This document shows, in pieces, positions 1 to 64,000 of a stretch of 64,000 bases of DNA. Made by a program: the position numbers and the translations under genes. The notes beneath the pieces were generated by a model, which was given only the letters and a program-made list of their open reading frames with translations, was not told the DNA's origin and made no database searches. Positions within the stretch are counted from its first letter, which is position 1; each line of letters begins with the position of its first letter. Source of the DNA: Actinocatenispora rupis (GTDB lineage: Bacteria; Actinomycetota; Actinomycetes; Mycobacteriales; Micromonosporaceae); NCBI RefSeq assembly GCF_016861975.1, contig NZ_BOMB01000001.1, forward strand, positions 372,001-436,000, read 5' to 3'.

Positions 1-968
<968 letters not shown>

Positions 969-1277
969 GGGTGGCCTTTCGTCCTCAGGCGGGGAGTGTC
1001 CTTATCCGCCGATCCGTTCGCTGCCGCTTGTGGCGGCAGGTTTCTCCGTGCTCGCGCTCCCCGAACCGCCGTTACGTGCCAGTAACTTGGACGCTACTCG
1101 GCCGCCGGGGGACGCCCGGTGTGATCTTCGGCCAATTTAGCCTCAGGTCGAAACCCTTCGCATCGGGTGGCATCTCTCGGCGAGATCCGTCACCCGCTTC
1201 CACCCCACCGTACGACCCGCGCGACCGGGCGCTACGCCCGCTACCGTGCTGGGCAGACGTACCCGGAGGTGGTGTCC
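969..1277. promoter_or_regulatory. divergent intergenic region of gltA and an SDR gene
   Basis: This is about 310 bases with no gene. It must hold the promoters of gltA (leftward) and the SDR (rightward). Two symmetric elements are visible. One is a 7-bp stem, CTGCCGC/GCGGCAG, at 1021-1039 in the putative gltA leader. The other is GTTAC-N6-GTAAC at 1071-1086, a small operator-like dyad. No convincing -35/-10 pair was assigned, and the regulatory role is inferred from position only. Confidence 0.4.
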
Positions 1278-2051
1278 GTGGGTGGGGTGCTGGACAGGTT
1301 CGCGCTGACCGGACGGCGGGCGCTCGTCACCGGCGCGAGCCGCGGGCTGGGCCGGGCGTTCGCGCAGGCGCTCGCCGAGGCCGGAGCCGACGTGGTACTC
1401 GCGGCCCGCGGTGGCGACGCGGTGCGGGCCGCGGCCGACGAGGTCGCCGAGGCGACCGGCCGCCGTACGGTCGGGGTCGCCGCGGACGTCACCTCCCGTA
1501 CGGACGTGGACGCGCTGGTGACCGCCACCGTCGAGATGCTCGGCGGGATCGACGTGCTGGTCAACAACGCGGGGGTGGCGATCCACCGGCCCGCGCTGGA
1601 CGTACCGGACGAGGAGTGGCACCGGGTCTTCGACGTGAACGTGCACGGCGTCTGGCTGTGCGCCACGGCCGCCGCGCGCCGGATGCGGGACAGCGGCGGC
1701 GGCGTGATCGTCAACGTCGGGTCGATGTCCGGGCAGATCGTCAACCGGCCGCAGTGGCAGCCGGCGTACAACGCGTCGAAGGCGGCGGTGCACCAGCTGA
1801 CGAGGTCGCTCGCGGCGGAGTGGGCGCCGTACGGGATCCGCGTCAACGCGCTCGCCCCCGGGTACGTGAAGACCGAGATGGCGCCGGTGGACCGGCCCGA
1901 GTTCCGGCAGCACTGGATCGAGGACGCGCCGATGCGGCGGTACGCCACGCCCGCGGAGATCGCGCCCAGCGTCGTGTACCTCGCCAGCGACGCCGCGTCG
2001 TTCACCACCGGCGCGGTGCTCGTCGCGGACGGCGGCTACACCGTCTACTGA
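1278..2051 (+). CDS. SDR family NAD(P)-dependent oxidoreductase
   Basis: Classical short-chain dehydrogenase/reductase of 257 residues. It has the cofactor-binding TGASRGLG near residue 15, the NNAG motif, the catalytic Ser (NVGSMSG) and YNASK with Tyr and Lys, and it ends in DGGYTVY. The substrate is unknown; relatives include gluconate 5-dehydrogenases and 3-oxoacyl-ACP reductases. GTG 1278 was chosen because GGAGG lies 8 nt upstream; the in-frame GTG at 1272 is too close to that site. The 3' end overlaps the convergent sigma-factor gene by 7 nt, so there is no room for a separate terminator. Confidence 0.88.
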   Translation: MGGVLDRFALTGRRALVTGASRGLGRAFAQALAEAGADVVLAARGGDAVRAAADEVAEATGRRTVGVAADVTSRTDVDALVTATVEMLGGIDVLVNNAGVAIHRPALDVPDEEWHRVFDVNVHGVWLCATAAARRMRDSGGGVIVNVGSMSGQIVNRPQWQPAYNASKAAVHQLTRSLAAEWAPYGIRVNALAPGYVKTEMAPVDRPEFRQHWIEDAPMRRYATPAEIAPSVVYLASDAASFTTGAVLVADGGYTVY

Positions 2052-3283
2052 CCGTCCGCCCCGAGCCGCGCGGCCCGCTCGTACAGGAAGCGCTGGTGCG
2101 GGAGGCTCTGCGCGCGGCCGGCGGCGGCCAGGTAGTACGTGCGGGCGGCGGCGGTGTCGCCTGCCATCTCCAGCAGGTGCGCGCGGACCGCGTCCGGCCG
2201 GTGGTCGGCGATGTGGTCCTCGGCGTGCAGCTTGTCGAGCAGGGCGAGTCCGGCGCGCGGGCCGCGGGCCATGGCGACCGCGACGGCGTGGTTGAGCCGT
2301 ACGACGGGGGTGTCGTCGATGCGCAGCAGTACCTCGTAGAGGGCGAGGATCTGGGGCCAGTCGGTCTCGGCCGCGCTCGGCGCCTCGTCGTGCACCGCCG
2401 CGATCGCCGCCTGCACCTGGTACCGGCCGGTCGGGCCGCGTGGCAGGGCGGCGGAGACGAGCGCGACGCCCTCGGCGATGGCGGCGGCGTCCCAGCGGCC
2501 GCGGTCCTGCTCGGCCATGGGTACGAGGTCGCCGTCCGGGCCGGTCCGCGCCGGTCGCCGCGCGTCGGTGAGCAGCATCAGCGCGAGCAGCCCGGACACC
2601 TCGGCGTCGGCGGGCAGCAGCCGGTGCACGATCCGGGTCAGCCGGATCGCCTCGGCGGTCAGCTCGGTACGGGCGAGGCGGGGTCCGGCGGTGCTGGCGT
2701 ACCCCTCGGTGAAGATCAGGTAGAGCACGTGCAGGACGGCGTCGAGCCGGGCGGCGTGGTCGCCCGGTGCCGGCGGCGTGAACGGCACGCCGCTGTCGGC
2801 GATGGTGCGCTTGGCCCGGCTGATGCGCCGGGTCATCGTCGCCTCCGGTACCAGGAACGCGCGGGCGATCTCGGCGGTGGTCAGCCCGCCGACGGCGCGC
2901 AGGGTCAGCGCGATCTGCCCGGCCGGGGTGAGCGCCGGATGACAGCACAGGAACAGCAGCACGAGCGTGTCGTCGGTGGCGGGGGAGCGGTCGGCGGCGG
3001 GGGCAAGCCACTCGTCCGGGAGTACGCGGCGGGCGACGGTGTCCTCGCGGCGGCGCCGGGCCGTCTCGGCGCGCAGCAGGTCGGTGAGCCGGCGGGACGC
3101 GACGGTGATCAGCCAGCCGCGCGGGTTGTCCGGCGTACCGTCGGTCGGCCACTGTGTGGCCGCGGCGAGCAGCGCCTCCTGTACGGCGTCCTCGGCCAGG
3201 TCGAAGTGCCCGTACCGGCGCACGACGGCACCGAGTACCCGCGGCGCCAGCCGGCGCAGCAGGTCCTCGGTCCGTTCGGGCAC
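2045..3283 (-). CDS. ECF RNA polymerase sigma factor, ECF42-like with C-terminal extension
   Basis: Alternative sigma factor of about 412 residues. Sigma region 2 is at about 1-90 (the stretch around HFDLAEDAVQEALLAA). Region 4 is at about 110-175 (LTLRAVGGLTTAEIARAFLVPEATMTRRISRAKR). It is followed by a roughly 230-residue helical, TPR-like C-terminal domain (DUF6596 type) ending in PHQRFLYERAARLG. ECF42 factors are known to carry this extension and to be encoded beside YCII/DGPF proteins, as here. No anti-sigma factor gene is visible, which fits the group. The start is taken at GTG 3283, just after the partner gene's stop, so the two are probably cotranscribed. Confidence 0.85.
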   Translation of the reverse strand: MPERTEDLLRRLAPRVLGAVVRRYGHFDLAEDAVQEALLAAATQWPTDGTPDNPRGWLITVASRRLTDLLRAETARRRREDTVARRVLPDEWLAPAADRSPATDDTLVLLFLCCHPALTPAGQIALTLRAVGGLTTAEIARAFLVPEATMTRRISRAKRTIADSGVPFTPPAPGDHAARLDAVLHVLYLIFTEGYASTAGPRLARTELTAEAIRLTRIVHRLLPADAEVSGLLALMLLTDARRPARTGPDGDLVPMAEQDRGRWDAAAIAEGVALVSAALPRGPTGRYQVQAAIAAVHDEAPSAAETDWPQILALYEVLLRIDDTPVVRLNHAVAVAMARGPRAGLALLDKLHAEDHIADHRPDAVRAHLLEMAGDTAAARTYYLAAAGRAQSLPHQRFLYERAARLGADGQ

Positions 3284-3291
3284 GCCGGTAC

Positions 3292-3714
3292 TCAGGCGAT
3301 CGAGTCCTCGGCGCCGGTGGCGACCGGCCGGACGTCGACGTACCACTCGTGGGCCAGTTGGGCGTCGGCCGGGTGTGGCGTGTCGGCGAGCCTGGCGGCG
3401 ATCTCGACGGCGCGGTCGAAGCTCGCGCACTCGACGATGTTGTAGCCGGCGAGCACCTCCTGCGTCTCGGCGTACGGCCCGTCGGTGACGACGGGGACGC
3501 CGTCGCGCAGGTGGATCCGGCGCGCGTGCACCGGTGCGGTGAGGCCCTGCGCGTCGACGGCCTCGCCGGACTCGACGACCTCGGCCCACCACGACTCCAT
3601 GAACTCCGCCAGCCGGGCCACGTCCGCCCCGGTCCAGCCGGGTGCGGCGCCGGGCCGCCCGGCCATCGCGTCGTAGTCCTGCTGCGTACCGAAGAGCATG
3701 ATCATGTACTTCAT
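3292..3714 (-). CDS. YCII/DGPF-domain protein, partner of ECF42 sigma factor
   Basis: Small cytosolic protein of 140 residues with the YCII-related fold. The sequence VVTDGPYAETQEVLAGYNIVE matches the DGPFAETKE signature that defines the proteins linked to ECF42 sigma factors. The molecular function of the family is unproven; a role in signalling or small-molecule handling is assumed. ATG 3714 has a strong GGAGGA 7 nt upstream. The longer frame to 3753 lacks such a site. It is the first gene of a two-gene unit, with the sigma gene starting only a few bases after its stop. Confidence 0.83.
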   Translation of the reverse strand: MKYMIMLFGTQQDYDAMAGRPGAAPGWTGADVARLAEFMESWWAEVVESGEAVDAQGLTAPVHARRIHLRDGVPVVTDGPYAETQEVLAGYNIVECASFDRAVEIAARLADTPHPADAQLAHEWYVDVRPVATGAEDSIA

Positions 3715-3821
3715 GGTCGTTCCTCCGTGACCGGCACTCCCGTGGTGCCGCACTGCGGACGTCGGAGCCGACCGCCCGGACCGGACACCGCCGAGCCCAG
3801 GAAAGCACAGCGCCCACCTCC

Positions 3822-4367
3822 TCAGCGGGCGTTCTCCCGGTACGCGCGGTACTCGGGGTCGGCGGCGAGCCGTTCGGCCGCGGCCGAGAAGTACGCCCGG
3901 TCGGCGTGCAGGCCGGTGCCGGACACCAGCCGGTTCATCAGGTTGAACAGCGCGCAGATGCCGATCGCCTGGTACAGGTCGGATTCGGCCCAGCCGGCGG
4001 CGAGGACGGCGGTGGCGTCGTCGGCGGTGACCCGGGCCGGTGTCAGGGTCAGGACCCGCACGTACGCCAGGACGGGGCGCAGTTCGTCGGCGACCGGCGC
4101 GCGGTCCGGGTCGGTGAGCAGCGCCGCCAGCAGCCCGTCCGGTACGCCGAAGGCGCGCGCGGTCGCGTCGTGCACGCCGTGGCAGTACGCGCAGTCGTTG
4201 AGGCCGGAGACGTACGCGGCGATCAGTTCGCGCTCGCCGACGGTGAACGCGGACGGGCCGCGCAGCAGGGCGCGGTGGTGGTCGACGAGCGGCCCGGCGG
4301 TCTCCGGGTACGCGCGGAACAGGTCGAGCAGGACGGCGTCGGGCGGCAGCGAGGGCAGGAAGGTCAT
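3822..4367 (-). CDS. AhpD/carboxymuconolactone decarboxylase-like protein
   Basis: Protein of 181 residues of the peroxidase-related AhpD-like superfamily. The active-site motif CAYCHGVH is the CxxC-plus-His arrangement used for thiol-based peroxide reduction. It sits in an all-alpha context (ELIAAYVSGLNDCAYC...). The electron donor and physiological peroxide are unknown. ATG 4367 was preferred over GTG 4403 because AGGA lies 8 nt before it and nothing resembling a ribosome site precedes 4403. It runs divergent from the six-gene oxidative operon that follows, and their promoters share the 4368-4487 interval. Confidence 0.8.
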   Translation of the reverse strand: MTFLPSLPPDAVLLDLFRAYPETAGPLVDHHRALLRGPSAFTVGERELIAAYVSGLNDCAYCHGVHDATARAFGVPDGLLAALLTDPDRAPVADELRPVLAYVRVLTLTPARVTADDATAVLAAGWAESDLYQAIGICALFNLMNRLVSGTGLHADRAYFSAAAERLAADPEYRAYRENAR

Positions 4368-4487
4368 GGCCGGATCCTGCCCGCGGGCGGCGTGTTTTGC
4401 CACTGTCTGGGCGGTCTGAGAATCTTCTGAGATTTGCCGTCCAACATCGCCTTCGAGTGGTGGCTACCCATCCGACGGAGGTGTCCG

Positions 4488-6062
4488 TTGCCGGAGGTTC
4501 TGGACTATCTCGTGATCGGGGCCGGCCCGGCCGGCCTCCAGCTCGGGTACCTGTTGCGCCGGGCCGGGCGCGACCACCTGGTACTGGAGGCCGGCGACGT
4601 GCCGGGGGCGTTCTTCGTCGACCAGCCCCGGCACCGGCGGATGATCTCGATCAACAAGCCGTACACCGGGAGCGACGACCCCGAACTGAACCTGCGCGTC
4701 GACTGGAACTCGCTGCTCGGCGACGACGACGAGAAGTACCGGTTCACGCGCTGGACCGACCGGTACTTCCCGCACGCCGACGACTACCTGCGCTACCTGG
4801 CCGACTACGCGCGGCGGCACGACCTCGCCGTCCGGTACGGGACGCGGGTGGTGCGGGTGGCGCGGGACGGCGACTTCCTCGTCACCGACGAGCGCGGCGG
4901 CACGTACCGGGCGCGGCGGGTGGTGGCCGCGGTGGGCTTCGGCGCGCCGTACGTGCCGGACATCCCGGGGATCGAGCTGGCCGACCAGTACGTGGACATG
5001 TCGGTGGACGCGGACGACTACCGCAACCAGCGGGTGCTGATCATCGGCAAGGGGAACTCGGCGTTCGAGACCGCGGACGCGCTGACCGAGCGGGCCGCGG
5101 TGATCCACGTGGTCGGACCGCACTCGCTGACGTTCGCGTGGCAGACGCACTTCATCGGGCACCTGCGCGCGGTGAACAACAACTTCCTCGACACGTACCA
5201 GCTGAAGGCGCAGAACTCGGTGCTGGACGCCACGGTCGACCGGATCGACCGCGACGGCGACGGCTACCAGGTGACGATGACCTACCAGCGGCGCGACGAG
5301 ACCGTCCGCTTCCGGTACGACAAGGTCCTGTGCTGCACCGGGTTCCGGCTGGACGCGGGCATCTTCGCCGACGGCTGCCGGCCGGAGCTGACGATCCGGG
5401 ACCGGTTCCCGAAGCTGACCTCGGCGTGGGAGTCCGTCAACGTCCCCGGCCTGTACTTCGCCGGCACGCTCACCCAGTCCCGCGACTTCAAGCGCTTCAC
5501 CAGCGCGTTCATCCACGGCTTCCGGTACGGCGTGCGCGCCCTGTCGAAGGTGCTCGACCAGCGGTACGAGGCGACGGGGTGGCCGGCGCGGCCGGTGGAC
5601 GCCGAACCGGCGGCGCTCGCCGACGCGCTGCTCGCCCGCGCCAACCGTACGTCGGGGCTGTGGCAGCAGTTCACGTTCCTCGCCGACGTCGTGTGCCTGG
5701 ACGGCTCTGTGTGCCTCGACGACACCGTGCGCCTCGGCGCCGCTGGCGCGCGGTACCTGGAGGAGGTGCCGCGAGACTACCTCGCCGACGGCGGGATCCC
5801 AGGCGCCGCAACGGTTCTGACCCTGACGATGGAGTACGGGCCGGGGCACGAGGACCTGGACCCGTTCGACGTACCGGCGGGGCGGGCGTGGGAGGCCGAG
5901 CACGGCCGCGACGACCGGTACCTGCATCCGGTGGTGCGCCTCGTCGTCGACGGCGAGGAGCGCGCGGTGCACCGGGTCAAGGAGAACCTCGACAACCTCT
6001 GGACCGATCCGGTCCGGCACCGCGCGCCGCTGGTGGCGTTCCTGGCGGCGCACCTCGGGTAA
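4488..6062 (+). CDS. FAD-dependent, flavin monooxygenase-like oxidoreductase (FOXRED2-like)
   Basis: Cytosolic flavoprotein of 524 residues. The FAD-binding GAGPAG is at residues 11-16. A second dinucleotide-binding site, GKGNSAFE, at about 187-194 fits the NADPH Rossmann fold of group B monooxygenases. The overall pattern (ISINKPYTGSDDPELNLR near the N-terminus, CCTGFRLD, and a long C-terminal region ending in HRVKENLDNLW) resembles FOXRED2-type proteins; this is recognition by eye. TTG 4488 was chosen because GGAGG lies 6 nt upstream. It is the first gene of the operon running to 12567, with the next start 12 nt away. The substrate is unknown; N- or S-oxygenation or an oxidase role are possibilities. 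Confidence 0.78.
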   Translation: MPEVLDYLVIGAGPAGLQLGYLLRRAGRDHLVLEAGDVPGAFFVDQPRHRRMISINKPYTGSDDPELNLRVDWNSLLGDDDEKYRFTRWTDRYFPHADDYLRYLADYARRHDLAVRYGTRVVRVARDGDFLVTDERGGTYRARRVVAAVGFGAPYVPDIPGIELADQYVDMSVDADDYRNQRVLIIGKGNSAFETADALTERAAVIHVVGPHSLTFAWQTHFIGHLRAVNNNFLDTYQLKAQNSVLDATVDRIDRDGDGYQVTMTYQRRDETVRFRYDKVLCCTGFRLDAGIFADGCRPELTIRDRFPKLTSAWESVNVPGLYFAGTLTQSRDFKRFTSAFIHGFRYGVRALSKVLDQRYEATGWPARPVDAEPAALADALLARANRTSGLWQQFTFLADVVCLDGSVCLDDTVRLGAAGARYLEEVPRDYLADGGIPGAATVLTLTMEYGPGHEDLDPFDVPAGRAWEAEHGRDDRYLHPVVRLVVDGEERAVHRVKENLDNLWTDPVRHRAPLVAFLAAHLG

Positions 6063-6074
6063 GGAGAGTCCACT

Positions 6075-7154
6075 GTGGACGGACTGTTGACCGTGGCCGA
6101 CTTCGAGGCGCCGGCGGCCGAGGCGCTCGACCCGGTGCACTACGACTACTTCGCCGGCGGGGCGCGCGACGAGATCACCGTGCGCGCCAACACCTCGGCG
6201 TTCGCCCGGATCCGGTTGCGCCCCAGGGTCCTGCGCGGTCGCGGTACGCCGCGGCTGGCCACGACCGTACTCGGCCAGCCGGCCAGCATGCCCGTACTGC
6301 TCGCGCCCACCGCGTTCCACCGGCTCGCGCACCCGGAGGCGGAACGCGCCACCGCCCGGGCCGCCGCCCGCGCCGGTACGGTCCTCGTCGCGGCGATGCT
6401 GTCCACCGTGGCGATCGAGGACATCGCCGCGGAGGCGCGCAAGGTCGCGGCCGACCCGGTCCTGTGGTTCCAGCTGTACCTCCAGCGCGACATGGGGTTC
6501 ACCGAGGCCGTCGTACGCCGGGCCGAGGCCGCCGGGGTCCGCGCGCTCGTCGTCACCGCCGACTCGCCGGCCCTCGGCCACCACGAACGCAACGACCGCA
6601 ACGGGTTCCACGACCTGCCGCCCGGGATGCGCTGCGAGAACCTGCGCGAGCTGCGCGCCGACGAACCCGGCCACGTACGCCAGGTGGACCTGTCGCCGGA
6701 CCTGTCCTGGGCGCACGTGGCGCGACTGCGCGCGCTCACCGACCTGCCGATCCTGCTCAAGGGCGTACTGCACCCGGAGGACGCGCGGATCGCCGCCGAC
6801 GAGGGCGTCGACGGGATCGTGGTGTCCAACCACGGCGGCCGGCAGCTCGACACCGCGCTGGCCAGTGTCGAGGCGCTGCCCGCGGTGGTCGACGCCGTCG
6901 CCGGCCGCCTCCCCGTACTGCTGGACGGCGGGATCCGGCGCGGCACCGACGTCGTCAAGGCCCTCGCGTACGGGGCGTGCGCGGTGGCGGTCGGCCGGCC
7001 CGTGGTGTGGGGTCTGACCGTCGGCGGCGAGGACGGCGTGACCCGCGTGCTGGACATCCTGCGCGACGAGACCGCGCACACCCTGATGCTGTGCGGCTGC
7101 GGCACCCCCGCCGAGGTGTCCCGCGACCTGGTACTGGCCGGTCCGCCGTGCTGA
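6075..7154 (+). CDS. FMN-dependent alpha-hydroxy acid oxidase/dehydrogenase
   Basis: TIM-barrel flavoenzyme of 359 residues in the family of glycolate oxidase, lactate oxidase/monooxygenase and LldD. It oxidises a 2-hydroxy acid to a 2-oxo acid using FMN. The catalytic base is His253 in VSNHGGRQLD. The segment VLLDGGIRRGTDVVKALAYGA is the phosphate-binding part, and DYFAGGARDE is the conserved N-terminal element. GTG 6075 is preceded by AAGGAG. Its last 7 bases overlap the start of the P450-like gene, so the two are translationally coupled. The 2-hydroxy acid it uses is not evident. Confidence 0.9.
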   Translation: MDGLLTVADFEAPAAEALDPVHYDYFAGGARDEITVRANTSAFARIRLRPRVLRGRGTPRLATTVLGQPASMPVLLAPTAFHRLAHPEAERATARAAARAGTVLVAAMLSTVAIEDIAAEARKVAADPVLWFQLYLQRDMGFTEAVVRRAEAAGVRALVVTADSPALGHHERNDRNGFHDLPPGMRCENLRELRADEPGHVRQVDLSPDLSWAHVARLRALTDLPILLKGVLHPEDARIAADEGVDGIVVSNHGGRQLDTALASVEALPAVVDAVAGRLPVLLDGGIRRGTDVVKALAYGACAVAVGRPVVWGLTVGGEDGVTRVLDILRDETAHTLMLCGCGTPAEVSRDLVLAGPPC

Positions 7155-8536
7155 CCGTCCTCGTGGTGCTCGCCGCCGTGGCGGTCGCGGCGAGCCTCCC
7201 GTACTGGTTGCCGCGGGTGGTGGTGGCGCTGCGGATGCGGATCTTCGCCCGGGTCAACGGGACGGAGGGGATCCCGGTGCCGGGCCCCGAGTACGGACTG
7301 GCCGACTGGTGCGCCCTGTACGAGGATCCCGCGGCGGACGGGCGCAGCCGCGGCGCCGGCCTCTCCGACCTCTTCTGGTACTGGCTGGCGCCGGGGCCGG
7401 AGGTGCACCAGGAACACCTGGAGCCGGGCGACCGGTACGCCGAGGTGGCGCGGGCGACCCGCAGGTTCCTGGCCCGGCCGAAGCCGGACCTGGTGGCGGT
7501 GACCACCGGCGCCGCGCGGACCGTACTGTCCGATGTGGACGGTCCGGTCGCCACCGTACGGCTGCGCGACCTGATGATGCCGGTCTGGGCCGAGGTGTAC
7601 CACCGGCTGGTGTTCGACGAGCCGTGCCCGCCGGGGGTCCGGGCCGCGATCGTCGCGAACGCCGACGACGTGGTCACCGCGCTGAAGTGCTGCGGGCTGC
7701 GGCACATGGACCGCCGCGACCGCCTCACCGGGTACCTGCTGGACCGGGTGCGGCACGACCCGCCGCGGCACCCGCTGCCGGCGCGACTGTCCGAACTGGA
7801 CAGTGCCCGGTACCTCCAGGGCACCTTCTTCAACACCGCCGTCGTGCAGATGTCCGAGGCGATGACGCACCTGCTGCTCGCGGTCGCCCAGCACCCCGAC
7901 GTACGCCGGCGGCTGGTGGCCGACCCGGACGACGACGCGTACCTGGACCGGGTGATCGACGAGTCGCTGCGGCGGTACCCGCTGTTCGGCATCGCGCACC
8001 GGATCACCAGCGCGGACATCGTGCGCGGCGACCGGACCGTACCGGCGGGCAGCGTGCTGTGCTTCAGCTACCCGGAGTTCCACGCGGCGGGGCTGGCCGA
8101 CGCCGACGCGTTCGACCCGGACCGGTGGGAGCGGGAGTCGGCGCGGTCGATGAACTTCCTGCCGTTCGGGGTCAGCGCGAACCGGCCGTGCCCGGCCCGC
8201 GGCGTGGCGCCCGTGACGATGCGGGTCGTCACCCGCGAGGTGCTGCGCCGCTTCCTGCCGTACTCGTCGGCCGCGCACACCCGTTCGGTGCCGAACCGCG
8301 GCCCCTGCCTGCTGGTGTCCCGCGACACGCCCCGTCCGGTACGCCTGCGGCTGGCCGTGATGCGGCTGCGGGACCGGTGGGAGGACGTCGCGCGCAGCGT
8401 CACCCAGCTCGTGCTCGGCACGTACATGGTGCTGGACGCGCGACGGCAGGGCCTCGCCCGCACGTACTTCGCCGACCACGACACGCAGGGCCGGCCGTAC
8501 CCCGGTGCCTGCCCGGTGACCGGAGACCGCCGATGA
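7148..8536 (+). CDS. cytochrome P450-like protein with N-terminal membrane anchor
   Basis: Protein of 462 residues beginning with a hydrophobic helix (LVVLAAVAVAASLPYWL). That is unusual, because most bacterial P450s are soluble. P450 hallmarks are E272-x-x-R275 (ESLRRYP), a PERF-like DPDRW, and the haem-thiolate loop FGVSANRPCPARG with Cys348. The loop departs from the usual FGxGxRxCxG spacing. The I-helix reads GTFFNTAVVQMSE and lacks a clear AGxDT/acid-alcohol pair, so oxygen activation may be altered. The GTG start overlaps the upstream stop, and ATGA couples it to the transporter. No ferredoxin or reductase gene is nearby. Confidence 0.82.
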   Translation: MLTVLVVLAAVAVAASLPYWLPRVVVALRMRIFARVNGTEGIPVPGPEYGLADWCALYEDPAADGRSRGAGLSDLFWYWLAPGPEVHQEHLEPGDRYAEVARATRRFLARPKPDLVAVTTGAARTVLSDVDGPVATVRLRDLMMPVWAEVYHRLVFDEPCPPGVRAAIVANADDVVTALKCCGLRHMDRRDRLTGYLLDRVRHDPPRHPLPARLSELDSARYLQGTFFNTAVVQMSEAMTHLLLAVAQHPDVRRRLVADPDDDAYLDRVIDESLRRYPLFGIAHRITSADIVRGDRTVPAGSVLCFSYPEFHAAGLADADAFDPDRWERESARSMNFLPFGVSANRPCPARGVAPVTMRVVTREVLRRFLPYSSAAHTRSVPNRGPCLLVSRDTPRPVRLRLAVMRLRDRWEDVARSVTQLVLGTYMVLDARRQGLARTYFADHDTQGRPYPGACPVTGDRR

Positions 8537-10119
8537 GGCGCATCGCGTACCGGACGGGCGCGGCGCTGGTGTGCGTCGGCGTGGCACTGCACGTACCGGA
8601 CTTCCTGACGATGCGGCCGATGGGCTACCGGATGGCCGGCATGCCGATGAGTACCGCGATGGGTGTCGGGATGGTGCTGCTGGTGGTCGGGCTGGCCGCC
8701 GCGGCCTGGGGTCTGCTGCCGGCCCGCGCCGCCCGCCGCCACGACACCCCCGGCTCCGACACCGCCGGCCACGACGGCGCCGCAGCGACCGACGCCGCGC
8801 GGTACTCGGCGCTCGACGGGGCGCGGCTGTCGCCCGCGCACCGCCGGCTGATCGCGGTGCTCACCGTGGCGCTGGTGGTGGACACGATGAAGCCGGCGAC
8901 GCTCGGCTTCGTCGTACCGGGGATGCGCGCCGAGTACGGGCTGACGGCGGGGCAGGCGGCGATGCTGCCGCTGGTCGCCATCGCCGGTACGGTCGCCGGA
9001 TCCCTGGTCTGGGGCGCCCTCGCCGACGTGTACGGCCGGCGCGCCACGATCCTGCTCTCGTCCCTGATGTACGTGGCGACGGCGGTGTGCGGCTTCATGC
9101 CGTCGTTCGGCTGGAACCTCGTCATGTGCGCGGCGATGGGCGCCGCCGCCGGCGGCATGCTGCCCACCGTGTACGCGCTGCTCAGCGAGTCGGTGCCGGC
9201 GTCGCGCCGGGGCGTGCTGGTGGTGGCGCTCAGCGGGCTCGGCGCCGCCCTCGGGTACCTGGTGGCCAGCGGTGCGGCGAGCCTGCTGGTACCGGTGTTC
9301 AGCTGGCGTTCGCTGTGGCTGCTCGGCGTACCGACCGGCGCGGTCCTGCTGGTACTGCGCCGTTTCGTGCCCGAGTCGCCGCGGTACCTGATCGCGGTCG
9401 GGCGTACCGGCGAGGCCGCCGCCGTGATGGCCCGGTACGGCATCCGGCCCGTCGCCGGACCCACCGCGCCCGCGGCCACCCCGGCGGTCGCCCAGCGCGG
9501 CGGGTTGGCCGCCGTGTTCGCCCCGGCGTACCTGGCGCGGACCGGCACCATCGTCCTGTACGGGCTCGGCTGGGGCATCGTCAACTGGGGCTTCATCACG
9601 TTCCTGCCGACGTTCCTGACGGCGACCGGTACCGGTACCCGCGCGCCGACGCTGCTGTTCGCCTCGTCGCTGTTCGCGGTGCCCGCCACCGCCCTCGCCG
9701 CCGTCCTGTACGCCCGCTGGAGTTCCCGGCGCACCATGGTCTGCTACGCGGCGGCCACCGCGCTGGTGCTCGTCGCGTTCGCCGTCGTACGACCGGAACG
9801 GCCCGGCGCCGGCGTCCCGCTCGTGGTCCTCACCGCGCTGCTGCTCACCGCCGCGGGCGGCATGATCGCCCTGCTCGCCCCGTACGCGACGGAGGTGTAC
9901 CCGACGGGGCTGCGGGCCAGCGGCAGCGGGGTGGCCGCCGCCGCGGGCAAGGCCGGCGGGCTGTTCGGCCCGCTGCTGCTCACGTCCGCGCCGGCCACCG
10001 CCGCGCTCGCCCTGGTCTCCGCCGTACCGGTGGTGGTGGCGGCGCTGGTGCTGTGGCGCGCGGGTGCCGAGACCGCGGGCCGGCCGCTCGTCGAGGCCGT
10101 CACCGACCCCAGCCGTTAG
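8533..10119 (+). CDS. MFS transporter with N-terminal two-helix extension
   Basis: Inner-membrane major facilitator of 528 residues. After a roughly 70-residue N-terminal segment with two hydrophobic helices and a polar linker, the MFS body starts near residue 100. It shows WGALADVYGRRATILL, the loop 2-3 signature, and later FVPESPRYLIA, typical of sugar/aromatic-acid-type MFS members. Direction and substrate cannot be read, but the position within an oxidative operon suggests import of the substrate or export of the product. The ATG overlaps the P450 stop (ATGA). The extra N-terminal helices could form a separate small domain. Confidence 0.88.
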   Translation: MRRIAYRTGAALVCVGVALHVPDFLTMRPMGYRMAGMPMSTAMGVGMVLLVVGLAAAAWGLLPARAARRHDTPGSDTAGHDGAAATDAARYSALDGARLSPAHRRLIAVLTVALVVDTMKPATLGFVVPGMRAEYGLTAGQAAMLPLVAIAGTVAGSLVWGALADVYGRRATILLSSLMYVATAVCGFMPSFGWNLVMCAAMGAAAGGMLPTVYALLSESVPASRRGVLVVALSGLGAALGYLVASGAASLLVPVFSWRSLWLLGVPTGAVLLVLRRFVPESPRYLIAVGRTGEAAAVMARYGIRPVAGPTAPAATPAVAQRGGLAAVFAPAYLARTGTIVLYGLGWGIVNWGFITFLPTFLTATGTGTRAPTLLFASSLFAVPATALAAVLYARWSSRRTMVCYAAATALVLVAFAVVRPERPGAGVPLVVLTALLLTAAGGMIALLAPYATEVYPTGLRASGSGVAAAAGKAGGLFGPLLLTSAPATAALALVSAVPVVVAALVLWRAGAETAGRPLVEAVTDPSR

Positions 10120-10130
10120 GAGTGTCCACA

Positions 10131-11180
10131 GTGGACGGAATGGATCCGGAACTGGCCGCCGAGGCGTCCCTGCGCGCCCCCAACGGCGCACCGTACGACC
10201 GCTTCGTCGCCTCGTACCGGGCGCGGATGGGGTACCGGGCGGAACCGCTCCGGCCGCCCGCGGTGACCGACGTCGAGGGCGCGATCGACATCCACTGCCA
10301 CGCGCACGAGGGCCAGCAGGACGCGCTCGCCGTCGCCCAGCTCGCCTCCGCGTCCGGCATGGGCGGCCTGCTGTTCAAGAGCATCCGCGGCCGGGACCGT
10401 ACCGACGTGGTCGGCCCTGCCGGTGTCGTACGCGAGGTGGCGCGGGACCTCGCCGACTGGTCGGACGCCACCGGCGTACCGCCGACGCGGCTGTGGTCGG
10501 GCTGGATCACCAGCTTCACCGGCGGGCTGTCGATGACCGACGCGTGCCGCGCGAACCTCGACGACGGCGTGTCCGCCGTGTGGATGCCGGTGTTCCGCAG
10601 CGCCAACACCCTCAGCAAGGTGGGCGGGCCGCCCGCCTGGTGGGGCGAGACCGGCGAGTGGAGCGCGCCGCTGCCGTGGGAGAAGGCGCTCGCGGTCGGG
10701 CAGTACACGCTCGACGGGCGCGGCCGGCTGAAACCCGTGTACCGGGAGGTGTTCCGGATGGTGGCCGACGCCGGGGTGATGGTGTCGTTCGCGCACGGTA
10801 CGCACGACGAGATCTTCGCGATGGCCGACGCCGTACGGGATCTGGGCATCACGCGGGCGGTCGTGGACCACCCGTTCAGCCCGTTCATCGACCTGTCCGT
10901 ACCGCAGCTGCGGGAGCTGGCCGCCGCCGGCGTGTACCTGAACTTCACGTACGACGAGATCTCGCCGTTGCTGGGGGTGGACCCGGCGCGGATGTGCGCC
11001 GCGATCCGGGAGATCGGCACCGGGCAGGTCACCCTGTCCAGCGACGCGGGCGAACCGCTGTTCCCCAACACGGTCGAGGCGATGCGGCTGATCCGGGCGC
11101 ACATGCGCGCGTTCGGGCTGACCGACGACGAGGTGCACCAGGTCAGCGTGGTCAACCCGGGGAGGCTGCTCGGTGTCTGA
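10131..11180 (+). CDS. amidohydrolase-superfamily protein (DUF6282-like)
   Basis: Probable metal-dependent hydrolase of 349 residues. DIHCHAHEG carries the HxH metal ligands (His55, His57). Further His/Asp candidates are in VSFAHGTHDE, VVDHPFSP and LSSDAGEP, so the usual TIM-barrel amidohydrolase ligand set appears complete. It most resembles the uncharacterised DUF6282 group; that family name is from memory. GTG 10131 has AGGAG 8 nt upstream, the same arrangement as the operon's FMN oxidase. Its end overlaps the aldehyde dehydrogenase start by 8 nt. It likely hydrolyses an amide, lactone or ester in the same pathway. Confidence 0.78.
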   Translation: MDGMDPELAAEASLRAPNGAPYDRFVASYRARMGYRAEPLRPPAVTDVEGAIDIHCHAHEGQQDALAVAQLASASGMGGLLFKSIRGRDRTDVVGPAGVVREVARDLADWSDATGVPPTRLWSGWITSFTGGLSMTDACRANLDDGVSAVWMPVFRSANTLSKVGGPPAWWGETGEWSAPLPWEKALAVGQYTLDGRGRLKPVYREVFRMVADAGVMVSFAHGTHDEIFAMADAVRDLGITRAVVDHPFSPFIDLSVPQLRELAAAGVYLNFTYDEISPLLGVDPARMCAAIREIGTGQVTLSSDAGEPLFPNTVEAMRLIRAHMRAFGLTDDEVHQVSVVNPGRLLGV

Positions 11181-12567
11181 ACCCCTGACGATCGGCGGGC
11201 GCGCCGTCGCCGGTACCCCCGGCCTCGACGTCGTCGACCCGGCCACCGGGCGGGTCTTCGCCACCGCACCCGCCTGTACCGACGCGGAACTGTCGGCCGC
11301 GGTCGACGCCGCGCACGACGCCTGGCCGGCCTGGCGCGTGGCGGACCGCGGCGCCGCGCTCACCGCCGCCGCCGACGCGATCGCCGCCGCGGCCGACGAC
11401 CTCGCCCCGCTGCTCACCGCCGAGCAGGGCAAGCCGCTCGCCGACGCCCGCGCCGAACTCGTCCGGGCCGCGGATCGCTTGCGGCACCACGCTTTCCTTC
11501 GTCCCGAGCCTCGCGTACTCCGCGACGACGGCACCGAACGCGTCGAGGTACGGTGGCGCCCCGTCGGCCCGGTCGCCGCCATCGCGCCGTGGAACTTCCC
11601 CGTCCAGCTCGCCGCCGCGAAGATCGCACCCGCGCTCGCCGCCGGCAACACCGTCGTCCTCAAGCCGTCGCCGTACACGCCGCTGACGACGCTCTCGCTG
11701 GGCCGGCTGCTCGCCGGGGTCCTGCCGCCCGGCGTGCTCAACGTGGTGTCCGGGCCGGAACCGTTGGGGGAGCGGCTCGTCGCGCATCCCGGCATCCGCC
11801 AGGTCACGTTCACCGGGTCGGTCGCCACCGGCCGCCGGGTGGCCGCGTCCGCCGGGCCGAACCTGCGCCCCGTCACCCTCGAACTCGGCGGCAACGACGC
11901 GGCGATCGTGCTGCCCGACGCCGACGTACCGGCGATCGCGGACGCGCTGTTCTGGTCCGCCTTCGCCAACTGCGGCCAGATCTGCATGGCCGTCAAACGC
12001 GTGTACGTGGCCGCCGACCGGCACGACGAACTCGTCGACGCGCTCGCCGCCCGCGCCGCGTCCGTACCCGTCGGCGCCGGCTCGGACCCCGGTACGCGGC
12101 TCGGGCCGCTCACCACCGCGCCGCAGTACCGGCGGGTCGCCGGGCTGGTGGCGGCGGCACTGTCCGGCGGTGCGCGCGCCGCGGCCGGCGGCGGCCCCCT
12201 CGACCGCGACGGCTACTTCCACGCCCCGACCATCCTGACCGGCGTCGCCGACACCGACCGGATCGTCACCGAGGAACAGTTCGGCCCCGCCCTCCCCGTC
12301 CTCACGTACGACTCGGTCGACGAGGCGGTCGCCCGCGCCAACGCCACCCCGTACGGGCTGTGCGGGTCGGTGTGGGGTGTCGACGTGGACCGCGCCGTGG
12401 CCGTCGCCGAACGGCTCCAGGTCGGTACCGCGTGGGTCAACAGCCACCTGCGGATGTCGTTCGACGACCCGTTCGCCGGGACGAAGGACTCCGGGCTCGG
12501 CGTGTCCGGCGGCGAGTGGGGCGTGTCCGCGCACACCGAGCCGTACGTGCTGCACCGGCCGAGCTGA
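11173..12567 (+). CDS. NAD(P)-dependent aldehyde dehydrogenase
   Basis: ALDH-superfamily enzyme of 464 residues that oxidises an aldehyde to an acid. General base Glu237 lies in LELGGND and nucleophile Cys271 in NCGQICMA, 34 residues apart as expected. The cofactor region PWNFPVQLAAAKIAPALAAGN and the C-terminal SHLRMSFDDPFAGTKDSGLG are typical. It is the last gene of the operon, with its GTG start inside the preceding gene. An aldehyde formed by the oxidases or by the hydrolase upstream is the likely substrate; this is inference. Confidence 0.93.
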   Translation: MSEPLTIGGRAVAGTPGLDVVDPATGRVFATAPACTDAELSAAVDAAHDAWPAWRVADRGAALTAAADAIAAAADDLAPLLTAEQGKPLADARAELVRAADRLRHHAFLRPEPRVLRDDGTERVEVRWRPVGPVAAIAPWNFPVQLAAAKIAPALAAGNTVVLKPSPYTPLTTLSLGRLLAGVLPPGVLNVVSGPEPLGERLVAHPGIRQVTFTGSVATGRRVAASAGPNLRPVTLELGGNDAAIVLPDADVPAIADALFWSAFANCGQICMAVKRVYVAADRHDELVDALAARAASVPVGAGSDPGTRLGPLTTAPQYRRVAGLVAAALSGGARAAAGGGPLDRDGYFHAPTILTGVADTDRIVTEEQFGPALPVLTYDSVDEAVARANATPYGLCGSVWGVDVDRAVAVAERLQVGTAWVNSHLRMSFDDPFAGTKDSGLGVSGGEWGVSAHTEPYVLHRPS

Positions 12568-12605
12568 CCGTCAGCCGCCGCGCAAGGCGAGCCGGATCCG
12601 CTTCG

Positions 12606-12626
12606 GCGCGCCGGCGCCGGGCGCGC
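12606..12626. terminator. possible terminator hairpin between convergent genes
   Basis: GCGCGCC and GGCGCGC form a 7-bp all-GC stem around a 7-nt loop. It lies between the stops of the aldehyde dehydrogenase and the enoyl-CoA hydratase-like gene. There is no U-tract, which is usual in high-GC actinobacteria. Confidence 0.4.
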
Positions 12627-12629
12627 GGG

Positions 12630-13388
12630 TCAGGTGGCGGGGGTGCCGTGCCGGCCGGCGCCACCGGCGAACCGCGCCACCCCCGGCCCCGCGTCGGCCA
12701 GCGACACCAGCCCGTGCTCGTACTCGGTGCGCAGCGCCACGTCCTCGGCCACGCCGTGACTGTCCAGAGTGGACAGTCGGTCCTGGCGCAGGCAGGTCTG
12801 CGGCAGCGCGGCGAGCTCGGCGGCGAGCCGCAGGGCTGCCGGCAGCGCCCCGCCGTCCGGTACCAGCCGGTTGACCAGGCCGATGCGTTCCGCCTCGGCG
12901 GCGGGCACCGGGCGGCCGGTGAGGATCAGGTCCATCGCGCGGCTCTCGCCGATCAGCCGCGGCAGTCGTACGGTGCCCCCGTCGATCAGCGGTACGCCCC
13001 AGCGCCGGCAGTACACGCCGAACACGGCGGTCTCGGCCGCGACCCGCAGATCGGCCCACAGCGCCAGCTCCAGGCCGCCGGCCACCGCCGGGCCCTCCAC
13101 CGCGGCGACCACCGGCTTGCCGAGCCGCATCCGCGTCGGCCCCATCGGACCGTCACCGTCCGGCGCGACCCGGTTGCCCCGGTCCGAGCCGTACGCGTGC
13201 AGGTCGGCGCCGGCGCAGAACACCCCGCCGGCGCCGGTGAGTACCGCGACGGAGGCGGTCGGGTCGGCGTCGAACTCCCGGAACGCCGCCGCCAGTGCCT
13301 CCGCCGTCGGCCGGTCCACGGCGTTGCGCACCTCCGGCCGGTCGATCACCACCGTCCACACCGGACCGTCCCGCTCCACCCGTACCAT
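12630..13388 (-). CDS. enoyl-CoA hydratase/crotonase family protein lacking second catalytic Glu
   Basis: Crotonase-fold protein of 252 residues with the oxyanion-hole elements FCAGADLHAYG and AVEGPAVAGGLELALWADLR. The Glu aligning with rat hydratase Glu144 is present (LELAL). The position 20 residues later, corresponding to Glu164, is Cys (FGVYCRRWGVP). Hydratase activity is therefore doubtful, and this FCRRWGVP-type subfamily may do another acyl-CoA reaction. ATG 13388 is favoured because TACGAT lies exactly 6 nt upstream as a leaderless -10 element; GTG 13412 has no ribosome site. Confidence 0.85.
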   Translation of the reverse strand: MVRVERDGPVWTVVIDRPEVRNAVDRPTAEALAAAFREFDADPTASVAVLTGAGGVFCAGADLHAYGSDRGNRVAPDGDGPMGPTRMRLGKPVVAAVEGPAVAGGLELALWADLRVAAETAVFGVYCRRWGVPLIDGGTVRLPRLIGESRAMDLILTGRPVPAAEAERIGLVNRLVPDGGALPAALRLAAELAALPQTCLRQDRLSTLDSHGVAEDVALRTEYEHGLVSLADAGPGVARFAGGAGRHGTPAT

Positions 13389-13453
13389 CGCGCCATCGTA
13401 GGCGTCGGGCACGTCTCACCGCGGGATCCGTTCCGGCGTGACAGGCTGGCGGC

Positions 13454-13885
13454 ATGGCAGAAGAGACGCAACGCTCGGTGTCGCTCACCCGCACCGGCAG
13501 CCAGCAGTACGACGTGGAGAACGTGCGCGGCGGCCGGATCACCATCGGGTCCGGGCAGAACACCGATTTCACCCCGGTCGAGCTGCTGCTCGCCGCCATC
13601 GCCGGCTGTACCGCGATCGACGTGGACATCCTGACCTCGCGGCGGGCCGAACCGGAGTCGTTCACCGTGGCGTCCACCGGCGACAAGATCCGTGACGAGC
13701 AGGGCAACCACATGACGAACCTGGAGGTCACGTTCCGGGTCGGGTTCCCGGCGGGGGAGGGCGGCGACAAGGCCCGCGCCCTGCTGCCCGAGGCGGTACG
13801 CACCTCGCACGACCGGCTGTGCACGGTGAGCCGCACCGTGCAGCTCGGCGCGGACGTGACGATGCACGTCGCGACCGACGACTGA
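13454..13885 (+). CDS. OsmC family protein
   Basis: OsmC/Ohr-like protein of 143 residues, a cytosolic thiol-dependent peroxide-detoxifying fold. Conserved Cys residues occur in AAIAGCTAIDVD and in RLCTVSRTV, the two positions expected for the reactive and resolving cysteines. PVELLLAAIAGC is the strongest family marker. The ATG follows CAGGCT by 6 nt and has no Shine-Dalgarno, compatible with a leaderless mRNA. It is divergent from the crotonase gene, with only 65 nt between starts. Confidence 0.88.
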   Translation: MAEETQRSVSLTRTGSQQYDVENVRGGRITIGSGQNTDFTPVELLLAAIAGCTAIDVDILTSRRAEPESFTVASTGDKIRDEQGNHMTNLEVTFRVGFPAGEGGDKARALLPEAVRTSHDRLCTVSRTVQLGADVTMHVATDD

Positions 13886-13998
13886 ACCGGTCGCACGCCG
13901 CCGCCGTTTGCACCGGACGACCGGCCGCCGGTACGTCCACGGGACACGCCGGCAGGGCGATACTGGGTGCCACGCGGTGGCAGTACGGGGGAGTGCCG

Positions 13999-14715
13999 AT
14001 GGGCGAGGAGCTGGGCCGCACCACCGTCACCGACGCGCTGGTGCAACGGGTCCTGCGGCTCGTACACGACGACGGGCTGGCGGCGGGCGACCGGCTGCCG
14101 TCCGCCCGCGCGCTGGCCGAACGGTTCGCCGTGGCCGTCCCGACCGTACGGGAGGCGCTGGCGCGGTTGCAGGCGACCGGTGCGGTGCAGATCCACCACG
14201 GGTCCGGGATCTACGTCGGCTCGACGATCGAGGACGTGTTCCTGCCCAACCCGTACCAGTCGCCGGTGGAGGGGCAGCGTCTGGTGGAGCTGCTGGAGGC
14301 GCGGGCGCTGATCGAGCCGGACCTGGCCCGGCGCGCGGCCAGGCGGCGCGACACCGATTCGGTGCGTACGCTGCGGCGGCTGCTCGCCGAGGCCGGGCAG
14401 CACCTGGAACACGACGACGACACGCTGCACCGGCTGAACATGCGGTTCCACTGCGGCGTGGCGGCGGCCAGCGGCAACCGGGTCCTCGCCGGCGTCATCG
14501 AGGCGCTGGCCAGCGTGAACAGCGTGGGGCAGCAGGAGATCCTGCGGATCTTCGACGACCGGGCCCGCGACCACGAGGAGCACCGGGAGATCCTGGCCGC
14601 GATCGAGGCGGGCCGCCCCGGCGCGGCGGGCACGCTCATGCAGCGCCACCTCGACCACGTACGCCGGGTCGTCGCCGACCGGTTGGCCGCCGATCCCGCG
14701 GCGGGTGCGTCGTGA
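13999..14715 (+). CDS. GntR/FadR-family transcriptional regulator
   Basis: DNA-binding regulator of 238 residues. The N-terminal winged helix (LPSARALAERFAVAVPTVREALARLQATGAV) is followed by an all-helical FCD ligand domain with conserved His/Asp residues (RFHCGVAAASGN, HEEHREIL). It is a close paralogue of the regulator at 46924, sharing the LPSARALAERF and QATGAV...HGSG.YV segments and an LPNP linker. A purine-rich ribosome site (GGGGGAG) precedes ATG 13999. It is coupled through a GTGA overlap to the Vgb-like gene, which it probably controls together with itself. Confidence 0.9.
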   Translation: MGEELGRTTVTDALVQRVLRLVHDDGLAAGDRLPSARALAERFAVAVPTVREALARLQATGAVQIHHGSGIYVGSTIEDVFLPNPYQSPVEGQRLVELLEARALIEPDLARRAARRRDTDSVRTLRRLLAEAGQHLEHDDDTLHRLNMRFHCGVAAASGNRVLAGVIEALASVNSVGQQEILRIFDDRARDHEEHREILAAIEAGRPGAAGTLMQRHLDHVRRVVADRLAADPAAGAS

Positions 14716-15593
14716 CCGCGGTCGACGAGTACCGGGTGGCGGACGCCGACGCCGGACCGTACGCGGTGACGGTCGGGCCGGACGGCGCGCTGTGGTACAC
14801 GATGGTGCATGCCGGGCGGATCGGTCGGCTGGTGCCGGCCGGCGACGGACCGACCAGCGTCGCCCTGTCGCCCGGTTCCGGGCCGACCGCCATCACCGCG
14901 GGCCCGGACGGCGCGCTCTGGTGCACCGAGTACGCGGCGCACCGGATCGGGCGGATCGGCACCGACGGCGCGGTCACCGAGTTCCCCGTGCCCACACCGG
15001 AATGCGGGCCGTACGGGATCGTCGCGGGGCCGGACGGCGCGCTGTGGTTCACCGAGAGCGCCGCCGACCGGATCGGCCGCATCACCCCGGACGGCACGGT
15101 CACCGAACATCCGCTCCCGGTCGCCGGCGGGTTCCCGGCGGCCATCACCGCCGGCGGCGACGGCGCGCTGTGGTTCGCGCTGAACCGGGCGGACGCGATC
15201 GGCCGGCTCACCACCGACGGCGCGTTCACGCTGCACCCGCTGCCGACCGCCGGCGCCGCGCCGGTCGGGATCACCGCCGGGACGGGCGGCGTGGTGTGGT
15301 GCACCGAGATCGGCGCCGGCCGGCTCGCCCGGATCGACCCCGACCGGCGGATCACCGAGTACCCGCTGCCGGACCCGGCCGGGCGGCCGCACGCGGTGAC
15401 CGTCGACGCCGCCGGTACGCCGTGGTTCACCGAGTGGGCCGGCAACCGGATCGGCCGGCTCGCCGCCGACGGCACCACCACCTCCTACGACCTGCGTACG
15501 CCGGGGGCGGAGCCGCACGGGCTCACCGTCTGCCCGGACGGCAACGTGTGGGCGGCGCTGGAGATCGGCGCCCTCGCCCGCGTCACCCCCTGA
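14712..15593 (+). CDS. Vgb-like (virginiamycin B lyase family) beta-propeller protein
   Basis: Predicted seven-bladed propeller of 293 residues built from repeats of the form GITAGPDGALWFTE...RIGRI..DG. Vgb lyases open streptogramin B rings. In the staphylococcal enzyme the catalytic pair is His270/Glu284, 14 residues apart; here RPHAVTV and FTEWAGN give a His and a Glu also 14 apart. The residue two before the His is Arg, where Vgb has the metal-binding Glu268 (from memory). Antibiotic cleavage is therefore possible but unproven, and many relatives are plain propellers. No signal peptide is seen. The start overlaps the regulator stop. Confidence 0.78.
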   Translation: MTAVDEYRVADADAGPYAVTVGPDGALWYTMVHAGRIGRLVPAGDGPTSVALSPGSGPTAITAGPDGALWCTEYAAHRIGRIGTDGAVTEFPVPTPECGPYGIVAGPDGALWFTESAADRIGRITPDGTVTEHPLPVAGGFPAAITAGGDGALWFALNRADAIGRLTTDGAFTLHPLPTAGAAPVGITAGTGGVVWCTEIGAGRLARIDPDRRITEYPLPDPAGRPHAVTVDAAGTPWFTEWAGNRIGRLAADGTTTSYDLRTPGAEPHGLTVCPDGNVWAALEIGALARVTP

Positions 15594-15683
15594 CCGGGCC
15601 CGGTACCGGCGTTTCGCGGGCGGGGACGCCGGGCGAGCGGCGACGATGGGCGGCAGGAGACGAGAGGAAGGGGCGGTTCAACG

Positions 15684-16472
15684 ATGGGCACGCAGGCGAA
15701 CGGGTGGACCGTGACGCTGCCCGGCGGCGTGGAGATGCCGCTGCTCGGGTTCGGCACCTGGCAGGCCCGCGGCGACGAGGCGTACCGGGCGGTGGCCACC
15801 GCGCTGGACGCCGGCTACCGGCACGTGGACACCGCCACGGCGTACGGGAACGAGAAGGACGTGGGGCGGGCGGTCACGGACAGCGGGCTGGACCGCGGCG
15901 AGGTGTTCGTGACCACGAAGCTGCCGCCGGACCACGCCGACCAGGCCCGGGACACGTTGCGCCGCAGCCTCGACGCGCTGGACACCGGGTACGTGGACCT
16001 GTGGCTGATCCACTGGCCGCCGGGCGGCTCGGCCCGTCCCGACGTGTGGCGCGAGCTGATCGCCGCCCGCGACGAGGGACTGGCCCGCGCGGTCGGGGTC
16101 AGCAACTACGCGACCACGCAGCTCGACGAGCTGATCGGCGCGACCGGCGTGGCGCCCGCGGTGAACCAGATCAAGTGGGCCCCCGCCCTGTACGACGCGG
16201 CCCGGCTCGCCGAGTGCCGCGACCGCGGCGTCGTACTGGAGGGGTACAGCCCGTTCCGGGCCACGAACCTGACCGCCGACCCGCTCGTCGACGCGGCGGA
16301 AGCGCACGGTGTCACCCCGGCCCGGGTGGTCCTGCGCTGGCATCTCCAGCACGGCGTCGTCGTGATCCCCAAGTCGGTCACGCCCGAACGCATCGCGGCC
16401 AACGTCGACGTCTTCGGCTTCACCCTCACCGACGACGAGATGGCCGCGATCGACGGCATGGCAACGGCCTGA
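15684..16472 (+). CDS. aldo/keto reductase
   Basis: NADPH-dependent (beta/alpha)8-barrel reductase of 262 residues. The catalytic tetrad is visible as Asp in HVDTATAYGNE, Tyr in the same segment, Lys in VTTKLPP and His in LIHWPPGG. NADP-binding IPKSVTPERIAANVDVF is near the C-terminus. It resembles 2,5-diketo-gluconate reductase-type AKR5 enzymes. ATG 15684 is preceded by the purine-rich stretch AGGAAGGGGCGG. It is monocistronic and ends in a strong hairpin shared with mdh. Confidence 0.92.
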   Translation: MGTQANGWTVTLPGGVEMPLLGFGTWQARGDEAYRAVATALDAGYRHVDTATAYGNEKDVGRAVTDSGLDRGEVFVTTKLPPDHADQARDTLRRSLDALDTGYVDLWLIHWPPGGSARPDVWRELIAARDEGLARAVGVSNYATTQLDELIGATGVAPAVNQIKWAPALYDAARLAECRDRGVVLEGYSPFRATNLTADPLVDAAEAHGVTPARVVLRWHLQHGVVVIPKSVTPERIAANVDVFGFTLTDDEMAAIDGMATA

Positions 16473-16517
16473 CACGCCGCGGCGCCGGTACCCGGGTGGG
16501 CACCGGCGCCGCGCGTG
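16473..16517. terminator. bidirectional terminator hairpin
   Basis: CGCGGCGCCGGT (16478-16489) pairs perfectly with ACCGGCGCCGCG (16502-16513) around a 12-nt loop. CACG/CGTG extends the stem past a one-base bulge. It fills the gap between the convergent aldo/keto reductase and malate dehydrogenase genes and can serve both. Confidence 0.75.
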
Positions 16518-16522
16518 GTGGC

Positions 16523-17515
<993 letters not shown>

Positions 17516-17585
17516 TCACTCCGTTCGCAGGATTCCGTACTCCAGCGCGGATGCTACTCGCCGGTCCGGGACCGCCCGCGGCAGG

Positions 17586-18656
17586 TCAACGCGCCGACAG
17601 CACGTCCGCCAGGTCGTACGAGACGGGCTGCTCCAGCTGCTCGTACGTGCAGCTGCGGGGCTCCCGGTCGGGCCGCCAGCGGGCGAACTGCGCGGTGTGC
17701 CGGAAGCGGACGCCCTCCATGTGCTCGTACCGCACCTCGACGACGCGCTCGGGCCGCAACGGTACGAACGACAGGTCCTTGCCGGCCGACCAGCGGCTGC
17801 CCTCGGCGTTGCGCGGAGTGCGGGTGCCCTCCTCCTGCTTCGCCCACGCCCACGGGTGGTCGTCGAACGTGGTCACCAGCGGCTGCAGCTCGGTGAACAG
17901 CTCCTGCCGCCGCGCCATCGGGAACGCGCCGATCACCCCGACGCTGATCAGCTCGCCGGCGTCGTCGTACAGGCCGAGGAGCAGGGAGCCGATGCGGTCC
18001 GGGCCGCTCTTGTGCAGGCGGTACCCGGCGACCACGCAGTCCGCGGTGCGTTCGTGCTTGATCTTGTACATGGTCCGCTTGTCCGGCTGGTACGTCCCGG
18101 CCAGCGGCTTGGCGACGATGCCGTCCAGCCCCGCCCCCTCGAACTGCTGGAACCAGCGCGCCGCGACGTCCCGGTCGTACGTGGTGGCGGTGACGTGCAC
18201 CGGCGCCGCCGCCGTGGACAGCGCGTCGACCAGCGTCTCGCGCCGCTCCGCGAACGGTCGCCCGGTGTAGTCGGTGTCGCCCAGCGCCAGCAGGTCGAAC
18301 GCGACGAACCGGGCCGGCGTGGTCTCCGACAGCAGCTTCACCCGGCTCGCCGCCGGGTGGATGCGCTGCTGCAACTGGTCGAAGTCGAGCCGGTCGCCCG
18401 ACTCGCCGACCAGGATGATCTCGCCGTCCACCACGCACCGGTCCGGCAGCTGCTCCCGGAACGCGGTGACCAGCTCCGGGAAGTACCGCGTCATGGGCTT
18501 CTCGTTCCGGCTGCCGATCTCGACGTCGTCGCCGTCCCGGAAGATGATCGAACGGAACCCGTCCCACTTCGGCTCGTAGCTCAGCTCGCCGTCCGGGATG
18601 TCCTTCACGGCCTTCGCCAGCATCGGTTTCACCGGCGGCATCACGGGCAGTCGCAT
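17586..18656 (-). CDS. ATP-dependent DNA ligase (LigC-like)
   Basis: ATP-dependent ligase of 356 residues with adenylation and OB-fold domains. Motif I EPKWDGFR carries the AMP-accepting Lys near residue 27. CVVDGEIIL, FDLLALG, DGIVAKPL and YKIKHERTADCVVAGYR match motifs III, IIIa, IV and V. There is no polymerase or nuclease domain, so it is a LigC rather than a LigD; actinobacterial LigC acts in alternative end joining or excision repair. ATG 18656 was chosen over ATG 18665 because GACAAT lies 7 nt upstream as a leaderless -10. Confidence 0.9.
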   Translation of the reverse strand: MRLPVMPPVKPMLAKAVKDIPDGELSYEPKWDGFRSIIFRDGDDVEIGSRNEKPMTRYFPELVTAFREQLPDRCVVDGEIILVGESGDRLDFDQLQQRIHPAASRVKLLSETTPARFVAFDLLALGDTDYTGRPFAERRETLVDALSTAAAPVHVTATTYDRDVAARWFQQFEGAGLDGIVAKPLAGTYQPDKRTMYKIKHERTADCVVAGYRLHKSGPDRIGSLLLGLYDDAGELISVGVIGAFPMARRQELFTELQPLVTTFDDHPWAWAKQEEGTRTPRNAEGSRWSAGKDLSFVPLRPERVVEVRYEHMEGVRFRHTAQFARWRPDREPRSCTYEQLEQPVSYDLADVLSAR

Positions 18657-18795
18657 GCCGACCATTGTCCACGGCCGCGCTCGTACGGCGGGGGCTTTGC
18701 GGTGTCGGGCGCTTCGGCCCGGTTCCTCCCTCGTTCGGCCGCTGAGCTGGGATCGCGCCGCGGACCGGTGCCCCGGCGGGGCGCACAATGAGGTC

Positions 18796-19245
18796 ATGTG
18801 CGCGCTGGACCTCGACGAACTGCGGCGGCTGCGGCGGGCCCGCGACCGGATGGACCGGGAGTACGCGGAGCCGCTGGACGTGGCGGCGCTGGCCCGTACC
18901 GCGCTGATGTCCACCGCGCACTTCAGCCGGCGCTTCCGCGACGAGTACGGGGAGACGCCCTACTCGTACCTGATGACGCGGCGGATCGAGCGGGCGACGG
19001 CGCTGCTGCGCCGGGGTGACATGACCGTGACGGACGTCTGCTTCGCGGTCGGCTGTACCAGTCTCGGCTCGTTCTCGGCCCGGTTCACGCAGGTCGTGGG
19101 GGAGACGCCGAGCGCCTACCGGGCGCGCGACCACAGCGAGTTGCAGGTGGTGCCGGGCTGCCAGGTGATGGTGGTGACCCGGCCGCGCAAGCCCGCCCGG
19201 CGGTCCGGCAGTTTTGAAGAAACATCGGCGTCCGTGCACGTCTAG
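18796..19245 (+). CDS. AraC-family transcriptional regulator (HTH only)
   Basis: Regulator of 149 residues made almost entirely of the double helix-turn-helix AraC domain. LDVAALARTALMSTAHFSRRFRDEYGETPYSYL is the first HTH, and MTVTDVCFAVGCTSLGSFSARFTQVVGETPSAYR the second. No sugar- or ligand-binding domain is present. A short tail contains a conserved Cys (VPGCQV), also seen in the paralogue at 31596. It lies immediately upstream of a VOC protein, and its stop overlaps that gene's promoter hexamer. CACAAT sits 6 nt before the ATG. Confidence 0.88.
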   Translation: MCALDLDELRRLRRARDRMDREYAEPLDVAALARTALMSTAHFSRRFRDEYGETPYSYLMTRRIERATALLRRGDMTVTDVCFAVGCTSLGSFSARFTQVVGETPSAYRARDHSELQVVPGCQVMVVTRPRKPARRSGSFEETSASVHV

Positions 19246-19248
19246 GGT
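19243..19248 (+). promoter_or_regulatory. leaderless -10 element of VOC gene
   Basis: TAGGGT ends 7 nt before the ATG at 19256. There is no Shine-Dalgarno in between, so transcription probably starts at or next to the A of the start codon. The same hexamer at the same spacing recurs before other genes in this window. Confidence 0.6.
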
Positions 19249-19255
19249 CGAATGC

Positions 19256-19660
19256 ATGACCGTTTCGATCAGCACCGTGCACGTGCTCGTGGACGATCCC
19301 GACGCCGCGCTCGCCTTCTACCGCGACACCCTGGGCCTCACCGTACGCAACGAGGTCGCGCACGACGGCTTCCGCTGGATCGTGCTGTACGCGCCGAGCC
19401 AGCCGGAGATCCAGATCGTGCTCTCCCAGCCGCACGCGGGCCGTTCGCAGCAGGACGGCGACACGATCGCGGCGCTGCTGGCGAAGGGCGAGCTGCGCCC
19501 GCTGCACTTCCGTACCGACGATCTGGACGCGACGTTCGAGAAGATCGCCGCCACCCCGGGCGCCGAGGTACTTCAGGAGCCGGTCAGCCAGCCGTGGGGT
19601 GCCCGCGACGCCGCCGTCCGCGACCCCGCCGGCAACTTCCTCCGGATCGAACAGGCCTGA
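19256..19660 (+). CDS. VOC/glyoxalase-fold protein
   Basis: Vicinal-oxygen-chelate protein of 134 residues made of two paired beta-alpha-beta-beta-beta units. STVHVLVDDPDAALAFYRDTLGLTV opens the fold and AAVRDPAGNFLRIEQ closes it, with His and Glu in metal-ligand positions. The substrate is unknown; such proteins may bind or inactivate small molecules or act as bleomycin-type binders. The gene order AraC regulator then VOC protein is repeated at 31596-32553. Confidence 0.85.
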   Translation: MTVSISTVHVLVDDPDAALAFYRDTLGLTVRNEVAHDGFRWIVLYAPSQPEIQIVLSQPHAGRSQQDGDTIAALLAKGELRPLHFRTDDLDATFEKIAATPGAEVLQEPVSQPWGARDAAVRDPAGNFLRIEQA

Positions 19661-19799
19661 GGGTGCACGGCCCGTCCGACACCGGTCGGTACGGGCCGGT
19701 CCCGGCCGCGATGAGCGTCACTACGCGTCGTGGAGCAACCTCGTAGCGCGGCGGTTCGTTGTCCGAGTCGAGTACGCGCGACGAGGGGGAGGGCCGACG

Positions 19800-20951
19800 G
19801 TGGCTGAGTTCGAGCCGGTGAACGAGCTGGAGTTCCGGATGCGTGCCGCGCTGGCGACCGGCGACCAGGAGACGTACCTGCGGCTGCTCGCGGCCGCCGA
19901 CCTCGTCCTGCCCGTCGGCGGTACGGTCGTCGACGCGTGGCCGACGGTCGTCAGCGAGGGGCAGACGTTCGTCGCGGCGTACACCTCGCCGGCGGCGATG
20001 GCGGTCTCCACGACCGGCCAGTTCGAGGGGGGTCGAGCGGTCGCGTTCCGCGACCTGGTGGCGGCGTGGCCGGACCCGGCCTGGTCGCTGGTCGTCGACC
20101 CCGGCCTGCCGCTGGCCGCGCACCTGCCGGCCAGCCTGATCCGGCAGATGGCCGGCGGCGAGTTCGGGGTGCAGGACACCGTGCCGCTGCCGCCGGCCGA
20201 CCCGGACCCGCCCGCCGCGGACCCCGTCGGGGCGTCTCCGGCCGCCGCGACGACCGGCGCCGAAACCGACGACCACGACGACCTGGCCGACGAACTGGAC
20301 GACGGGCCGGCCGGTGATCTGGACGGCGAGCGTGCCGGTCGCCCGGTGTCGCCCGCGGCCGAGGTACCCGAGGAGCCGCCGCGGGACTGGCCGCCGCGGT
20401 ACGCCGCCGACGAGCCGGCCGCGCCGGTGGAGGCGGAGGAGCCGGACACCGATCCGGTACCGACGGTCATGCAGAAGGTGATCCCGCCGGACCAGGTCGG
20501 CTTCTACCTCGACAAGGGGTACGACTGGGTCGCCGGCTACGTGCACCGCTGGCAGGACGCCGCCGAACTGGAGACGGTGCCGGACATCGTACGGAACCTG
20601 GGCCTGGCGTACGCGGGGTCGCCGTTCTCGGTCACCGACGACGCGGTGCACGTACTGCGCTGGACCGCGTACCGGTCGGAGCTGTACCGGGTGCCGATCG
20701 GTGGCACGGACGAGTCGGCGGTGGACGAGACGCCGGGTGGCTGGGTGGTCGAGCACCCGCCGTTCTCGGGGACCGGTGAGGTGCCGGGATCCCGGCTGCG
20801 GATCCCCGAGTACAAGATCGACAGCATCCGGCTGCCGCACCAGGCGGAGATGTGGCGGATCGGCGCGGACGGCAGTCACCGGTTCATGGCCGTGTACGAC
20901 GCGGACGAGCAGCGCTGGCTCGTCAACCGGGAACTGGTACGGGAGGTCTGA
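19800..20951 (+). CDS. SseB-like N-terminal domain protein with acidic linker
   Basis: Cytosolic protein of 383 residues. Residues 1-120 (NELEFRMRAALATGDQETYLRLLAAADLVLPV..., then a segment ending SLVVDPGLPLAAHLP) resemble the SseB N-terminal fold common in actinobacteria. Residues about 125-215 form a Pro/Ala/Asp/Glu-rich disordered linker. Residues 216-383 form a second globular domain with many aromatic residues. The function is unknown; in related bacteria such proteins are loosely linked to secretion (ESX) systems, but no ESX gene is here. GTG 19800 has GGAGG 7 nt upstream. It overlaps the next gene by one base. Confidence 0.65.
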   Translation: MAEFEPVNELEFRMRAALATGDQETYLRLLAAADLVLPVGGTVVDAWPTVVSEGQTFVAAYTSPAAMAVSTTGQFEGGRAVAFRDLVAAWPDPAWSLVVDPGLPLAAHLPASLIRQMAGGEFGVQDTVPLPPADPDPPAADPVGASPAAATTGAETDDHDDLADELDDGPAGDLDGERAGRPVSPAAEVPEEPPRDWPPRYAADEPAAPVEAEEPDTDPVPTVMQKVIPPDQVGFYLDKGYDWVAGYVHRWQDAAELETVPDIVRNLGLAYAGSPFSVTDDAVHVLRWTAYRSELYRVPIGGTDESAVDETPGGWVVEHPPFSGTGEVPGSRLRIPEYKIDSIRLPHQAEMWRIGADGSHRFMAVYDADEQRWLVNRELVREV

Positions 20952-21316
20952 TGCGCGACGGCTTCTACGCCCGCTGGCGGGGCGCCGAGTACGAGGCGGC
21001 GCCGAGCAGCGGCGGCGCCCACCTGTACAGCGGGGAGGGTGACCTGCCCGGCTTCGAGGCGGTCGCCAGCGGCCGGTACCGGCGGATCGTCTCGTTCTCC
21101 GACCTGGACGAGTTCGGGTACGTGATCACCGCGGGGGCGTTGCGCGGCGAGCCGGTGAAGGTGCTCGCCGAGCACGAGGAGTGGCTGCGGGTGGAGTACA
21201 CCGGGGGGCGGGCGCCGCGGGCGGAACGCCTCGGCCTGGACCGGTTCGACCGCGGTGTCTACCAGTCGTGGGTGCTGCGCACCGAGGTCACCGACCTGCA
21301 CGAGGTCCGCCTCTGA
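20951..21316 (+). CDS. hypothetical protein coupled to SseB-like gene
   Basis: Protein of 121 residues that I do not recognise. It begins MRDGFYARWRGAEYEAAPS and is rich in Arg, Glu and aromatics, with no signal peptide or membrane segment. It looks like a compact beta-rich fold (EYEAA, VKVLAEH, WLRVEYTGG). TGATG overlap with the SseB-like gene implies coupled translation, and perhaps a physical partnership with that protein's C-terminal domain. It ends 17 nt from the convergent sugar transferase gene. Confidence 0.7.
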   Translation: MRDGFYARWRGAEYEAAPSSGGAHLYSGEGDLPGFEAVASGRYRRIVSFSDLDEFGYVITAGALRGEPVKVLAEHEEWLRVEYTGGRAPRAERLGLDRFDRGVYQSWVLRTEVTDLHEVRL

Positions 21317-21333
21317 CGCCGGTTCGCGCGGGC

Positions 21334-22215
21334 TCAGGCCCGGCGGCTGCCGCGGGCGGTGGTGACGGCGGCCATCCACAGCAGCCGCACGTCCAGTCCC
21401 AGGCACATGCACCGGATGTACGTCCGGTCCTTGCGCAGCCGTTCGTGCACCGACAGGTTGTACTTCTGGATCTGCGCGATGCACGCGATGCCGGGGCGGA
21501 CGCTGTGCCGTTCGGCGAACCCGGGCAGCTGCTCCAGGTCGTACTGGACGAGCACGGTGCGCAGCGGGCGCGGGCCGACGAGGCTCATCGAGCCCTGCAG
21601 TACGTTGAGCAGTTCGCTGATCTCGTCCAGGTGCCAGCGGCGCAGCCACGTGCCGACCGCGAGTACCCGGCCGTCGTGGGCGGGTGACGCGATCGGGCCG
21701 GTCGACTGCTCCGCCCGGTACCGCATGCTCCGGAACTTGACCTGCCGGAACGTCACCCCGCCCTGGCCCACCGAGTACTTGATGAACAGCACGGGGCCCG
21801 GTTCGGCGAGCCAGACGAGCGCCGCGATCACCGGCCACAGCGGCAACGTGAGCGCGAGTCCGATCGTCGCGACCACCACGTCGAACGCGCGCTTGGCCGG
21901 TTGCGGCGGCCGTCTCCGCACGTCCAGGTGGTACGCCAGCACCTTCTCGCGCACCGCCCGCCCCGGCGCCGTGTTGTACTCGATCAGCCCGGTGCGCAGC
22001 GCGGTGGCGACGAGGCCGCCGGCGAACCCGGCGACCGGTACGAGCAGGAGGGCGGCGACCGGCCCGGCGCGCCACCACGCCAGCGGCGCGGACACCAGCA
22101 CGGCGACCAGTACGGCGAGCCGGTCGGCGCCGAGGGCGGCGCGCGGCAGCCGGCGCGTACCGGCGGTCAGGACGGCCGACAGTGCCGCCGGCCCGGCGAA
22201 CAGCCACAGGTACAC
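21334..22215 (-). CDS. bacterial sugar transferase (polyprenyl-phosphate glycosyl-1-phosphate transferase)
   Basis: Initiating membrane enzyme of 293 residues that moves a sugar-1-phosphate onto undecaprenyl phosphate. About three hydrophobic helices occupy residues 1-85. The catalytic core follows: KRAFDVVVATIGL (reentrant helix), GVTFRQVKFRSMR, RRWHLDEISELLNVLQGSMSLVGPRP with the Asp-Glu pair. It is shorter than WbaP-type enzymes (about 470) and longer than PglC (about 200). It is the last gene of the three-gene glycan operon, 13 nt after the amidotransferase. Confidence 0.9.
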   Translation of the reverse strand: MYLWLFAGPAALSAVLTAGTRRLPRAALGADRLAVLVAVLVSAPLAWWRAGPVAALLLVPVAGFAGGLVATALRTGLIEYNTAPGRAVREKVLAYHLDVRRRPPQPAKRAFDVVVATIGLALTLPLWPVIAALVWLAEPGPVLFIKYSVGQGGVTFRQVKFRSMRYRAEQSTGPIASPAHDGRVLAVGTWLRRWHLDEISELLNVLQGSMSLVGPRPLRTVLVQYDLEQLPGFAERHSVRPGIACIAQIQKYNLSVHERLRKDRTYIRCMCLGLDVRLLWMAAVTTARGSRRA

Positions 22216-22228
22216 CCGGGCCTCCCCC

Positions 22229-24109
22229 CTACCGCTGGATGCGATGCCGATCGGCCCAGATGCTGAACATCAGCAGGATCCAGATCTGTCGGGCGTGCTC
22301 CGCCGCCCCGGCCATGTGCTCGGTGACCAGCCGGTTCACCTCGTCGTACCGGAAGAAGCCCTGTCGCTGCACGGTCTGCCGCCCCAGGTACTCGTCGACC
22401 AGCGGCCGGAACGGTCCGCACAGCCAGCGGGGCAGCGGGGCGTTGAAGCCGCGCTTCGGCGCGGTCAGGGTCGCCTCCGGCAGCATCCCCGACAGCGCCC
22501 GCCGGACCAGCCGCTTCGGCCGGTATCCCGGCATCTTCAGCCGGTCCGGCAACGAGAACGCGAACTCCACCAGGTCGGTCGCCAGCAACGGCACCCGTAC
22601 CTCCAGGGAGTTCGCCATCGACAGCCGGTCGACCTTCACCAGCACGTCGTCCGGCAGGTACACGTTGGCGTCGGTGTACTGGAAGTGCGTCAGCGGGTCG
22701 AACGCCGTCGGCCGGTAGTCGTACGTCGCGTGGGTGTGGTAGCTGTCGTCGAGGCCCGCGCGCGCCTCCGGCGTCAGCAACCGGTCCTTGTGCGCCTCGC
22801 GGAACACCACCCGCCACAGGTAGTGGCTGCGCGCCGGGTGCGCGAGCGCGTTGTCGGCGAACCGCCGCGCCCGGAACTCCAGCGGCGTCCGCGCGCCCGA
22901 CGCCGGCAGCCGCCCCACCAGCGCCGGCACCATCCGCCGCGTCACCACCCCCGGCAGGTTCCGGTACGGCCGGGCCAGCTTGTCCGCCAGGTACGTCTGG
23001 TACCCGGCGAACAGCTCGTCGCCGCCGTCCCCGCCGAGCACCACCCCCACGTACTCCCGGGCCAGCCGGCACAGGTAGTACGTCGGGACCATGGACGGGT
23101 CGGCGAACGGCTGGTCGAACGCCGGCAGGATCGTCTCCAGCACGTCCTCCGGCCGCGGTGTCACGACCGCCTCGACGTGCCGGGTGCCGAGCCGTTCGGC
23201 GACCAGCCGGGCCAGCCGCCGCTCGTCGTACGAGGCGTCCTCGAAGCCGACGGAGAACGTCGTCAGCTCGCGCTCCGGCCACAGCCGCCGCGCCGTCGCC
23301 AGGACGCTCGCCGAGTCCAGGCCACCGCTCAGGAAGAACCCCACCGGCACGTCCGCGTCGTACTGCGCGGCCACGCTCGCCAGCAGCGTCTGCCGCAGCA
23401 TCGCCGCCGCGCTGGCCGGTGACAGGTCGCGCCGCGGCTGCACCGCCGACAGGTCCCAGAACCGGCAGGCGTGGTAGCGGCCGTGCCGCCACACCAGCGT
23501 CGTCGCCGGCGGCAGCGCGTGGATCCGCTCGTACGCGGTGCGCGGGCCCGGGATGTACATCAGCGACAGGTAGTCGCTGAGTGCCTGCATGTCCACGGTC
23601 CGCGGCACCCCGGCCGCGTGCAGCGCCTTGATCTCCGAACCGAACACCAGGCCGTCGTCGTGGCTGGCGTAGTACAGCGGCTTGATGCCGAGCCGATCCC
23701 GCGCCAGGACCAGCTTCTCCTGCCGCTCGTCCCACACCGCCAGCGCGAACATGCCCTCCAGCCGCGCCGGAAACCCCTCCCCGTACTCCTCGTACAGGTG
23801 CGGGACGACCGCGGCGTCGCTGCCGCTGTCGAACCGGTGGCCGCGGGCGACGAGCATCGCGCGCAGTTCCCGGTGGTTGTAGATCTCGCCGTTGACGACC
23901 GCGTGCACGGTGCCGTCCTCGTTCGCCAGCGGTTGCCGGCCGTTCGCGAGATCGACGATGGCGAGCCGGCGCGCGACCAGGCCCGCCGGGCCCGACCGGT
24001 ACACGCCCTCGTCGTCCGGCCCGCGGTGGGTCAGCACCCGGCACATGGCGTGCAGCCGGCGCGGCGACACCGCGCGTTCGGGGTGGACCATCCCCGCGAT
24101 TCCGCACAC
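22229..24109 (-). CDS. asparagine synthase-like glutamine amidotransferase
   Basis: Protein of 626 residues. The N-terminal class II glutaminase uses Cys2 as nucleophile (start CGIAGMVHPE, then THRGPDDEG and VNGEIYNHRELR). The C-terminal ATP-pyrophosphatase domain has the PP-loop SGGLDS, and the family marker LGGDGGDELFAGY follows. GTG 24109 directly exposes Cys2 after Met removal and has GGAGG 8 nt upstream. Because it lies between two glycan genes, it may amidate a sugar acid or a precursor rather than make free asparagine, as proposed for exopolysaccharide amidotransferases. Confidence 0.9.
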   Translation of the reverse strand: MCGIAGMVHPERAVSPRRLHAMCRVLTHRGPDDEGVYRSGPAGLVARRLAIVDLANGRQPLANEDGTVHAVVNGEIYNHRELRAMLVARGHRFDSGSDAAVVPHLYEEYGEGFPARLEGMFALAVWDERQEKLVLARDRLGIKPLYYASHDDGLVFGSEIKALHAAGVPRTVDMQALSDYLSLMYIPGPRTAYERIHALPPATTLVWRHGRYHACRFWDLSAVQPRRDLSPASAAAMLRQTLLASVAAQYDADVPVGFFLSGGLDSASVLATARRLWPERELTTFSVGFEDASYDERRLARLVAERLGTRHVEAVVTPRPEDVLETILPAFDQPFADPSMVPTYYLCRLAREYVGVVLGGDGGDELFAGYQTYLADKLARPYRNLPGVVTRRMVPALVGRLPASGARTPLEFRARRFADNALAHPARSHYLWRVVFREAHKDRLLTPEARAGLDDSYHTHATYDYRPTAFDPLTHFQYTDANVYLPDDVLVKVDRLSMANSLEVRVPLLATDLVEFAFSLPDRLKMPGYRPKRLVRRALSGMLPEATLTAPKRGFNAPLPRWLCGPFRPLVDEYLGRQTVQRQGFFRYDEVNRLVTEHMAGAAEHARQIWILLMFSIWADRHRIQR

Positions 24110-24155
24110 GCCAACCACCTCCGCCCGCGTCTCCTCGCGCACTCCCGCCCGGAGT

Positions 24156-25046
24156 TCAGATCGGGACCGACGACGGCGCGGCACGGGCGGCCGGCACCGG
24201 CGCCGGCCGGTACACGCGGGCCCGCTGCGCCAGCAGCCGCGCCAGGTATCCCGGGCCGAGCAGCAGGTACCGCCGCCACAGCCGCCGCGGCTCCTGCCAC
24301 AGCCGGGCCACCCAGGCCAGGCCGTACCGCTGCATCCAGCGCGGCGCCGGGCGCAGCCGCCCGGCGTGGTAGTCGAACGCCGCGCCGACCGCCAGTACCG
24401 GCAACGCCACCCGCGGCGCGAGCGCGGACGCGAGCACCTCCTGCCGCGGGCACCCGGTGCCGAGCAGTACGATCCGCGCACCGGAGCCGGCGATCCGCCC
24501 CGCCAACCGCGCCACCTCCACCCCGCCCCCGGTACGGAACGCCGACGGTTCGGCGCCCGCCACCCGCAGCCCCGCGTACCGCCGGCGGAGCCTGGTGGCC
24601 AGCGCGGACACGGTGTCCGGCGTCGATCCGTACAGGTAGACGGGGAGGTCGTCGGCGGCGGCTCGGGCGAGCAGCCGGCCGACCAGGTCCGGGCCGCTGA
24701 CCCAGTCCCGTACTCCCGCCCGGTGCAGCAGGTTCAGGGCCCACCGGACCGGCTGTCCGTCCGGCGCCACGATGTCCAGACCGTTCAACCGCCCCGCGTA
24801 CGCCCGGTCGTGCACCGCGGTCATCACGCCGTGTACCGCCAGCGCGGTCACCGTCAGTGGCCGGCGCCGTACGGCAGCGTCGACCAGCCGATCGATGACC
24901 TGCCGGTAGTCCACCACGCTGACGAGCACCCCCAGCACGTTCCGCCGGTCGGGGTGGGGCGGTGGCGTGAGAGGGCGGCCCGCCCGTGCCGGGTCGGGCG
25001 CCGGTTCCGACACAGACGGGTAACCGTGCCGCACGCATCCCCCCAT
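24156..25046 (-). CDS. WecG/TagA/CpsF family glycosyltransferase
   Basis: Cytosolic, membrane-associated GT26-type transferase of 296 residues, usually adding the second sugar (e.g. ManNAc or ManNAcA) to a lipid-linked sugar. Motifs are VTALAVHGVMTAVHD, LDIVAPDGQPVRWAL, GPDL, VYLYGSTPDTV, VLLGTGCPRQE (the family's GxPxQE), and AAFDYHAGRLRPAPRWMQRYGLAW near the C-terminus. ATG 25046 is given; an internal GTG at 25034 is possible. It is the first gene of the operon and is preceded by a 475-base gene-free stretch that must hold the promoter. Confidence 0.88.
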   Translation of the reverse strand: MGGCVRHGYPSVSEPAPDPARAGRPLTPPPHPDRRNVLGVLVSVVDYRQVIDRLVDAAVRRRPLTVTALAVHGVMTAVHDRAYAGRLNGLDIVAPDGQPVRWALNLLHRAGVRDWVSGPDLVGRLLARAAADDLPVYLYGSTPDTVSALATRLRRRYAGLRVAGAEPSAFRTGGGVEVARLAGRIAGSGARIVLLGTGCPRQEVLASALAPRVALPVLAVGAAFDYHAGRLRPAPRWMQRYGLAWVARLWQEPRRLWRRYLLLGPGYLARLLAQRARVYRPAPVPAARAAPSSVPI

Positions 25047-25521
25047 GTGTGTGCCCGATCAGCGTACGTGCGCGCGCTGTCCGACACGGCGGGAACGGCG
25101 CATCCGCCCGTGCCGAAAGCCGCAGCCGGAGCACCCCGCCGACGCCCGTACGCGGGCGGTGCGGAGACCCCCGAAATGCCTGCTGACAAGGGATCCGGCG
25201 TACGGGAGCGGTCCCGCGCACCCGCCCGGGCGGCGACGGATCGCGGTGCGTACGACTGGCCGATCGGCGTCCACCGGACGGGTGGATCGGGCGCCCGCGC
25301 GAGACGTCCCCGACGAGCCGTTCGGGTGCCTGCGGATTCGTTCGGACGCGCCGATCGCCTGCCCGCCTCGATGCCCGGAACGCGTGTGGACAAACGGATC
25401 GGCCACGTCCGTGCGGCGGCTCGGTCGGACGGTGCGCGGGATCGATGCCGGCGGACGGTTCGGGCGCGCCGGCGGTGGCGGGGAACGGTCCGGACAGACG
25501 GATCCGGCGCGCGGGGCCGGG
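25047..25521. other. gene-free stretch upstream of glycan operon
   Basis: This is about 475 bases with no credible coding frame. It separates the glycan operon from the repair operon, both on the minus strand, and should contain the glycan promoter. It is rich in GGATC/CGGAT words but has no long repeat, RNA gene or clear promoter that I could identify. Confidence 0.5.
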
Positions 25522-26433
25522 CTAGAAGCGGGCGAACGAGCGGATCGGTGCGCGTGGCGCCCGCCGCGGTTCCCGGATCGAACCGTGCGTGATGAGCCGG
25601 ACGACCCGGGCGCGGTGCCCGCGGAACGGGGCGAGCAGCTCCAGCATCCGGGCGTCCGTGCCGCGCGGCTCGCCGGCCAGCGCGTACGCGACCTGGTGGG
25701 GGACGTGGTAGTCGCCCACGCTCACCGCGTCGGGGTCACCGAACGCCACGGCGGACACCTCGGCCGCCGTCCACGGGCCGACCCCGGGCAGCGTCATCAT
25801 CAGCCGGCACGCCTCGGCGGGCGGGCCGTCGACCGTACGTTCGAGCCGGTCGGCGACGGTGCCGAGCCGGCGCAGGGTGTCGGCGCGGCGTCGTTCGATC
25901 CCGAGCGGATGGAACGCCCAGTACGGTGCCGCCGCGACGGTCCGCGCCGCCGGCGGTACGAGCAGGTCGACGGGGCCGGGCGCCGGGTCGCCGAACCGCC
26001 GCACGAGCCCCGCGTACGACCGGGTCGCCTCGACGGTGGTCACCTTCTGCGCCAGCACGGCGCGCAGCAGTTCCTCGAAGACCCGCTCGGTACGGGCCAG
26101 CCGGATGCCCGGCATCGCGTCGGCGAGCACCGCGACCACGGGGTCCTGTCGGGCCAGCGGCAGGAAGCCGGCCGGGTCGTCGCGCAGCCCGGTCAGCGCG
26201 TCGGCGCGGTCCAGCAGCCAGCCGGCGCCGTCGCCCCACGCGGCAACGGACAGCGTGCCCTCGCGGTGTCCAATGTGGACGGTGCCGGGCCCGTCGGGTG
26301 TCCGCACCGCCTTCCACAGGTTCGCCCGGCCCAGCCGGGTGGTCGGATCCGAACGGCCGCAACACAACACCCCGACCGTACGGCGGAAGTCGTAACCGTC
26401 CGGCGCCGCGAGGGTGACGGTGCGGGTGGTCAT
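25522..26433 (-). CDS. DNA-3-methyladenine glycosylase II-like (HhH-GPD)
   Basis: Base-excision glycosylase of 303 residues of the AlkA type. The helix-hairpin-helix MTLPGVGPWTAAEV is followed by the catalytic Asp in DAVSVGDYHVPH, about residue 238. An N-terminal beta-rich region (residues 1-100) resembles the AlkA amino domain. The enzyme would remove alkylated purines from DNA. It is the last gene of the repair operon, its ATG overlapping the stop of the NurA-like gene (ATGA). The C-terminus is basic (EPRRAPRAPIRSFARF). Confidence 0.85.
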   Translation of the reverse strand: MTTRTVTLAAPDGYDFRRTVGVLCCGRSDPTTRLGRANLWKAVRTPDGPGTVHIGHREGTLSVAAWGDGAGWLLDRADALTGLRDDPAGFLPLARQDPVVAVLADAMPGIRLARTERVFEELLRAVLAQKVTTVEATRSYAGLVRRFGDPAPGPVDLLVPPAARTVAAAPYWAFHPLGIERRRADTLRRLGTVADRLERTVDGPPAEACRLMMTLPGVGPWTAAEVSAVAFGDPDAVSVGDYHVPHQVAYALAGEPRGTDARMLELLAPFRGHRARVVRLITHGSIREPRRAPRAPIRSFARF

Positions 26434-27419
26434 GCCGCGGTCCGGGCGGCGGCCGACCGCAGGCCGCGCAACAGCAACCGCGGATCGCCGAGCAGCGCGC
26501 GCAACCGGCGCTCCAACCCCGCGATCGGCACCAGGTTCTGCGGCGCCCGCGGATCCTTGTACGCGCTGGACGCGAACCGCGGCAGCGTCACCGCCGAGAT
26601 GTCCGCGTAGCGCACGGCGTCCGGGCGGGGCCAGTCCGCCGGGCACTCCAGCCGGACGATGCCCGACCACGGGGAGCCCGGCGCGCACGGCAGCCGCAGG
26701 TACCACGAGTAGCGGTGCCACTGGCCGCCGAGCAGGAACAACGGGGTGCGCTGACTGGGCGCGAGGCTCGTCACCACCCGCGTCAGCTCCCCGTCCAGGT
26801 ACTGCTTGTGGTGCGTCTTGGCATATCCCAGGGCCCGGGGGAGCGCGGTGCGCCCGCGCAGCGGGCCGTCGACCACCAGCAGGTCCGGCTCGTCGTCCGT
26901 GGCGTCCCGCCGGGCCCGCTCCGACACCTGCACCTCCAGCTCGTACAGCCGGCGTTGCAGCTCGGCGTCGACCTGGCTCGGATCGTCGCCCACGACCCGG
27001 TGCGGCCGGTACACGGCGGTGGCGTGCGCGCGCAGCGGCGCGACCGACGGCCCCGGCGCGAACAGCCCGTGCGACACCCCCGACAACCCCAGCTCGGCGA
27101 CGCCCGCCGCCAGGTCGCAGCGCACCACCCCCGCCGCGTACGACGCGCAGACGCCCGGCCGGGCCACGCCCTCGTCGTCCTCCACCCACACCCGCGCGTC
27201 GATCCGCCGTACGCCGTCGACCAGCAGTACCGTCCGCGGCGGGCGCGCGTCCGGCGCCGGGGTCAGCGGCGACCAGGCGGCCGCCGGACGCTCCACCCCG
27301 GTCTCCACCGGCGCGCTGCTCGCCGCCGCCGGACCGCCACCCGGGCCGGCGTCCGCCTCGAACGACCGCCCGTACGACGGGTCCCACGCGTCGACGTGCA
27401 CCTTCACACCCACGGCCAC
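26430..27419 (-). CDS. NurA-like nuclease domain protein
   Basis: Protein of 329 residues. Two Asp-Gly motifs, LLVDGVRRIDARVW (Asp68) and LLVVDGPLRGR (Asp184), plus GYAKTHHKQYL at about 199-209 follow the metal-binding layout of NurA 5'-3' nucleases. These work with the HerA translocase in DNA end resection. The match is by motif reading, not alignment. The gene lies in the same operon as SbcC and SbcD, and a HerA-like gene is 8.6 kb away. The start is uncertain: GTG 27419, 27413 or 27407 are all possible, and none has a good ribosome site. Confidence 0.7.
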   Translation of the reverse strand: MAVGVKVHVDAWDPSYGRSFEADAGPGGGPAAASSAPVETGVERPAAAWSPLTPAPDARPPRTVLLVDGVRRIDARVWVEDDEGVARPGVCASYAAGVVRCDLAAGVAELGLSGVSHGLFAPGPSVAPLRAHATAVYRPHRVVGDDPSQVDAELQRRLYELEVQVSERARRDATDDEPDLLVVDGPLRGRTALPRALGYAKTHHKQYLDGELTRVVTSLAPSQRTPLFLLGGQWHRYSWYLRLPCAPGSPWSGIVRLECPADWPRPDAVRYADISAVTLPRFASSAYKDPRAPQNLVPIAGLERRLRALLGDPRLLLRGLRSAAARTAA

Positions 27420-27823
27420 CCCCGGCTCGCACCCGGTCGCCGGGAACCGTCGGCCACCGTGGCCGCGGTCCGGCGCGTACCCCCGATGATGCGCCCCGTC
27501 GCGCGGCGCCCCGCGCCGCACCCGCCGGTGGCGCCGGGTTTCCCGAGGCCGCCGGACCACCCGGGGCCGCGGCGACATGCGCGGACACCGGACCACCCGG
27601 AGCTGTCGGCTCGTCCGGGAGCGCCCGATCGCGGTGGGCCGTCGGGTTGCCTTGTGTCGCTGGTTCGCGCGGGGCCGTCGGGTTGCCTTGTGCCGTTGGT
27701 TCGCGCGGGGCCGTCGGGGCGCGTGGCGACGCCGGGTCGGGAAACGGTGCCGGATCGGTTGGGGTTGTTGGGTTTCGCGGTGTCGCCGGGGCGTTCGCGT
27801 ACGCCGGGGGCGGGTGGGGTCAT
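27404..27823 (-). CDS. possible small repeat-containing ORF between sbcC and NurA-like gene
   Basis: Frame of 139 codons beginning with ATG that overlaps the sbcC stop (ATGA) and ending 16 nt inside the NurA-like gene, so its placement is that of an operon member. The product is Pro/Arg/Gly-rich and disordered. It contains a 12-residue repeat (RQPDGPARTxxT, two copies plus a diverged one) encoded by the 36-bp DNA repeat. Third-position GC is clearly lower than in neighbouring genes, and no domain is recognisable. It could be a spacer reading frame rather than a gene, or an extension of the NurA-like protein lost by frameshift. Confidence 0.3.
   Translation of the reverse strand: MTPPAPGVRERPGDTAKPNNPNRSGTVSRPGVATRPDGPARTNGTRQPDGPARTSDTRQPDGPPRSGAPGRADSSGWSGVRACRRGPGWSGGLGKPGATGGCGAGRRATGRIIGGTRRTAATVADGSRRPGASRGWPWV
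27636..27721. repeat. 36-bp tandem direct repeat
   Basis: Units start at 27636 and 27672, each beginning GGGCCGTCGGGTTGCCTTGTG and differing by only two bases; a partial third copy starts at 27708. The 36-bp period is a multiple of three and keeps all frames open. Confidence 0.8.
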
Positions 27824-30276
27824 GTCTGTTCCCGGGTGACGTGGGCGCCGCGGGCGTCCTTGCGGACCAGGTACCGCACGGGGATGCGCTCGGCCAATTC
27901 GGCCACGTGGGTGACGATGCCGACCATCCGGTCACCGCGGGCGGCAAGGTTCTCCAGGGTGGCCGCCACCGTGTCCAGCGTGCCCGGATCGAGCGTGCCG
28001 AAGCCCTCGTCGAGCATGATCGACTCCAGGCTGGTCGTGGTCGTCGACAGCCCGGCCAGCTGCTCGGACAGCGCCAGCGCCAGGGCCAGCGACGCCTGGA
28101 ACGTCTCGCCGCCGGACAGCGTGCGCACCGCCCGGCGCAGGTCGGCGTCGTGGTGGTCGACCACGAAGAACTCGCCCGCCTCGTACGCCAGCTCGTACTG
28201 CCCGGCGGACAGTTCGCGGAGGATCGCCGAGGCGCCGTCGACGAGCAGGTCCATCGCCTCGGTCAGCAGCCAACGCTGGAACCGGTCCGCGGCGAGGTGG
28301 GTGGCGAGCGCCTTCGCCACCTGGTTGGCGCGGGCGTGCCCGGCGCGCCGCTCGCGCAGCCCGGCGGCCTGCTCGTACCGCTCGGCGGCGCGGCGGTGGC
28401 CGGCCTCGGCACGTTCCACCGCCAGCGCCGCGGCCAACTGGTACGCCCCGGCGTCGGCGGCGCTGTCCGCGGGTCGTGGCACGCCGCACTCGTCGAGCAG
28501 CGCGCCGACCTTGTCCCGTACCGCGTCGGCGGCGGTGGCGGCCTGCTTCGCGGCGGCCAGCCGGTCGGCGCGGGCGGCCCGGCGGGCGGCCGCGCCCTCT
28601 GCCGCCCAGTCGGCCAGTGCCTGCCAGGAGGCGGCGAGGTCGTCGCGGTCGGCGGTGGGCGGGCCGAACCGGGACACCGCGTCGCGCGCCGAGTCGTACC
28701 GTTGCCAGCCGGTGCGCAGCCGCCGCTCGGTGTCGTCCGCGGCGGCGCGGGCGCGCTGCTGGTCCCGCCGCGCCGCCGTCACCCTGGTACGCGCGGCGGT
28801 CTGCGCGGACCGCAGCCGGTCGATGTCGGCGAGCCGTCCGGTGAGGGTGTCGGGGTCGGGCGCACCGTCGAGGTCGGCGGTGAGCGCGGCGAGCCGGTCG
28901 GCGACCTGCTCGCGCTGCCGGGTGGCCGCGGCGAGGGTGCCGGCGAGTTCCCGTGCGGCGCGGTCGGTCCGGTCCCGGCGGTCGCGGGCGGCGGTGACCG
29001 CGGCGCGCGCCTCGGCGAGGTGCGGCGCGTCGATCGGCGGCGGCAGCTCGGTGACCTCGCGCGCGCACACCGGGCAGTCGTGGCCGACGGCCAGCTCGGG
29101 CCGCAACGCCGCCGCGGTCTGCGCGGTACGCGCCGCGGCCAGCGCGGCCTCCGCCTCGGTCAGCGCCGTCTCCGCGGCGGCCGCCTCCGTACGGGCCTGC
29201 CCGGCGCGTTGCTCGGCGGCGGTGACCGCCTCGGCCAGCCCGGTCTCCTCGGCGGCGAGGGCGGCGCGTTCGCGGTGTCGTTCCAGGGTGCGGCGCAGGA
29301 CGGCCGGGTCGCCGGCGGCGTCGAGCGCCGCGGCGGCCTGTTCCTCGGCGTGTTCGGCGTCGGTCACCGCGGCGAGTGCAGCCGCCGCGCCGGTCCGGGC
29401 CCGTCCGGCGGCGTCGGCCAGCTCGGCCACCCCGTCCGGCGCGGTGATCCCGGCGAGCAGCCGGCCCTCGGCGTCGAGGTCGGCCAGCGCCTCGCGCGCC
29501 TCGGCCGCCCGGCGCTCGGCGTCCGTCAGCTCTGGTACGGCCGCGGCGACGGCCTCGGCGAGCCCGCGGAGCTGGTCGAGCCGGCCGGCGGCCTCGGCGA
29601 CGGACTGCTCGGTCGCGTCGGTCATCCCGTCGAGCAGCGCGTCGATGGCGCGGACGTCGCTGTCGGCCTCCTTGGCGGACTGCCGGGCGCGTTCCGCGAT
29701 CCGTTGGTACACGCGCAGGCCGAGCAGGTTGACCAGGATCTCCTGCCGCTTGGCCGGTTTGGCGTGCAGGAACTCCGCGAACTCGCCCTGCGGCAGTACG
29801 ACGCACGTGGTGAACTGCTCGTACGGCATGCCGACGGTGGCGGCGACCGCGTCGGTCATCTCCGTCGGCGTACCGGCGAGGACCTCGCCCAGCTCGCCGC
29901 CGCCCGGACCGTCACCGTCCAATGTGGACAGATCGAAGTCGGCGGGCAGTCGCTCCAGCCCGGCGCGGGTGGTGGTCACCTTGCCGCGGGCACTGCGCCG
30001 CAGCACCCGGGTCGCCACGTACCGAGCGCCGGCCGACTCGAAGACCAACCGGACCCGGGCCTCCGACGCCGACGGGGACAGCGCGTTCTCCACCGACCGC
30101 AGGTGGTCCCAGCGCGGAACCGTGCCGTACAGGGCGAAGCAGATGGCGTCGAGGACGGTGGACTTGCCCGAACCGGTCGGGCCGAGCAGGGCGAAGAAGT
30201 CGGCCCCGGCGAAGTCGATCGTCGTCTCGTCCCGGAACACGGTGAAACCGGCGAGGTCGAGCCGGACCGGACGCAT
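27820..30276 (-). CDS. sbcC: DNA double-strand break repair ATPase SbcC (Rad50 homologue)
   Basis: SMC-like ATPase of 818 residues, partner of the SbcD nuclease in processing DNA ends and hairpins. Walker A GPTGSGKST is at about 32-40. A long Ala/Glu/Arg-rich coiled coil is interrupted by the zinc hook CPVC at about 401-404. The ABC signature LSGGETFQASLALALALSE and Walker B SIMLDEGFGTLD are near the C-terminus. It is somewhat shorter than the enterobacterial protein (about 1050) but normal for actinobacteria. TGATG overlap couples it to sbcD, and GAGGAGG lies about 8 nt before its ATG. Confidence 0.96.
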   Translation of the reverse strand: MRPVRLDLAGFTVFRDETTIDFAGADFFALLGPTGSGKSTVLDAICFALYGTVPRWDHLRSVENALSPSASEARVRLVFESAGARYVATRVLRRSARGKVTTTRAGLERLPADFDLSTLDGDGPGGGELGEVLAGTPTEMTDAVAATVGMPYEQFTTCVVLPQGEFAEFLHAKPAKRQEILVNLLGLRVYQRIAERARQSAKEADSDVRAIDALLDGMTDATEQSVAEAAGRLDQLRGLAEAVAAAVPELTDAERRAAEAREALADLDAEGRLLAGITAPDGVAELADAAGRARTGAAAALAAVTDAEHAEEQAAAALDAAGDPAVLRRTLERHRERAALAAEETGLAEAVTAAEQRAGQARTEAAAAETALTEAEAALAAARTAQTAAALRPELAVGHDCPVCAREVTELPPPIDAPHLAEARAAVTAARDRRDRTDRAARELAGTLAAATRQREQVADRLAALTADLDGAPDPDTLTGRLADIDRLRSAQTAARTRVTAARRDQQRARAAADDTERRLRTGWQRYDSARDAVSRFGPPTADRDDLAASWQALADWAAEGAAARRAARADRLAAAKQAATAADAVRDKVGALLDECGVPRPADSAADAGAYQLAAALAVERAEAGHRRAAERYEQAAGLRERRAGHARANQVAKALATHLAADRFQRWLLTEAMDLLVDGASAILRELSAGQYELAYEAGEFFVVDHHDADLRRAVRTLSGGETFQASLALALALSEQLAGLSTTTTSLESIMLDEGFGTLDPGTLDTVAATLENLAARGDRMVGIVTHVAELAERIPVRYLVRKDARGAHVTREQT

Positions 30277-31412
30277 CAGGAGACCTCCTCGTGCAGCCGG
30301 TCGAACAGCTCCGACACGGCCGGGTCCTCGTGCCCCGCCTCGGTCAGGTAGTCGGCGAACAGCCGTCGCGGGCTCTGTCCCGCCCGGCTCACCCGGCGCG
30401 GCGCGTCCGGCGTGGCGGCCAGCTCCGGGTCGATCCGCACCTCCAGCGCGCCCGGCAGCAGCTCCTGCACCTCCTCGCGCAACCCGGCCCGCGGCTTCTC
30501 CCGGACGAACACCCGCAGCCACGCGTCGCCCGGCTCCAGCGACTTCAGCTCGTCGAGCGTGCCCCGCACCGTACGCAGGGTGCGGGCGGCGGCGATCGGC
30601 ACCTCGCGTACCCGGGCGGGGGTGGTCGGGGTGGCCTCCACGATCAGCACCCCGGGCGTGTTGTCCTGCTCGCCGAAGTCGACCGCGAGCGGACTGCCCG
30701 AGTAGTGGATGGGGCACGGGCCGGGGACCGCCTGCCGGCGGTGCAGGTGACCGAGCGCCACGTAGTGCGCGGAGGTGGGGAACAGCGTCGAGGGCACCGC
30801 GTACGCCTGGATGGTGTGCGCCTCGCGCTCGCCGCCGCCGGTCTTCGCGCCGACGACCGTCAGGTGCCCGGCGATCAGGTTCACCGAGTCCGCCCGGAAC
30901 GAGCCGGTCAGCGCATCCAGCAGCCGACCCAGATGGTCCGCGTACGTCTGGTTGGCCTCGGCGCCGGTCAGGTCGAACATCTCGGTGGCGCGCACCGCGT
31001 ACCGCTGGGAGACGAACGGGAGGGCGACGAGCGTCCAGTCCTCCCCGGCGGCGGTGCGACCGGTGACGACCGGGTCGGTGGCGGTGCGGACGGTGCCGCG
31101 CAACGTGATGCCGGCCGCGTCGGCCCAGCCGCGCAACGCGTCGAGCGCGGCGCCGTTGTCGTGGTTGCCGGCGATCGCCACCACGTCCGCCCCGGTACGC
31201 CGCAGCGCGGTCAGCGCGCGCACCACCACCCGGGTCGTCTCCGGGCCGGGCGCGGCCGTCTCGTACAGGTCGCCGGCGACGACGACGAGGTCCGGCCGCT
31301 CGGCCTCGGCGATCCGCACCAGCTCGGCCAACACCTGGATGTGCTCGTCGACGCGGGGCCGGCCCTTCAACACCTTCCCCACGTGCCAGTCCGACGTGTG
31401 CAGGATCTTCAC
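30276..31412 (-). CDS. sbcD: DNA double-strand break repair nuclease SbcD (Mre11 homologue)
   Basis: Metallophosphoesterase-type nuclease of 378 residues. The phosphodiesterase motifs are in order: LHTSDWHVGK, VVAGDLYE, AIAGNHDN, LIAGHLTV and ALGHLHRRQ, which supply the two-metal ligands. The C-terminal capping region runs from about 260. GTG 31412 has a GGGGGG ribosome site 8 nt upstream. First gene of the repair operon sbcD-sbcC-(small ORF)-NurA-like-AlkA-like, divergent from an AraC regulator across an interval containing a perfect inverted repeat. Confidence 0.95.
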   Translation of the reverse strand: MKILHTSDWHVGKVLKGRPRVDEHIQVLAELVRIAEAERPDLVVVAGDLYETAAPGPETTRVVVRALTALRRTGADVVAIAGNHDNGAALDALRGWADAAGITLRGTVRTATDPVVTGRTAAGEDWTLVALPFVSQRYAVRATEMFDLTGAEANQTYADHLGRLLDALTGSFRADSVNLIAGHLTVVGAKTGGGEREAHTIQAYAVPSTLFPTSAHYVALGHLHRRQAVPGPCPIHYSGSPLAVDFGEQDNTPGVLIVEATPTTPARVREVPIAAARTLRTVRGTLDELKSLEPGDAWLRVFVREKPRAGLREEVQELLPGALEVRIDPELAATPDAPRRVSRAGQSPRRLFADYLTEAGHEDPAVSELFDRLHEEVS

Positions 31413-31500
31413 CGTGCCGACCCCCCGACCCCGTCCCGCGCCGGTACGTCGTCCGCGACGTCCGGGGCAGCCCGTGCGGGCTGCGAGACCGACCATAGGC

Positions 31501-31529
31501 GAGGGGTCCGACAGTGCGTTGGACCCCTC
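31501..31529. promoter_or_regulatory. perfect inverted repeat in sbcD/AraC divergent promoter region
   Basis: GAGGGGTCC (31501-31509) and GGACCCCTC (31521-31529) form a 9-bp dyad with an 11-nt spacer. A second near-palindrome, CACCCGACGGGTG, adjoins it at 31530-31542. Placement between divergent genes suggests an operator, possibly for the AraC-type regulator. It does not resemble the actinobacterial LexA box. Confidence 0.45.
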
Positions 31530-31595
31530 ACCCGACGGGTGGGTTGCGTCGCGTCCGCCGCCGTCGTTGTCGGAGGGTCGTGCCAGCATCACCGC

Positions 31596-32054
31596 ATGGG
31601 TGCCAGACCGTGGTCCGCGGACGTCGTACGGCTGGGTCGGCTGCGGCTGGCCCGCGACCTGCTGGACCGAGACTGGTCCCGGCCGCTCGACCTGGACCGG
31701 CTCGCCCGCCACGCCGGCTACTCCAAATACCACTTCGTACGCGCGTTCGCCGCGGCGTACGGGGAGACGCCCGGGCAGTACCTGACGCGGCGGCGGGTGG
31801 AGCGGGCGCAGGACCTGCTGCGCGCCGGTGACCGTACCGTCACGGAGATCTGCACGCTGGTCGGGTTCGGCTCGCTGGGCACGTTCTGCACCCGGTTCAA
31901 GGAGCTGACGGGGCTGACGCCGGGCGCGTTCCGGCGCGCCGCACGCAGTTCCGGGGTGCCGCCGGTGCCGGCCTGCTTCGTCCAGATGTGGGGCGGCGGG
32001 TTCGCCGCGGGGAGCGCAACCTCGAAGAAGCCCGCGCCGCCGCTGGCGTCGTAG
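31596..32054 (+). CDS. AraC-family transcriptional regulator (HTH only), second copy
   Basis: Regulator of 152 residues consisting of the two-HTH AraC domain: LDLDRLARHAGYSKYHFVRAFAAAYGETPGQYL and RTVTEICTLVGFGSLGTFCTRFKELTGLTPGAFR. It parallels the protein at 18796 in size, domain limits and a short tail with Cys (VPACFV). As there, the next gene encodes a VOC protein, so this is a duplicated or recurrent regulator-effector pair. The ATG lies 6 nt after CAGCAT, without a Shine-Dalgarno. Confidence 0.87.
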   Translation: MGARPWSADVVRLGRLRLARDLLDRDWSRPLDLDRLARHAGYSKYHFVRAFAAAYGETPGQYLTRRRVERAQDLLRAGDRTVTEICTLVGFGSLGTFCTRFKELTGLTPGAFRRAARSSGVPPVPACFVQMWGGGFAAGSATSKKPAPPLAS

Positions 32055-32094
32055 CGTCGGGGGCACGACGCGACGATCCACTTGGGGGGATGTC

Positions 32095-32553
32095 ATGACG
32101 ATGTCGTTCGCCATCGGCACGGTGTGGGTGCTCGACCAGGACTCCGCGCACGACTTCTACACGACGAAGCTCGGCTTCGAGGTGCGGCACGACGTGCTGA
32201 TGGGCCCGCAGCGCTGGCTGACGGTCGGCCCGCCGGGGCAGCCCGACATCGAGCTGGCGTTGATGCTCGCCGCGCCGCCGGCGCTCGACCCGGAGTCCGC
32301 CGGCCACCTGCGCGCCCTGATCGCGAAGGGCGTGCTGGGCGCGGCGGCGTTCCACACCGACGACTGCCGCGCCACCCATCGCGAGCTGTCCGCCCGGGGC
32401 GTGTCGTTCGTACAGGACCCCACCGACCGGCCGTACGGGACGGAGGCGTTGTTCCGGGACGACTCCGGTAACTGGTTCAGCCTCACGCAGCCCCGTGCGG
32501 AGCTGGACCGTTCGCTCGACTGGCACAACGGCGCCGCTGCCAGCTCGCCCTGA
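32095..32553 (+). CDS. VOC/glyoxalase-fold protein, second copy
   Basis: VOC protein of 152 residues. FAIGTVWVLDQDSAHDFYTTKLGFEVRHD starts the fold and EALFRDDSGNWFSLTQP ends it. Sequence identity to the copy at 19256 is modest, so the duplication, if it is one, is old. GGGGGGA is 4 nt before the ATG. Substrate unknown. The 164 bases between its stop and the ACT-domain gene show no further gene. Confidence 0.84.
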   Translation: MTMSFAIGTVWVLDQDSAHDFYTTKLGFEVRHDVLMGPQRWLTVGPPGQPDIELALMLAAPPALDPESAGHLRALIAKGVLGAAAFHTDDCRATHRELSARGVSFVQDPTDRPYGTEALFRDDSGNWFSLTQPRAELDRSLDWHNGAAASSP

Positions 32554-32717
32554 CCCGGCGCGGTCCCGCTGTCCCGGCGGTCCGGCATGTCTCGCCGGGC
32601 CGTCGGGGTGGGTGTCGCCACACGTCGGTCGGCGTCACCGCTCCGCAACACCGCGGCAACACCGCCCGGCCACTGTCGACGACGGAGCCCGTTTCCGTCC
32701 GCCGACAGGAGGCCACC

Positions 32718-33350
32718 ATGCTGGTACGAGCGCGCGTCGCGCTGCCCGACGCGCCCGGTTCGCTGGGCCGCCTGGCCTGGACCCTCGGCGTACTCGGCGC
32801 CGACATCCTCCAGGTGTCGGTGCTGGAGACCGGTTCCGGCCGGGCGGTGGACGAGCTGACCCTGCGGCTCGGTTCGCTGACGCTCGACGAGCTGCGCGAC
32901 CGCATCCAGGTCATCCCGGGCGTACGGGTGCTCGCGGTGTGGCGGCCGCGTGCGGTGTCCCGTGCGGCGGACGCCACCGTACTCGGCCAGCTCGCCCGGC
33001 ATCCGGACCGCGGTCTGAGCACGCTGGTCGACGCCGCGCCGGACCTGTTCGCCGCGGAGTGGGCGGTGCTGCTGGGCGGTGGCGGTCCGGAGCCGACGGC
33101 GGTGCGGGCCAGTTTCCGGGCGCCGCAGGCGTTGGCGGTGGGTGCGCTGGAGCCGTTGCGGCCCCGCGGGTACACGCTGCCGGACGGTACGCACGCGGCG
33201 ATGGCGCCGCTCGCCGGCGGCACGGTGCTGCTGGTGGCGCGGGCGGCCGGACCGGCGTTCCACCGTACCGAGGTGGACCGGTTGGACCAGTTGGTCGACG
33301 CGGCGTCGGGCATCCTCGGTACGGACCGTACGGTGGCCGCGGCCGGCTGA
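32718..33350 (+). CDS. ACT-domain protein
   Basis: Protein of 210 residues. The N-terminal ACT domain (VRARVALPDAPGSLGRLAWTLGVLGADILQVSVLE, then DRIQVIPGVRVLAV at about 70-80) normally binds amino acids or similar ligands. The C-terminal half (about 90-200) looks like a degenerate GAF-type fold (LVDAAPDLFAAEWAVLL...). It therefore resembles the ACT-plus-sensor proteins of actinobacteria with no attached enzyme. AGGAGG lies 6 nt before ATG 32718. It is monocistronic. Confidence 0.75.
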   Translation: MLVRARVALPDAPGSLGRLAWTLGVLGADILQVSVLETGSGRAVDELTLRLGSLTLDELRDRIQVIPGVRVLAVWRPRAVSRAADATVLGQLARHPDRGLSTLVDAAPDLFAAEWAVLLGGGGPEPTAVRASFRAPQALAVGALEPLRPRGYTLPDGTHAAMAPLAGGTVLLVARAAGPAFHRTEVDRLDQLVDAASGILGTDRTVAAAG

Positions 33351-33370
33351 TTCCGCGGGTCCGGCGATGC

Positions 33371-33400
33371 TTGCTGGGCCGTGATCATCTGGGATATTGT
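33371..33400 (+). promoter_or_regulatory. candidate promoter of the GH95-like gene
   Basis: TTGCTG (33371-33376) and TATTGT (33395-33400) are separated by 18 nt in an island of lower GC about 95 bases before the start. GGGAT and ATCCC (33391-33395, 33410-33414) flank the -10 as a weak dyad that a repressor could use. Confidence 0.45.
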
Positions 33401-33494
33401 TGGCCATTCATCCCATGTATCTGTTTCCGGCCGCCGATCCCCCGCCCGGCCGGTGGCAGTGACCCGGTGGCAGGGGCACCGCCTGGAGGCGATC

Positions 33495-35819
33495 ATGCGC
33501 GGGATCTCTCGTCGTGGTCTGCTCGGAGCCGCTGCCGGCACGGTCGCCGCCGGGACCGCCGCCGCGACGGCCGTCCCGGGCGAGGCGCGGGCCACCACCG
33601 GGGATGCGGGTCCTTCGCTGAGCTTCGACGCCGGTCCGCCGCGGCTGCACGACACCATGGGCGATGCCGGGTGGGCGCGGTTCCTGGCCGGTGCCGACCC
33701 GCGCTGGCGCCGACTGCCCGGCACGTTCTACGAAGGGCCGTTCCTGGGCAACGGGGGTCTCGGCGCCGCGGTGTACCGGCAGGCGACGCGGCGGGCGCTG
33801 CTGGTCGAGCTGGGCGACAACCGGGTGCGCGACCACCAGGAGGCGGGCGGCCCGCTGTTCGGCGGTGCCCGGCTGCGAGTCGGGCACCTGGCGCTGGTGA
33901 CGGTCGGCGAGGTCACCGCGGTAGACCTGCGCCTGTCGCTGTGGGACGCCGAACTGTCCGGCACGGTGACCACCACGGCCGGCTCGGTTGGCCTGCGCTG
34001 CTTCGTCCACGCCACCCGGGACCTGCTCGTGGTGGAACTGCGGCCGGACGCGGGGGAGCGGTCCGCGTCCTGGTCGTTCACGCCGTACCCGGCGGAGAGT
34101 CCACGGTTGGCGTACCAGCCGCGGCCGGACGGGCTGGTGGACAACCCGGAGCCGGTCGCCGGGTTCGACGCGTCCGGCGGGAGCTGCGTGCAGGACCTGG
34201 CCGCCGGCGGTGGCCACGCGACGGTGTGGCGGGTCACGCGCACTGGCGCGGTCAGCGTCCTGGTGGCGAGCGTCGCCGCCAGCCACCCCGACCGCACCGC
34301 GTACGCGACGGCCGAGCGGACGGTGCGTGCCGCCGCCGGGCGTACCGTCGGGGAGTCGGCGGGGGAGCACCGGCAGTGGTGGCACCGGTTCTATCCGCGC
34401 AGTTTCGTGTCCGTGCCGGACGACCGCACCCAGTCCTTCTACTGGATCCAGCTGTACAAGATGGCCAGCGCCACCCGCGCCGACCGGCCGGTGGTGTCGA
34501 CGAGCGCGCAGTGGCTGCAACCGACGCCGTGGCCCGGCACCGGGTGGAACCGCACCGTGCCGCTGTCGTACTGGCTGATCCACGCGAGCGGGCACGGTGA
34601 GCTGGACTCGCTGACCGCGACGCTGCGCCGGTGCCGGGACGCGCTCGTCGCGGACGTGCCGGCGGCGTACCGGGGGGATTCGGCGGGGATCGGCCGCGCC
34701 AGCCAGGACGACCTGCGTACCGCGGAGGTGGTGGTGCCGGGGTCGGTGACCGGCACGCCGGAGGTCGGCAACCTGACGTGGGCGCTGCACACCGCGTGGC
34801 TGGCGTACCGGCACGGGATGGCCGACGGGGTGCTGCGCGAGGTGCTGTATCCGTTGCTGCGCAAGGCGATCGGCTTCTACCTGCACTTCCTGACCGAGGG
34901 CGGGGACGGGCGGCTGCACCTGCCCGCGACGTACTCCCCGGAGTACGCGACGACCACGGACTGCAACTACGACCTGGCGCTGCTCACCTGGGGCTGCCGG
35001 ACGCTGCTCGACGCCACCGACCGGCTCGGCGTCGACGACCCGCTCCGGCCCCGCTGGCGGGACGTCCTGGACCGGCTGGTCGAGCCGCCGCAGGGCGCCG
35101 ACGGGCTGTGGATCGGCGCCACCCGACGGCTCACCTCCTCGCACCCGCACTACTCGCACCTGCTCTGGTTCCACCCGCTGCACCTGCTCGACCCGACCGA
35201 CTCCACCGGTCGTGACCTGTTGCAACGCTCGCTGAACCAGTGGGTCGGGCGGGCCGGCGCGCGCCAGGGCCACACGTACACGGGGGCGGCGTCGATGAGC
35301 GCGCTGCTCGGCGACGGCGACCGCGCGTTCGGCTACCTCGGCGAGCTGTTCGACCGCCACCTCACCCCCAACACGATGTACGCGGAGAGCGGCCCCGCCC
35401 TGGAGACGCCGCTGTCCGGCGCCCGGTCACTGCACGACATGCTGCTGCAGAGCTGGGGCGGCGTGCTGCGGATCTTCCCCGCCGTACCGTCCGGCTGGGC
35501 CGACGTCACCGTGCACGACCTGAGCGCCGAAGGTGGATTCCGCGTCAGCGCCGTACGGTCCGCCGGACGCACCCGGTTCGTCCGCATCCGCAGTACGGCG
35601 GGGGAACCGTGCCGGGTCGTACCGGGGCTGGCCCGGCCGTACCGGGTGCAGGCGCTGGCGGGCGGCGACCCGGTCGGCTACCGCGACCTCGGCGGCATGC
35701 TCGAACTCGACCTGCCGCGCGGCGGCGACGTGCTGCTCACCACCGCCGGCGTCGACCCCGACCTGGTCATCGCCCCGGTCGCCGGCAACGGCACCCCCGG
35801 CTGGGGCCTGCCCACCTGA
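33495..35819 (+). CDS. secreted glycoside hydrolase, GH95-like
   Basis: Exported enzyme of 774 residues with a Tat signal at the N-terminus (ISRRGLLGAAAG, cleavage near residue 35). The pattern GPFLGNGGLGAAVY, then an (alpha/alpha)6-barrel with GNLTWALHTAWLAYRHG, LPATYSPEYATTTDCNYDLALLTWG, and the C-terminal MLLQSWGGVLRIFPAVPSGWADVTVHDL match GH95-type alpha-L-fucosidases and related alpha-L-galactosidases. The exact sugar is unknown. GGAGG is 5 nt before the ATG. There is no transporter beside it; the nearest carbohydrate system is the operon at 45.8 kb. Confidence 0.78.
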   Translation: MRGISRRGLLGAAAGTVAAGTAAATAVPGEARATTGDAGPSLSFDAGPPRLHDTMGDAGWARFLAGADPRWRRLPGTFYEGPFLGNGGLGAAVYRQATRRALLVELGDNRVRDHQEAGGPLFGGARLRVGHLALVTVGEVTAVDLRLSLWDAELSGTVTTTAGSVGLRCFVHATRDLLVVELRPDAGERSASWSFTPYPAESPRLAYQPRPDGLVDNPEPVAGFDASGGSCVQDLAAGGGHATVWRVTRTGAVSVLVASVAASHPDRTAYATAERTVRAAAGRTVGESAGEHRQWWHRFYPRSFVSVPDDRTQSFYWIQLYKMASATRADRPVVSTSAQWLQPTPWPGTGWNRTVPLSYWLIHASGHGELDSLTATLRRCRDALVADVPAAYRGDSAGIGRASQDDLRTAEVVVPGSVTGTPEVGNLTWALHTAWLAYRHGMADGVLREVLYPLLRKAIGFYLHFLTEGGDGRLHLPATYSPEYATTTDCNYDLALLTWGCRTLLDATDRLGVDDPLRPRWRDVLDRLVEPPQGADGLWIGATRRLTSSHPHYSHLLWFHPLHLLDPTDSTGRDLLQRSLNQWVGRAGARQGHTYTGAASMSALLGDGDRAFGYLGELFDRHLTPNTMYAESGPALETPLSGARSLHDMLLQSWGGVLRIFPAVPSGWADVTVHDLSAEGGFRVSAVRSAGRTRFVRIRSTAGEPCRVVPGLARPYRVQALAGGDPVGYRDLGGMLELDLPRGGDVLLTTAGVDPDLVIAPVAGNGTPGWGLPT

Positions 35820-35867
35820 CCGCCGTGCGCCGCCCGCCGGGACGGCCGGATGCGGGGCACTGCGACC

Positions 35868-35975
35868 GCGGACAGGGTCGGCAGCCCGTCGGCGTCGGCG
35901 CCGACGCCCGCGGACAGGGTCGGCGGCCGGTCCGCGGCACCGCGGCTGCCGTCCGTGGACCAGGTCGGCAGCCCG
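35868..35975. repeat. short direct repeats and palindrome between convergent genes
   Basis: GCGGACAGGGTCGGC occurs at 35868-35882 and 35910-35924. A diverged third copy (GTGGACCAGGTCGGCAGCCCG) starts near 35955. Between the first two is a perfect 18-bp palindrome, GGCGTCGGCGCCGACGCC, at 35891-35908 that could act as a terminator for the GH95-like and HerA-like genes. No gene lies here. Confidence 0.6.
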
Positions 35976-36006
35976 CCCGCGCCGGCACCGCCTCACCGGC
36001 CGGCGG

Positions 36007-37818
36007 TCAGAACGGGATGTCGTCGTAGTCGTCGGAGTTGGCGCCGACCACGGTGAACGGGTCGGCGCGCTGGACCGCGGACCGGGCCGCCCCCTCCGGC
36101 GCCGCACCGGCCTCCGACGGTCGCGTCGCCCAGGCGGGGAACGGGAACTCGACCACCAGCGGTACGGGGATGTCCGGCTGGGCGACGAACATGGTGCCGG
36201 GCTTGGCGAGTACGGCGCGCTGGCGCTGCGCGGTCGGCAGGTAGCCGTACTCGGGGCGGCCCGCCTCGGCCGCGTCGAGCCGGCCGACGACGCGGATCGC
36301 CGAGTTCGCGACGATGCGGCGTTCGATCTCGCTGGCGGTCTGCTGCGCGCCGATGAGGATCACCCCGAGCGAACGGCCGCGCTCGGCGATGTCGAGCAGC
36401 ACGTCCTTGATGGGGCTGGCGCCCTCGCGCGGCGCGTACTTGTTCAGCTCGTCGAGTACGACGAACAGCAGCGGCCGGGCCGTGCCCGCCTTCTCCTTGC
36501 GTTCGAACTCGGTCTTCAGCGTCACGCCGACCACGAACCGCTGCGCCCGGTCGGGCAGGTTGTGCAGGTCGACGACGGTGACCTGGCCGGAGTCGGCGGT
36601 GGAGATCGCGTGCGGCCGGCGGCCGGGCAGGTCGCCGCGGACCAGCCGGCCCAGGTCGCGCTTGCTCGCCACCATCCGCCGGATGAACGCGTTGACGGTG
36701 CCCAGGCCGATCGCGCTGCCGGCCCACTCGGCGCGCGTGTCGTCGTCGGTGAGCTGGTCGACCAGCAGGTCCACCAGCGCGTCGTACGACCGGACGACGG
36801 TGCCGGAGACGACCGCCGCGCCGCCCTCCGCCTCGATCGCGTCCCGCGCCAGCTTCGCCGCCACCTGGTGCACCACCATCGTGTACTGCTGCCGGTCGTC
36901 GTCGGCGTCGGCGAACACGTACGGCAACAGGCGGTCGGCGCAGAACTCGTGCACCGTCCAGTAGAAGGCGTCGACGCCGGTGGTCCGCGCGACCACGTCC
37001 GGGGTGCCCTCGGGATCGCCGGCGCGGGGCGGCGCGTACACCGAGACGGAACCGAACGCCTCCGCCGGCAACCCCAGCTTCTCGTACGTCGCGCGCTGCC
37101 GGTCGTCCAGCCGGGTGTTCGCGTGGTCGAGCAGCAGCAGGTCCTCGCCCTTGACGTTGAAGATCAGCGCCTTGGTGTTGGTCGCCTCGGCGCCGAGCAC
37201 ACCCGAGCCGAACACCGAGTACAGCAGCCAGGTGGCGAACGACGTCTTCGTGGCGACGCCGGAGATGCCGGAGATCGACACGTGCGCGCCGCGGGTGCCG
37301 TCGAGGAAGTCGGCGTTGAGGTAGATGGCCTCGCCGTCGCGGCCGGTGCCGACCGCGACCCGCCGCTCCATCCGGTCGAAGTACAGCGCGGTGGCGCGCT
37401 CGTCGGCGGCGGCGCGGCGCACCTCGGCGCCCGGCATGGGCGGCACGTACGTCTCCGGCTCCAGCCGGGTCGTCGTGATCTCCGCCGCCTCCTGCACCTG
37501 CGCCGGCAGCGTGCCCTCCGAGATCAGGAACACGTCCGAGTCGAACTGGGCGCCCTCGTGCCGCGCCCGCACCTGGGTGACCACCCCGGCGATCATCACC
37601 GGCTCCCGGCCCGGCACCTCCCGCTCGGTCACGACCACGTCGTCGAGCTGCAGGTACGCCCCGGCCCGGACGGCCACCCAGAAGCTCAGCGGCGTCGCGT
37701 CGGCGGTACCGAGGACGCGGCCGACCACCGCGCCGGGCTCGATCGGCGGCTCGTCGACCGACAGCTCCTCCCACGCCACCGCGTCGTCCGCCTCGGCTCT
37801 CGGCTGGACCTGGGTCAT
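36007..37818 (-). CDS. HerA-like ATP-binding protein
   Basis: Protein of 603 residues with an N-terminal beta-barrel-like (HAS-type) domain at about 1-110, then a RecA/FtsK-like ATPase. Walker A is SGISGVATKTS at about 183-193, slightly unlike the canonical GxxGxGKS. Walker B is LLFVVLDELNKYAP. SLGVILIGAQQTASEIERRIVANSAIRVVGRL resembles the HerA sensor/arginine-finger region. HerA hexamers translocate DNA ends with NurA. The NurA-like, SbcC and SbcD genes are 5-11 kb away on the same strand. ATG 37818 is a moderate choice, with GGAG 11 nt upstream. Confidence 0.8.
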   Translation of the reverse strand: MTQVQPRAEADDAVAWEELSVDEPPIEPGAVVGRVLGTADATPLSFWVAVRAGAYLQLDDVVVTEREVPGREPVMIAGVVTQVRARHEGAQFDSDVFLISEGTLPAQVQEAAEITTTRLEPETYVPPMPGAEVRRAAADERATALYFDRMERRVAVGTGRDGEAIYLNADFLDGTRGAHVSISGISGVATKTSFATWLLYSVFGSGVLGAEATNTKALIFNVKGEDLLLLDHANTRLDDRQRATYEKLGLPAEAFGSVSVYAPPRAGDPEGTPDVVARTTGVDAFYWTVHEFCADRLLPYVFADADDDRQQYTMVVHQVAAKLARDAIEAEGGAAVVSGTVVRSYDALVDLLVDQLTDDDTRAEWAGSAIGLGTVNAFIRRMVASKRDLGRLVRGDLPGRRPHAISTADSGQVTVVDLHNLPDRAQRFVVGVTLKTEFERKEKAGTARPLLFVVLDELNKYAPREGASPIKDVLLDIAERGRSLGVILIGAQQTASEIERRIVANSAIRVVGRLDAAEAGRPEYGYLPTAQRQRAVLAKPGTMFVAQPDIPVPLVVEFPFPAWATRPSEAGAAPEGAARSAVQRADPFTVVGANSDDYDDIPF

Positions 37819-37941
37819 GGCCTTCGACACTCCCTGCTCGTCCGGCGGTACCGCACCATCGTGCCGCACCGGTCGCGCCGGCCCGCGCAGAACCGCCCGG
37901 TCGGGTACGGCGGACCGCGGTGCCCGGTGCGCGTCACTGCC

Positions 37942-38688
37942 TCACTCCCGCACGTACCGCAGGAGGAGATTGTCGTCGGCGGCCAGGACGTGCGCCAGCT
38001 GCAGGCCCCGGCCGGTGGTCGGCGGGCCGGCGGTGATCCGCCCGGCGCCGGGCCCGGCGAGCTGCGGCGACACGGTGAGGCACAGCTCGTCGACCGCGTC
38101 GGCCGCGGTGAGGCTGCCGAGCAGGTGCGGGCCGCCCTCGCACAGCACCTGGGTGAGGCCGCGCCCGGCCAGGTCGGCCAGCGCCGCCGGCAGGTCGACC
38201 TCCGCGTCCCCGTGTACGAGGACGTCGGCGACCTCGGCCAGCGCCGTACGCCGGTCGACGGGGGAACCGCCGTGCGTGACGACGATCGGCCGGGTCGGCG
38301 CGTCGGCGAACATCTCGCTCGCCGGGTCCAGCTCCAGCCGGCTCGACACGAGCACCAGCGGCGGGTACTCGGCCAGCCCGGCGTCGCGGCGCCACGCCCG
38401 GCTCCGCGCACCGAGCCGCATCGCTCCGTACCCCTCGTGGCGGAGCGTGCCGGCGCCGACCATGACCGCGTCGCACACCCTCCGCAGCAGGCCGAACACC
38501 CGCTTGTCCGCCCCGCCGGACAGCCCCGCGGAGTACCCGGCGACGCTGACGGCACCGTCCGCGCTGGTCACGAAGTTGACCCGGACGTACGGCCGGGACC
38601 GGTCGGCCGGCAGGTAGCAGCCGAGCAGCTCGTCGTCGGTCAGCTCGGTCGCGGCGGGATCCGGCCACAGTCGGTACATGCCGGTCAT
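37942..38688 (-). CDS. RibD C-terminal-domain / dihydrofolate reductase-fold reductase
   Basis: Pyrimidine reductase-family protein of 248 residues. RPYVRVNFVTSADGAVS, DAVMVGAGTLRHEGYG and LTQVLCEGGPHLLG are the family's substrate- and NADPH-binding segments. There is no deaminase domain and no riboflavin operon nearby, so it need not act in riboflavin synthesis; an F420- or NADPH-dependent reductase role is possible. Its ATG overlaps the stop of the preceding monooxygenase-like gene (ATGA). HerA follows 123 nt downstream in the same direction. Confidence 0.87.
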   Translation of the reverse strand: MTGMYRLWPDPAATELTDDELLGCYLPADRSRPYVRVNFVTSADGAVSVAGYSAGLSGGADKRVFGLLRRVCDAVMVGAGTLRHEGYGAMRLGARSRAWRRDAGLAEYPPLVLVSSRLELDPASEMFADAPTRPIVVTHGGSPVDRRTALAEVADVLVHGDAEVDLPAALADLAGRGLTQVLCEGGPHLLGSLTAADAVDELCLTVSPQLAGPGAGRITAGPPTTGRGLQLAHVLAADDNLLLRYVRE

Positions 38689-39011
38689 GATCGCGCATCG
38701 GGGGCGGACGGCGCCGCGCCGGGCCACGCGTCGAGCACCTCGACGTGCCGCAGCCCGCCGGACGACGCGAGGTGCCGGAACCACGCGGCGCACTCCGGCA
38801 CGGTGTCGACCAACCGGGCGGCCTCCTCGGCGGACTCCCGGTCCCGCCAGACGATCACGTCGAGGAAGCTCCCGTCGTCCTCGCGCGTCAGGTACGCGGC
38901 GAGGCAGGCGGGGAACCGGGCGCGCAGCGCGGCCACCATCGCGGGGCGCTCCGCCACCAGCGCCTCCTCCGCCCCCGGACGTACCCGGAACGCGGCCAGC
39001 TCGATCACCAT
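38685..39011 (-). CDS. antibiotic biosynthesis monooxygenase-like (ABM fold) small protein
   Basis: Protein of 108 residues with a ferredoxin-like dimeric alpha/beta barrel pattern: VIELAAFRVRPGAEEALVAERPAMVAALRARFPACLAAYLTREDDGSFLDVIVWRD. It could be a cofactor-free monooxygenase or an unrelated stress-response dimer. It is coupled to the reductase gene, so the two may share a substrate. TAGGGT at 39019-39024 is exactly 7 nt before the ATG with no ribosome site, indicating a leaderless transcript. Confidence 0.75.
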   Translation of the reverse strand: MVIELAAFRVRPGAEEALVAERPAMVAALRARFPACLAAYLTREDDGSFLDVIVWRDRESAEEAARLVDTVPECAAWFRHLASSGGLRHVEVLDAWPGAAPSAPDARS

Positions 39012-39018
39012 GCGCCGC

Positions 39019-39024
39019 ACCCTA
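39019..39024 (-). promoter_or_regulatory. leaderless -10 element of ABM-like gene
   Basis: On the minus strand TAGGGT lies 7 nt before ATG 39011, the same hexamer and spacing as at 19243 and 44663. Confidence 0.6.
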
Positions 39025-39130
39025 ACGACGACCCCCGACATCTCCGGTGTCCGACTCGCCCCTCGGAACCGGGCAGCCCACGCGGCGCGTTCCGGAAACG
39101 GCCAGGTCGGCGAGCCACCGCGGGGGCCGC

Positions 39131-40108
39131 TCAGGCGTACAGGGCGGCAAGGTCGCGTGCCGCGCGGGCGAGGCGTTCGCGCAGGTCGGCGGGGGAGCGG
39201 ACCTCGGCGTGCGGGCCGAGCCGCAGCAGGTCCGCCTCGGCCTGCGGCAGCGACTCGATCGGGATCGTCACGGTGACCCAGCCGGCCTCGTCCGGCGCGC
39301 CCGCCGTACGGTCGACGGCCGCGGTGACCGGGTCGGCGGCCATCTCCGCCAGCCGGCGCCGGCCGCGCGGGGACAGCCGCACCACCGCCTCGCCGGTGTA
39401 CAGGCGGGTGCGGAAGTCGCTGATGTGGTCCCGCCAGTACGCGGGGAGGTCGAAGTCGGTGGGGCGCTCGAAGCCGGCGTCCAGCGTGGTCAGGTCGAGG
39501 ATCTGGTTCACCTTGTACGTCCGCGGCTCGGGCGTGTCGGCGCCGCCGGCGACGAGGTACCAGGTGCCGGCCTTGAGCACCACCCCGTACGGGCGGAGCG
39601 TGCGGTCGACGTCCGTCGGTTCCCGCCACCGCCGGTACGTGACGCGGATGCGCCGCTGCTCCCACACCGCCGACGCCACCGCCGCCAGGTACGGCACCTG
39701 GTCGGCGTCCCGGTACCAGCCGGGCGCGTCGAGGTGGAACCGTTGCCGGATCAGGTCGGCGCGGTCCCGGAGTTCGGGCGGCAGCGCGGCGCGCAGCTTG
39801 AGCGCGGCGGCGGTGACCACCGCGCCGAGGCCGAGTTCGGCGGCCGGTCCGGGCAGCCCGGCCAGGAACAGCGCCTCCGCCTCGTCACCGGTCAGCCCGG
39901 TCAGCCGGGTCCGGTACCCGTCGAGCAGCTGGTAGCCGCCACCCGGGCCGGCGTCGGCGTACAGCGGGATGCCGGCGGCGGACAGCGACTCGGCGTCGCG
40001 GTAGATCGTGCGGACCGAGACCTCCAGTTCGGCGGCGAGTTCCCGGGCGGTCAGCCGGCCCCGGGTCTGGAGCAGCAGGAGCAGGGAGAGCAGTCGGCTG
40101 GCGCGCAT
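39131..40108 (-). CDS. WYL-domain HTH transcriptional regulator
   Basis: Regulator of 325 residues. It has an N-terminal winged HTH of the DeoR/HTH_11 type (LLLLLQTRGRLTARELAAELEVSVRTIYRDAESLSAAGIPLYADAGPGGGYQLL) and a central WYL domain (TYRRWREPTDVDRTLRPYGVVLKAGTWYLVAG). A C-terminal WCX-like extension completes it. The WYL domain binds nucleic acid or nucleotide-like ligands. It is divergent from a hypothetical gene across 62 bases that contain a dyad, so it probably regulates that gene and itself. Confidence 0.92.
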   Translation of the reverse strand: MRASRLLSLLLLLQTRGRLTARELAAELEVSVRTIYRDAESLSAAGIPLYADAGPGGGYQLLDGYRTRLTGLTGDEAEALFLAGLPGPAAELGLGAVVTAAALKLRAALPPELRDRADLIRQRFHLDAPGWYRDADQVPYLAAVASAVWEQRRIRVTYRRWREPTDVDRTLRPYGVVLKAGTWYLVAGGADTPEPRTYKVNQILDLTTLDAGFERPTDFDLPAYWRDHISDFRTRLYTGEAVVRLSPRGRRRLAEMAADPVTAAVDRTAGAPDEAGWVTVTIPIESLPQAEADLLRLGPHAEVRSPADLRERLARAARDLAALYA

Positions 40109-40130
40109 GGCGACAGCATCCCCCGACCCA

Positions 40131-40147
40131 CTGACAGCAGGCGTCAG
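40131..40147. promoter_or_regulatory. operator-like dyad between WYL regulator and divergent gene
   Basis: CTGACAGCAGGCGTCAG: CTGAC and GTCAG arms with a 7-nt spacer, in the middle of the 62-base divergent interval. The likely binder is the WYL regulator (inference from position). Confidence 0.5.
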
Positions 40148-40170
40148 CGACCGGGGCGCAGGCTGCCGCC

Positions 40171-40644
40171 ATGCCGTTCACACCGAAGCGCCTGCGGGCG
40201 CGCGTCCCGGTCGAACTCGCCGGGCGCACGATCAAGCCGTACCACGTGGACACGCTCGACCGGCCGCTGTCGCCGGCGATGCTGGCCGCCGCGTACGAGG
40301 CGCTGCCGGGGCTGCTGCCGCCGCCCGACGACGAGACGCCGCCCGCCGGGTTCGCGGTGGTGCACCGGGGCGGTGACTCCCTCTACGTCAACGCGTACTC
40401 CTGGGTCTGGGGCAACGTCGTGGAGTGCCGCGTGGCCGCCGCCGGCCAGCCGTACCTGGGGTGTCCGGACACCGACCCGACGCACGTCGTACCGGTCGAA
40501 CGGGCGGTGATCGGCTGCGTGTGGGAGCTGCCGGCGCTGGCGCACGAACGCACCGCCTGGGTCCGGCACGTGCTCGCGCCGCACCGCCCCGACCTCGCGG
40601 GCTACCTCGCCGACGTACTCCCGGACGGCCCGGTCGGCGACTGA
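40171..40644 (+). CDS. hypothetical protein divergent from WYL regulator
   Basis: Protein of 157 residues that I do not recognise by domain. It has no signal peptide or membrane helix. Notable parts are KPYHVDTLDRPLSPAMLAAAYEALPGLLPPPDDETPPAGFAVVHRGGDSLYVNAYSWVWGNVVECR, with many aromatics suggesting a compact alpha/beta fold, and Cys pairs near 100-115. The start ATG is 6 nt after CAGGCT with no Shine-Dalgarno. As the target of a WYL regulator it may respond to a small-molecule stress. It ends 9 nt from the convergent reductase gene. Confidence 0.75.
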   Translation: MPFTPKRLRARVPVELAGRTIKPYHVDTLDRPLSPAMLAAAYEALPGLLPPPDDETPPAGFAVVHRGGDSLYVNAYSWVWGNVVECRVAAAGQPYLGCPDTDPTHVVPVERAVIGCVWELPALAHERTAWVRHVLAPHRPDLAGYLADVLPDGPVGD

Positions 40645-40653
40645 GACCCGCGG

Positions 40654-41556
40654 TCACCGCATCTCGGCGAGTACCTCGTCGAGGGGGCTCGCGGCGACGC
40701 CGAGCGTCCGTTCGGTGTGCCCGGCGTCGACCACGAACCGGCCGGTGTCCATGAACCGCGTCTCGAACAGTTCCGGCCAGAACGGGTCGGTCAGGCCGAG
40801 CAGCGTCAGTTCCCGGTCGGTCAGCGTGCCCAGCTCGGGCACCGGTACGCCAGCCAGCGCCGCGTACCGGGTGGCCAGCTCGCGCATCGTCGCGGTGATC
40901 GTCGGCGCGAGCCACGGCGCGCCCCACGCCGCCTCGTTCCGGGACGCCGCGACGAGAGTACGGGCCGCGTCGCCGATCGCGGTGAACGCGTGCGGGTGAT
41001 CGAGCTCGGTCGGGACGAGCGCAGGCCGGCCCGCCCGTACCGGCGGCGCGACGAAGATCGAGAACAGCGACACCGCGCCGGCGCCGAGGAACTGGCCGGC
41101 ACGTACCTCGGTGGCGCGGACCCGGCCCTCGTCGTGCGCGGCCTTCGCCTCCCGCCACATGGCCGCGCGGGTGCCGCCCTTCGGGCCGGTCGCGCGCTGC
41201 GGCGTCGCCTCGGTGACCGGACCGTCGTCGACCGGGCCGTACCCGTAGAGGTTGGTGAGCATGACGTAGCCGGCGCCGGTGCGTTCGGCCGCCGTACGGA
41301 TCGCGCCGAACAGCGGCGGGACCGTCTCCGGCCACGTGTGGTACGCGGTGGCGGCGCAGTTGAACACCGTGTCGGCGCCCTCGGCCAGCCGGGTCAGGGC
41401 GTCGACGTCGGTGGCGTCGAGCGCGGTCCGCTCGATGCCCGGTTCGTCGGGCCCGCCGCGCCGGCTGACCATCCGTACGCGCTCCCCGTCCGCGACGAGC
41501 AGCCGGGCGGTGGCGTGCGCGGTCGCGCCCGCGCCGACGATGACGTGCAGGGACAT
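40654..41556 (-). CDS. NAD-dependent epimerase/dehydratase-like (extended SDR) protein
   Basis: Protein of 300 residues with an N-terminal Rossmann site HVIVGAGATAHATARLL. It continues with DATDVDALTRLAEGADTVFNCAA and TNLYGYGP, in which Tyr is retained but the YxxxK order is disturbed (MWREAKAAHDEG). It belongs to the atypical extended SDRs that bind NAD(P)H and often act as reductases or redox sensors. GGAGGAA precedes ATG 41556. It is divergent from a GlxA-type regulator through 121 bases holding two inverted repeats, and is its likely target. Confidence 0.82.
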   Translation of the reverse strand: MSLHVIVGAGATAHATARLLVADGERVRMVSRRGGPDEPGIERTALDATDVDALTRLAEGADTVFNCAATAYHTWPETVPPLFGAIRTAAERTGAGYVMLTNLYGYGPVDDGPVTEATPQRATGPKGGTRAAMWREAKAAHDEGRVRATEVRAGQFLGAGAVSLFSIFVAPPVRAGRPALVPTELDHPHAFTAIGDAARTLVAASRNEAAWGAPWLAPTITATMRELATRYAALAGVPVPELGTLTDRELTLLGLTDPFWPELFETRFMDTGRFVVDAGHTERTLGVAASPLDEVLAEMR

Positions 41557-41584
41557 CGGTTCCTCCGGAATGAATGTCGTGGGG

Positions 41585-41645
41585 CCGTGGTTCGCTTGCC
41601 ACGGACGCCTTTCAGCCTCCGGTCCGGGCCGTGCGGCAACCACGG
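41585..41645. promoter_or_regulatory. two related inverted repeats in divergent promoter
   Basis: CCGTGG-N8-CCACGG at 41585-41604 and CCGTG-N7-CACGG at 41629-41645, centred about 42 bp (four helical turns) apart. They lie between the SDR-like gene and the GlxA-type regulator and are probable binding sites of that regulator. Confidence 0.5.
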
Positions 41646-41677
41646 GCCGGCCGGACAGACACCCGGAGGATCGGGCC

Positions 41678-42616
41678 ATGCACCGCGTCGCCGTCCTTGC
41701 CGTACCACCGGTCACCGGCTTCGAGCTGTCCGTACCGGACCTCGTGCTCGGGCAGGCGCGCGTCGCCGGCGCCCCGGCGTACGAGGTGGTGTTCTGCGCG
41801 GTCGACCCCGGCCCCGTCCCGGTACTCGGCGGGATGGGTGTCACGGTGCCGCGCGGCCCGGACGCGTTGGCCGGCGCGCGGACGGTCGTCGTCATCGGCG
41901 GCGCGGACCTCGGCCCGCCCGACCCGCGCGTCCGCACCGCCCTGACCACCGCGTACGCCAGCGGTGCGCGGCTGGTCGCGCCGTCCTGCGCCGGTGCGTT
42001 CCTGCTGGCGTCCGCGGGGCTGCTGGACGGCCGGGCCGCGGCGATCGGCGCCGGGCTCGCCGACCGGTTCCGCCGGGAGTACCCGGGGGTGGTGGTGACG
42101 GACCGGCTGTTCGTCGCGGCCGACGACGTGTACACCTGCGCCGGGCACGCCGCCGCGGTCGACCTGTGCCTGCACCTCGTCGCCGCCGACCACGGCGCGG
42201 CGGTCGCCGGTGCGCTGGCCGGTGGGCTCGCCGTACCGCCGCCCCGCCCGGCGGACGCGACCCTGCCGGCGGCACCGGTCCCCGCGGTACCGGACGCGTC
42301 GCTCACCGGTACCCGGGAGTGGGCGTTGGGCCGGCTGGCCGAGCCGATCCGGCTGACCGACCTGGCCCGGCACGCCAACACCAGCGTGCGGACGCTGACC
42401 CGCCGGTTCCGCCGGGAGACCGGGCTGAGCCCGCTGCGGTGGCTGCTGGCGCGCCGGATCGACGCCGCCCGGCGGCTGTTGGAGACCACCGACCTGCCCG
42501 TCGAGACGGTGGCCCGCCGCGCCGGTCTCGGTACGGCGGACTCGCTGCGCGCCCACTTCGCCCGCGAACTCGGGCGTACCCCGAGCGCCTACCGGGCGGG
42601 CTTCCGCGCCGCCTGA
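41678..42616 (+). CDS. GlxA-type transcriptional regulator (DJ-1/PfpI domain plus AraC HTH)
   Basis: Regulator of 312 residues. Residues 1-190 form a DJ-1/PfpI-like class I amidotransferase fold, with Cys in LVAPSCAGAFLLASAGLLDG at the nucleophile-elbow position; the His that usually follows (TTHW motif) is absent. Residues 205-312 are the AraC HTH pair (IRLTDLARHANTSVRTLTRRFRRETGLSPLRWLLARR, then VETVARRAGLGTADSLRAHFARELGRTPSAYR). GGAGGA lies 8 nt before ATG 41678. The 3' end overlaps the convergent lysS by 28 nt. Confidence 0.9.
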   Translation: MHRVAVLAVPPVTGFELSVPDLVLGQARVAGAPAYEVVFCAVDPGPVPVLGGMGVTVPRGPDALAGARTVVVIGGADLGPPDPRVRTALTTAYASGARLVAPSCAGAFLLASAGLLDGRAAAIGAGLADRFRREYPGVVVTDRLFVAADDVYTCAGHAAAVDLCLHLVAADHGAAVAGALAGGLAVPPPRPADATLPAAPVPAVPDASLTGTREWALGRLAEPIRLTDLARHANTSVRTLTRRFRRETGLSPLRWLLARRIDAARRLLETTDLPVETVARRAGLGTADSLRAHFARELGRTPSAYRAGFRAA

Positions 42617-44265
42617 TCCGCCCCGGTCCCCAGCAACGCCCGGGTACGGTCCGGGCCCAGCGCGAGCAGCAGCGTGGGCAGCCGCGGCCCGGTGTCCGCC
42701 CCGACCAGCAGCCGGTACAGCAGCGTGAAGAACGACCGCTGCGCCGCGCGTACGGTGTCGTCGGCGGGGGCGTCGGCGGGCAGCCCGGCGAGCCGCTTGG
42801 GCACGCCGTACACGAGGGTGGTGAGCGCGGCGAGGTCGGTGCAGCCGGGCAGGTCGGCGACGAGCAGGTCGAGCGCGGCCCGTTCGGCGTCGGTCACCGC
42901 CGAGAGCCGGTCGGTGTCGGGCGCGGCGCGCACCCGGGTCCGCCGATCCGCCGGTACGTGCCGGGCCAGCCACGTCGCGGCGAGCGTCCGGCGCGGCTCG
43001 ACGTCGGCGAGGCGCAGGTCGGTGCCCTCTGCGGCGCCCAGGATCCGCGCCGTCTGCGCCGGGTTCCCGGCGGTCACGTCGAGTACGGAGCTGAGCAGCC
43101 GCCAGGACACCGGGCGGCGCGCCGCGGCGAGCCCCGGCACGGCCGCCCGCCGGTACGCGAGGGTCTCCGCCGGCCCGGCCGTACCGTCGGCGACCCGGGA
43201 CGCGAGCCGGTCCCACTCCTCGTACAGGCGGGTCACCTCGGTGCCGAAGTCGACGGTGATGGACTGCTGCGGGCGGCGGCGCGCGTACAGCCAGCGCAGT
43301 ACGGCCGGTTCGAGGATGGCGAGCGCGTCGGCGGGGGTGGGCGCCCCGCCGGCGGACGACGACAGCTTGGCCGTACCGCGGGCGCCGACGAACCCGTACG
43401 CCAGGAAGACCGGGGGCCGGGCGCCGAACACCTCGCGGCAGATCGTCCGGCCGACCCCGGCCGACGACGACGGCGCGGCGTGGTCGGCGCCGGCCGCCTC
43501 GAACACCACCGGCTCGTGTGCCCACCGCATCGGCCAGTCCGCCTTCCAGACGAGCTTGCCGTGGTTGGTGTCGGCGAGCCGGAAACCGTCCGGCCCGCAC
43601 GCCGCGCAGGCGTACCGCAGCGCGCTGGAGTCCTCGTCGTACGCGGTGATCCGGGTGTCGTCGCGGCCGCAGCGCCGGCAGTACACCCGGTACGGCCAGG
43701 CGTCCGGGTCGGGCGGTCCGCCCCGCGCCGCGGCGAGCGTCGCCTCGATCTCTCGCCGCCGCGCCATCGCGGTACGTACCGCGTCGGTGTAGTGGCCCGC
43801 GCGGTACCGGTCGGACTGGCCGACCTCGCGTACCCGCACCCCGAGCCGGTCCAGCGCGGTACGCAGCGGCGCCGCGTACCGCTGCGCCCAGCTCGGGTAC
43901 TCGTCGAACGGGTCGGGCACCTCGGCCAGCGGCCGCCCCACGTGCTCCGCCATCCGCGCGGGCACGCCCGCCGGCACCCGCCGCAGCCGGTCGTGGTCGT
44001 CCCAGAACAGCACGTGCTCCACCGGTACGCCGCGGGCCGCGAGTTCGGCGGCGACGAAGTGCTGGGTGAGCAGTTCGCGCAGGTTGCCCAGGTGGACCGG
44101 GCCGGACGGGCTCACCCCGGAGGCGACGACGAGCGGCCCGGCACCGCCCCGCACCTGGTACTCCGCGTACGCCTCGTCGGCGGCGCGGGTCACCCAGTCG
44201 GCGCCGTCCGGCGGATCGGACGGGTGCGGTGTGCCGGCGGCAGGGATGGACGGTGGTACGGGCAT
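42589..44265 (-). CDS. lysS: class I lysyl-tRNA synthetase
   Basis: Charges tRNA-Lys with lysine. The 558-residue protein is the class I (archaeal-type) enzyme, not the class II LysS. The Rossmann HIGH-like motif is ASGVSPSGPVHLGNLRE and the KMSKS-like loop is GTAKLSSSAGG. Cys pairs CRRCG and CAACG form a zinc site at about 200-240. The C-terminal helical domain is the anticodon-binding part. ATG 44265 has GAGG 7 nt upstream; a longer frame to 44355 lacks a ribosome site. Whether the genome also has a class II enzyme cannot be told from this window. Confidence 0.93.
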   Translation of the reverse strand: MPVPPSIPAAGTPHPSDPPDGADWVTRAADEAYAEYQVRGGAGPLVVASGVSPSGPVHLGNLRELLTQHFVAAELAARGVPVEHVLFWDDHDRLRRVPAGVPARMAEHVGRPLAEVPDPFDEYPSWAQRYAAPLRTALDRLGVRVREVGQSDRYRAGHYTDAVRTAMARRREIEATLAAARGGPPDPDAWPYRVYCRRCGRDDTRITAYDEDSSALRYACAACGPDGFRLADTNHGKLVWKADWPMRWAHEPVVFEAAGADHAAPSSSAGVGRTICREVFGARPPVFLAYGFVGARGTAKLSSSAGGAPTPADALAILEPAVLRWLYARRRPQQSITVDFGTEVTRLYEEWDRLASRVADGTAGPAETLAYRRAAVPGLAAARRPVSWRLLSSVLDVTAGNPAQTARILGAAEGTDLRLADVEPRRTLAATWLARHVPADRRTRVRAAPDTDRLSAVTDAERAALDLLVADLPGCTDLAALTTLVYGVPKRLAGLPADAPADDTVRAAQRSFFTLLYRLLVGADTGPRLPTLLLALGPDRTRALLGTGADQAARKPAR

Positions 44266-44373
44266 CGATGACCTCGCAGGTACGCCAGGGAAGGGGGACC
44301 GGCGGCGCGCACTCCGGACCCGCGTACACGGCGAGGGGGTGCCTGCGGGCGACACCGGACGCCGGGCCGCCTG

Positions 44374-44397
44374 GGCGACGCGTCAGTCAGCGTCGCC
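44374..44397. terminator. hairpin between Cys-rich ORF and lysS
   Basis: GGCGACGC (44374-44381) and GCGTCGCC (44390-44397) pair perfectly around the 8-nt loop GTCAGTCA. It is 53 bases past the Cys-rich ORF stop and about 110 bases before the lysS ATG, so it is either that ORF's terminator or part of the lysS leader. No T-box signature was recognised. Confidence 0.55.
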
Positions 44398-44450
44398 GGC
44401 GCGGGCCCGGCCCGGTTTGGTCTGTGTACCGGAGATCATCGGCGGTGATA

Positions 44451-44573
44451 CTACTCGCCCGGCCGACCGGTCGCCGGTTCCTGTGGCCGCGGACCGGTGC
44501 GGTGCTGGCAGTCGCACCACTCCCGGCCGCGGCACTCCTCGTGCCGCCGGTCCCGGCAGGCCTGGCAGATCAT
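44451..44573 (-). CDS. 40-residue Cys-rich putative zinc-binding protein
   Basis: Small ORF encoding 40 residues beginning MICQACRDRRHEECRG and continuing REWCDCQHRTG, with a Pro-rich tail. CxxC, C, CxC and two His make a compact metal-binding cluster, too ordered for chance. Similar tiny proteins occur in other actinobacteria as far as I recall. GGAGG is present but only one base before the ATG, an unusually short spacing. It lies upstream of lysS in the same direction and divergent from the DUF1707 gene. Function unknown. Confidence 0.55.
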   Translation of the reverse strand: MICQACRDRRHEECRGREWCDCQHRTGPRPQEPATGRPGE

Positions 44574-44662
44574 GCCTCCAGTCAACCCGTACCGGGCGGT
44601 GCGCGCCGGCGGATCGGCCGCGGTCATCCCGGAGGGTCGGCCGGGTGCGGCGGCGGGCGCCG

Positions 44663-44668
44663 TAGGGT
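44663..44668 (+). promoter_or_regulatory. leaderless -10 element of DUF1707 gene
   Basis: TAGGGT lies 7 nt before ATG 44676 with no ribosome site between. Confidence 0.6.
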
Positions 44669-44675
44669 GACGGTC

Positions 44676-45209
44676 ATGAACAGGGAGCCGGCCGACTCGG
44701 CCCGCGCCTCGGACGCCGACCGGGAGCGCGTCGCCGACGTGCTCAACCTGGCCCTGTCCGAGGGCCGGATCGACTTCGACGAGTTCGAGCAGCGGCTCGA
44801 CCGGCTCTACCCGTCCCGCACGTACGGGGAACTGCGCGCGCTGGTGGCGGACCTGCCCGACGACGGCGCCGCCGTGGAACTGCGCGCCCGCGGTACCAAG
44901 CTGTCCCGGTCCGGCCGGTGGACGGTGCCGCGCGCGATGCTGGTCGACAACCTGGCCGGGCCGACCGTGCTGGACTTCTCCACGGCCGACATCCGTACCG
45001 CGCGCGTCGACGTGGAGCTGAACACCCGGTACGGCCCGACCACGCTGGTACTGCCGGCCGGGGCGGGTGCGGACACCAGCGGGCTGGAGGTCCGCTGGGG
45101 GACGCTGCGGTCGAAGGTGCCGGCGGAGCCGTCGCCCGGCGCGGTGCGGTTCCGGATCACGGGCCGTCAGGTCGGCGGCACCATCAAGATCCGCACCCGC
45201 CGCCGCTGA
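44676..45209 (+). CDS. DUF1707 SHOCT-like domain protein
   Basis: Protein of 177 residues. Residues about 10-65 (ARASDADRERVADVLNLALSEGRIDFDEFEQRLDRLYPSRTYGELRALVADLP) are a DUF1707 domain, a short helical module frequent at the N-terminus of actinobacterial envelope-stress proteins. The C-terminal part (about 85-177) is a beta-solenoid-like region (VDVELNTRYGPTTLVLPAG...) as in cell-wall-active antibiotic response (LiaF-type) proteins. It has no membrane helix, which is less common in the family. Function unknown. Confidence 0.85.
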   Translation: MNREPADSARASDADRERVADVLNLALSEGRIDFDEFEQRLDRLYPSRTYGELRALVADLPDDGAAVELRARGTKLSRSGRWTVPRAMLVDNLAGPTVLDFSTADIRTARVDVELNTRYGPTTLVLPAGAGADTSGLEVRWGTLRSKVPAEPSPGAVRFRITGRQVGGTIKIRTRRR

Positions 45210-45236
45210 ACCGGCAGCCGGCACACCGCGTCCACC

Positions 45237-45260
45237 CCGCGGTGCCGCATCGCACCGCGG
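45237..45260. terminator. terminator hairpin
   Basis: CCGCGGTGC (45237-45245) and GCACCGCGG (45252-45260) form a 9-bp stem with a 6-nt loop between the convergent DUF1707 and rhodanese genes. Confidence 0.7.
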
Positions 45261-45278
45261 GTGACGTGCGGTCCGGCC

Positions 45279-45617
45279 TCAGATCAGGGCCGGTGCGGCG
45301 CCCGTCTCGGTGACCATCGGCCGGCCGGCGGCGATCCACGACTTCATGCCGCCCTCCAGGTTCACCGCGTCGATGCCCTCCTGCCGGAGGTACGCGGTGA
45401 CCCGGGCGGAGCGCCCACCGGACCGGCAGACCACGACGAGTCGTACGTCGTCGGGTAACTCGGGCAGACGGTCCGGTACGGCTCCCATCGGGATGTGCAG
45501 AGCCGCGGCGATGTGCCCTGCCGCGTACTCGTCGGGTTCCCGGACGTCGAGGACGATCGAGTCCTCGGCGACCGCGTCGGCGTCGATGCTCGGGACGTGC
45601 GGGGGTTGAGGCATCAC
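45279..45617 (-). CDS. rhodanese-like single-domain protein
   Basis: Single rhodanese domain of 112 residues with the persulfide-accepting Cys in VVVCRSGGRSARV; DVREPDEYAAGHI is the family's N-terminal signature. It probably moves sulfane sulfur or senses redox state in the cytosol. GTG 45617 was chosen because TACCGT lies 6 nt upstream as a leaderless -10; ATG 45614, one codon later, would give nearly the same protein. It is divergent from the carbohydrate operon. Confidence 0.9.
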   Translation of the reverse strand: MMPQPPHVPSIDADAVAEDSIVLDVREPDEYAAGHIAAALHIPMGAVPDRLPELPDDVRLVVVCRSGGRSARVTAYLRQEGIDAVNLEGGMKSWIAAGRPMVTETGAAPALI

Positions 45618-45712
45618 CCCTTCACGGTACCCAGGTCGGCGGAGTTAGTTGGGCAATGTCCGGATTCCCGTCGTCGATCGGCTGGCTTGTCGAACAAACA
45701 GGGGTCGAACTC

Positions 45713-45744
45713 TTTACGAGCAGGTGACCAACTGATCTAATCAC
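45713..45744 (+). promoter_or_regulatory. candidate promoter and operator of carbohydrate operon
   Basis: An AT-richer island before the operon has TTTACG (45713-45718) and TAATCA (45738-45743), 19 nt apart. A dyad GTGA (45724-45727) / TCAC (45741-45744) falls between and over the -10. The left arm reads GTGACCA, like a FadR/GntR half-site, so the operon's own FadR-type regulator is the likely repressor. Confidence 0.45.
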
Positions 45745-45776
45745 TTAGCCATTCGATCTCCGGGCTGGAGGAACAC

Positions 45777-46934
45777 ATGAACGGTTCGACGGCGAACCCC
45801 CTGGGCCGCCGGACTCTCCTGGCCGGTGCGGTGGCGGTGCCGCTCGGAGCGGCACTCGGTCTCGGGCGCGGCGGCTCCCCCGCCGCCGCGGCCGGGCGAC
45901 GTCCCGGATCGCTGACCGTGACCGGCGCGGCGCCCGACCGGGGCCTGACGACCCTCTTCGACGGGTACAGCGACAGCGGCGTCGGCTGGACCGGCGCCGA
46001 CTCCACGTACTCGGTACGGCTGCCGGACGGTCGGATCGTCTGGATCTTCTCCGACACGTTCCTCGGGCCGGTGCACCCGGACGGGTCGCGCCCGCAGGAC
46101 ACGCCGTTCCTGAACAACTCGTTCGTGGTGCAGCAGGGATCCCGGCTGACCACCGTGCACGGCGGTACGGCGGACGCGCCCGAGGCGTTGCTGCCACCCG
46201 ACGACGACGGCTGGTACTGGGCGGGCGCCGGCATGGTGGGTGCCGGCACGCTGAACGTGACGTACCACCAGTTCCACCGGACGGGCACGGGGATCTGGGA
46301 CTTCGCCTGGCTGCGCAGCGTACTGGCGCGGTTCACGCTCGACACGCTGACGCTCATCGACGTCACGCCGCTGCCGTCGGACGTACCGAACCTGGAGAGC
46401 GCGTCCTGGCTGCTGTCCACCGGCGGCCACACGTACGCGTACCGGGTCGAGGACCTGGGTTCGGACAAGTACCTGCACGTGGCGCGGGTGGCGGGCGACG
46501 ACCTGCGCGCGCCGTGGCGGTTCTGGACCGGGTCGGGCTGGTCGGCGGACCAGACGGCGTCGACGCGGGTGCAGGCCGGCGTGTCCAACGAGTACAGCGT
46601 GACGCGGGTGGGGTCGGAGTACCTGCTGCTGACGCAGGACACCACGGAACTGCTCAGCCCGCACGTGGTGGCGTACTCGGCGGCCACGCCGACGGGTCCG
46701 TTCACCGGGAGGACCGCGGTGTACACGACGCCGGAGACCGGCGCGGACGGCAGCTACCACAACGGGAACGTGTACACGTACAACCCGCACGTGCATCCGG
46801 AGCTGTCCAGCGCGCGCGAGCTGCTGGTGTCGTACAACGTGAACAGCTTCGACAACCAGGACCTGTACGGCGACGTCAGCATCTACCGGCCACGGTTCGT
46901 CCGGGTGACGCTGGGGTCCGCCGGTGGCCGCTGA
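45777..46934 (+). CDS. Tat-secreted beta-propeller glycosidase-like protein (DUF5005-like)
   Basis: Exported protein of 385 residues with a Tat signal (GRRTLLAGAVAVPLGAALG). The body has propeller-type repeats, beginning SGVGWTGADSTYSVRLPDGRIVWIFSDTFLGPV, a pattern seen in five-bladed glycosidase-like DUF5005/DUF4185 proteins. Asp and Glu in the first blade could be catalytic. It is the only exported hydrolase in the operon and may release the sugar that the ABC importer takes up. GGAGG is 6 nt before the ATG. Its end overlaps the regulator start by 11 nt. Confidence 0.78.
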   Translation: MNGSTANPLGRRTLLAGAVAVPLGAALGLGRGGSPAAAAGRRPGSLTVTGAAPDRGLTTLFDGYSDSGVGWTGADSTYSVRLPDGRIVWIFSDTFLGPVHPDGSRPQDTPFLNNSFVVQQGSRLTTVHGGTADAPEALLPPDDDGWYWAGAGMVGAGTLNVTYHQFHRTGTGIWDFAWLRSVLARFTLDTLTLIDVTPLPSDVPNLESASWLLSTGGHTYAYRVEDLGSDKYLHVARVAGDDLRAPWRFWTGSGWSADQTASTRVQAGVSNEYSVTRVGSEYLLLTQDTTELLSPHVVAYSAATPTGPFTGRTAVYTTPETGADGSYHNGNVYTYNPHVHPELSSARELLVSYNVNSFDNQDLYGDVSIYRPRFVRVTLGSAGGR

Positions 46935-47628
46935 GAACCTGGCCCGGCCGAGCCTGTCCGACGCCGTCACCGACCGGGTTCTCGCCCTGATCCGCGAGCA
47001 GGGGCTGCGTCCGGGGCAGCGGCTGCCGTCGGCGCGGGCGCTGGCAGAACGGTTCTCGGTGGCGACGCCGACGATCCGGGAGGCGCTGCGGCGGTTGCAG
47101 GCGACCGGCGCGGTCGAGCTGCGGCACGGCTCCGGCGTGTACGTCTCGGACACGCTGAACCGGGTACTGCTGCCCAACCCCAACCTCTCCGTACTGCCCG
47201 GCGAGCGGCTGCTGCACCTGCTGGACGCGCGGCTGCTGATCGAGCCGTACCTGGCGGAGCGGGCGGCGCAGGTGTGCGACGCGGAGCAGGCGACGACGCT
47301 GGCGGCACTGCTGGACGGGGCGGCGGGCAACCTGACCGGTGACGACTCGCGGCTGCACGAGGCGAACATGGGCTTCCACGCCGCGGTCGGCGCGGTCGCC
47401 GGCAACACCGTACTGAACGAGGTGCTGGAGTCGCTGCTGGCGGTGCACGGTCACGAGCAGCGGGAGATCCTCGCCCTGTTCGACGACCGCGCCCGGGACC
47501 ACCACGAGCACCGGGAGATCATGACCGCCATCGTCGAACGGCGCGCGGACGACGCCGCAGGGAAGATGCGGGCGCACCTGGCCGACGTCCGGTCGGTGAT
47601 CGCGCGGCGGCTGGCGGCAGAACGATGA
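46924..47628 (+). CDS. GntR/FadR-family transcriptional regulator of carbohydrate operon
   Basis: Regulator of 234 residues: winged helix (LPSARALAERFSVATPTIREALRRLQATGAVELRHGSGVYV) and FCD ligand domain with His/Asp metal-ligand candidates (NMGFHAAVGAVAGN, HHEHREIM). It is closely similar along its length to the regulator at 13999, so the two are paralogues that may recognise similar operators. Its position inside the operon argues for autoregulation by a pathway sugar or sugar acid. Confidence 0.92.
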   Translation: MAAENLARPSLSDAVTDRVLALIREQGLRPGQRLPSARALAERFSVATPTIREALRRLQATGAVELRHGSGVYVSDTLNRVLLPNPNLSVLPGERLLHLLDARLLIEPYLAERAAQVCDAEQATTLAALLDGAAGNLTGDDSRLHEANMGFHAAVGAVAGNTVLNEVLESLLAVHGHEQREILALFDDRARDHHEHREIMTAIVERRADDAAGKMRAHLADVRSVIARRLAAER

Positions 47629-47663
47629 CGTTGTTTCCCCTCGACAAGGAAAGGTGACAGACC

Positions 47664-48914
47664 GTGCGGCGATTTCGCGCTGTGGTTGCGGTCCTGGGCG
47701 CCGCCGTCCTCCTCGGGCTGACCGCCTGCGGTGGCGGTGCGTCCGAGCACAAGACGACGCTGAAGCTGTACAACGACAAGGGCGCCTGGAAGCCGTACTT
47801 CCAGCAGCTGAACGCCACGTCGAAGAAGCAGATCGGCCTGACCAACCAACCGGTCGGGTACACCGACGAGCCGACGTACCAGTCGTTCATCAAGGCGTCG
47901 TTCCGGACGAAGAACAAGCCGGACCTGTTCACCTGGCAGGTCGGGTCGCAGTTGCAGGACATCGCGACCACCGGCCAGGTCGCCGACACCACCGACATCT
48001 GGAACCAGGGCGTCAAGTCCGGCGACCTCTCCAACGACGTCAAGAAGTACTACACGGTCGACGGCAAGCAGTACTGCGTGCCGCTGAACGTGTCGTACTG
48101 GGTGATGTTCTACAACAAGAAGGTCTTCGCGGAGGCGGGCGTCAAGGAGCCGACCTCGTGGGCGGACCTGATGGCGGACGCGCAGAAGCTGAAGGCGCAC
48201 GGCGTGACGCCGTTCTACCAGACCAACATCCTGTTCAGCTTCGTGTGGTTCCAGCAGTTGCTGCTGGGCACCGACCCGCAGCTGTACGAGGACCTGTCGA
48301 CGGGGAAGGCGAAGTACACCGACCCGGGCGTCGTGAAGGTCATGCAGCAGTGGAAGGGCATGATCGACAAGGGCTACATGTCCGACGCCGGTGACAAGAC
48401 CGACCCGGGTGCGCTGCTCAAGTCGGGCAAGGTGGCGATGGTGCCGGACGGCACCTGGTTCAACACCACCATGTCGCAGCTGAAGATGAAGCCGGGCAGC
48501 GACTACGGCACGTTCGTCATCCCGAACGTCAACCCGTCGCTGTCGACCACGTCGATGGCGTTCGAGTCCGGGCCGCTGTGCTCGCTGACGAAGGCGCCGG
48601 ACCCGCAGGCGAGCCTGAAGTACCTGAAGTGGTGGGTGGGCAAGGACGCGCAGACGACCTGGTCGAACTCGCGCAACGACGTGTCGGCCAACCCGAAGGT
48701 CACCTCGACCGACCCGAACCTGACGACGCTCACCAAGAAGGCCAACAGCAGCAGCACCAAGCTCTACCTCCGGTACTTCGAGGCCGCGCCGCCGCCCGTC
48801 CTGACGGCCGCGCTCGACGGCTTCGGCGCGTTCCTCGCCAACCCGGGGACGTACCTGAAGCAGTTGCAGAACATCCAGCAGGCGGCGGACCAGTACTGGA
48901 GCCAGCACAAGTGA
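47664..48914 (+). CDS. ABC sugar-binding lipoprotein
   Basis: Extracellular solute-binding protein of 416 residues of the MalE/family 1 type, anchored by a lipobox (LLGLTACGGG, lipidated Cys near residue 22). NVSYWVMFYNKKVFAEAGVKEPTSWADLMADAQKLKAHGVTPF is the classical family segment. It delivers an oligosaccharide or glycoside to the two permeases that follow. GTG 47664 has an AAGGAAAGG purine run upstream. The stop overlaps the first permease start (GTGA). Confidence 0.93.
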   Translation: MRRFRAVVAVLGAAVLLGLTACGGGASEHKTTLKLYNDKGAWKPYFQQLNATSKKQIGLTNQPVGYTDEPTYQSFIKASFRTKNKPDLFTWQVGSQLQDIATTGQVADTTDIWNQGVKSGDLSNDVKKYYTVDGKQYCVPLNVSYWVMFYNKKVFAEAGVKEPTSWADLMADAQKLKAHGVTPFYQTNILFSFVWFQQLLLGTDPQLYEDLSTGKAKYTDPGVVKVMQQWKGMIDKGYMSDAGDKTDPGALLKSGKVAMVPDGTWFNTTMSQLKMKPGSDYGTFVIPNVNPSLSTTSMAFESGPLCSLTKAPDPQASLKYLKWWVGKDAQTTWSNSRNDVSANPKVTSTDPNLTTLTKKANSSSTKLYLRYFEAAPPPVLTAALDGFGAFLANPGTYLKQLQNIQQAADQYWSQHK

Positions 48915-49837
48915 CCGCCGTGACCGACCGTTCCGCACCGCCGGGCACGAGCACCACGCCCGGCGGTGCGGGCCGCCGCATCGCCGCCCGGTTCGCCCCG
49001 TACGGGTTCGTCGCGCCCGGTGTGTTGCTCACCGCGGTCCTGCTGTACCTGCCGTTCCTGTACACGCTGTACATCGGCTTCACGAACTACGACGGGCTGC
49101 ATCCGAGCCAGTTCGTCGGGGTGGACAACTTCGTGCAGTTCGCGAAGGACCCGGCCCTGCTCACCTCGGTACGCAACACGCTGCTGTGGGTCGTCGGCGC
49201 CACCGTGGTCCCCGTCGTACTCGGGTTGCTCGTGGCGGTGCTGTCGCACGGGCTGCGGCACGCCACGTGGTACCGGATCCCGTTCCTGCTGCCGTACGCG
49301 CTGTCGGGTGCGGGGCTGGCCGTGATCTGGGGGTTCATCCTCCAGCACGGCGGCGCGGCGAACCAGGTACTGACGGCGCTGCACATCCCGGGCGGCGACA
49401 CGTCGTTCCTCCAGCACGGGCCGGCGAACACGATCGCGATGATCATCGCGATCACCTGGCAGCAACTGGGCGTCAACGCGTTGCTGTTCATGGTGGGGCT
49501 GCAGTCGATCCCGGTCTCCCCGCTGGAGGCGGCCCGGCTCGACGGCGCGAACGCCTGGCAGCTGTTCCGCAACGTCACCTGGCCGTTGCTGCGCCCGCTG
49601 ACCACGGTCGTGGTGGGGCTGTCGCTGGTGGCGAGCCTTAAGACGTTCGACATCGTGTGGGTGACCACGCAGGGCGGACCCGGCCGGTCGTCGGAGACCT
49701 TGGCCGTCACCATGTACCGCGACGCGTTCGTCACCGGCGACTACGGCCAGGGCGCGGCGGTGGCCGTGGCGCTGACGGTCGTCACCGGCCTGGTGTCCTT
49801 CGTGTACCTCAAGCGGCAACTGAGGACGGTGACCTGA
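48911..49837 (+). CDS. ABC sugar permease (MalF/UgpA-like)
   Basis: Inner-membrane permease of 308 residues with six hydrophobic helices. The EAA loop contacting the ATPase reads SPLEAARLDGANAWQLFRNVTWPLLRP at about 205-230. A roughly 30-residue cytoplasmic N-terminus precedes the first helix. It forms a heterodimer with the next gene product, which starts 1 nt after its stop. Confidence 0.94.
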   Translation: MTAVTDRSAPPGTSTTPGGAGRRIAARFAPYGFVAPGVLLTAVLLYLPFLYTLYIGFTNYDGLHPSQFVGVDNFVQFAKDPALLTSVRNTLLWVVGATVVPVVLGLLVAVLSHGLRHATWYRIPFLLPYALSGAGLAVIWGFILQHGGAANQVLTALHIPGGDTSFLQHGPANTIAMIIAITWQQLGVNALLFMVGLQSIPVSPLEAARLDGANAWQLFRNVTWPLLRPLTTVVVGLSLVASLKTFDIVWVTTQGGPGRSSETLAVTMYRDAFVTGDYGQGAAVAVALTVVTGLVSFVYLKRQLRTVT

Positions 49838-49838
49838 C

Positions 49839-50660
49839 GTGCGCATCGGGGGTGTCATCCGCCGGGCGGTCCTGATCGTGCTCGGCGCGATCTGGCTGGT
49901 GCCGGTGTACCTGTTGCTGGTCAACGCGTTCCGGCCGGGGGCCGACTACACCGGCGACCACGTGTGGACGCCGTCGGCGACGTTCGGGCTGTTCGACAAC
50001 TTCGCGAAGGCGTGGGACAACGCCGATCTGGGCCCCAGCATCGGCAGTACGGTGCTGTACTCGGTGGTCTCGCCGGCGGTCGGTGTGGTCGTCGGCGCGC
50101 TGGCCGCGTACGCGATCGTGGTGTTGCGGTTGCGGCACGGGTTCGCGTGGTTCCTGGCCGTCTACGGCGGGACCATCTTCCCGACGCAGATGCTGCTGAT
50201 CCCGCTGTTCCTCGGCTACTCCGACACCAACCTGTACGACAACCGGTTCGGCATGGTGCTCATCTACACCACCATCTCCGTACCGTTGGCCGCGTTCGTG
50301 ATGCGCAACTTCTTCACCGGCGTGGCGTACGAGGTGTTCGAGGCGGCGCGGATCGACGGGGCGAGCGTGTTCACCGCGTTCTGGCGGATCTACCTGCCGC
50401 TGTCGGTGCCGGCGCTGGCCGCGGTGTTCATCCTGGACTTCACGTTCGTGTGGAACGACCTGATGTTCGGCCTGACGCTGTCGCAGGACCAGTCGGTACG
50501 CCCGATCCAGACCGCGCTGTCCGCGCTCAACAGCGCGTACGCCGGCACGTCGGTGCCGACCGTACTGGCCGCCGGCCTGATCGTCTCGCTGCCGACGGTG
50601 GCGCTGTTCCTTGCCACGCAACGACTCTTCGCCCGGGGCCTGACCCTGGGGCAGTACTGA
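49839..50660 (+). CDS. ABC sugar permease (MalG/UgpE-like)
   Basis: Second permease subunit of 273 residues with six predicted helices and the EAA motif YEVFEAARIDGASVFTAFWRIYLPLSVPAL. With the lipoprotein and the first permease it makes a CUT1-type importer. No ATP-binding subunit is encoded in the operon. The GH38 gene starts 10 nt after its stop. Confidence 0.94.
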   Translation: MRIGGVIRRAVLIVLGAIWLVPVYLLLVNAFRPGADYTGDHVWTPSATFGLFDNFAKAWDNADLGPSIGSTVLYSVVSPAVGVVVGALAAYAIVVLRLRHGFAWFLAVYGGTIFPTQMLLIPLFLGYSDTNLYDNRFGMVLIYTTISVPLAAFVMRNFFTGVAYEVFEAARIDGASVFTAFWRIYLPLSVPALAAVFILDFTFVWNDLMFGLTLSQDQSVRPIQTALSALNSAYAGTSVPTVLAAGLIVSLPTVALFLATQRLFARGLTLGQY

Positions 50661-50670
50661 GAGGACCCAC

Positions 50671-53600
50671 GTGACCAGCCGACTGCTGCGCCGCAGCCTC
50701 GGATCCCCCACGTACGACGGGATGCGGGAGGTGCTCCGCACCGAGGGGTACGTGCCGGTGTGCCAGGGCCCGGGACTGCGAGTGCGGGCCGCGGGGCTGC
50801 CGCTGTTCGCCCGCGCCGACGGCGGTGGGCTGACCCAGGTGGTCCGGATCGCCGTCGACGAGGGCGCGCCCGGCCTGGCGCTGTCCCTGCGGGACGGCGA
50901 CACCGAGCTGGCCCGCGCCACGTACGCGGGGGCCGCGGTCGACCTGCACGTGCCGGAGGTGTCGGCGCCGCGGCAGCTCACCCTGGTCGCCCAGGTCGGC
51001 GGTACGGCGGTGGCGACGGGCCGGTTCACCCTTGCGCCGCAACGGAAGTGGACCGTACACCTGGTGCACCACTCGCACCTGGACATCGGGTACACCGACC
51101 CGCAGGGCGACGTGCTGCGCAACCACCTGCGGTACCTGGACTCGACGCTCGACCTGGCCGAGGCGACCGCGGACTTCCCGGCGGAGTCCCGCTTCCGGTG
51201 GACGGTCGAGTCGGCCCTGCCGGTACGGCGGTTCCTCGCGTCGCGGCCGCGGCGGGTGGTGGACCGGTTCGTGGAGCTGGCGAAGGCGGGCGCGGTCGAG
51301 GTGACCGCGATGCCGTTCCAGATGCACACCGAGGCGGCGTCCACCGAGGAACTGCACCGGCAGCTGCGCCTGACCCGCGACCTGCACCGGCGGTACGGGA
51401 TCCCGGTGCGCTCGGCGATGCACACCGACGTACCGGGCGCGGTCGCCGGGTTCGTGGACGCGCTGGCCGCCGCGGGCGTACGGCACCTGGCGGCGGCGCA
51501 CAACTGGGCGGGCCGGGCGGTGCCGTACCGGATCGGCGGGCAGCGGCTGGGTCGGCCGTTCTGGTGGCGCTCGGCGGCCGGCAACCGGGTGCTGGTGTGG
51601 TTCACCGACACCGCGCACGGCATGGGGTACATGGAGGGCAACATCCTCGGCCTCGCGCACAGCCGCGAGCTGACCGAGGAACTGCTGCCCGGCTACCTGT
51701 TCTCCTTGGCGCACAAGCCTTTCCCGTACGGCAGCGAGTCGTTCGGGTGGTCCGGGATGGCCGCCGCGGACGTCACGAAGCAGCCCTACCCGTACGACCT
51801 GCTGCACGTGCGGGTGCAGGGCGCCGACGCGGACAACGCCGGCCCGTCGATCGGCCCGGCCACGGTCGCGCGGGACTGGAACGCGCGCTGGGCGTACCCG
51901 CGGCTGGTCACGTCCACCAACGCCGACTTCCTCGGCGAGGCGGAGCGCCGGGTCGGCGCGCAGCTCGACACGCACACCGGCGAGTGGACCGACTGGTGGG
52001 CCGACGGGCTCGGCTCCGGCGCGCGCCCCCTCGGGTACGCCCGGCGCGCGCAGAACGAGCTGCGGCAGGCGGAGACGCTGCACGCGCTGGCCGGTACGGA
52101 CGACGCCGCCGAGGCGATCGGCGACACGTACGACCGGCTGGGCTTGTTCGACGAGCACACCTGGGGTGCCGCGAACCCGTGGCACGACACCGAACACGGC
52201 TTCGACGCCGGCGGGCTGATGTGGGAGCGCAAGGCCGGCTTCGCGTACGGTGCCGCGGACGAGGCGGCCGACCTGCGCGCCCGGGGTGCCGCGATGCTCG
52301 GCGACACGCTCGGTGCACCGGCCGGCACGCTCGCCTCGTACCTGGTGGTCAACACCGGGCCGGCGGAGCGTACGGACGCGGTGGCGGCGTGGCTGCCGGC
52401 GAGCCGGGTGCCGCTGACCACCGCGGTGTCCGTCCGGGACGCGGCGGGAACCGTCGTGCCGCATGCCGAGGACGTCACGGACCCGGCCGAGTGGCCGACC
52501 CGTCCCGGCGGCCGGCTGCTGCGCTTCACCGCCGTCGACGTCCCCGCCACCGGCCACGTCCGGTACGACGTGGTCGCCGGCGCCGGCCCCGCCCCCGTCA
52601 CCGAACTGTCCGAGCCGGTCGTCGAGAACGAGCACTACCGCGTCACGTACGACCTGGCGAGCGCGACGATCGGTGCGATCGTGGACCGGCGTACCGGCCG
52701 GGATCTGGTCAACCCCAACGGATACGCCGGGATGAACCAGTACGTCTACGACCGGTACTCGACCGCCGCGCACGTCAACCACCTGTCCGGGCACACCGAG
52801 GCCGGGCCCGACAACGCCCTGCTCGCGTCCCGCACCCTGGGCCGCCGCGCCACCCTGGTGCGCGCGTACGCGGACGGGGCGGGGGTCACGCTGGAGGTGG
52901 AACTGTCCGGCGACGGCGCCGACTGGGTGCGCACCACCGTACGGCTGCCCGCCGGGGTGGCGCGGGTGGAGATCACCAACCGGCTGGCGAAGCGCCCGCA
53001 CCCGGAGAAGGAGGGCGTGTACTTCGCGTTCCCGTTCGCGGTGGGGACGCCGCCGGTGGCGTGGGAGCTGACCGGCGCGGTCGGCGGCACGGCGGCACCC
53101 CGGGTACCGGGCGCGCCGACGCACCTGGCCCCGCTGCGGCACTGGGTGTCCTATGTGGACGGTGACAGTACGCTGGCGTGGGCGACGCTGGAGGCGCCGC
53201 TGACCCAGTTCGGCGACATCCACCTGCCGTACGTGCCGTACCCGCCGACGGTGCGCCCCGAGCCCGGCGAGCCCGGCAGCCTCTACTCCTGGGCCCTGAA
53301 CAACATCTGGGACACCAACTTCCCGGCGCAGCAGCAGGGCGAACACACCTTCCGGTACGCGATCGCCACGGCGGCGGGCGCGGAGCCGCGGGCGTTCGGC
53401 GCGCGGACCGCGGCCGGGCTGACCGACCCGCTCGTCGCCGTCGCCCTCACCGGCACCGGTACGCCGCCGGAGCGCGGCGCGGCCGTCACCGTCGACGCCG
53501 ACGACGTGTACGTGTCGTCGCTCGGCGCGGCGCCGCCGGGCCACCAGGGTCGTGCCGTGTACCTGCGCTCGGTCGCGGCCGTCGACCGCGAGGTGACCGT

Positions 53601-53739
53601 ACGGTTCGCCGCGCCGGTCGGCCGCGCCACCCGTACGACCAGCCTCGGGCTGGAACCGCACGAGCTGACCGTCGCCGACGGAGCGGTACGCGTCGGAGTA
53701 CCGGCGGAGGGCCTCGTCGCCCTCGTGGTGGCGCCGTGA
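50671..53739 (+). CDS. glycoside hydrolase family 38 (alpha-mannosidase-like)
   Basis: Cytosolic enzyme of 1022 residues. [18 protein letters not shown] supplies the HxD zinc ligands of GH38, and [12 protein letters not shown] is a plausible nucleophile region, followed by [10 protein letters not shown] and WFTDTAHG. The C-terminal beta-sandwich includes [29 protein letters not shown] and ends in the usual [11 protein letters not shown]...[12 protein letters not shown] section. No signal peptide, so it acts on imported glycans. Specificity beyond alpha-mannosidase-like is not readable. GTGA overlap to the next gene. Confidence 0.88.
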
Positions 53740-54971
53740 AGATCGTCGACATCCGGCCGACCACCGTCACCGTGCCGCTGGAGGCGCCGCTGCTGCACTC
53801 CAACGGCGCGCACTGGGGCCGCTTCGTCCGTACCGTGGTCGAGGTCGAGGCGGACAACGGGCTGATCGGGCTCGGCGAGATGGGCGGCGGCGGGCAGAGC
53901 GCCGAGGACGCGCTGCGTGCCCTGCGGGAGTACCTGGTCGGGCACGACGTGTACGCGTTGGAGGCGTTGCGGTTCGCCATCGCCAACCCGACCGCCAGCC
54001 TGTACAACAACCGCACGCAGCTGCTCGCCGCGATCGAGTTCGCGTGCCTGGACCTGATCGGCCAGTACCAGAACGTCCCGGTGCACGACCTGCTCGGCGG
54101 CAAGCTGCGGGACACCGTGCCGTTCGCGTCGTACCTGTTCTTCCGGTACGCGGACCCGGCGACCGGACTCGGCGAGGTCCGTACGCCGGAGCAGCTCGCC
54201 GTGCACGCCAAGGACCTCAAGGCACGCTACGGATTCCGTACGCACAAGCTCAAGGCCGGCGTGTTCCACCCGGACCACGAACTGGACTGCTACCGCGCGC
54301 TGGCCGAGGCCACCGACGGCGACCTCCTCCGGTACGACCCGAACGGTGCGCTGTCGGTCAACCAGGCGCGCCGGTTCGCCCGCGCCATCGCCGACCTGCC
54401 CAACGAGTACTTCGAGGACCCGACCTGGGGCATGAACGGGATGCGGCAGCTGCGCGACACCGGGCTGCCGCTCGCCACGAACACGGTGGTGGTGAACTTC
54501 GAGCAGCTCGCCGCGAACGTCCGCGACCCCGCGGTCGACGTCATCCTGCTGGACACCACGTTCTGGGGCGGGATCCGGCCGTGCGTCAAGGCGGCCGGCG
54601 TGTGCGAGACGTTCCAGCTCGGGGTGGCCGTGCACTCGTCCGGCGAACTCGGCATCCAGCTCGCCACGATGCTCCATCTCGGTGCGGTCCTGCCCAATCT
54701 GGACCACGCCGCCGACGCGCACTACCACCACCTGCGCGACGACATCATCGTGGGCGGCAAGATGTCGTACGTGAACGGAGCGATCGCCGTCCCCGACGGC
54801 CCCGGCCTGGGCGTACGGCTGGACCGGGACAAGCTGGCCGAGTACGCGGAGCTGTACCGGGAGCTGGGTGGCTACCCGTACGACCGGGATCCCGGTCGCC
54901 CGGGTTGGTACCCGTTGATCCCGAACGACCGGTGGGCCGACCCCACCGCACCGCAGCCGGACACGCTGTGA
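53736..54971 (+). CDS. enolase-superfamily sugar-acid dehydratase (mandelate racemase/glucarate dehydratase-like)
   Basis: TIM-barrel enzyme of 411 residues in the mandelate racemase/muconate lactonising group. The catalytic Lys pair is THKLKAG and the metal ligands are in YDPNGA, YFEDP and an Asn segment (LATNTVV). The general acid/base is in [14 protein letters not shown], the glucarate-dehydratase-type His-Ser-Ser-Gly-Glu. It removes water from an aldonic or aldaric acid to give a 2-keto-3-deoxy acid. This implies that the imported sugar is oxidised, perhaps by the SDR of the same operon. Confidence 0.87.
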
Positions 54972-56002
54972 CCGCCCGGCGGTGGCGACCCCGCCGCAAC
55001 TGGGGCGCCCGGGTGCACGAGTCGAGCGTCGACGGGCTGGCCGCGGTCACCCTGGAGAACGAGCGGCTCCGGGTGACCGTCCTGCCCGGCAAGGGTTGCG
55101 ACATCGTCGAGTTCCTGGACAAACGCACCGACACCGACCTGGTCTGGTGGTCGCCGCTCGGGCTCCGCTCGCCGGAGTCGGTGGCCGGCGGCGCCGCCGA
55201 CGACGCCGCACTCTTCCACGACGCGTACGAGGGCGGTTGGCAGGACGTGTTCCCGTCCGGCGGCGCGCCGTCGACGTACCGGGGCGCGGCGCTGGGGCAG
55301 CACGGCGAGGTGTCCGGACTGGCCTGGGAGTACCGGATCGTGACGGACACGCCGGAGGAGGTCGCGGTCGAGTTCGCGGTCCGCACCCGGCGCCTGCCGT
55401 ACCTGCTGACCCGGGTGCTGCGGCTGACCGCCGGCGCGACCCGGCTCGCCGCCACGGAACGGGGGACGAACGTGGCGCCGGTCCCGGTGCACGCCATGTG
55501 GGGCCAGCACCTCGCGTACGGGCGGCCGTTCCTCGCGCCCGGCGCGCGCATCACGCTGCCGCCGGGCGTCCGGGTCGTCGCGCACGCCGAGCCGATCGGC
55601 GAACACGGCCGCATCGCCCCCGGCGGCGAGTACGACTGGCCCGTCGTGCCCGCGCCCGGCGGCGGCACCACCGACCTGTCCGTGGTGCCCGGCCCCGTCG
55701 GCAGCTCCGACGTCTGCTACCTCACCGGCTTCACCACCGGCTGGTACGAGCTGACCGGGCCGAACGGCGGGGTCCGCGTCGAGTGGGACGCCACCGCCCT
55801 GCCGTACCTGTGGCTCTGGCAGGAACTCGGCGGCACCACCGGGCACCCGTGGTGGGGCCAGGCGTACGTCGTGGGGCTCGAACCGTTCTCCAGCTACCCG
55901 ACGAACGGGCTCGCCGAGGCCGTCGACAACGGCAGCGCGATCCTGTTCGCGCCCGGCGAGACCCGGTCGTACGACTGGTCGGTGGGGCTGGCCGATGGGT
56001 GA
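54968..56002 (+). CDS. DUF4432 aldose 1-epimerase-like protein
   Basis: Galactose-mutarotase-fold protein of 344 residues. [35 protein letters not shown] is the typical start of DUF4432. His and Glu residues ([19 protein letters not shown]) lie where mutarotases bind sugars. It probably interconverts anomers of the pathway sugar. GTG 54968 overlaps the dehydratase stop by 4 nt, and its own end overlaps the next start by 8 nt. Confidence 0.82.
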
Positions 56003-56792
56003 GTTCAGCGGCCGCGTCGCGCTGGTCGTCGGCGGCTCCGCCGGCATCGGCCGGGCCGTCGTGACCCGGCTCGCGTCCGCCGGCGCCGCCGTCGTGTTCT
56101 GCGGCCACGAACCCGATGTCGTCGCCGCCACCGAGTCCGCCGAACGCGCCGCCGGCCGCGAGGTCACCGGCCACGTCGCCGACGTACGCTCCGACGCGGC
56201 GCTGCGCGACCTGGTCGCCGCGACCGTCGACGCGTACGGCGGCCTCGACGTCCTCGTCAACTCCGCCGGCATCCAGCGGTACGGCACCGTCGAGGACACC
56301 GCGCCGGAGCAGTGGGACGAGGTACTCGACGTCAACCTCAAGGGCATGTACCTGGCCTGCCGGCACGCCGTGCCCGTACTCCGGGCGCGCGGCGGCGGGG
56401 TCATCGTCAACGTCTCCTCCGTCCAGGCGTACGCGTCGCAGCAACGCGTCCTCGCGTACTCGGTGAGCAAGGCCGGGATCAACGCGCTCACCCGGTCGAT
56501 GGCGCTGGACCACGCCGCGGACCGGATCCGCGTCAACGCCGTCTGCCCCGGCTCCGTCGACACCCCGATGCTGCGCTGGGCCGCGGGCCGCTTCGCCGGC
56601 GACCGTACGGTGGACGACACGCTCGCCGCCTGGGGCCGTACCCATCCGCTCGGGCGGGTCGCGCAGCCGGCGGAGGTCGCCGAGGTCGTCGCGTTCCTCG
56701 CCAGCGACCGGGCGTCGTTCGTGACGGGCTCCGAGTACCGGGTGGACGGCGGTCTGCTCGCCGTCAACCCGGCCGCCCTCGACGCCGACTGA
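55995..56792 (+). CDS. SDR family oxidoreductase of carbohydrate operon
   Basis: Short-chain dehydrogenase of 265 residues with VGGSAGIG cofactor site, NSAG (in place of NNAG), catalytic Ser in NVSSVQAY and YSVSK. It ends FVTGSEYRVDGG, as in glucose/gluconate dehydrogenase-like SDRs. In context it may oxidise the sugar to the lactone or acid used by the dehydratase; that is inference. Last gene of the operon. Confidence 0.9.
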   Translation: MGEFSGRVALVVGGSAGIGRAVVTRLASAGAAVVFCGHEPDVVAATESAERAAGREVTGHVADVRSDAALRDLVAATVDAYGGLDVLVNSAGIQRYGTVEDTAPEQWDEVLDVNLKGMYLACRHAVPVLRARGGGVIVNVSSVQAYASQQRVLAYSVSKAGINALTRSMALDHAADRIRVNAVCPGSVDTPMLRWAAGRFAGDRTVDDTLAAWGRTHPLGRVAQPAEVAEVVAFLASDRASFVTGSEYRVDGGLLAVNPAALDAD

Positions 56793-56795
56793 CCG

Positions 56796-56833
56796 CGGCC
56801 GCATCCGGCTTGGTTGAGCCGATCCGGCCGCCG
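56796..56833. terminator. imperfect terminator hairpin
   Basis: GGCCG/CGGCC and CGGCT/AGCCG paired segments with a small internal loop and a TGGTTG apical loop, between the convergent SDR and GNAT genes. Confidence 0.45.
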
Positions 56834-56835
56834 CG

Positions 56836-57384
56836 TCAGGTGCGGCGAGGCCGCGGGTCGGTGGCGAGCAGGCCGAACAGCAGGTCGTCGGTCCACTCGC
56901 CCTTCAGCCAGGTGGCCTGCCGCCGGTGGCCCTCGGCGGTGAAACCCAGCCGGCGCAGCAGCCGCGCGGACCTCTCGTTACGCGCGTCGCACTCCGCGGA
57001 GATCCGTACGACGCCGCGCTCGAACAGGTCGTCCAGCACCGCGCCGACCGCCTCCGTCGCGTACCCGAGGCCCTGGTACGCGGTGGCGAGCGTGTAGCCG
57101 ATCTCGGCCTGCCGCAGGTTCTCGTGCCGGTGTACGCCGACGTCGCCGACGAGTACGCCGTCGTCCGCGCGCACGACCGCGTACTGGAACCAGCCGGGGG
57201 TGTCGGGGGAGCCGGCGGCGAACTGCCGGACGAGTCGCCGCGCGTCGGCCTCGGTGACCGGCGCGGACCAGCCCTGGTAGCGCGCGACCGCCGGATCCGA
57301 CCGGTACGCGGCGAGCGCCGGTGCGTCCTCCGTACGGAAGCGCCGCAGGACGAGCCGCTCGGTGACCAGGCGTACCGGCCTCAC
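56836..57384 (-). CDS. GNAT family N-acetyltransferase
   Basis: RimJ/RimL-type acetyltransferase of 182 residues. LVTERLVLRRFRTEDAPALAAYRSDPAVARYQGW is the usual opening, and YQGLGYATEAVGAVLDDLF the acetyl-CoA pyrophosphate loop (QxxGxA). The target could be a protein N-terminus or a small molecule. GTG 57384 overlaps the TetR stop (GTGA), so it is co-regulated with that repressor. Confidence 0.9.
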   Translation of the reverse strand: MRPVRLVTERLVLRRFRTEDAPALAAYRSDPAVARYQGWSAPVTEADARRLVRQFAAGSPDTPGWFQYAVVRADDGVLVGDVGVHRHENLRQAEIGYTLATAYQGLGYATEAVGAVLDDLFERGVVRISAECDARNERSARLLRRLGFTAEGHRRQATWLKGEWTDDLLFGLLATDPRPRRT

Positions 57385-57953
57385 GGGGCTTCCCCGAGCA
57401 GCGCGTCGGACACCTGCCGCAGCGTGGTGACGAGCCGGTCGGACTCGCCGCGCCGGATCAGGTGCAGCACCAGGTCGCCGTGCAGCGAGCCGAGCAGGAT
57501 GTGCGCGACGAGGTCGGCGTCGAGGTCGTCGCGCGCCTCGGCCACCAGCCCGCGTACGTGCTCGTGCCAGAACCGGTACACGGGTTCGGCGTGCCGGTCC
57601 GGCGCGGCCTGCTCGTACGCGGTGATGACGGCGATGTTGCGGGTGGCCAGGTCGACCGTGGCGGCGAGGAACGCGTTGAGGCGGTCGCGCGGCGGCGCGC
57701 CGGGCCCGAGCGGCGGCGGGCCGTCCTCGACGCGGGCGCGCAGCTCCTCGGCGCGCCGTTCGAGGAGGGCGCGGAGCAGGCCGGCCCGGTTGCCGAACCG
57801 GTGGAAGACGGTGCCCTTGCCGACGCCCGCGCGCGCCGCGATGGCCTCGATCGGTACCCGGTCGGCGGTGTCGTCGCGCAGCAAGTCCTCGGTGGCGCGC
57901 AGGATCGCCGCCCGGTTGCGCGCCGCGTCGGCACGCTCCTGTCGCTCCGCCAT
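57381..57953 (-). CDS. TetR-family transcriptional repressor
   Basis: Regulator of 190 residues: N-terminal HTH (AAILRATEDLLRDDTADRVPIEAIAARAGVGKGTVFHRFGNRAGLL), then a helical ligand domain. ATG 57953 has GAGG 8 nt upstream; the ATG at 57983 would put translation across the operator. It represses the divergent quinone oxidoreductase gene and its own operon (TetR-GNAT), judging from the two operator copies in between. Confidence 0.92.
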   Translation of the reverse strand: MAERQERADAARNRAAILRATEDLLRDDTADRVPIEAIAARAGVGKGTVFHRFGNRAGLLRALLERRAEELRARVEDGPPPLGPGAPPRDRLNAFLAATVDLATRNIAVITAYEQAAPDRHAEPVYRFWHEHVRGLVAEARDDLDADLVAHILLGSLHGDLVLHLIRRGESDRLVTTLRQVSDALLGEAP

Positions 57954-57972
57954 CGGTACCGCCTCGGTTGAC

Positions 57973-57993
57973 AACTGGACCATCGGTCAAGTT
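57973..57993. promoter_or_regulatory. TetR operator copy 1
   Basis: AACTGGACC and GGTCAAGTT arms with spacer ATC make a near-perfect 21-bp dyad with one mismatch. It immediately follows TTGACA (57968-57973), a possible -35 for the rightward gene, and would block it when bound. Confidence 0.8.
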
Positions 57994-58008
57994 AGTGTAG
58001 CCGAGTCC

Positions 58009-58029
58009 AACTGGACCGATGGTCAACTT
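58009..58029. promoter_or_regulatory. TetR operator copy 2
   Basis: AACTGGACC and GGTCAACTT arms with spacer GAT. It shares the left arm with copy 1, is centred 36 bp away, and ends 14 nt before the start of the quinone oxidoreductase gene. Confidence 0.8.
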
Positions 58030-58043
58030 ATCGAGGAGTACCC

Positions 58044-59035
58044 ATGCGTGCTGTCCTGCTGCCCCGTACCGGCGGCCCGGACGTGCTCACCGTCGCCGAC
58101 GTACCGGTGCCCGAGCCGGTGGACGGGCAGGTCCTGATCCGCGTCGAGGCCGCGCCCACCTCCCTCGGCGAGACGCAGATCCGCGCCGGCATCCACCCCC
58201 TGCCACCCCTCCCGCCGTACTCGGGGCCGAGGTCGTCGGCACGGTCACCGCGACCGGCGCCGGCGTCGACGGCTCCCTCGTCGGTACCCGGGTCACCGCG
58301 GTCACCGGCGGCTTCGGCAGCTACGCCGAGTACGTGACGGTCGCCGCGGCCGCGCTCACCGTCGTACCGGAAGGGCCGGCGTCGACGGACGTGGCGGCCA
58401 CCGCGGCCAGCGGCGCCACCGCACTCGCGCTGCTGCGCTGGACCGAACCGGGGCCCGGCGACACCGTGCTCGTCCAGAACGCGGCCGGCGCCGTCGGCGG
58501 CTACCTGGTGCAGCTGCTGCGCCGGCGCGGCGTCGGGCGGATCGTCGCCACGGTGGGCTCGCCCGCCAAGCGGCAGCGGGTCCTCGACCTCGGCGCCGAC
58601 ACCGTGCTCGACCACGACGAGCCGCTCGGCGCGGCGAGTACCCACAACCCCACCGAGGACCTCGACCCCAGCGGCGGGCGCGACGACACGATCGACGTCG
58701 CGTACTGCTGCCTCGGCGGGCCCGCCACCGAGTCGGTGCTCGACGTGCTCACCCCCGGCACCGGCCGGATCGTCCAGTACGGCAACGGAAACGGCCGCCC
58801 GGCGCGGTTCGACGCGCAGACCCTGTTCTACCGGGGTGTCACGGTCCGCGGCGCCGGCGGACCCGACTGGTACCGCGAGGTGTTGCACGTGGCGCGGCCC
58901 CAGGTGCTGGACATGCTGGCCGCGGGCGCGGTCCGGCCGCTGGTCGACAGCGTCCGGCCGCTCGCCGAGGCCGCCGCGGCGCACCGCGACATCGACGCCC
59001 GCCGTACCGCGGGGCGCATCGTGCTCGTGCCCTGA
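58044..59035 (+). pseudogene. zinc-type/quinone oxidoreductase (MDR family) with frameshift
   Basis: Medium-chain dehydrogenase/reductase of about 330 residues when two frames are joined. ATG 58044, with GAGGAG upstream, opens MRAVLLPRTGGPDVLTVADVPVPEP and runs about 52 codons. Homology then continues in the -1 frame (PAVLGAEVVGTVTATGAGVD, NAAGAVGGYLVQLLRRRG) to 59035. The switch falls in a C-rich tract at 58194-58216, consistent with loss of one C. It may be a sequencing error, a true inactivating deletion or slippage. The neighbouring repressor and operators look intact, which argues for a recent change or an error. Confidence 0.8.
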
Positions 59036-59039
59036 GGGA

Positions 59040-59780
59040 TCAGACCGGGTCGGCTTCCAGTTCCAGCTCGGCCTCGCCGGTACGCGTCACGGCCAGGTCC
59101 GCGGCCTTGGCGGCGAGCACCACGTCCTCGATGGTGCGGACCCGGGAGGCGGTCAGCACCGCCCGCGCCAGCCGCCCCTTGTACGCCTTGTTGAAGTGAC
59201 TGACGATCGCGCGCGAGCCGTCCGGGCGCACCGACACGACCCGGACGGTGACCGCGCCCGGCACCGGCCCGAGCGCCTGGTACGCCCCGGACCGCAGGTC
59301 CAGTACCAGCCGGTCGTCGCGCAGCACCGCGGTCAGCTCGTCGCGCCACACCCCGCGCAGCGGGCCCAGCCCCGGCAGCGTCGTCCCACCCGACAGCCGG
59401 TACGCCGGGATCGGGTCGCGCGGGCGCAGCGCACCGAACAACGCCGACACCACCACGACCGTACGGTCGGCGCGACGGCGGGCGGAGGCCGGCAACGTCG
59501 GATAGTCGAGCGCGTCGTACAGCACGCCGGTGTAGCGGCGCAGCGCCGGCATGGTCGGCGCGGTACGCAGGGCGAGGTTGGCGGTCAGCTCGTCGTCCTG
59601 CCGCGCGGACAGCTTCAGGACCTTGCGGGCGACGCCCACCGTGCTCGACACGGTCTGCAGCGCGGCGAGCACCCGGGCGCGGGCCGGACCCAGCGTCGGG
59701 AACGACAGCGCGGCGAGGTCCAGGGGCGCGCCCCGGCCACCGGGCGCCTTCGTTTCGGACGGCGGCAACAGCACGAGCAC
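59040..59780 (-). CDS. yaaA: YaaA-family peroxide stress protein
   Basis: Protein of 246 residues of the YaaA/DUF328 family, which lowers free iron and DNA damage under peroxide stress in E. coli. LVLLPPSETKAPGG at the start and SHFNKAYKGRLARAVL near the end are diagnostic. GTG 59780 is 6 nt after TAGGGT with no Shine-Dalgarno (leaderless). It ends 4 nt from the convergent quinone oxidoreductase gene. Confidence 0.92.
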   Translation of the reverse strand: MLVLLPPSETKAPGGRGAPLDLAALSFPTLGPARARVLAALQTVSSTVGVARKVLKLSARQDDELTANLALRTAPTMPALRRYTGVLYDALDYPTLPASARRRADRTVVVVSALFGALRPRDPIPAYRLSGGTTLPGLGPLRGVWRDELTAVLRDDRLVLDLRSGAYQALGPVPGAVTVRVVSVRPDGSRAIVSHFNKAYKGRLARAVLTASRVRTIEDVVLAAKAADLAVTRTGEAELELEADPV

Positions 59781-59786
59781 GCCTGA

Positions 59787-59792
59787 ACCCTA
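59787..59792 (-). promoter_or_regulatory. leaderless -10 element of yaaA
   Basis: On the minus strand TAGGGT lies 6 nt before GTG 59780. Confidence 0.6.
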
Positions 59793-59943
59793 CCGGCGCC
59801 GGATCCGCGGTCCGCCGTCAGGCGTTCGTGCACGTTGTGCTCTGCAACCCGCGAGTTCCCATATACACGTTCGGCTGATTGTATGTGCTGTGAAAGCGGC
59901 CACAGAATCCTGCGCAGACCGGATCAGGCAAAACGGAGGCCCG

Positions 59944-61227
59944 ATGACAGCCCTGACGCTGGAGTCGCTGACCAAGATCTTCCCGAACGGCACGGTCGCC
60001 GTCGACGGTGTCGACCTGGCCGTTGCCGACGGCGAGGTCATGGTCCTGCTCGGGCCGTCCGGCTGCGGCAAGTCCACGCTCTTACGCATGATCGCCGGGC
60101 TGGAGGACCCGACCGAGGGGCTGATCCGGTTCGACGACGAGATCGCCAACGACTGGTCGCCGCGCCAGCGCCGGGTCGCCATGGCGTTCCAGGACTTCGC
60201 GCTCTACCCGCACATGTCGGTACGCGGCAACCTCAGCTTCCCGTTGAAGCTGGCCAAGCACACCCCCGACGCCGTCTCCGAACGGGTGGCCGACCTCGCC
60301 ACCGCGCTCGGCGTCGGCGACACCCTCGAACGCCGTCCCGGCCAGCTGTCCGGCGGCCAGAAGCAGCGCGTCGCGATGGGCCGCGCCATCATCCGCGAAC
60401 CCAAGGTGTTCCTGCTCGACGAGCCACTGTCCAACTTGGACAGTGCGCTGCGGGCCGGGCTGCGCGCCGAGATCTCCACGCTGCTCCGCGGCGTCGGCGT
60501 CACCACCGTGTACGTCACGCACGACCAGACCGAGGCGCTCACCATGGCCGACCGGGTGACGATCCTGCGCGACGGCCGGGTGCAGCAGATCGGCGCGCCC
60601 AACGAGGTGTACCGGACGCCCGCCACGCTGTTCGTCGCCGGCTTCCTCGGTACGCCGCGGATGAACCTGCTGTGGGCCACCGTCTACGCGTACCTGGACG
60701 ACCGGGTGCTGCTCGACCTCGGCCGCCAGCACCTGTCGCTGCCGTGGTCCGACCCGCGCGTCCGCGACCTCGCCCGGTACCACGGGGAGGAGATCGTCGT
60801 CGGGCTGCGCGCCGAGGCCGTCAGCCCCGCCGCCCCGGACACCCCCGGATCCCTCCGCGGCACCATCCGGTACGTGGAGCACCTGGGCCACGAGACCATC
60901 GCGTACCTGGACATCGGGGCGCGGGCGGCGGGTGCCGAGGAGCAGGCCGGCGCCGGACACCAGGCGCCGTCGGAGGAACCGGCCGGGAAGCGCCGCTGGT
61001 GGCGCCGCCGGCCGGAGCCGGCACGGACCGAACAGGCCGACGGCGGCGGCGACGGCGGCCGGCACGAGCAGCGGGTCGCGGACTTCGCGCTGCGCCTCGC
61101 CCCGTACGGGACGGCACCGGTCGGTCAGGCGGTCAGCGTGCTGCCCGACCTCAGCCAACTGCACGTGTTCGACCGGCACGGCATGCGGATCAGGACCCGC
61201 GGACCCGGCGCGTCACGTACCCGGTGA
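59944..61227 (+). CDS. ABC sugar-importer ATPase (MsiK/UgpC/MalK-like)
   Basis: CUT1-type ATP-binding subunit of 427 residues. Walker [10 protein letters not shown] is at about 38-46, Q-loop [10 protein letters not shown], signature LSGGQKQR, Walker [13 protein letters not shown] and the H-loop His in [15 protein letters not shown]. The C-terminal OB-fold regulatory domain is interrupted at about 322-380 by a charged, low-complexity insert rich in Glu, Arg and Gly. It has no cognate permeases beside it and may serve several importers, as MsiK does in Streptomyces. The upstream region 59781-59943 has an AT-richer patch with TATACA. Confidence 0.9.
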
Positions 61228-61247
61228 TCGGGCGCCGGACCCGGTGA

Positions 61248-61276
61248 GTCGGGCGCGTCGGGTTGCCGCGCCCGAC
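61248..61276. terminator. terminator hairpin, copy 1 of tandem pair
   Basis: GTCGGGCGCG (61248-61257) pairs perfectly with CGCGCCCGAC (61267-61276) around a 9-nt loop. It lies between the convergent ATPase and glyA genes. Confidence 0.8.
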
Positions 61277-61310
61277 CCGCCGGTCAGGCCGCCCGGGTTC
61301 GGCCCCGCAG

Positions 61311-61340
61311 GGTCGGGCGCGCCGGTTGCCGCGCCCGACC
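61311..61340. terminator. terminator hairpin, copy 2 of tandem pair
   Basis: GGTCGGGCGCG (61311-61321) pairs with CGCGCCCGACC (61330-61340) around an 8-nt loop. The whole unit repeats copy 1 with a 64-bp offset, so the terminator has been duplicated in tandem. Confidence 0.8.
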
Positions 61341-61346
61341 CGCACG

Positions 61347-62597
61347 TCAGGTCGCCGGGGTGTGGACCGGGAAGTCGGCGAGGAAGGCGCGGATCTCGGC
61401 GGCGGTGGCGGCCAGCCCGGACTCGTCGCCGGCCGCGGCCGCCGTCACCGTACGGTCCAGCCACTCGGCGACGGCCGGCATGTGCTCGGCGGTCAGCCCG
61501 CGGGTGGTGATCGCGGGCGTACCGAGGCGGATGCCGGACGGGTCGAACGGCCGGCGCGGGTCGTACGGCACGGTGTTGAAGTTCAGTTCGATGCCGGCGG
61601 CGTCGAGCGCCTTCGCGGCGACCTTGCCGGTGACGCCCTTGCCGGTGAGGTCGACGAGCAGCAGGTGGTTGTCGGTGCCGCCGGACACCAGGTCGTACCC
61701 GCGGGCGGTGAGGGCGGCGGCGAGCGCCTGCGCGTTCGTCACCACCTGCCGGGCGTACGCGGCGAAGTCGGGTTGGGCGGCCTCGTGCAGCGCGACGGCG
61801 ATCGCCGCGGTGGTGTGGTTGTGCGGCCCGCCCTGCAACCCGGGGAAGACCGCCTTGTCGATCGCCTTGGCGTGCTCCGCGGTGGTCATCAGCATGGCGC
61901 CGCGCGGCCCGCGCAGCGTCTTGTGCGTGGTCGTGGACACGACGTCGGCGTACCCGACGGGTGAGGGGTGCGCGCCGCCGGCGACCAGTCCGGCGATGTG
62001 CGCGATGTCGGCGAGGAGTACGGCGCCGACCTCGCGGGCGATCTCCGCGAACGCCGGGAAGTCGATCGTACGGGGGATCGCGGTGCCACCGCAGATGATC
62101 ATCCGGGGGCGTTCGGCGCGGGCCAGGTCACGGACCTCGTCGAGGTCGAGCCGACCGGTGTCCCTGCGTACGCCGTAGTGCACGGCGCGGAACCACTTCC
62201 CGGTGGCGGACACCGCGTTGCCGTGCGTCAGGTGGCCGCCCATCGGCAGCGCCATCCCGAGTACGGTGTCGCCCGGCGACAGGAACGCCAGGTACGCGGC
62301 GAGGTTCGCGGGGGATCCCGAGTACGGCTGGACGTTGGCGTGCTCGACCCCGAACAGCGCCTCCGCCCGCTCCTTCGCCAGCGTCTCGACCGGGTCGACG
62401 AACTGCTGGCCCTCGTAGTACCGGCGGCCGGGGTAACCCTCGGAGTACTTGTTGGTCAGGACGGAGCCGGTGGCCTCCAGGACGGCGGGAGAGACGTAGT
62501 TCTCCGACGGGATCATGCGGAGCTTCTCGTCCTGGCGGCGACGCTCGGCGTCGACCAGCTCGGCGATGCGTGGATCGGTACTGCTCAGCGCGGACAT
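61347..62597 (-). CDS. glyA: serine hydroxymethyltransferase
   Basis: PLP enzyme of 416 residues that converts serine plus THF to glycine plus 5,10-methylene-THF, feeding one-carbon metabolism. The PLP-binding Lys is in [14 protein letters not shown] near residue 230. [19 protein letters not shown] and [13 protein letters not shown] are family markers. Complete length. GAGGAGG precedes ATG 62597, but part of it can be masked by a hairpin and the leader holds a ZTP riboswitch, so translation is probably controlled by the folate/purine alarmone. Confidence 0.97.
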
Positions 62598-62690
62598 GCG
62601 ACCTCCTCGGCAGGGGTCGCACCCAGGCGCGCGGTGCGACGGGCGTCGCTCCCCGGTGGTGATCCACCTTGTCCGCGCCAGTCACGTGCC
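62597..62690 (-). promoter_or_regulatory. ZTP (pfl) riboswitch with RBS-sequestering hairpin upstream of glyA
   Basis: Read on the minus strand, the leader contains, in order, CGTGACTGGCG, GTGGATCACCACCGGGGAGCG and CGCCTGGGT (62621-62629). These are the conserved parts of the pfl motif, which binds ZTP/ZMP and typically precedes glyA and purine or folate genes. Just after it, TGCGACC and GGTCGCA pair around an 11-nt loop that, with the stem, covers the ribosome site and reaches the start codon. Ligand binding should release this site. Recognition is by eye; a covariance model would confirm it. Confidence 0.85.
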
Positions 62691-62736
62691 GCCGAGCATA
62701 GGCGCCGCGGCCCCGGCGCGTCGACCGGACCCCTGG

Positions 62737-62884
62737 GGCGTGTCTGCACGGGTTCCTGGCCGGCTGCGCCGGGCCCGTTCGCCGCCCCGCCGCGTTGTCG
62801 GCACGAGCGTACGCACTCGCACCTGCGCCTTGCGAGACGACGAACGGACTCCGGCTCGCTCGACCGAACCTGTGCCGACACGCC
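62737..62884. repeat. long-range inverted repeat in glyA-helicase intergenic region
   Basis: GGCGTGTCTGCAC (62737-62749) matches in reverse complement GTGCCGACACGCC (62872-62884) at 12 of 13 bases. The core TGTCGGCAC recurs at 62796-62804. The right arm abuts the helicase stop codon, so it may be part of that gene's terminator. No gene is seen between 62691 and 62884. Confidence 0.5.
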
Positions 62885-64000
62885 CTACCGCCAGACGGTA
62901 CGCATCTGCGCGGTCACCGCGAACGGGTCGGCGCCGCGGAACACCTCCAGTACGGCCCGGCCCTCGGGGGTGTCCGCCGCCAGCGGTACGCCCGGCCCGA
63001 CGTGCCGGTGCCACGCGTCGGCGAACGCGGCGCGCCGGCCGGCGTTCGCCGCGCACCAGGCCGGTACGGCGTGCCAGGCGACGGCGCCGGTGACCGGCAG
63101 CCGCAGCACGGTCCGTACCGCGAGGCGGAACTGGCCGGGCGCGTCGGCGGGCACGGTGACGACGCGGCGGCCGATCAGGTGCCGGGGCGCGGCGAGCGGG
63201 GCGAGCAGCTCGTCGACCGCGGTGGCGAAGCGTTCCGACTGCTCCAGGGGTACGCCGGCCAGTTCGCACCGGACGAAACCGTCCACCCCGGGTACGACGC
63301 GGACCGCCGCTGCGCCCCGGTCCGCGCCGCCCGCAGCGTGCAGCGCGTCGGCGACGGCCCGGGCGAACTGGTCCAGCGCGGTCGGCGCCGCCGCCAACCG
63401 GGTACGTCGCCGCCCGGCGGCCACCGCGAGCGCCACCAGCGCCAACACCGGTACGGCGAGCGCGGCGAGCGGCGGGCCGGCCAGCCCGACGAGGACGGTC
63501 GACACGGCGACGGCGGCCACGCCGGCGACGGCCCGTACCGGTCGGCGGTGCGGCGCGACGGGGTCGAGCAGGGTGTCCGGCAGGGCGCGTGCCCCGAGGC
63601 CCAGCGACCGGCCGGCGCGGACCCGCAGCGTCGCCACCTCGGCCCCGTCGTACGGCTCGCCGATCCGCCACGCGGCGCGGGCCTCGTCGCGGGCCGCCGG
63701 TCGGGCCAGCGCCCGCGCGGTCACGGCGAGCGCGTCCGCCGGCGACGGTACGGCGTGCGGCGACAGCGCCGGGTCGCAGTGCGCGATGCCGGACGTGACC
63801 GTACCGTCCGGATCGGGCGCCAGGTACGCGTCGTGCTTGCGGACGAGGCGCAGGTAGTCGGCGTCGCCGCGGGGATGGGCGTCGGTGAGGCAGCAGACGG
63901 TCCAGTTGTCGGCGACCTTGTCCGGCTCGTCGGTGGACAGCCGCAGCGCCCGCCCGCGCATCTGCGTGACGGCGGTGGCGGTGGTCGCGGTGGTCAGGTC
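62885..64000 (-). CDS. DEAD/DEAH-box helicase, C-terminal part, N-terminus cut by window edge
   Basis: The minus-strand frame is open from base 64000 to the stop at 62885, giving 372 visible residues of a longer protein. Near the edge, AVTQMRGRALRLSTDEPDKVADNWTV matches helicase superfamily 2 motif VI (QxxGRxxR), so ATG 63961 is internal and not the start. The downstream part contains WRIGEPYDGAEV and two adjacent hydrophobic helices (AVAGVAAVAVSTVLVGLAG and PLAALAVPVLALVALAVAAG). About 190 further residues without a recognised domain complete it. Membrane helices in a helicase are unusual. Role unknown. Confidence 0.75.
   Translation of the reverse strand, partial: DLTTATTATAVTQMRGRALRLSTDEPDKVADNWTVCCLTDAHPRGDADYLRLVRKHDAYLAPDPDGTVTSGIAHCDPALSPHAVPSPADALAVTARALARPAARDEARAAWRIGEPYDGAEVATLRVRAGRSLGLGARALPDTLLDPVAPHRRPVRAVAGVAAVAVSTVLVGLAGPPLAALAVPVLALVALAVAAGRRRTRLAAAPTALDQFARAVADALHAAGGADRGAAAVRVVPGVDGFVRCELAGVPLEQSERFATAVDELLAPLAAPRHLIGRRVVTVPADAPGQFRLAVRTVLRLPVTGAVAWHAVPAWCAANAGRRAAFADAWHRHVGPGVPLAADTPEGRAVLEVFRGADPFAVTAQMRTVWR

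Follow-up and report, generated by a model that had tools for sequence, protein, structure and literature searches.

What chemistry would join a flavoenzyme, a hydroxyacid oxidase, a cytochrome P450, a carrier, an amidohydrolase-type protein and an aldehyde dehydrogenase in one tightly coupled operon? The question is raised by positions 4488-12567 of a 64,000-nucleotide stretch of Actinocatenispora rupis DNA (the window), where an earlier note, made from the sequence alone, had placed a six-gene operon. ORF translation of the window recovered six plus-strand ORFs at exactly that place, and Pfam profile matches assigned their families (bit scores below):

4488..6062, plus strand, g1: FAD/NAD(P)-dependent oxidoreductase (Pyr_redox_3 164.8 bits; TTG start)
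6068..6080, no strand assigned: palindrome GTCCACTGTGGAC over the g2 start codon, a genome-wide repeat and not operon-specific
6075..7154, plus strand, g2: FMN-dependent 2-hydroxyacid oxidase (FMN_dh 410.7 bits; GTG start)
7148..8536, plus strand, g3: cytochrome P450 with an N-terminal hydrophobic helix (p450 54.7 bits, cut-off 22.8; GTG start)
8533..10119, plus strand, g4: MFS carrier (MFS_1 119.7 bits; ATG start)
10124..10136, no strand assigned: palindrome GTCCACAGTGGAC over the g5 start codon, the same genome-wide repeat as at g2
10131..11180, plus strand, g5: DUF6282 protein with an amidohydrolase-type fold (89.8 bits, cut-off 26.8; GTG start)
11173..12567, plus strand, g6: aldehyde dehydrogenase family protein (Aldedh 465.3 bits; GTG start)

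The junctions from g1 to g6 were also as reported: a 12-nt gap, overlaps of 7 nt and 4 nt, an 11-nt gap and an 8-nt overlap. The layout said to be shared by two of the starts is present, with AGGAG at 6062 and 10118 and, after each, the 13-base palindrome GTCCACNGTGGAC spanning the GTG. It is no operon signature, because this genome has 336 occurrences of the palindrome, against 0 for the reversed control, and it was rejected as an operon signal. GGAG at that spacing before the palindrome occurs at only five sites in the genome, two of them within this operon. At two of the other three, GTG starts reading frames (144 and 311 codons), and the frame at the third stops after 8 codons.

The earlier idea was to fall if the gene order were not conserved or if the set matched a characterised operon. 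The order is kept in relatives. Actinocatenispora comari carries the identical six genes in the identical order at 78-90% identity, and other genera have most of the six, mostly in the same order, at 57-74% identity. No characterised operon with this gene set was found in the literature searched, part of the searching being directed at the gene set and MIBiG and most subscription journals lying outside its reach, and the same search returned no paper on DUF6282. Against the PADLOC anti-phage models, g2-g6 gave no match at E 1e-5, and the one marginal match of g1 (24.1 bits, a desaturase-named model) does not place it in a known defence system.

A comparison centred on the P450 gene covered 96 non-duplicate actinobacterial loci. 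Of the 103 loci collected initially, L030, L237 and L239 were dropped since the gene caller gave no P450 gene, and L026, L164, L166 and L167 were removed as duplicates; L210 and L226, both retained, come from one genome. The caller's training set was 21 genes of these operons, and some of its starts may be wrong; a previous caller using GC only was discarded for its many antisense ORFs. The counts take in genes up to 9 kb from the P450 gene, except that the sigma group was counted anywhere in the stretch. In these counts a missing gene may be cut off, because some stretches end at contig ends, and the number of events is overstated, because related sequences are not independent. L238, with its P450 of just 32% likeness, was excluded from the P450 tree and the column counts, which comprise 95 sequences. 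This distant P450 (227 bits) has an AMP-ligase nearby but in the company of a 2OG oxygenase and a PLP enzyme, and it was set aside.

The P450 was found at 96 of 96 loci, the FMN 2-hydroxyacid oxidase at 94 and the FAD enzyme at 81. Judged from these predicted genes, g1-g2-g3 is the constant core and g4, g5 and g6 are exchangeable, and the comparison showed the window's operon to be one version of a scattered but recurrently conserved, self-contained cassette of actinobacteria, whose flanks are common to loci within genera and differ between lineages. The earlier suggestion of a dedicated pathway thus holds in part: the genes co-occur in relatives and the unit is self-contained, but the six together are one variant. 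The window's type, with DUF6282, occurs at 11 of the 96 loci, often with an aldehyde dehydrogenase or MFS carrier (g6 is present in seven and absent in four; g4 is absent in six). The commoner version, found at 67 loci, is marked by an AMP-ligase, in most cases together with a CPA2 antiporter and at some loci with a sulfotransferase or a tyrosine-type ammonia-lyase. DUF6282 and the AMP-ligase occur together at none of the 96 loci, against 11 and 67 singly, and neither the window nor any of the 11 DUF6282-type loci has an AMP-ligase beside g1-g2-g3. An AMP-ligase elsewhere in the same genome was considered as a distant partner and rejected, the best of 17 matches lying outside any cassette (contig C7, 46% identity over part of the protein, 39-40% overall). 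By eye, the gene adjoining it reads like a TetR regulator. Among 72,556 plasmid records, one held the P450, and it is a chromosome-sized record of Nonomuraea gerenzanensis.

A Streptomyces griseofuscus locus mixes the two versions: its g1, g2, g4 and g5 are closest to the window's type and its P450 belongs to the AMP-type clade, which suggests that the P450 step is common to both. Two independent exchanges of ligase for DUF6282, as the P450 tree would have it, were rejected, since a chimera is the better reading of this locus; on the g2 tree, three changes of the DUF6282 label are still required (two forced). The P450 tree is of a quick kind, and both trees were midpoint-rooted.

The P450 itself departs from the usual pattern. 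g3 exceeds the PF00067 cut-off and has the ExxR and heme Cys of the superfamily (E272 in 93, R275 in 92 and C348 in 95 of 95 sequences), and its structure model, a middling one (pLDDT 69), was matched to the P450 fold by Foldseek at E about 1e-8. The helix I acid-alcohol pair of canonical P450 monooxygenases is replaced by Val233-Gln234 in a gap-free alignment to the Glu-Thr of CYP175A1, and Val-Gln is found in 95 of 95 homologues. The idea that the helix I Asn is CYP74-like was rejected because the gap-free alignment indicates Val233-Gln234; Asn229 is Asn in 86 of 95. The Cys loop, FGVSANRPCPA, has one extra residue compared with CYP11B2. The membrane anchor described in the earlier note is present as a helix in the window's g3 but is not general, 63 of 96 passing a crude hydropathy test; the Amycolatopsis azurea P450 is one that seems to be without it.

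By motif search, only 2 of the 96 loci have a ferredoxin-like gene 8 kb or less from the P450. Six-frame translation also gave eight iron-sulfur-like strings, which were put down to translation noise; two called genes are ferredoxin-like. Where g2 and g3 are adjacent on the same strand (77 pairs), they overlap in 67. The oxidase is absent at L184 and beside the N. gerenzanensis P450, so g3 apparently can do without a linked oxidase.

g2 is a member of its family by PF01070 (410.7 bits) and by its catalytic Lys, His, Arg and two Tyr. The Lys, His and Arg, which correspond to K230, H254 and R257 of glycolate oxidase, are kept in 94 of 94 homologues. The Tyr129 position is Tyr in 92, the Tyr24 position is Tyr in 70 and Phe in 24, and the R164 position is variable (Arg in 49, His in 21, Asn in 15 of 94). 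It is not the mycofactocin synthase MftD (TIGR03966 225.9 bits, cut-off 470.9). g1 has two Rossmann-type motifs, GAGPAG and GKGNSA.

The nearest NCBIfam family of g4 is the aromatic acid/H+ symport family, of which it is not a member by that test because its 131 bits lie below the cut-off of 418.6; a homologue occurs at 11 of 96 loci, never alongside the CPA2 antiporter. In the amidohydrolase superfamily, HxH, His, His and Asp serve as metal ligands on a TIM-barrel. g5 fits that superfamily by its TIM-barrel fold and a predicted metal site of this pattern, with HxH (55, 57), H222, H247 and D305 invariant in 26 of 26 aligned sequences. Its best fold matches are of the phosphotriesterase, TatD and dipeptidase types (E from 1e-7), to which its kinship is distant because TM is about 0.4-0.6 and rmsd 6-13 A. 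Non-actinobacterial DUF6282 relatives are 45-59% identical. In five of their loci, with ten neighbours tested, we found amino-acid-type ABC uptake genes, an aminotransferase and an IclR regulator, and also an enolase-superfamily protein, a 2-hydroxyacid dehydrogenase and an amidohydrolase.

The operon probably serves the synthesis or breakdown of one small carboxylic acid. We suggest that operon and cassette most likely oxidise this acid, which is probably aromatic; the hint comes from the ammonia-lyase at AMP-type loci, not at the window's own, and from a family match of g4 that falls far short of its cut-off. A full scheme, peroxide-coupled alpha-oxidation, is our leading proposal and a tentative one. 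In this scheme g1 would carry out the first oxygenation or oxidation of the substrate, g3 would hydroxylate the carbon next to the carboxylate with H2O2 in place of ferredoxin, and g2 would convert the 2-hydroxy acid to the 2-keto acid and return H2O2 to g3. In the window's version g5, a putative metal enzyme, would cleave or decarboxylate the keto acid, g6 would turn the resulting aldehyde into an acid one carbon shorter, and g4 would transport acid across the membrane. In the commoner version the AMP-ligase would instead activate the acid to a CoA or amide product.

The conserved core, the g2/g3 overlap, Val-Gln with the altered Cys loop, the rarity of ferredoxin, the catalytic residues of g2 and the DUF6282/AMP-ligase exchange speak for peroxide-coupled alpha-oxidation. 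Against it count the Val-Gln of g3, which is not the Arg-Pro of known peroxygenases, the loci where g2 is missing, the middling g3 model and the inconstant R164 position of g2. A ferredoxin encoded elsewhere could serve g3, and a missing acid-alcohol pair would be compatible with an isomerising or dehydrating P450 as well. That DUF6282 decarboxylates is a guess; of its 11 loci, 4 are without g6 and 6 without g4. It is rather doubtful that g2 and g3 form a natural peroxide-recycling pair, with a new P450 not of the CYP152 type and a co-translated oxidase, as the exchangeable core of at least two kinds of cassette; in such a pair one O2 would drive two oxidations, with no need of ferredoxin or NADPH.

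Readings as ordinary biosynthesis or catabolism come close to peroxide-coupled alpha-oxidation in likelihood. With hardly less probability than that proposal, the cassette may make a small specialised metabolite for export, using P450 and flavin chemistry of the ordinary, ferredoxin-driven kind; the window's version would then give a variant product in which DUF6282 hydrolyses an ester, lactone or amide where the AMP-ligase forms one. The cassette is patchily distributed (in 49 of 250 and 35 of 200 genomes sampled from two actinobacterial families, and in 13 of 394 of another sample), which argues for this, as do the accompanying genes: 68 of 96 loci have a carrier and 26 a sulfotransferase, and an ammonia-lyase occurs at 7, all of them AMP-type and with the TAL-type His in 4 of 4 inspected. 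The nearest solved relatives of the AMP-ligase are PDB 6sq8/6h1b, which we take to be the amide bond synthetase McbA. The absence of a regulator claimed by the earlier note is true inside the window's operon and fails at many related loci. A two-component or sigma regulator is present at 61 of 96, which likewise speaks for biosynthesis, and one response regulator/histidine kinase pair has homologues at 50 (regulator) and 44 (kinase), including 6 of the 11 DUF6282-type loci; an ECF sigma factor, identified by reading one sequence, is at 11. Against ordinary biosynthesis stand the lack of a ferredoxin-like gene near 94 of 96 P450 genes, the missing acid-alcohol pair, and the window's version itself, which is without ligase, regulator pair, sulfotransferase and ammonia-lyase.

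Somewhat less probable is a catabolic or detoxifying role of the DUF6282 version, in which g4 would import an aromatic or hydroxy acid, g1-g3 would oxidise it and g5 and g6 would lead it to central metabolism; the substrate may even be what the AMP-ligase version produces. The nearest family of g4, the aldehyde dehydrogenase, the uptake and amino-acid-type neighbours of DUF6282 at the five non-actinobacterial loci and the mutual exclusion of the two versions are consistent with such a role. It is countered by the regulator pair whose homologues adjoin both versions, by the S. griseofuscus locus with its mixed genes, and by the six proteins themselves, none of which belongs to a CoA ligase, ring-cleavage or beta-oxidation family.

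Very improbable is a redox or stress-protection unit with no metabolite of its own, in which the FAD enzyme and oxidase would handle peroxide or thiols while AhpD-like and OsmC proteins remove peroxides. An AhpD/CMD-like gene does lie upstream of the operon in divergent orientation (3822-4367), an OsmC-type gene is found downstream of it (13454-13885; the A. comari homologue matches Pfam OsmC), and g1 is presumably like ERFAD/FOXRED2, but the CMD gene has no convincing relative among the 103 loci (one at E 0.005), two Amycolatopsis loci have a different CMD gene upstream of g1, and the OsmC relatives are restricted to the genus. Both neighbours were rejected as cassette parts, being not kept beyond the genus or unrelated in sequence.

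If peroxide-coupled alpha-oxidation is true, the cassette would be a metabolite cassette not yet described in the literature searched, with a core without PKS, NRPS or RiPP genes. It would include a P450 family set apart by sequence, give DUF6282 a function, and provide a natural version of oxidase-fed P450 peroxygenation. PMC5818669 describes such peroxygenation as arranged artificially, e.g. with alditol oxidase.

Several known systems resemble parts of the operon. g1 presumably resembles the human ER flavoprotein ERFAD/FOXRED2, with FAD and NADPH motifs in both, a likeness that serves as a lead only. The mechanism of ERFAD is itself described as unresolved in PMC3040216. 4-Hydroxymandelate oxidase is of the same family as g2 (5zzp, E 1.3e-69, 238.5 bits), but animal hydroxyacid oxidase and plant glycolate oxidase give stronger single-domain matches, at about 300 bits, and unlike the glycopeptide hydroxyphenylglycine module the six proteins include neither a hydroxymandelate synthase nor a transaminase. 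McbA-type amide bond synthetase clusters, such as that for marinacarboline, are alike through the AMP-ligase of the commoner version (nearest 6sq8/6h1b), whereas the window's operon has no such ligase. The mandelate pathway consists of a hydroxyacid dehydrogenase, a keto-acid decarboxylase and an aldehyde dehydrogenase. Like our operon, it pairs an FMN 2-hydroxyacid oxidase/dehydrogenase with an aldehyde dehydrogenase in one operon, but no thiamin-dependent benzoylformate decarboxylase is among the six proteins, which have a P450, an FAD enzyme and DUF6282 instead. The CYP152 peroxygenases (P450 BS-beta, OleT, CypC) share with g3 the P450 fold, the lost acid-alcohol pair, an unusual Cys loop and the lack of a linked redox partner. 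They differ in that Arg-Pro replaces the pair, according to PMC5818669, where g3 has Val-Gln, and g3 scored 19.6 bits against the curated CypC model NF053744 (cut-off 600). CYP152 chemistry would yield the 2-hydroxy acid that g2 needs.

The six open reading frames are on the + strand, at the positions given in the earlier note, and the junctions between them were borne out as well (a 12-nt gap, 7-nt and 4-nt overlaps, an 11-nt gap and an 8-nt overlap).

Genes of the operon at 4488-12567, with Pfam families
g1, + strand, FAD enzyme, Pyr_redox_3
g2, + strand, FMN 2-hydroxyacid oxidase, FMN_dh
g3, + strand, P450, p450
g4, + strand, MFS carrier, MFS_1
g5, + strand, DUF6282 protein, DUF6282
g6, + strand, aldehyde dehydrogenase, Aldedh

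Among the NCBIfam matches listed (the best 25 for g1 and g6), all families fell below cut-off for g1-g6, thus no named function could be transferred. The assembly containing the window is 7.83 Mb. The g5 of Actinocatenispora comari is 90% identical to the window's. Two operon copies are present in A. comari, on contigs 36 (L026, starting at the contig end inside g1) and 24 (L027); percent identities of g2-g6 to the window genes are equal between them, and they represent a duplication or an assembly repeat. An AhpD/CMD-like gene on the - strand (3822-4367) is transcribed away from g1, and the A. comari locus showed no CMD relative. In the 2045-4403 region, also on the - strand, an ECF sigma factor with DUF6596 adjoins a small gene; in A. 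comari the counterpart of this small gene contains a YCII domain. The palindrome GTCCACNGTGGAC lies at 6068-6080 and 10124-10136, both copies covering GTG start codons of the operon, with imperfect relatives at 12761, 26268, 29917 and 60428. Over the 11 genomes searched (reversed control 0-1), it occurs 336 times in the window's genome, 172, 125 and 119 times in three congeners, 72 times in a genome of the same family (G005), 246 times in a member of a different family (G040) and, in the remaining five, 9, 5, 0, 0 and 0 times.

When genome contigs were scanned with g5, 34 loci came up: 12 actinobacterial (68-90% identity) and 22 others (~45-59%), most of the latter in genomes or MAGs of proteobacteria and deltaproteobacteria. 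Eleven of the 12 also have g2 and g3, and ten have g1 too (one cut by a contig end); in Streptantibioticus (L030) g5-g6 stand alone. The P450 family was then the bait for whole-genome searches of overlapping samples. It was found in 13 of 394 genomes drawn from the class and in 49/250 and 35/200 genomes of two sampled actinobacterial families; best scores exceeded 450 bits except in G785 (227) and G754 (119, a fragment). With a looser limit, 14 of 296 genomes of the phylum sample matched, five with full-length relatives above 600 bits and nine at 64 bits or less. Flanks were fetched and genes called; the gene caller gave the P450 at 100 of 103 loci, and dropping four duplicates left 96.

These 96 loci share a core of the P450 (96), g2 (94) and g1 (81), with families named by Pfam on representatives. 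Around it occur an AMP-ligase (67), CPA2 antiporter (57), response regulator (50), histidine kinase (44), sulfotransferase (26), DUF6282 (11), g4 (11), sigma factor group (11), g6 (7) and ammonia-lyase (7). AMP-ligase and DUF6282 were never found together in the 96 loci, nor were CPA2 and g4; neither AMP-ligase nor DUF6282 was present in 18. In the first family the genes most often run AMP-ligase, g1, g2, g3, antiporter, regulator and kinase, all on the same strand; the AMP-ligase of the second family is mostly divergent. Overlaps join g1-g2 in 60/80 adjacent pairs and g2-g3 in 67/77. Loci of one genus share their flanks, which differ between lineages, so the cassette stands alone. Nine AMP-type loci (L187-L189, L193, L195, L196, L204, L205, L206) lack g1 and carry an ECF sigma factor, accompanied at some of them by an anti-sigma factor (named from reading the L187_8 and L187_7 sequences). 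Their sulfotransferase gene adjoins g2, in most cases on the side of g3, so that it separates the two; they are perhaps a sulfated-product variant. The Nonomuraea gerenzanensis cassette (L242:6004-14704), AMP-type with a sulfotransferase, has no g2 beside the P450; its replicon, NZ_LT559118.1, is chromosome-sized (11.85 Mb) yet filed as a plasmid in PLSDB. At L238:9364-14691 a distant P450 (32% identity) is accompanied by genes for an AMP-ligase, a PLP enzyme and a 2OG-Fe oxygenase, a different and possibly related cassette.

The 11 DUF6282-type loci contain g1 in 10, g2 in 11, g4 in five, g6 in seven and the regulator pair in six; CPA2, ammonia-lyase and sulfotransferase are absent from all 11. 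The DUF6282 label requires two changes on a quick P450 tree (95 rows) and three on the g2 tree (94 rows), compared with ~10.6 in shuffles, in part because the S. griseofuscus locus mixes versions. Its g1, g2, g4 and g5 are closest to DUF6282-type loci; its g3, placed out of order before g1, has ten best matches that are all AMP-type (73% to L210). This locus looks like a natural P450 exchange between the two versions and, as a single case, suggests that they have a step in common.

The g3 model (middling confidence) matched P450s in Foldseek (E ~1e-8, TM ~0.36-0.59 among the 50 matches listed), and ExxR and the heme cysteine are present. Val233-Gln234, invariant in 95/95 sequences, fall on the Glu-Thr pair of CYP175A1 in a gap-free helix I alignment. 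The Cys loop is one residue longer than in CYP11B2, and its N-R-x-C-P-A is likewise invariant (95/95). The g2 protein aligned with glycolate and lactate oxidases across nearly its full length. Equivalents of K230, H254 and R257 (glycolate oxidase numbering) are retained in 94/94 sequences, and the residue at R164 is variable (R 49, H 21, N 15, others; H in the window). Oxidases of this family produce H2O2. For g5, the model (pLDDT 88) had distant matches to phosphotriesterase, TatD, dipeptidase and related amidohydrolases (E from 1e-7, rmsd 6-13 A). H55, H57, H222, H247 and D305, invariant in 26/26 sequences, lie within strands 1, 5, 6 and 8 or directly behind them, as would be expected for a metal site of the amidohydrolase superfamily.

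Substrate hints came from the AMP-type loci. The ammonia-lyase at seven of them is nearest to PDB entry 2o6y, the Rhodobacter sphaeroides tyrosine ammonia-lyase; in two tested with NCBIfam, histidine ammonia-lyase models scored highest, below their cut-offs. In L075 a His aligns at the position that PMC8773403 gives as His89 of the R. sphaeroides enzyme. L079, L082 and L084 have the same His-Leu by sequence (4/7 lyases inspected, with L075). The AMP-ligase is nearest to 6sq8/6h1b. These relatives hint at aromatic acids, for instance p-coumarate, as substrates of the AMP-type version, not of the window's.

The gene set, its conservation, the residue losses and the distant g5 fold are established. 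On this basis we propose alpha-oxidation of a carboxylic acid, for which we infer the reactions, their order and the substrate. The P450 would convert R-CH2-COOH + H2O2 to R-CHOH-COOH, and g2 would convert R-CHOH-COOH + O2 to R-CO-COOH + H2O2; g5 would then cleave the keto acid and g6 oxidise the product to R-COOH, with g1 and g4 given putative roles. Ordinary ferredoxin-driven biosynthesis is almost as likely as alpha-oxidation; searching by motif, we found a ferredoxin-like gene no more than 8 kb from the P450 at only 2/96 loci. A catabolic reading, too, is almost as likely as alpha-oxidation. At five loci of distant DUF6282 relatives, nine of ten neighbours tested had a family (ABC uptake, aminotransferase, IclR, enolase superfamily, hydroxyacid dehydrogenase and amidohydrolase), and these neighbours look catabolic.

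In open-licence PMC papers we did not find the gene combination, the P450 family or the DUF6282/AMP-ligase exchange, nor, in the same literature, any paper naming DUF6282. We rate the cassette as an orphan metabolic gene cluster. The enzymes of g1-g4 and g6 belong to known superfamilies, and g5 to a family of unknown function that has a known fold. Although g3 lacks the Arg-Pro of the CYP152 peroxygenases, it has the same losses as they do.
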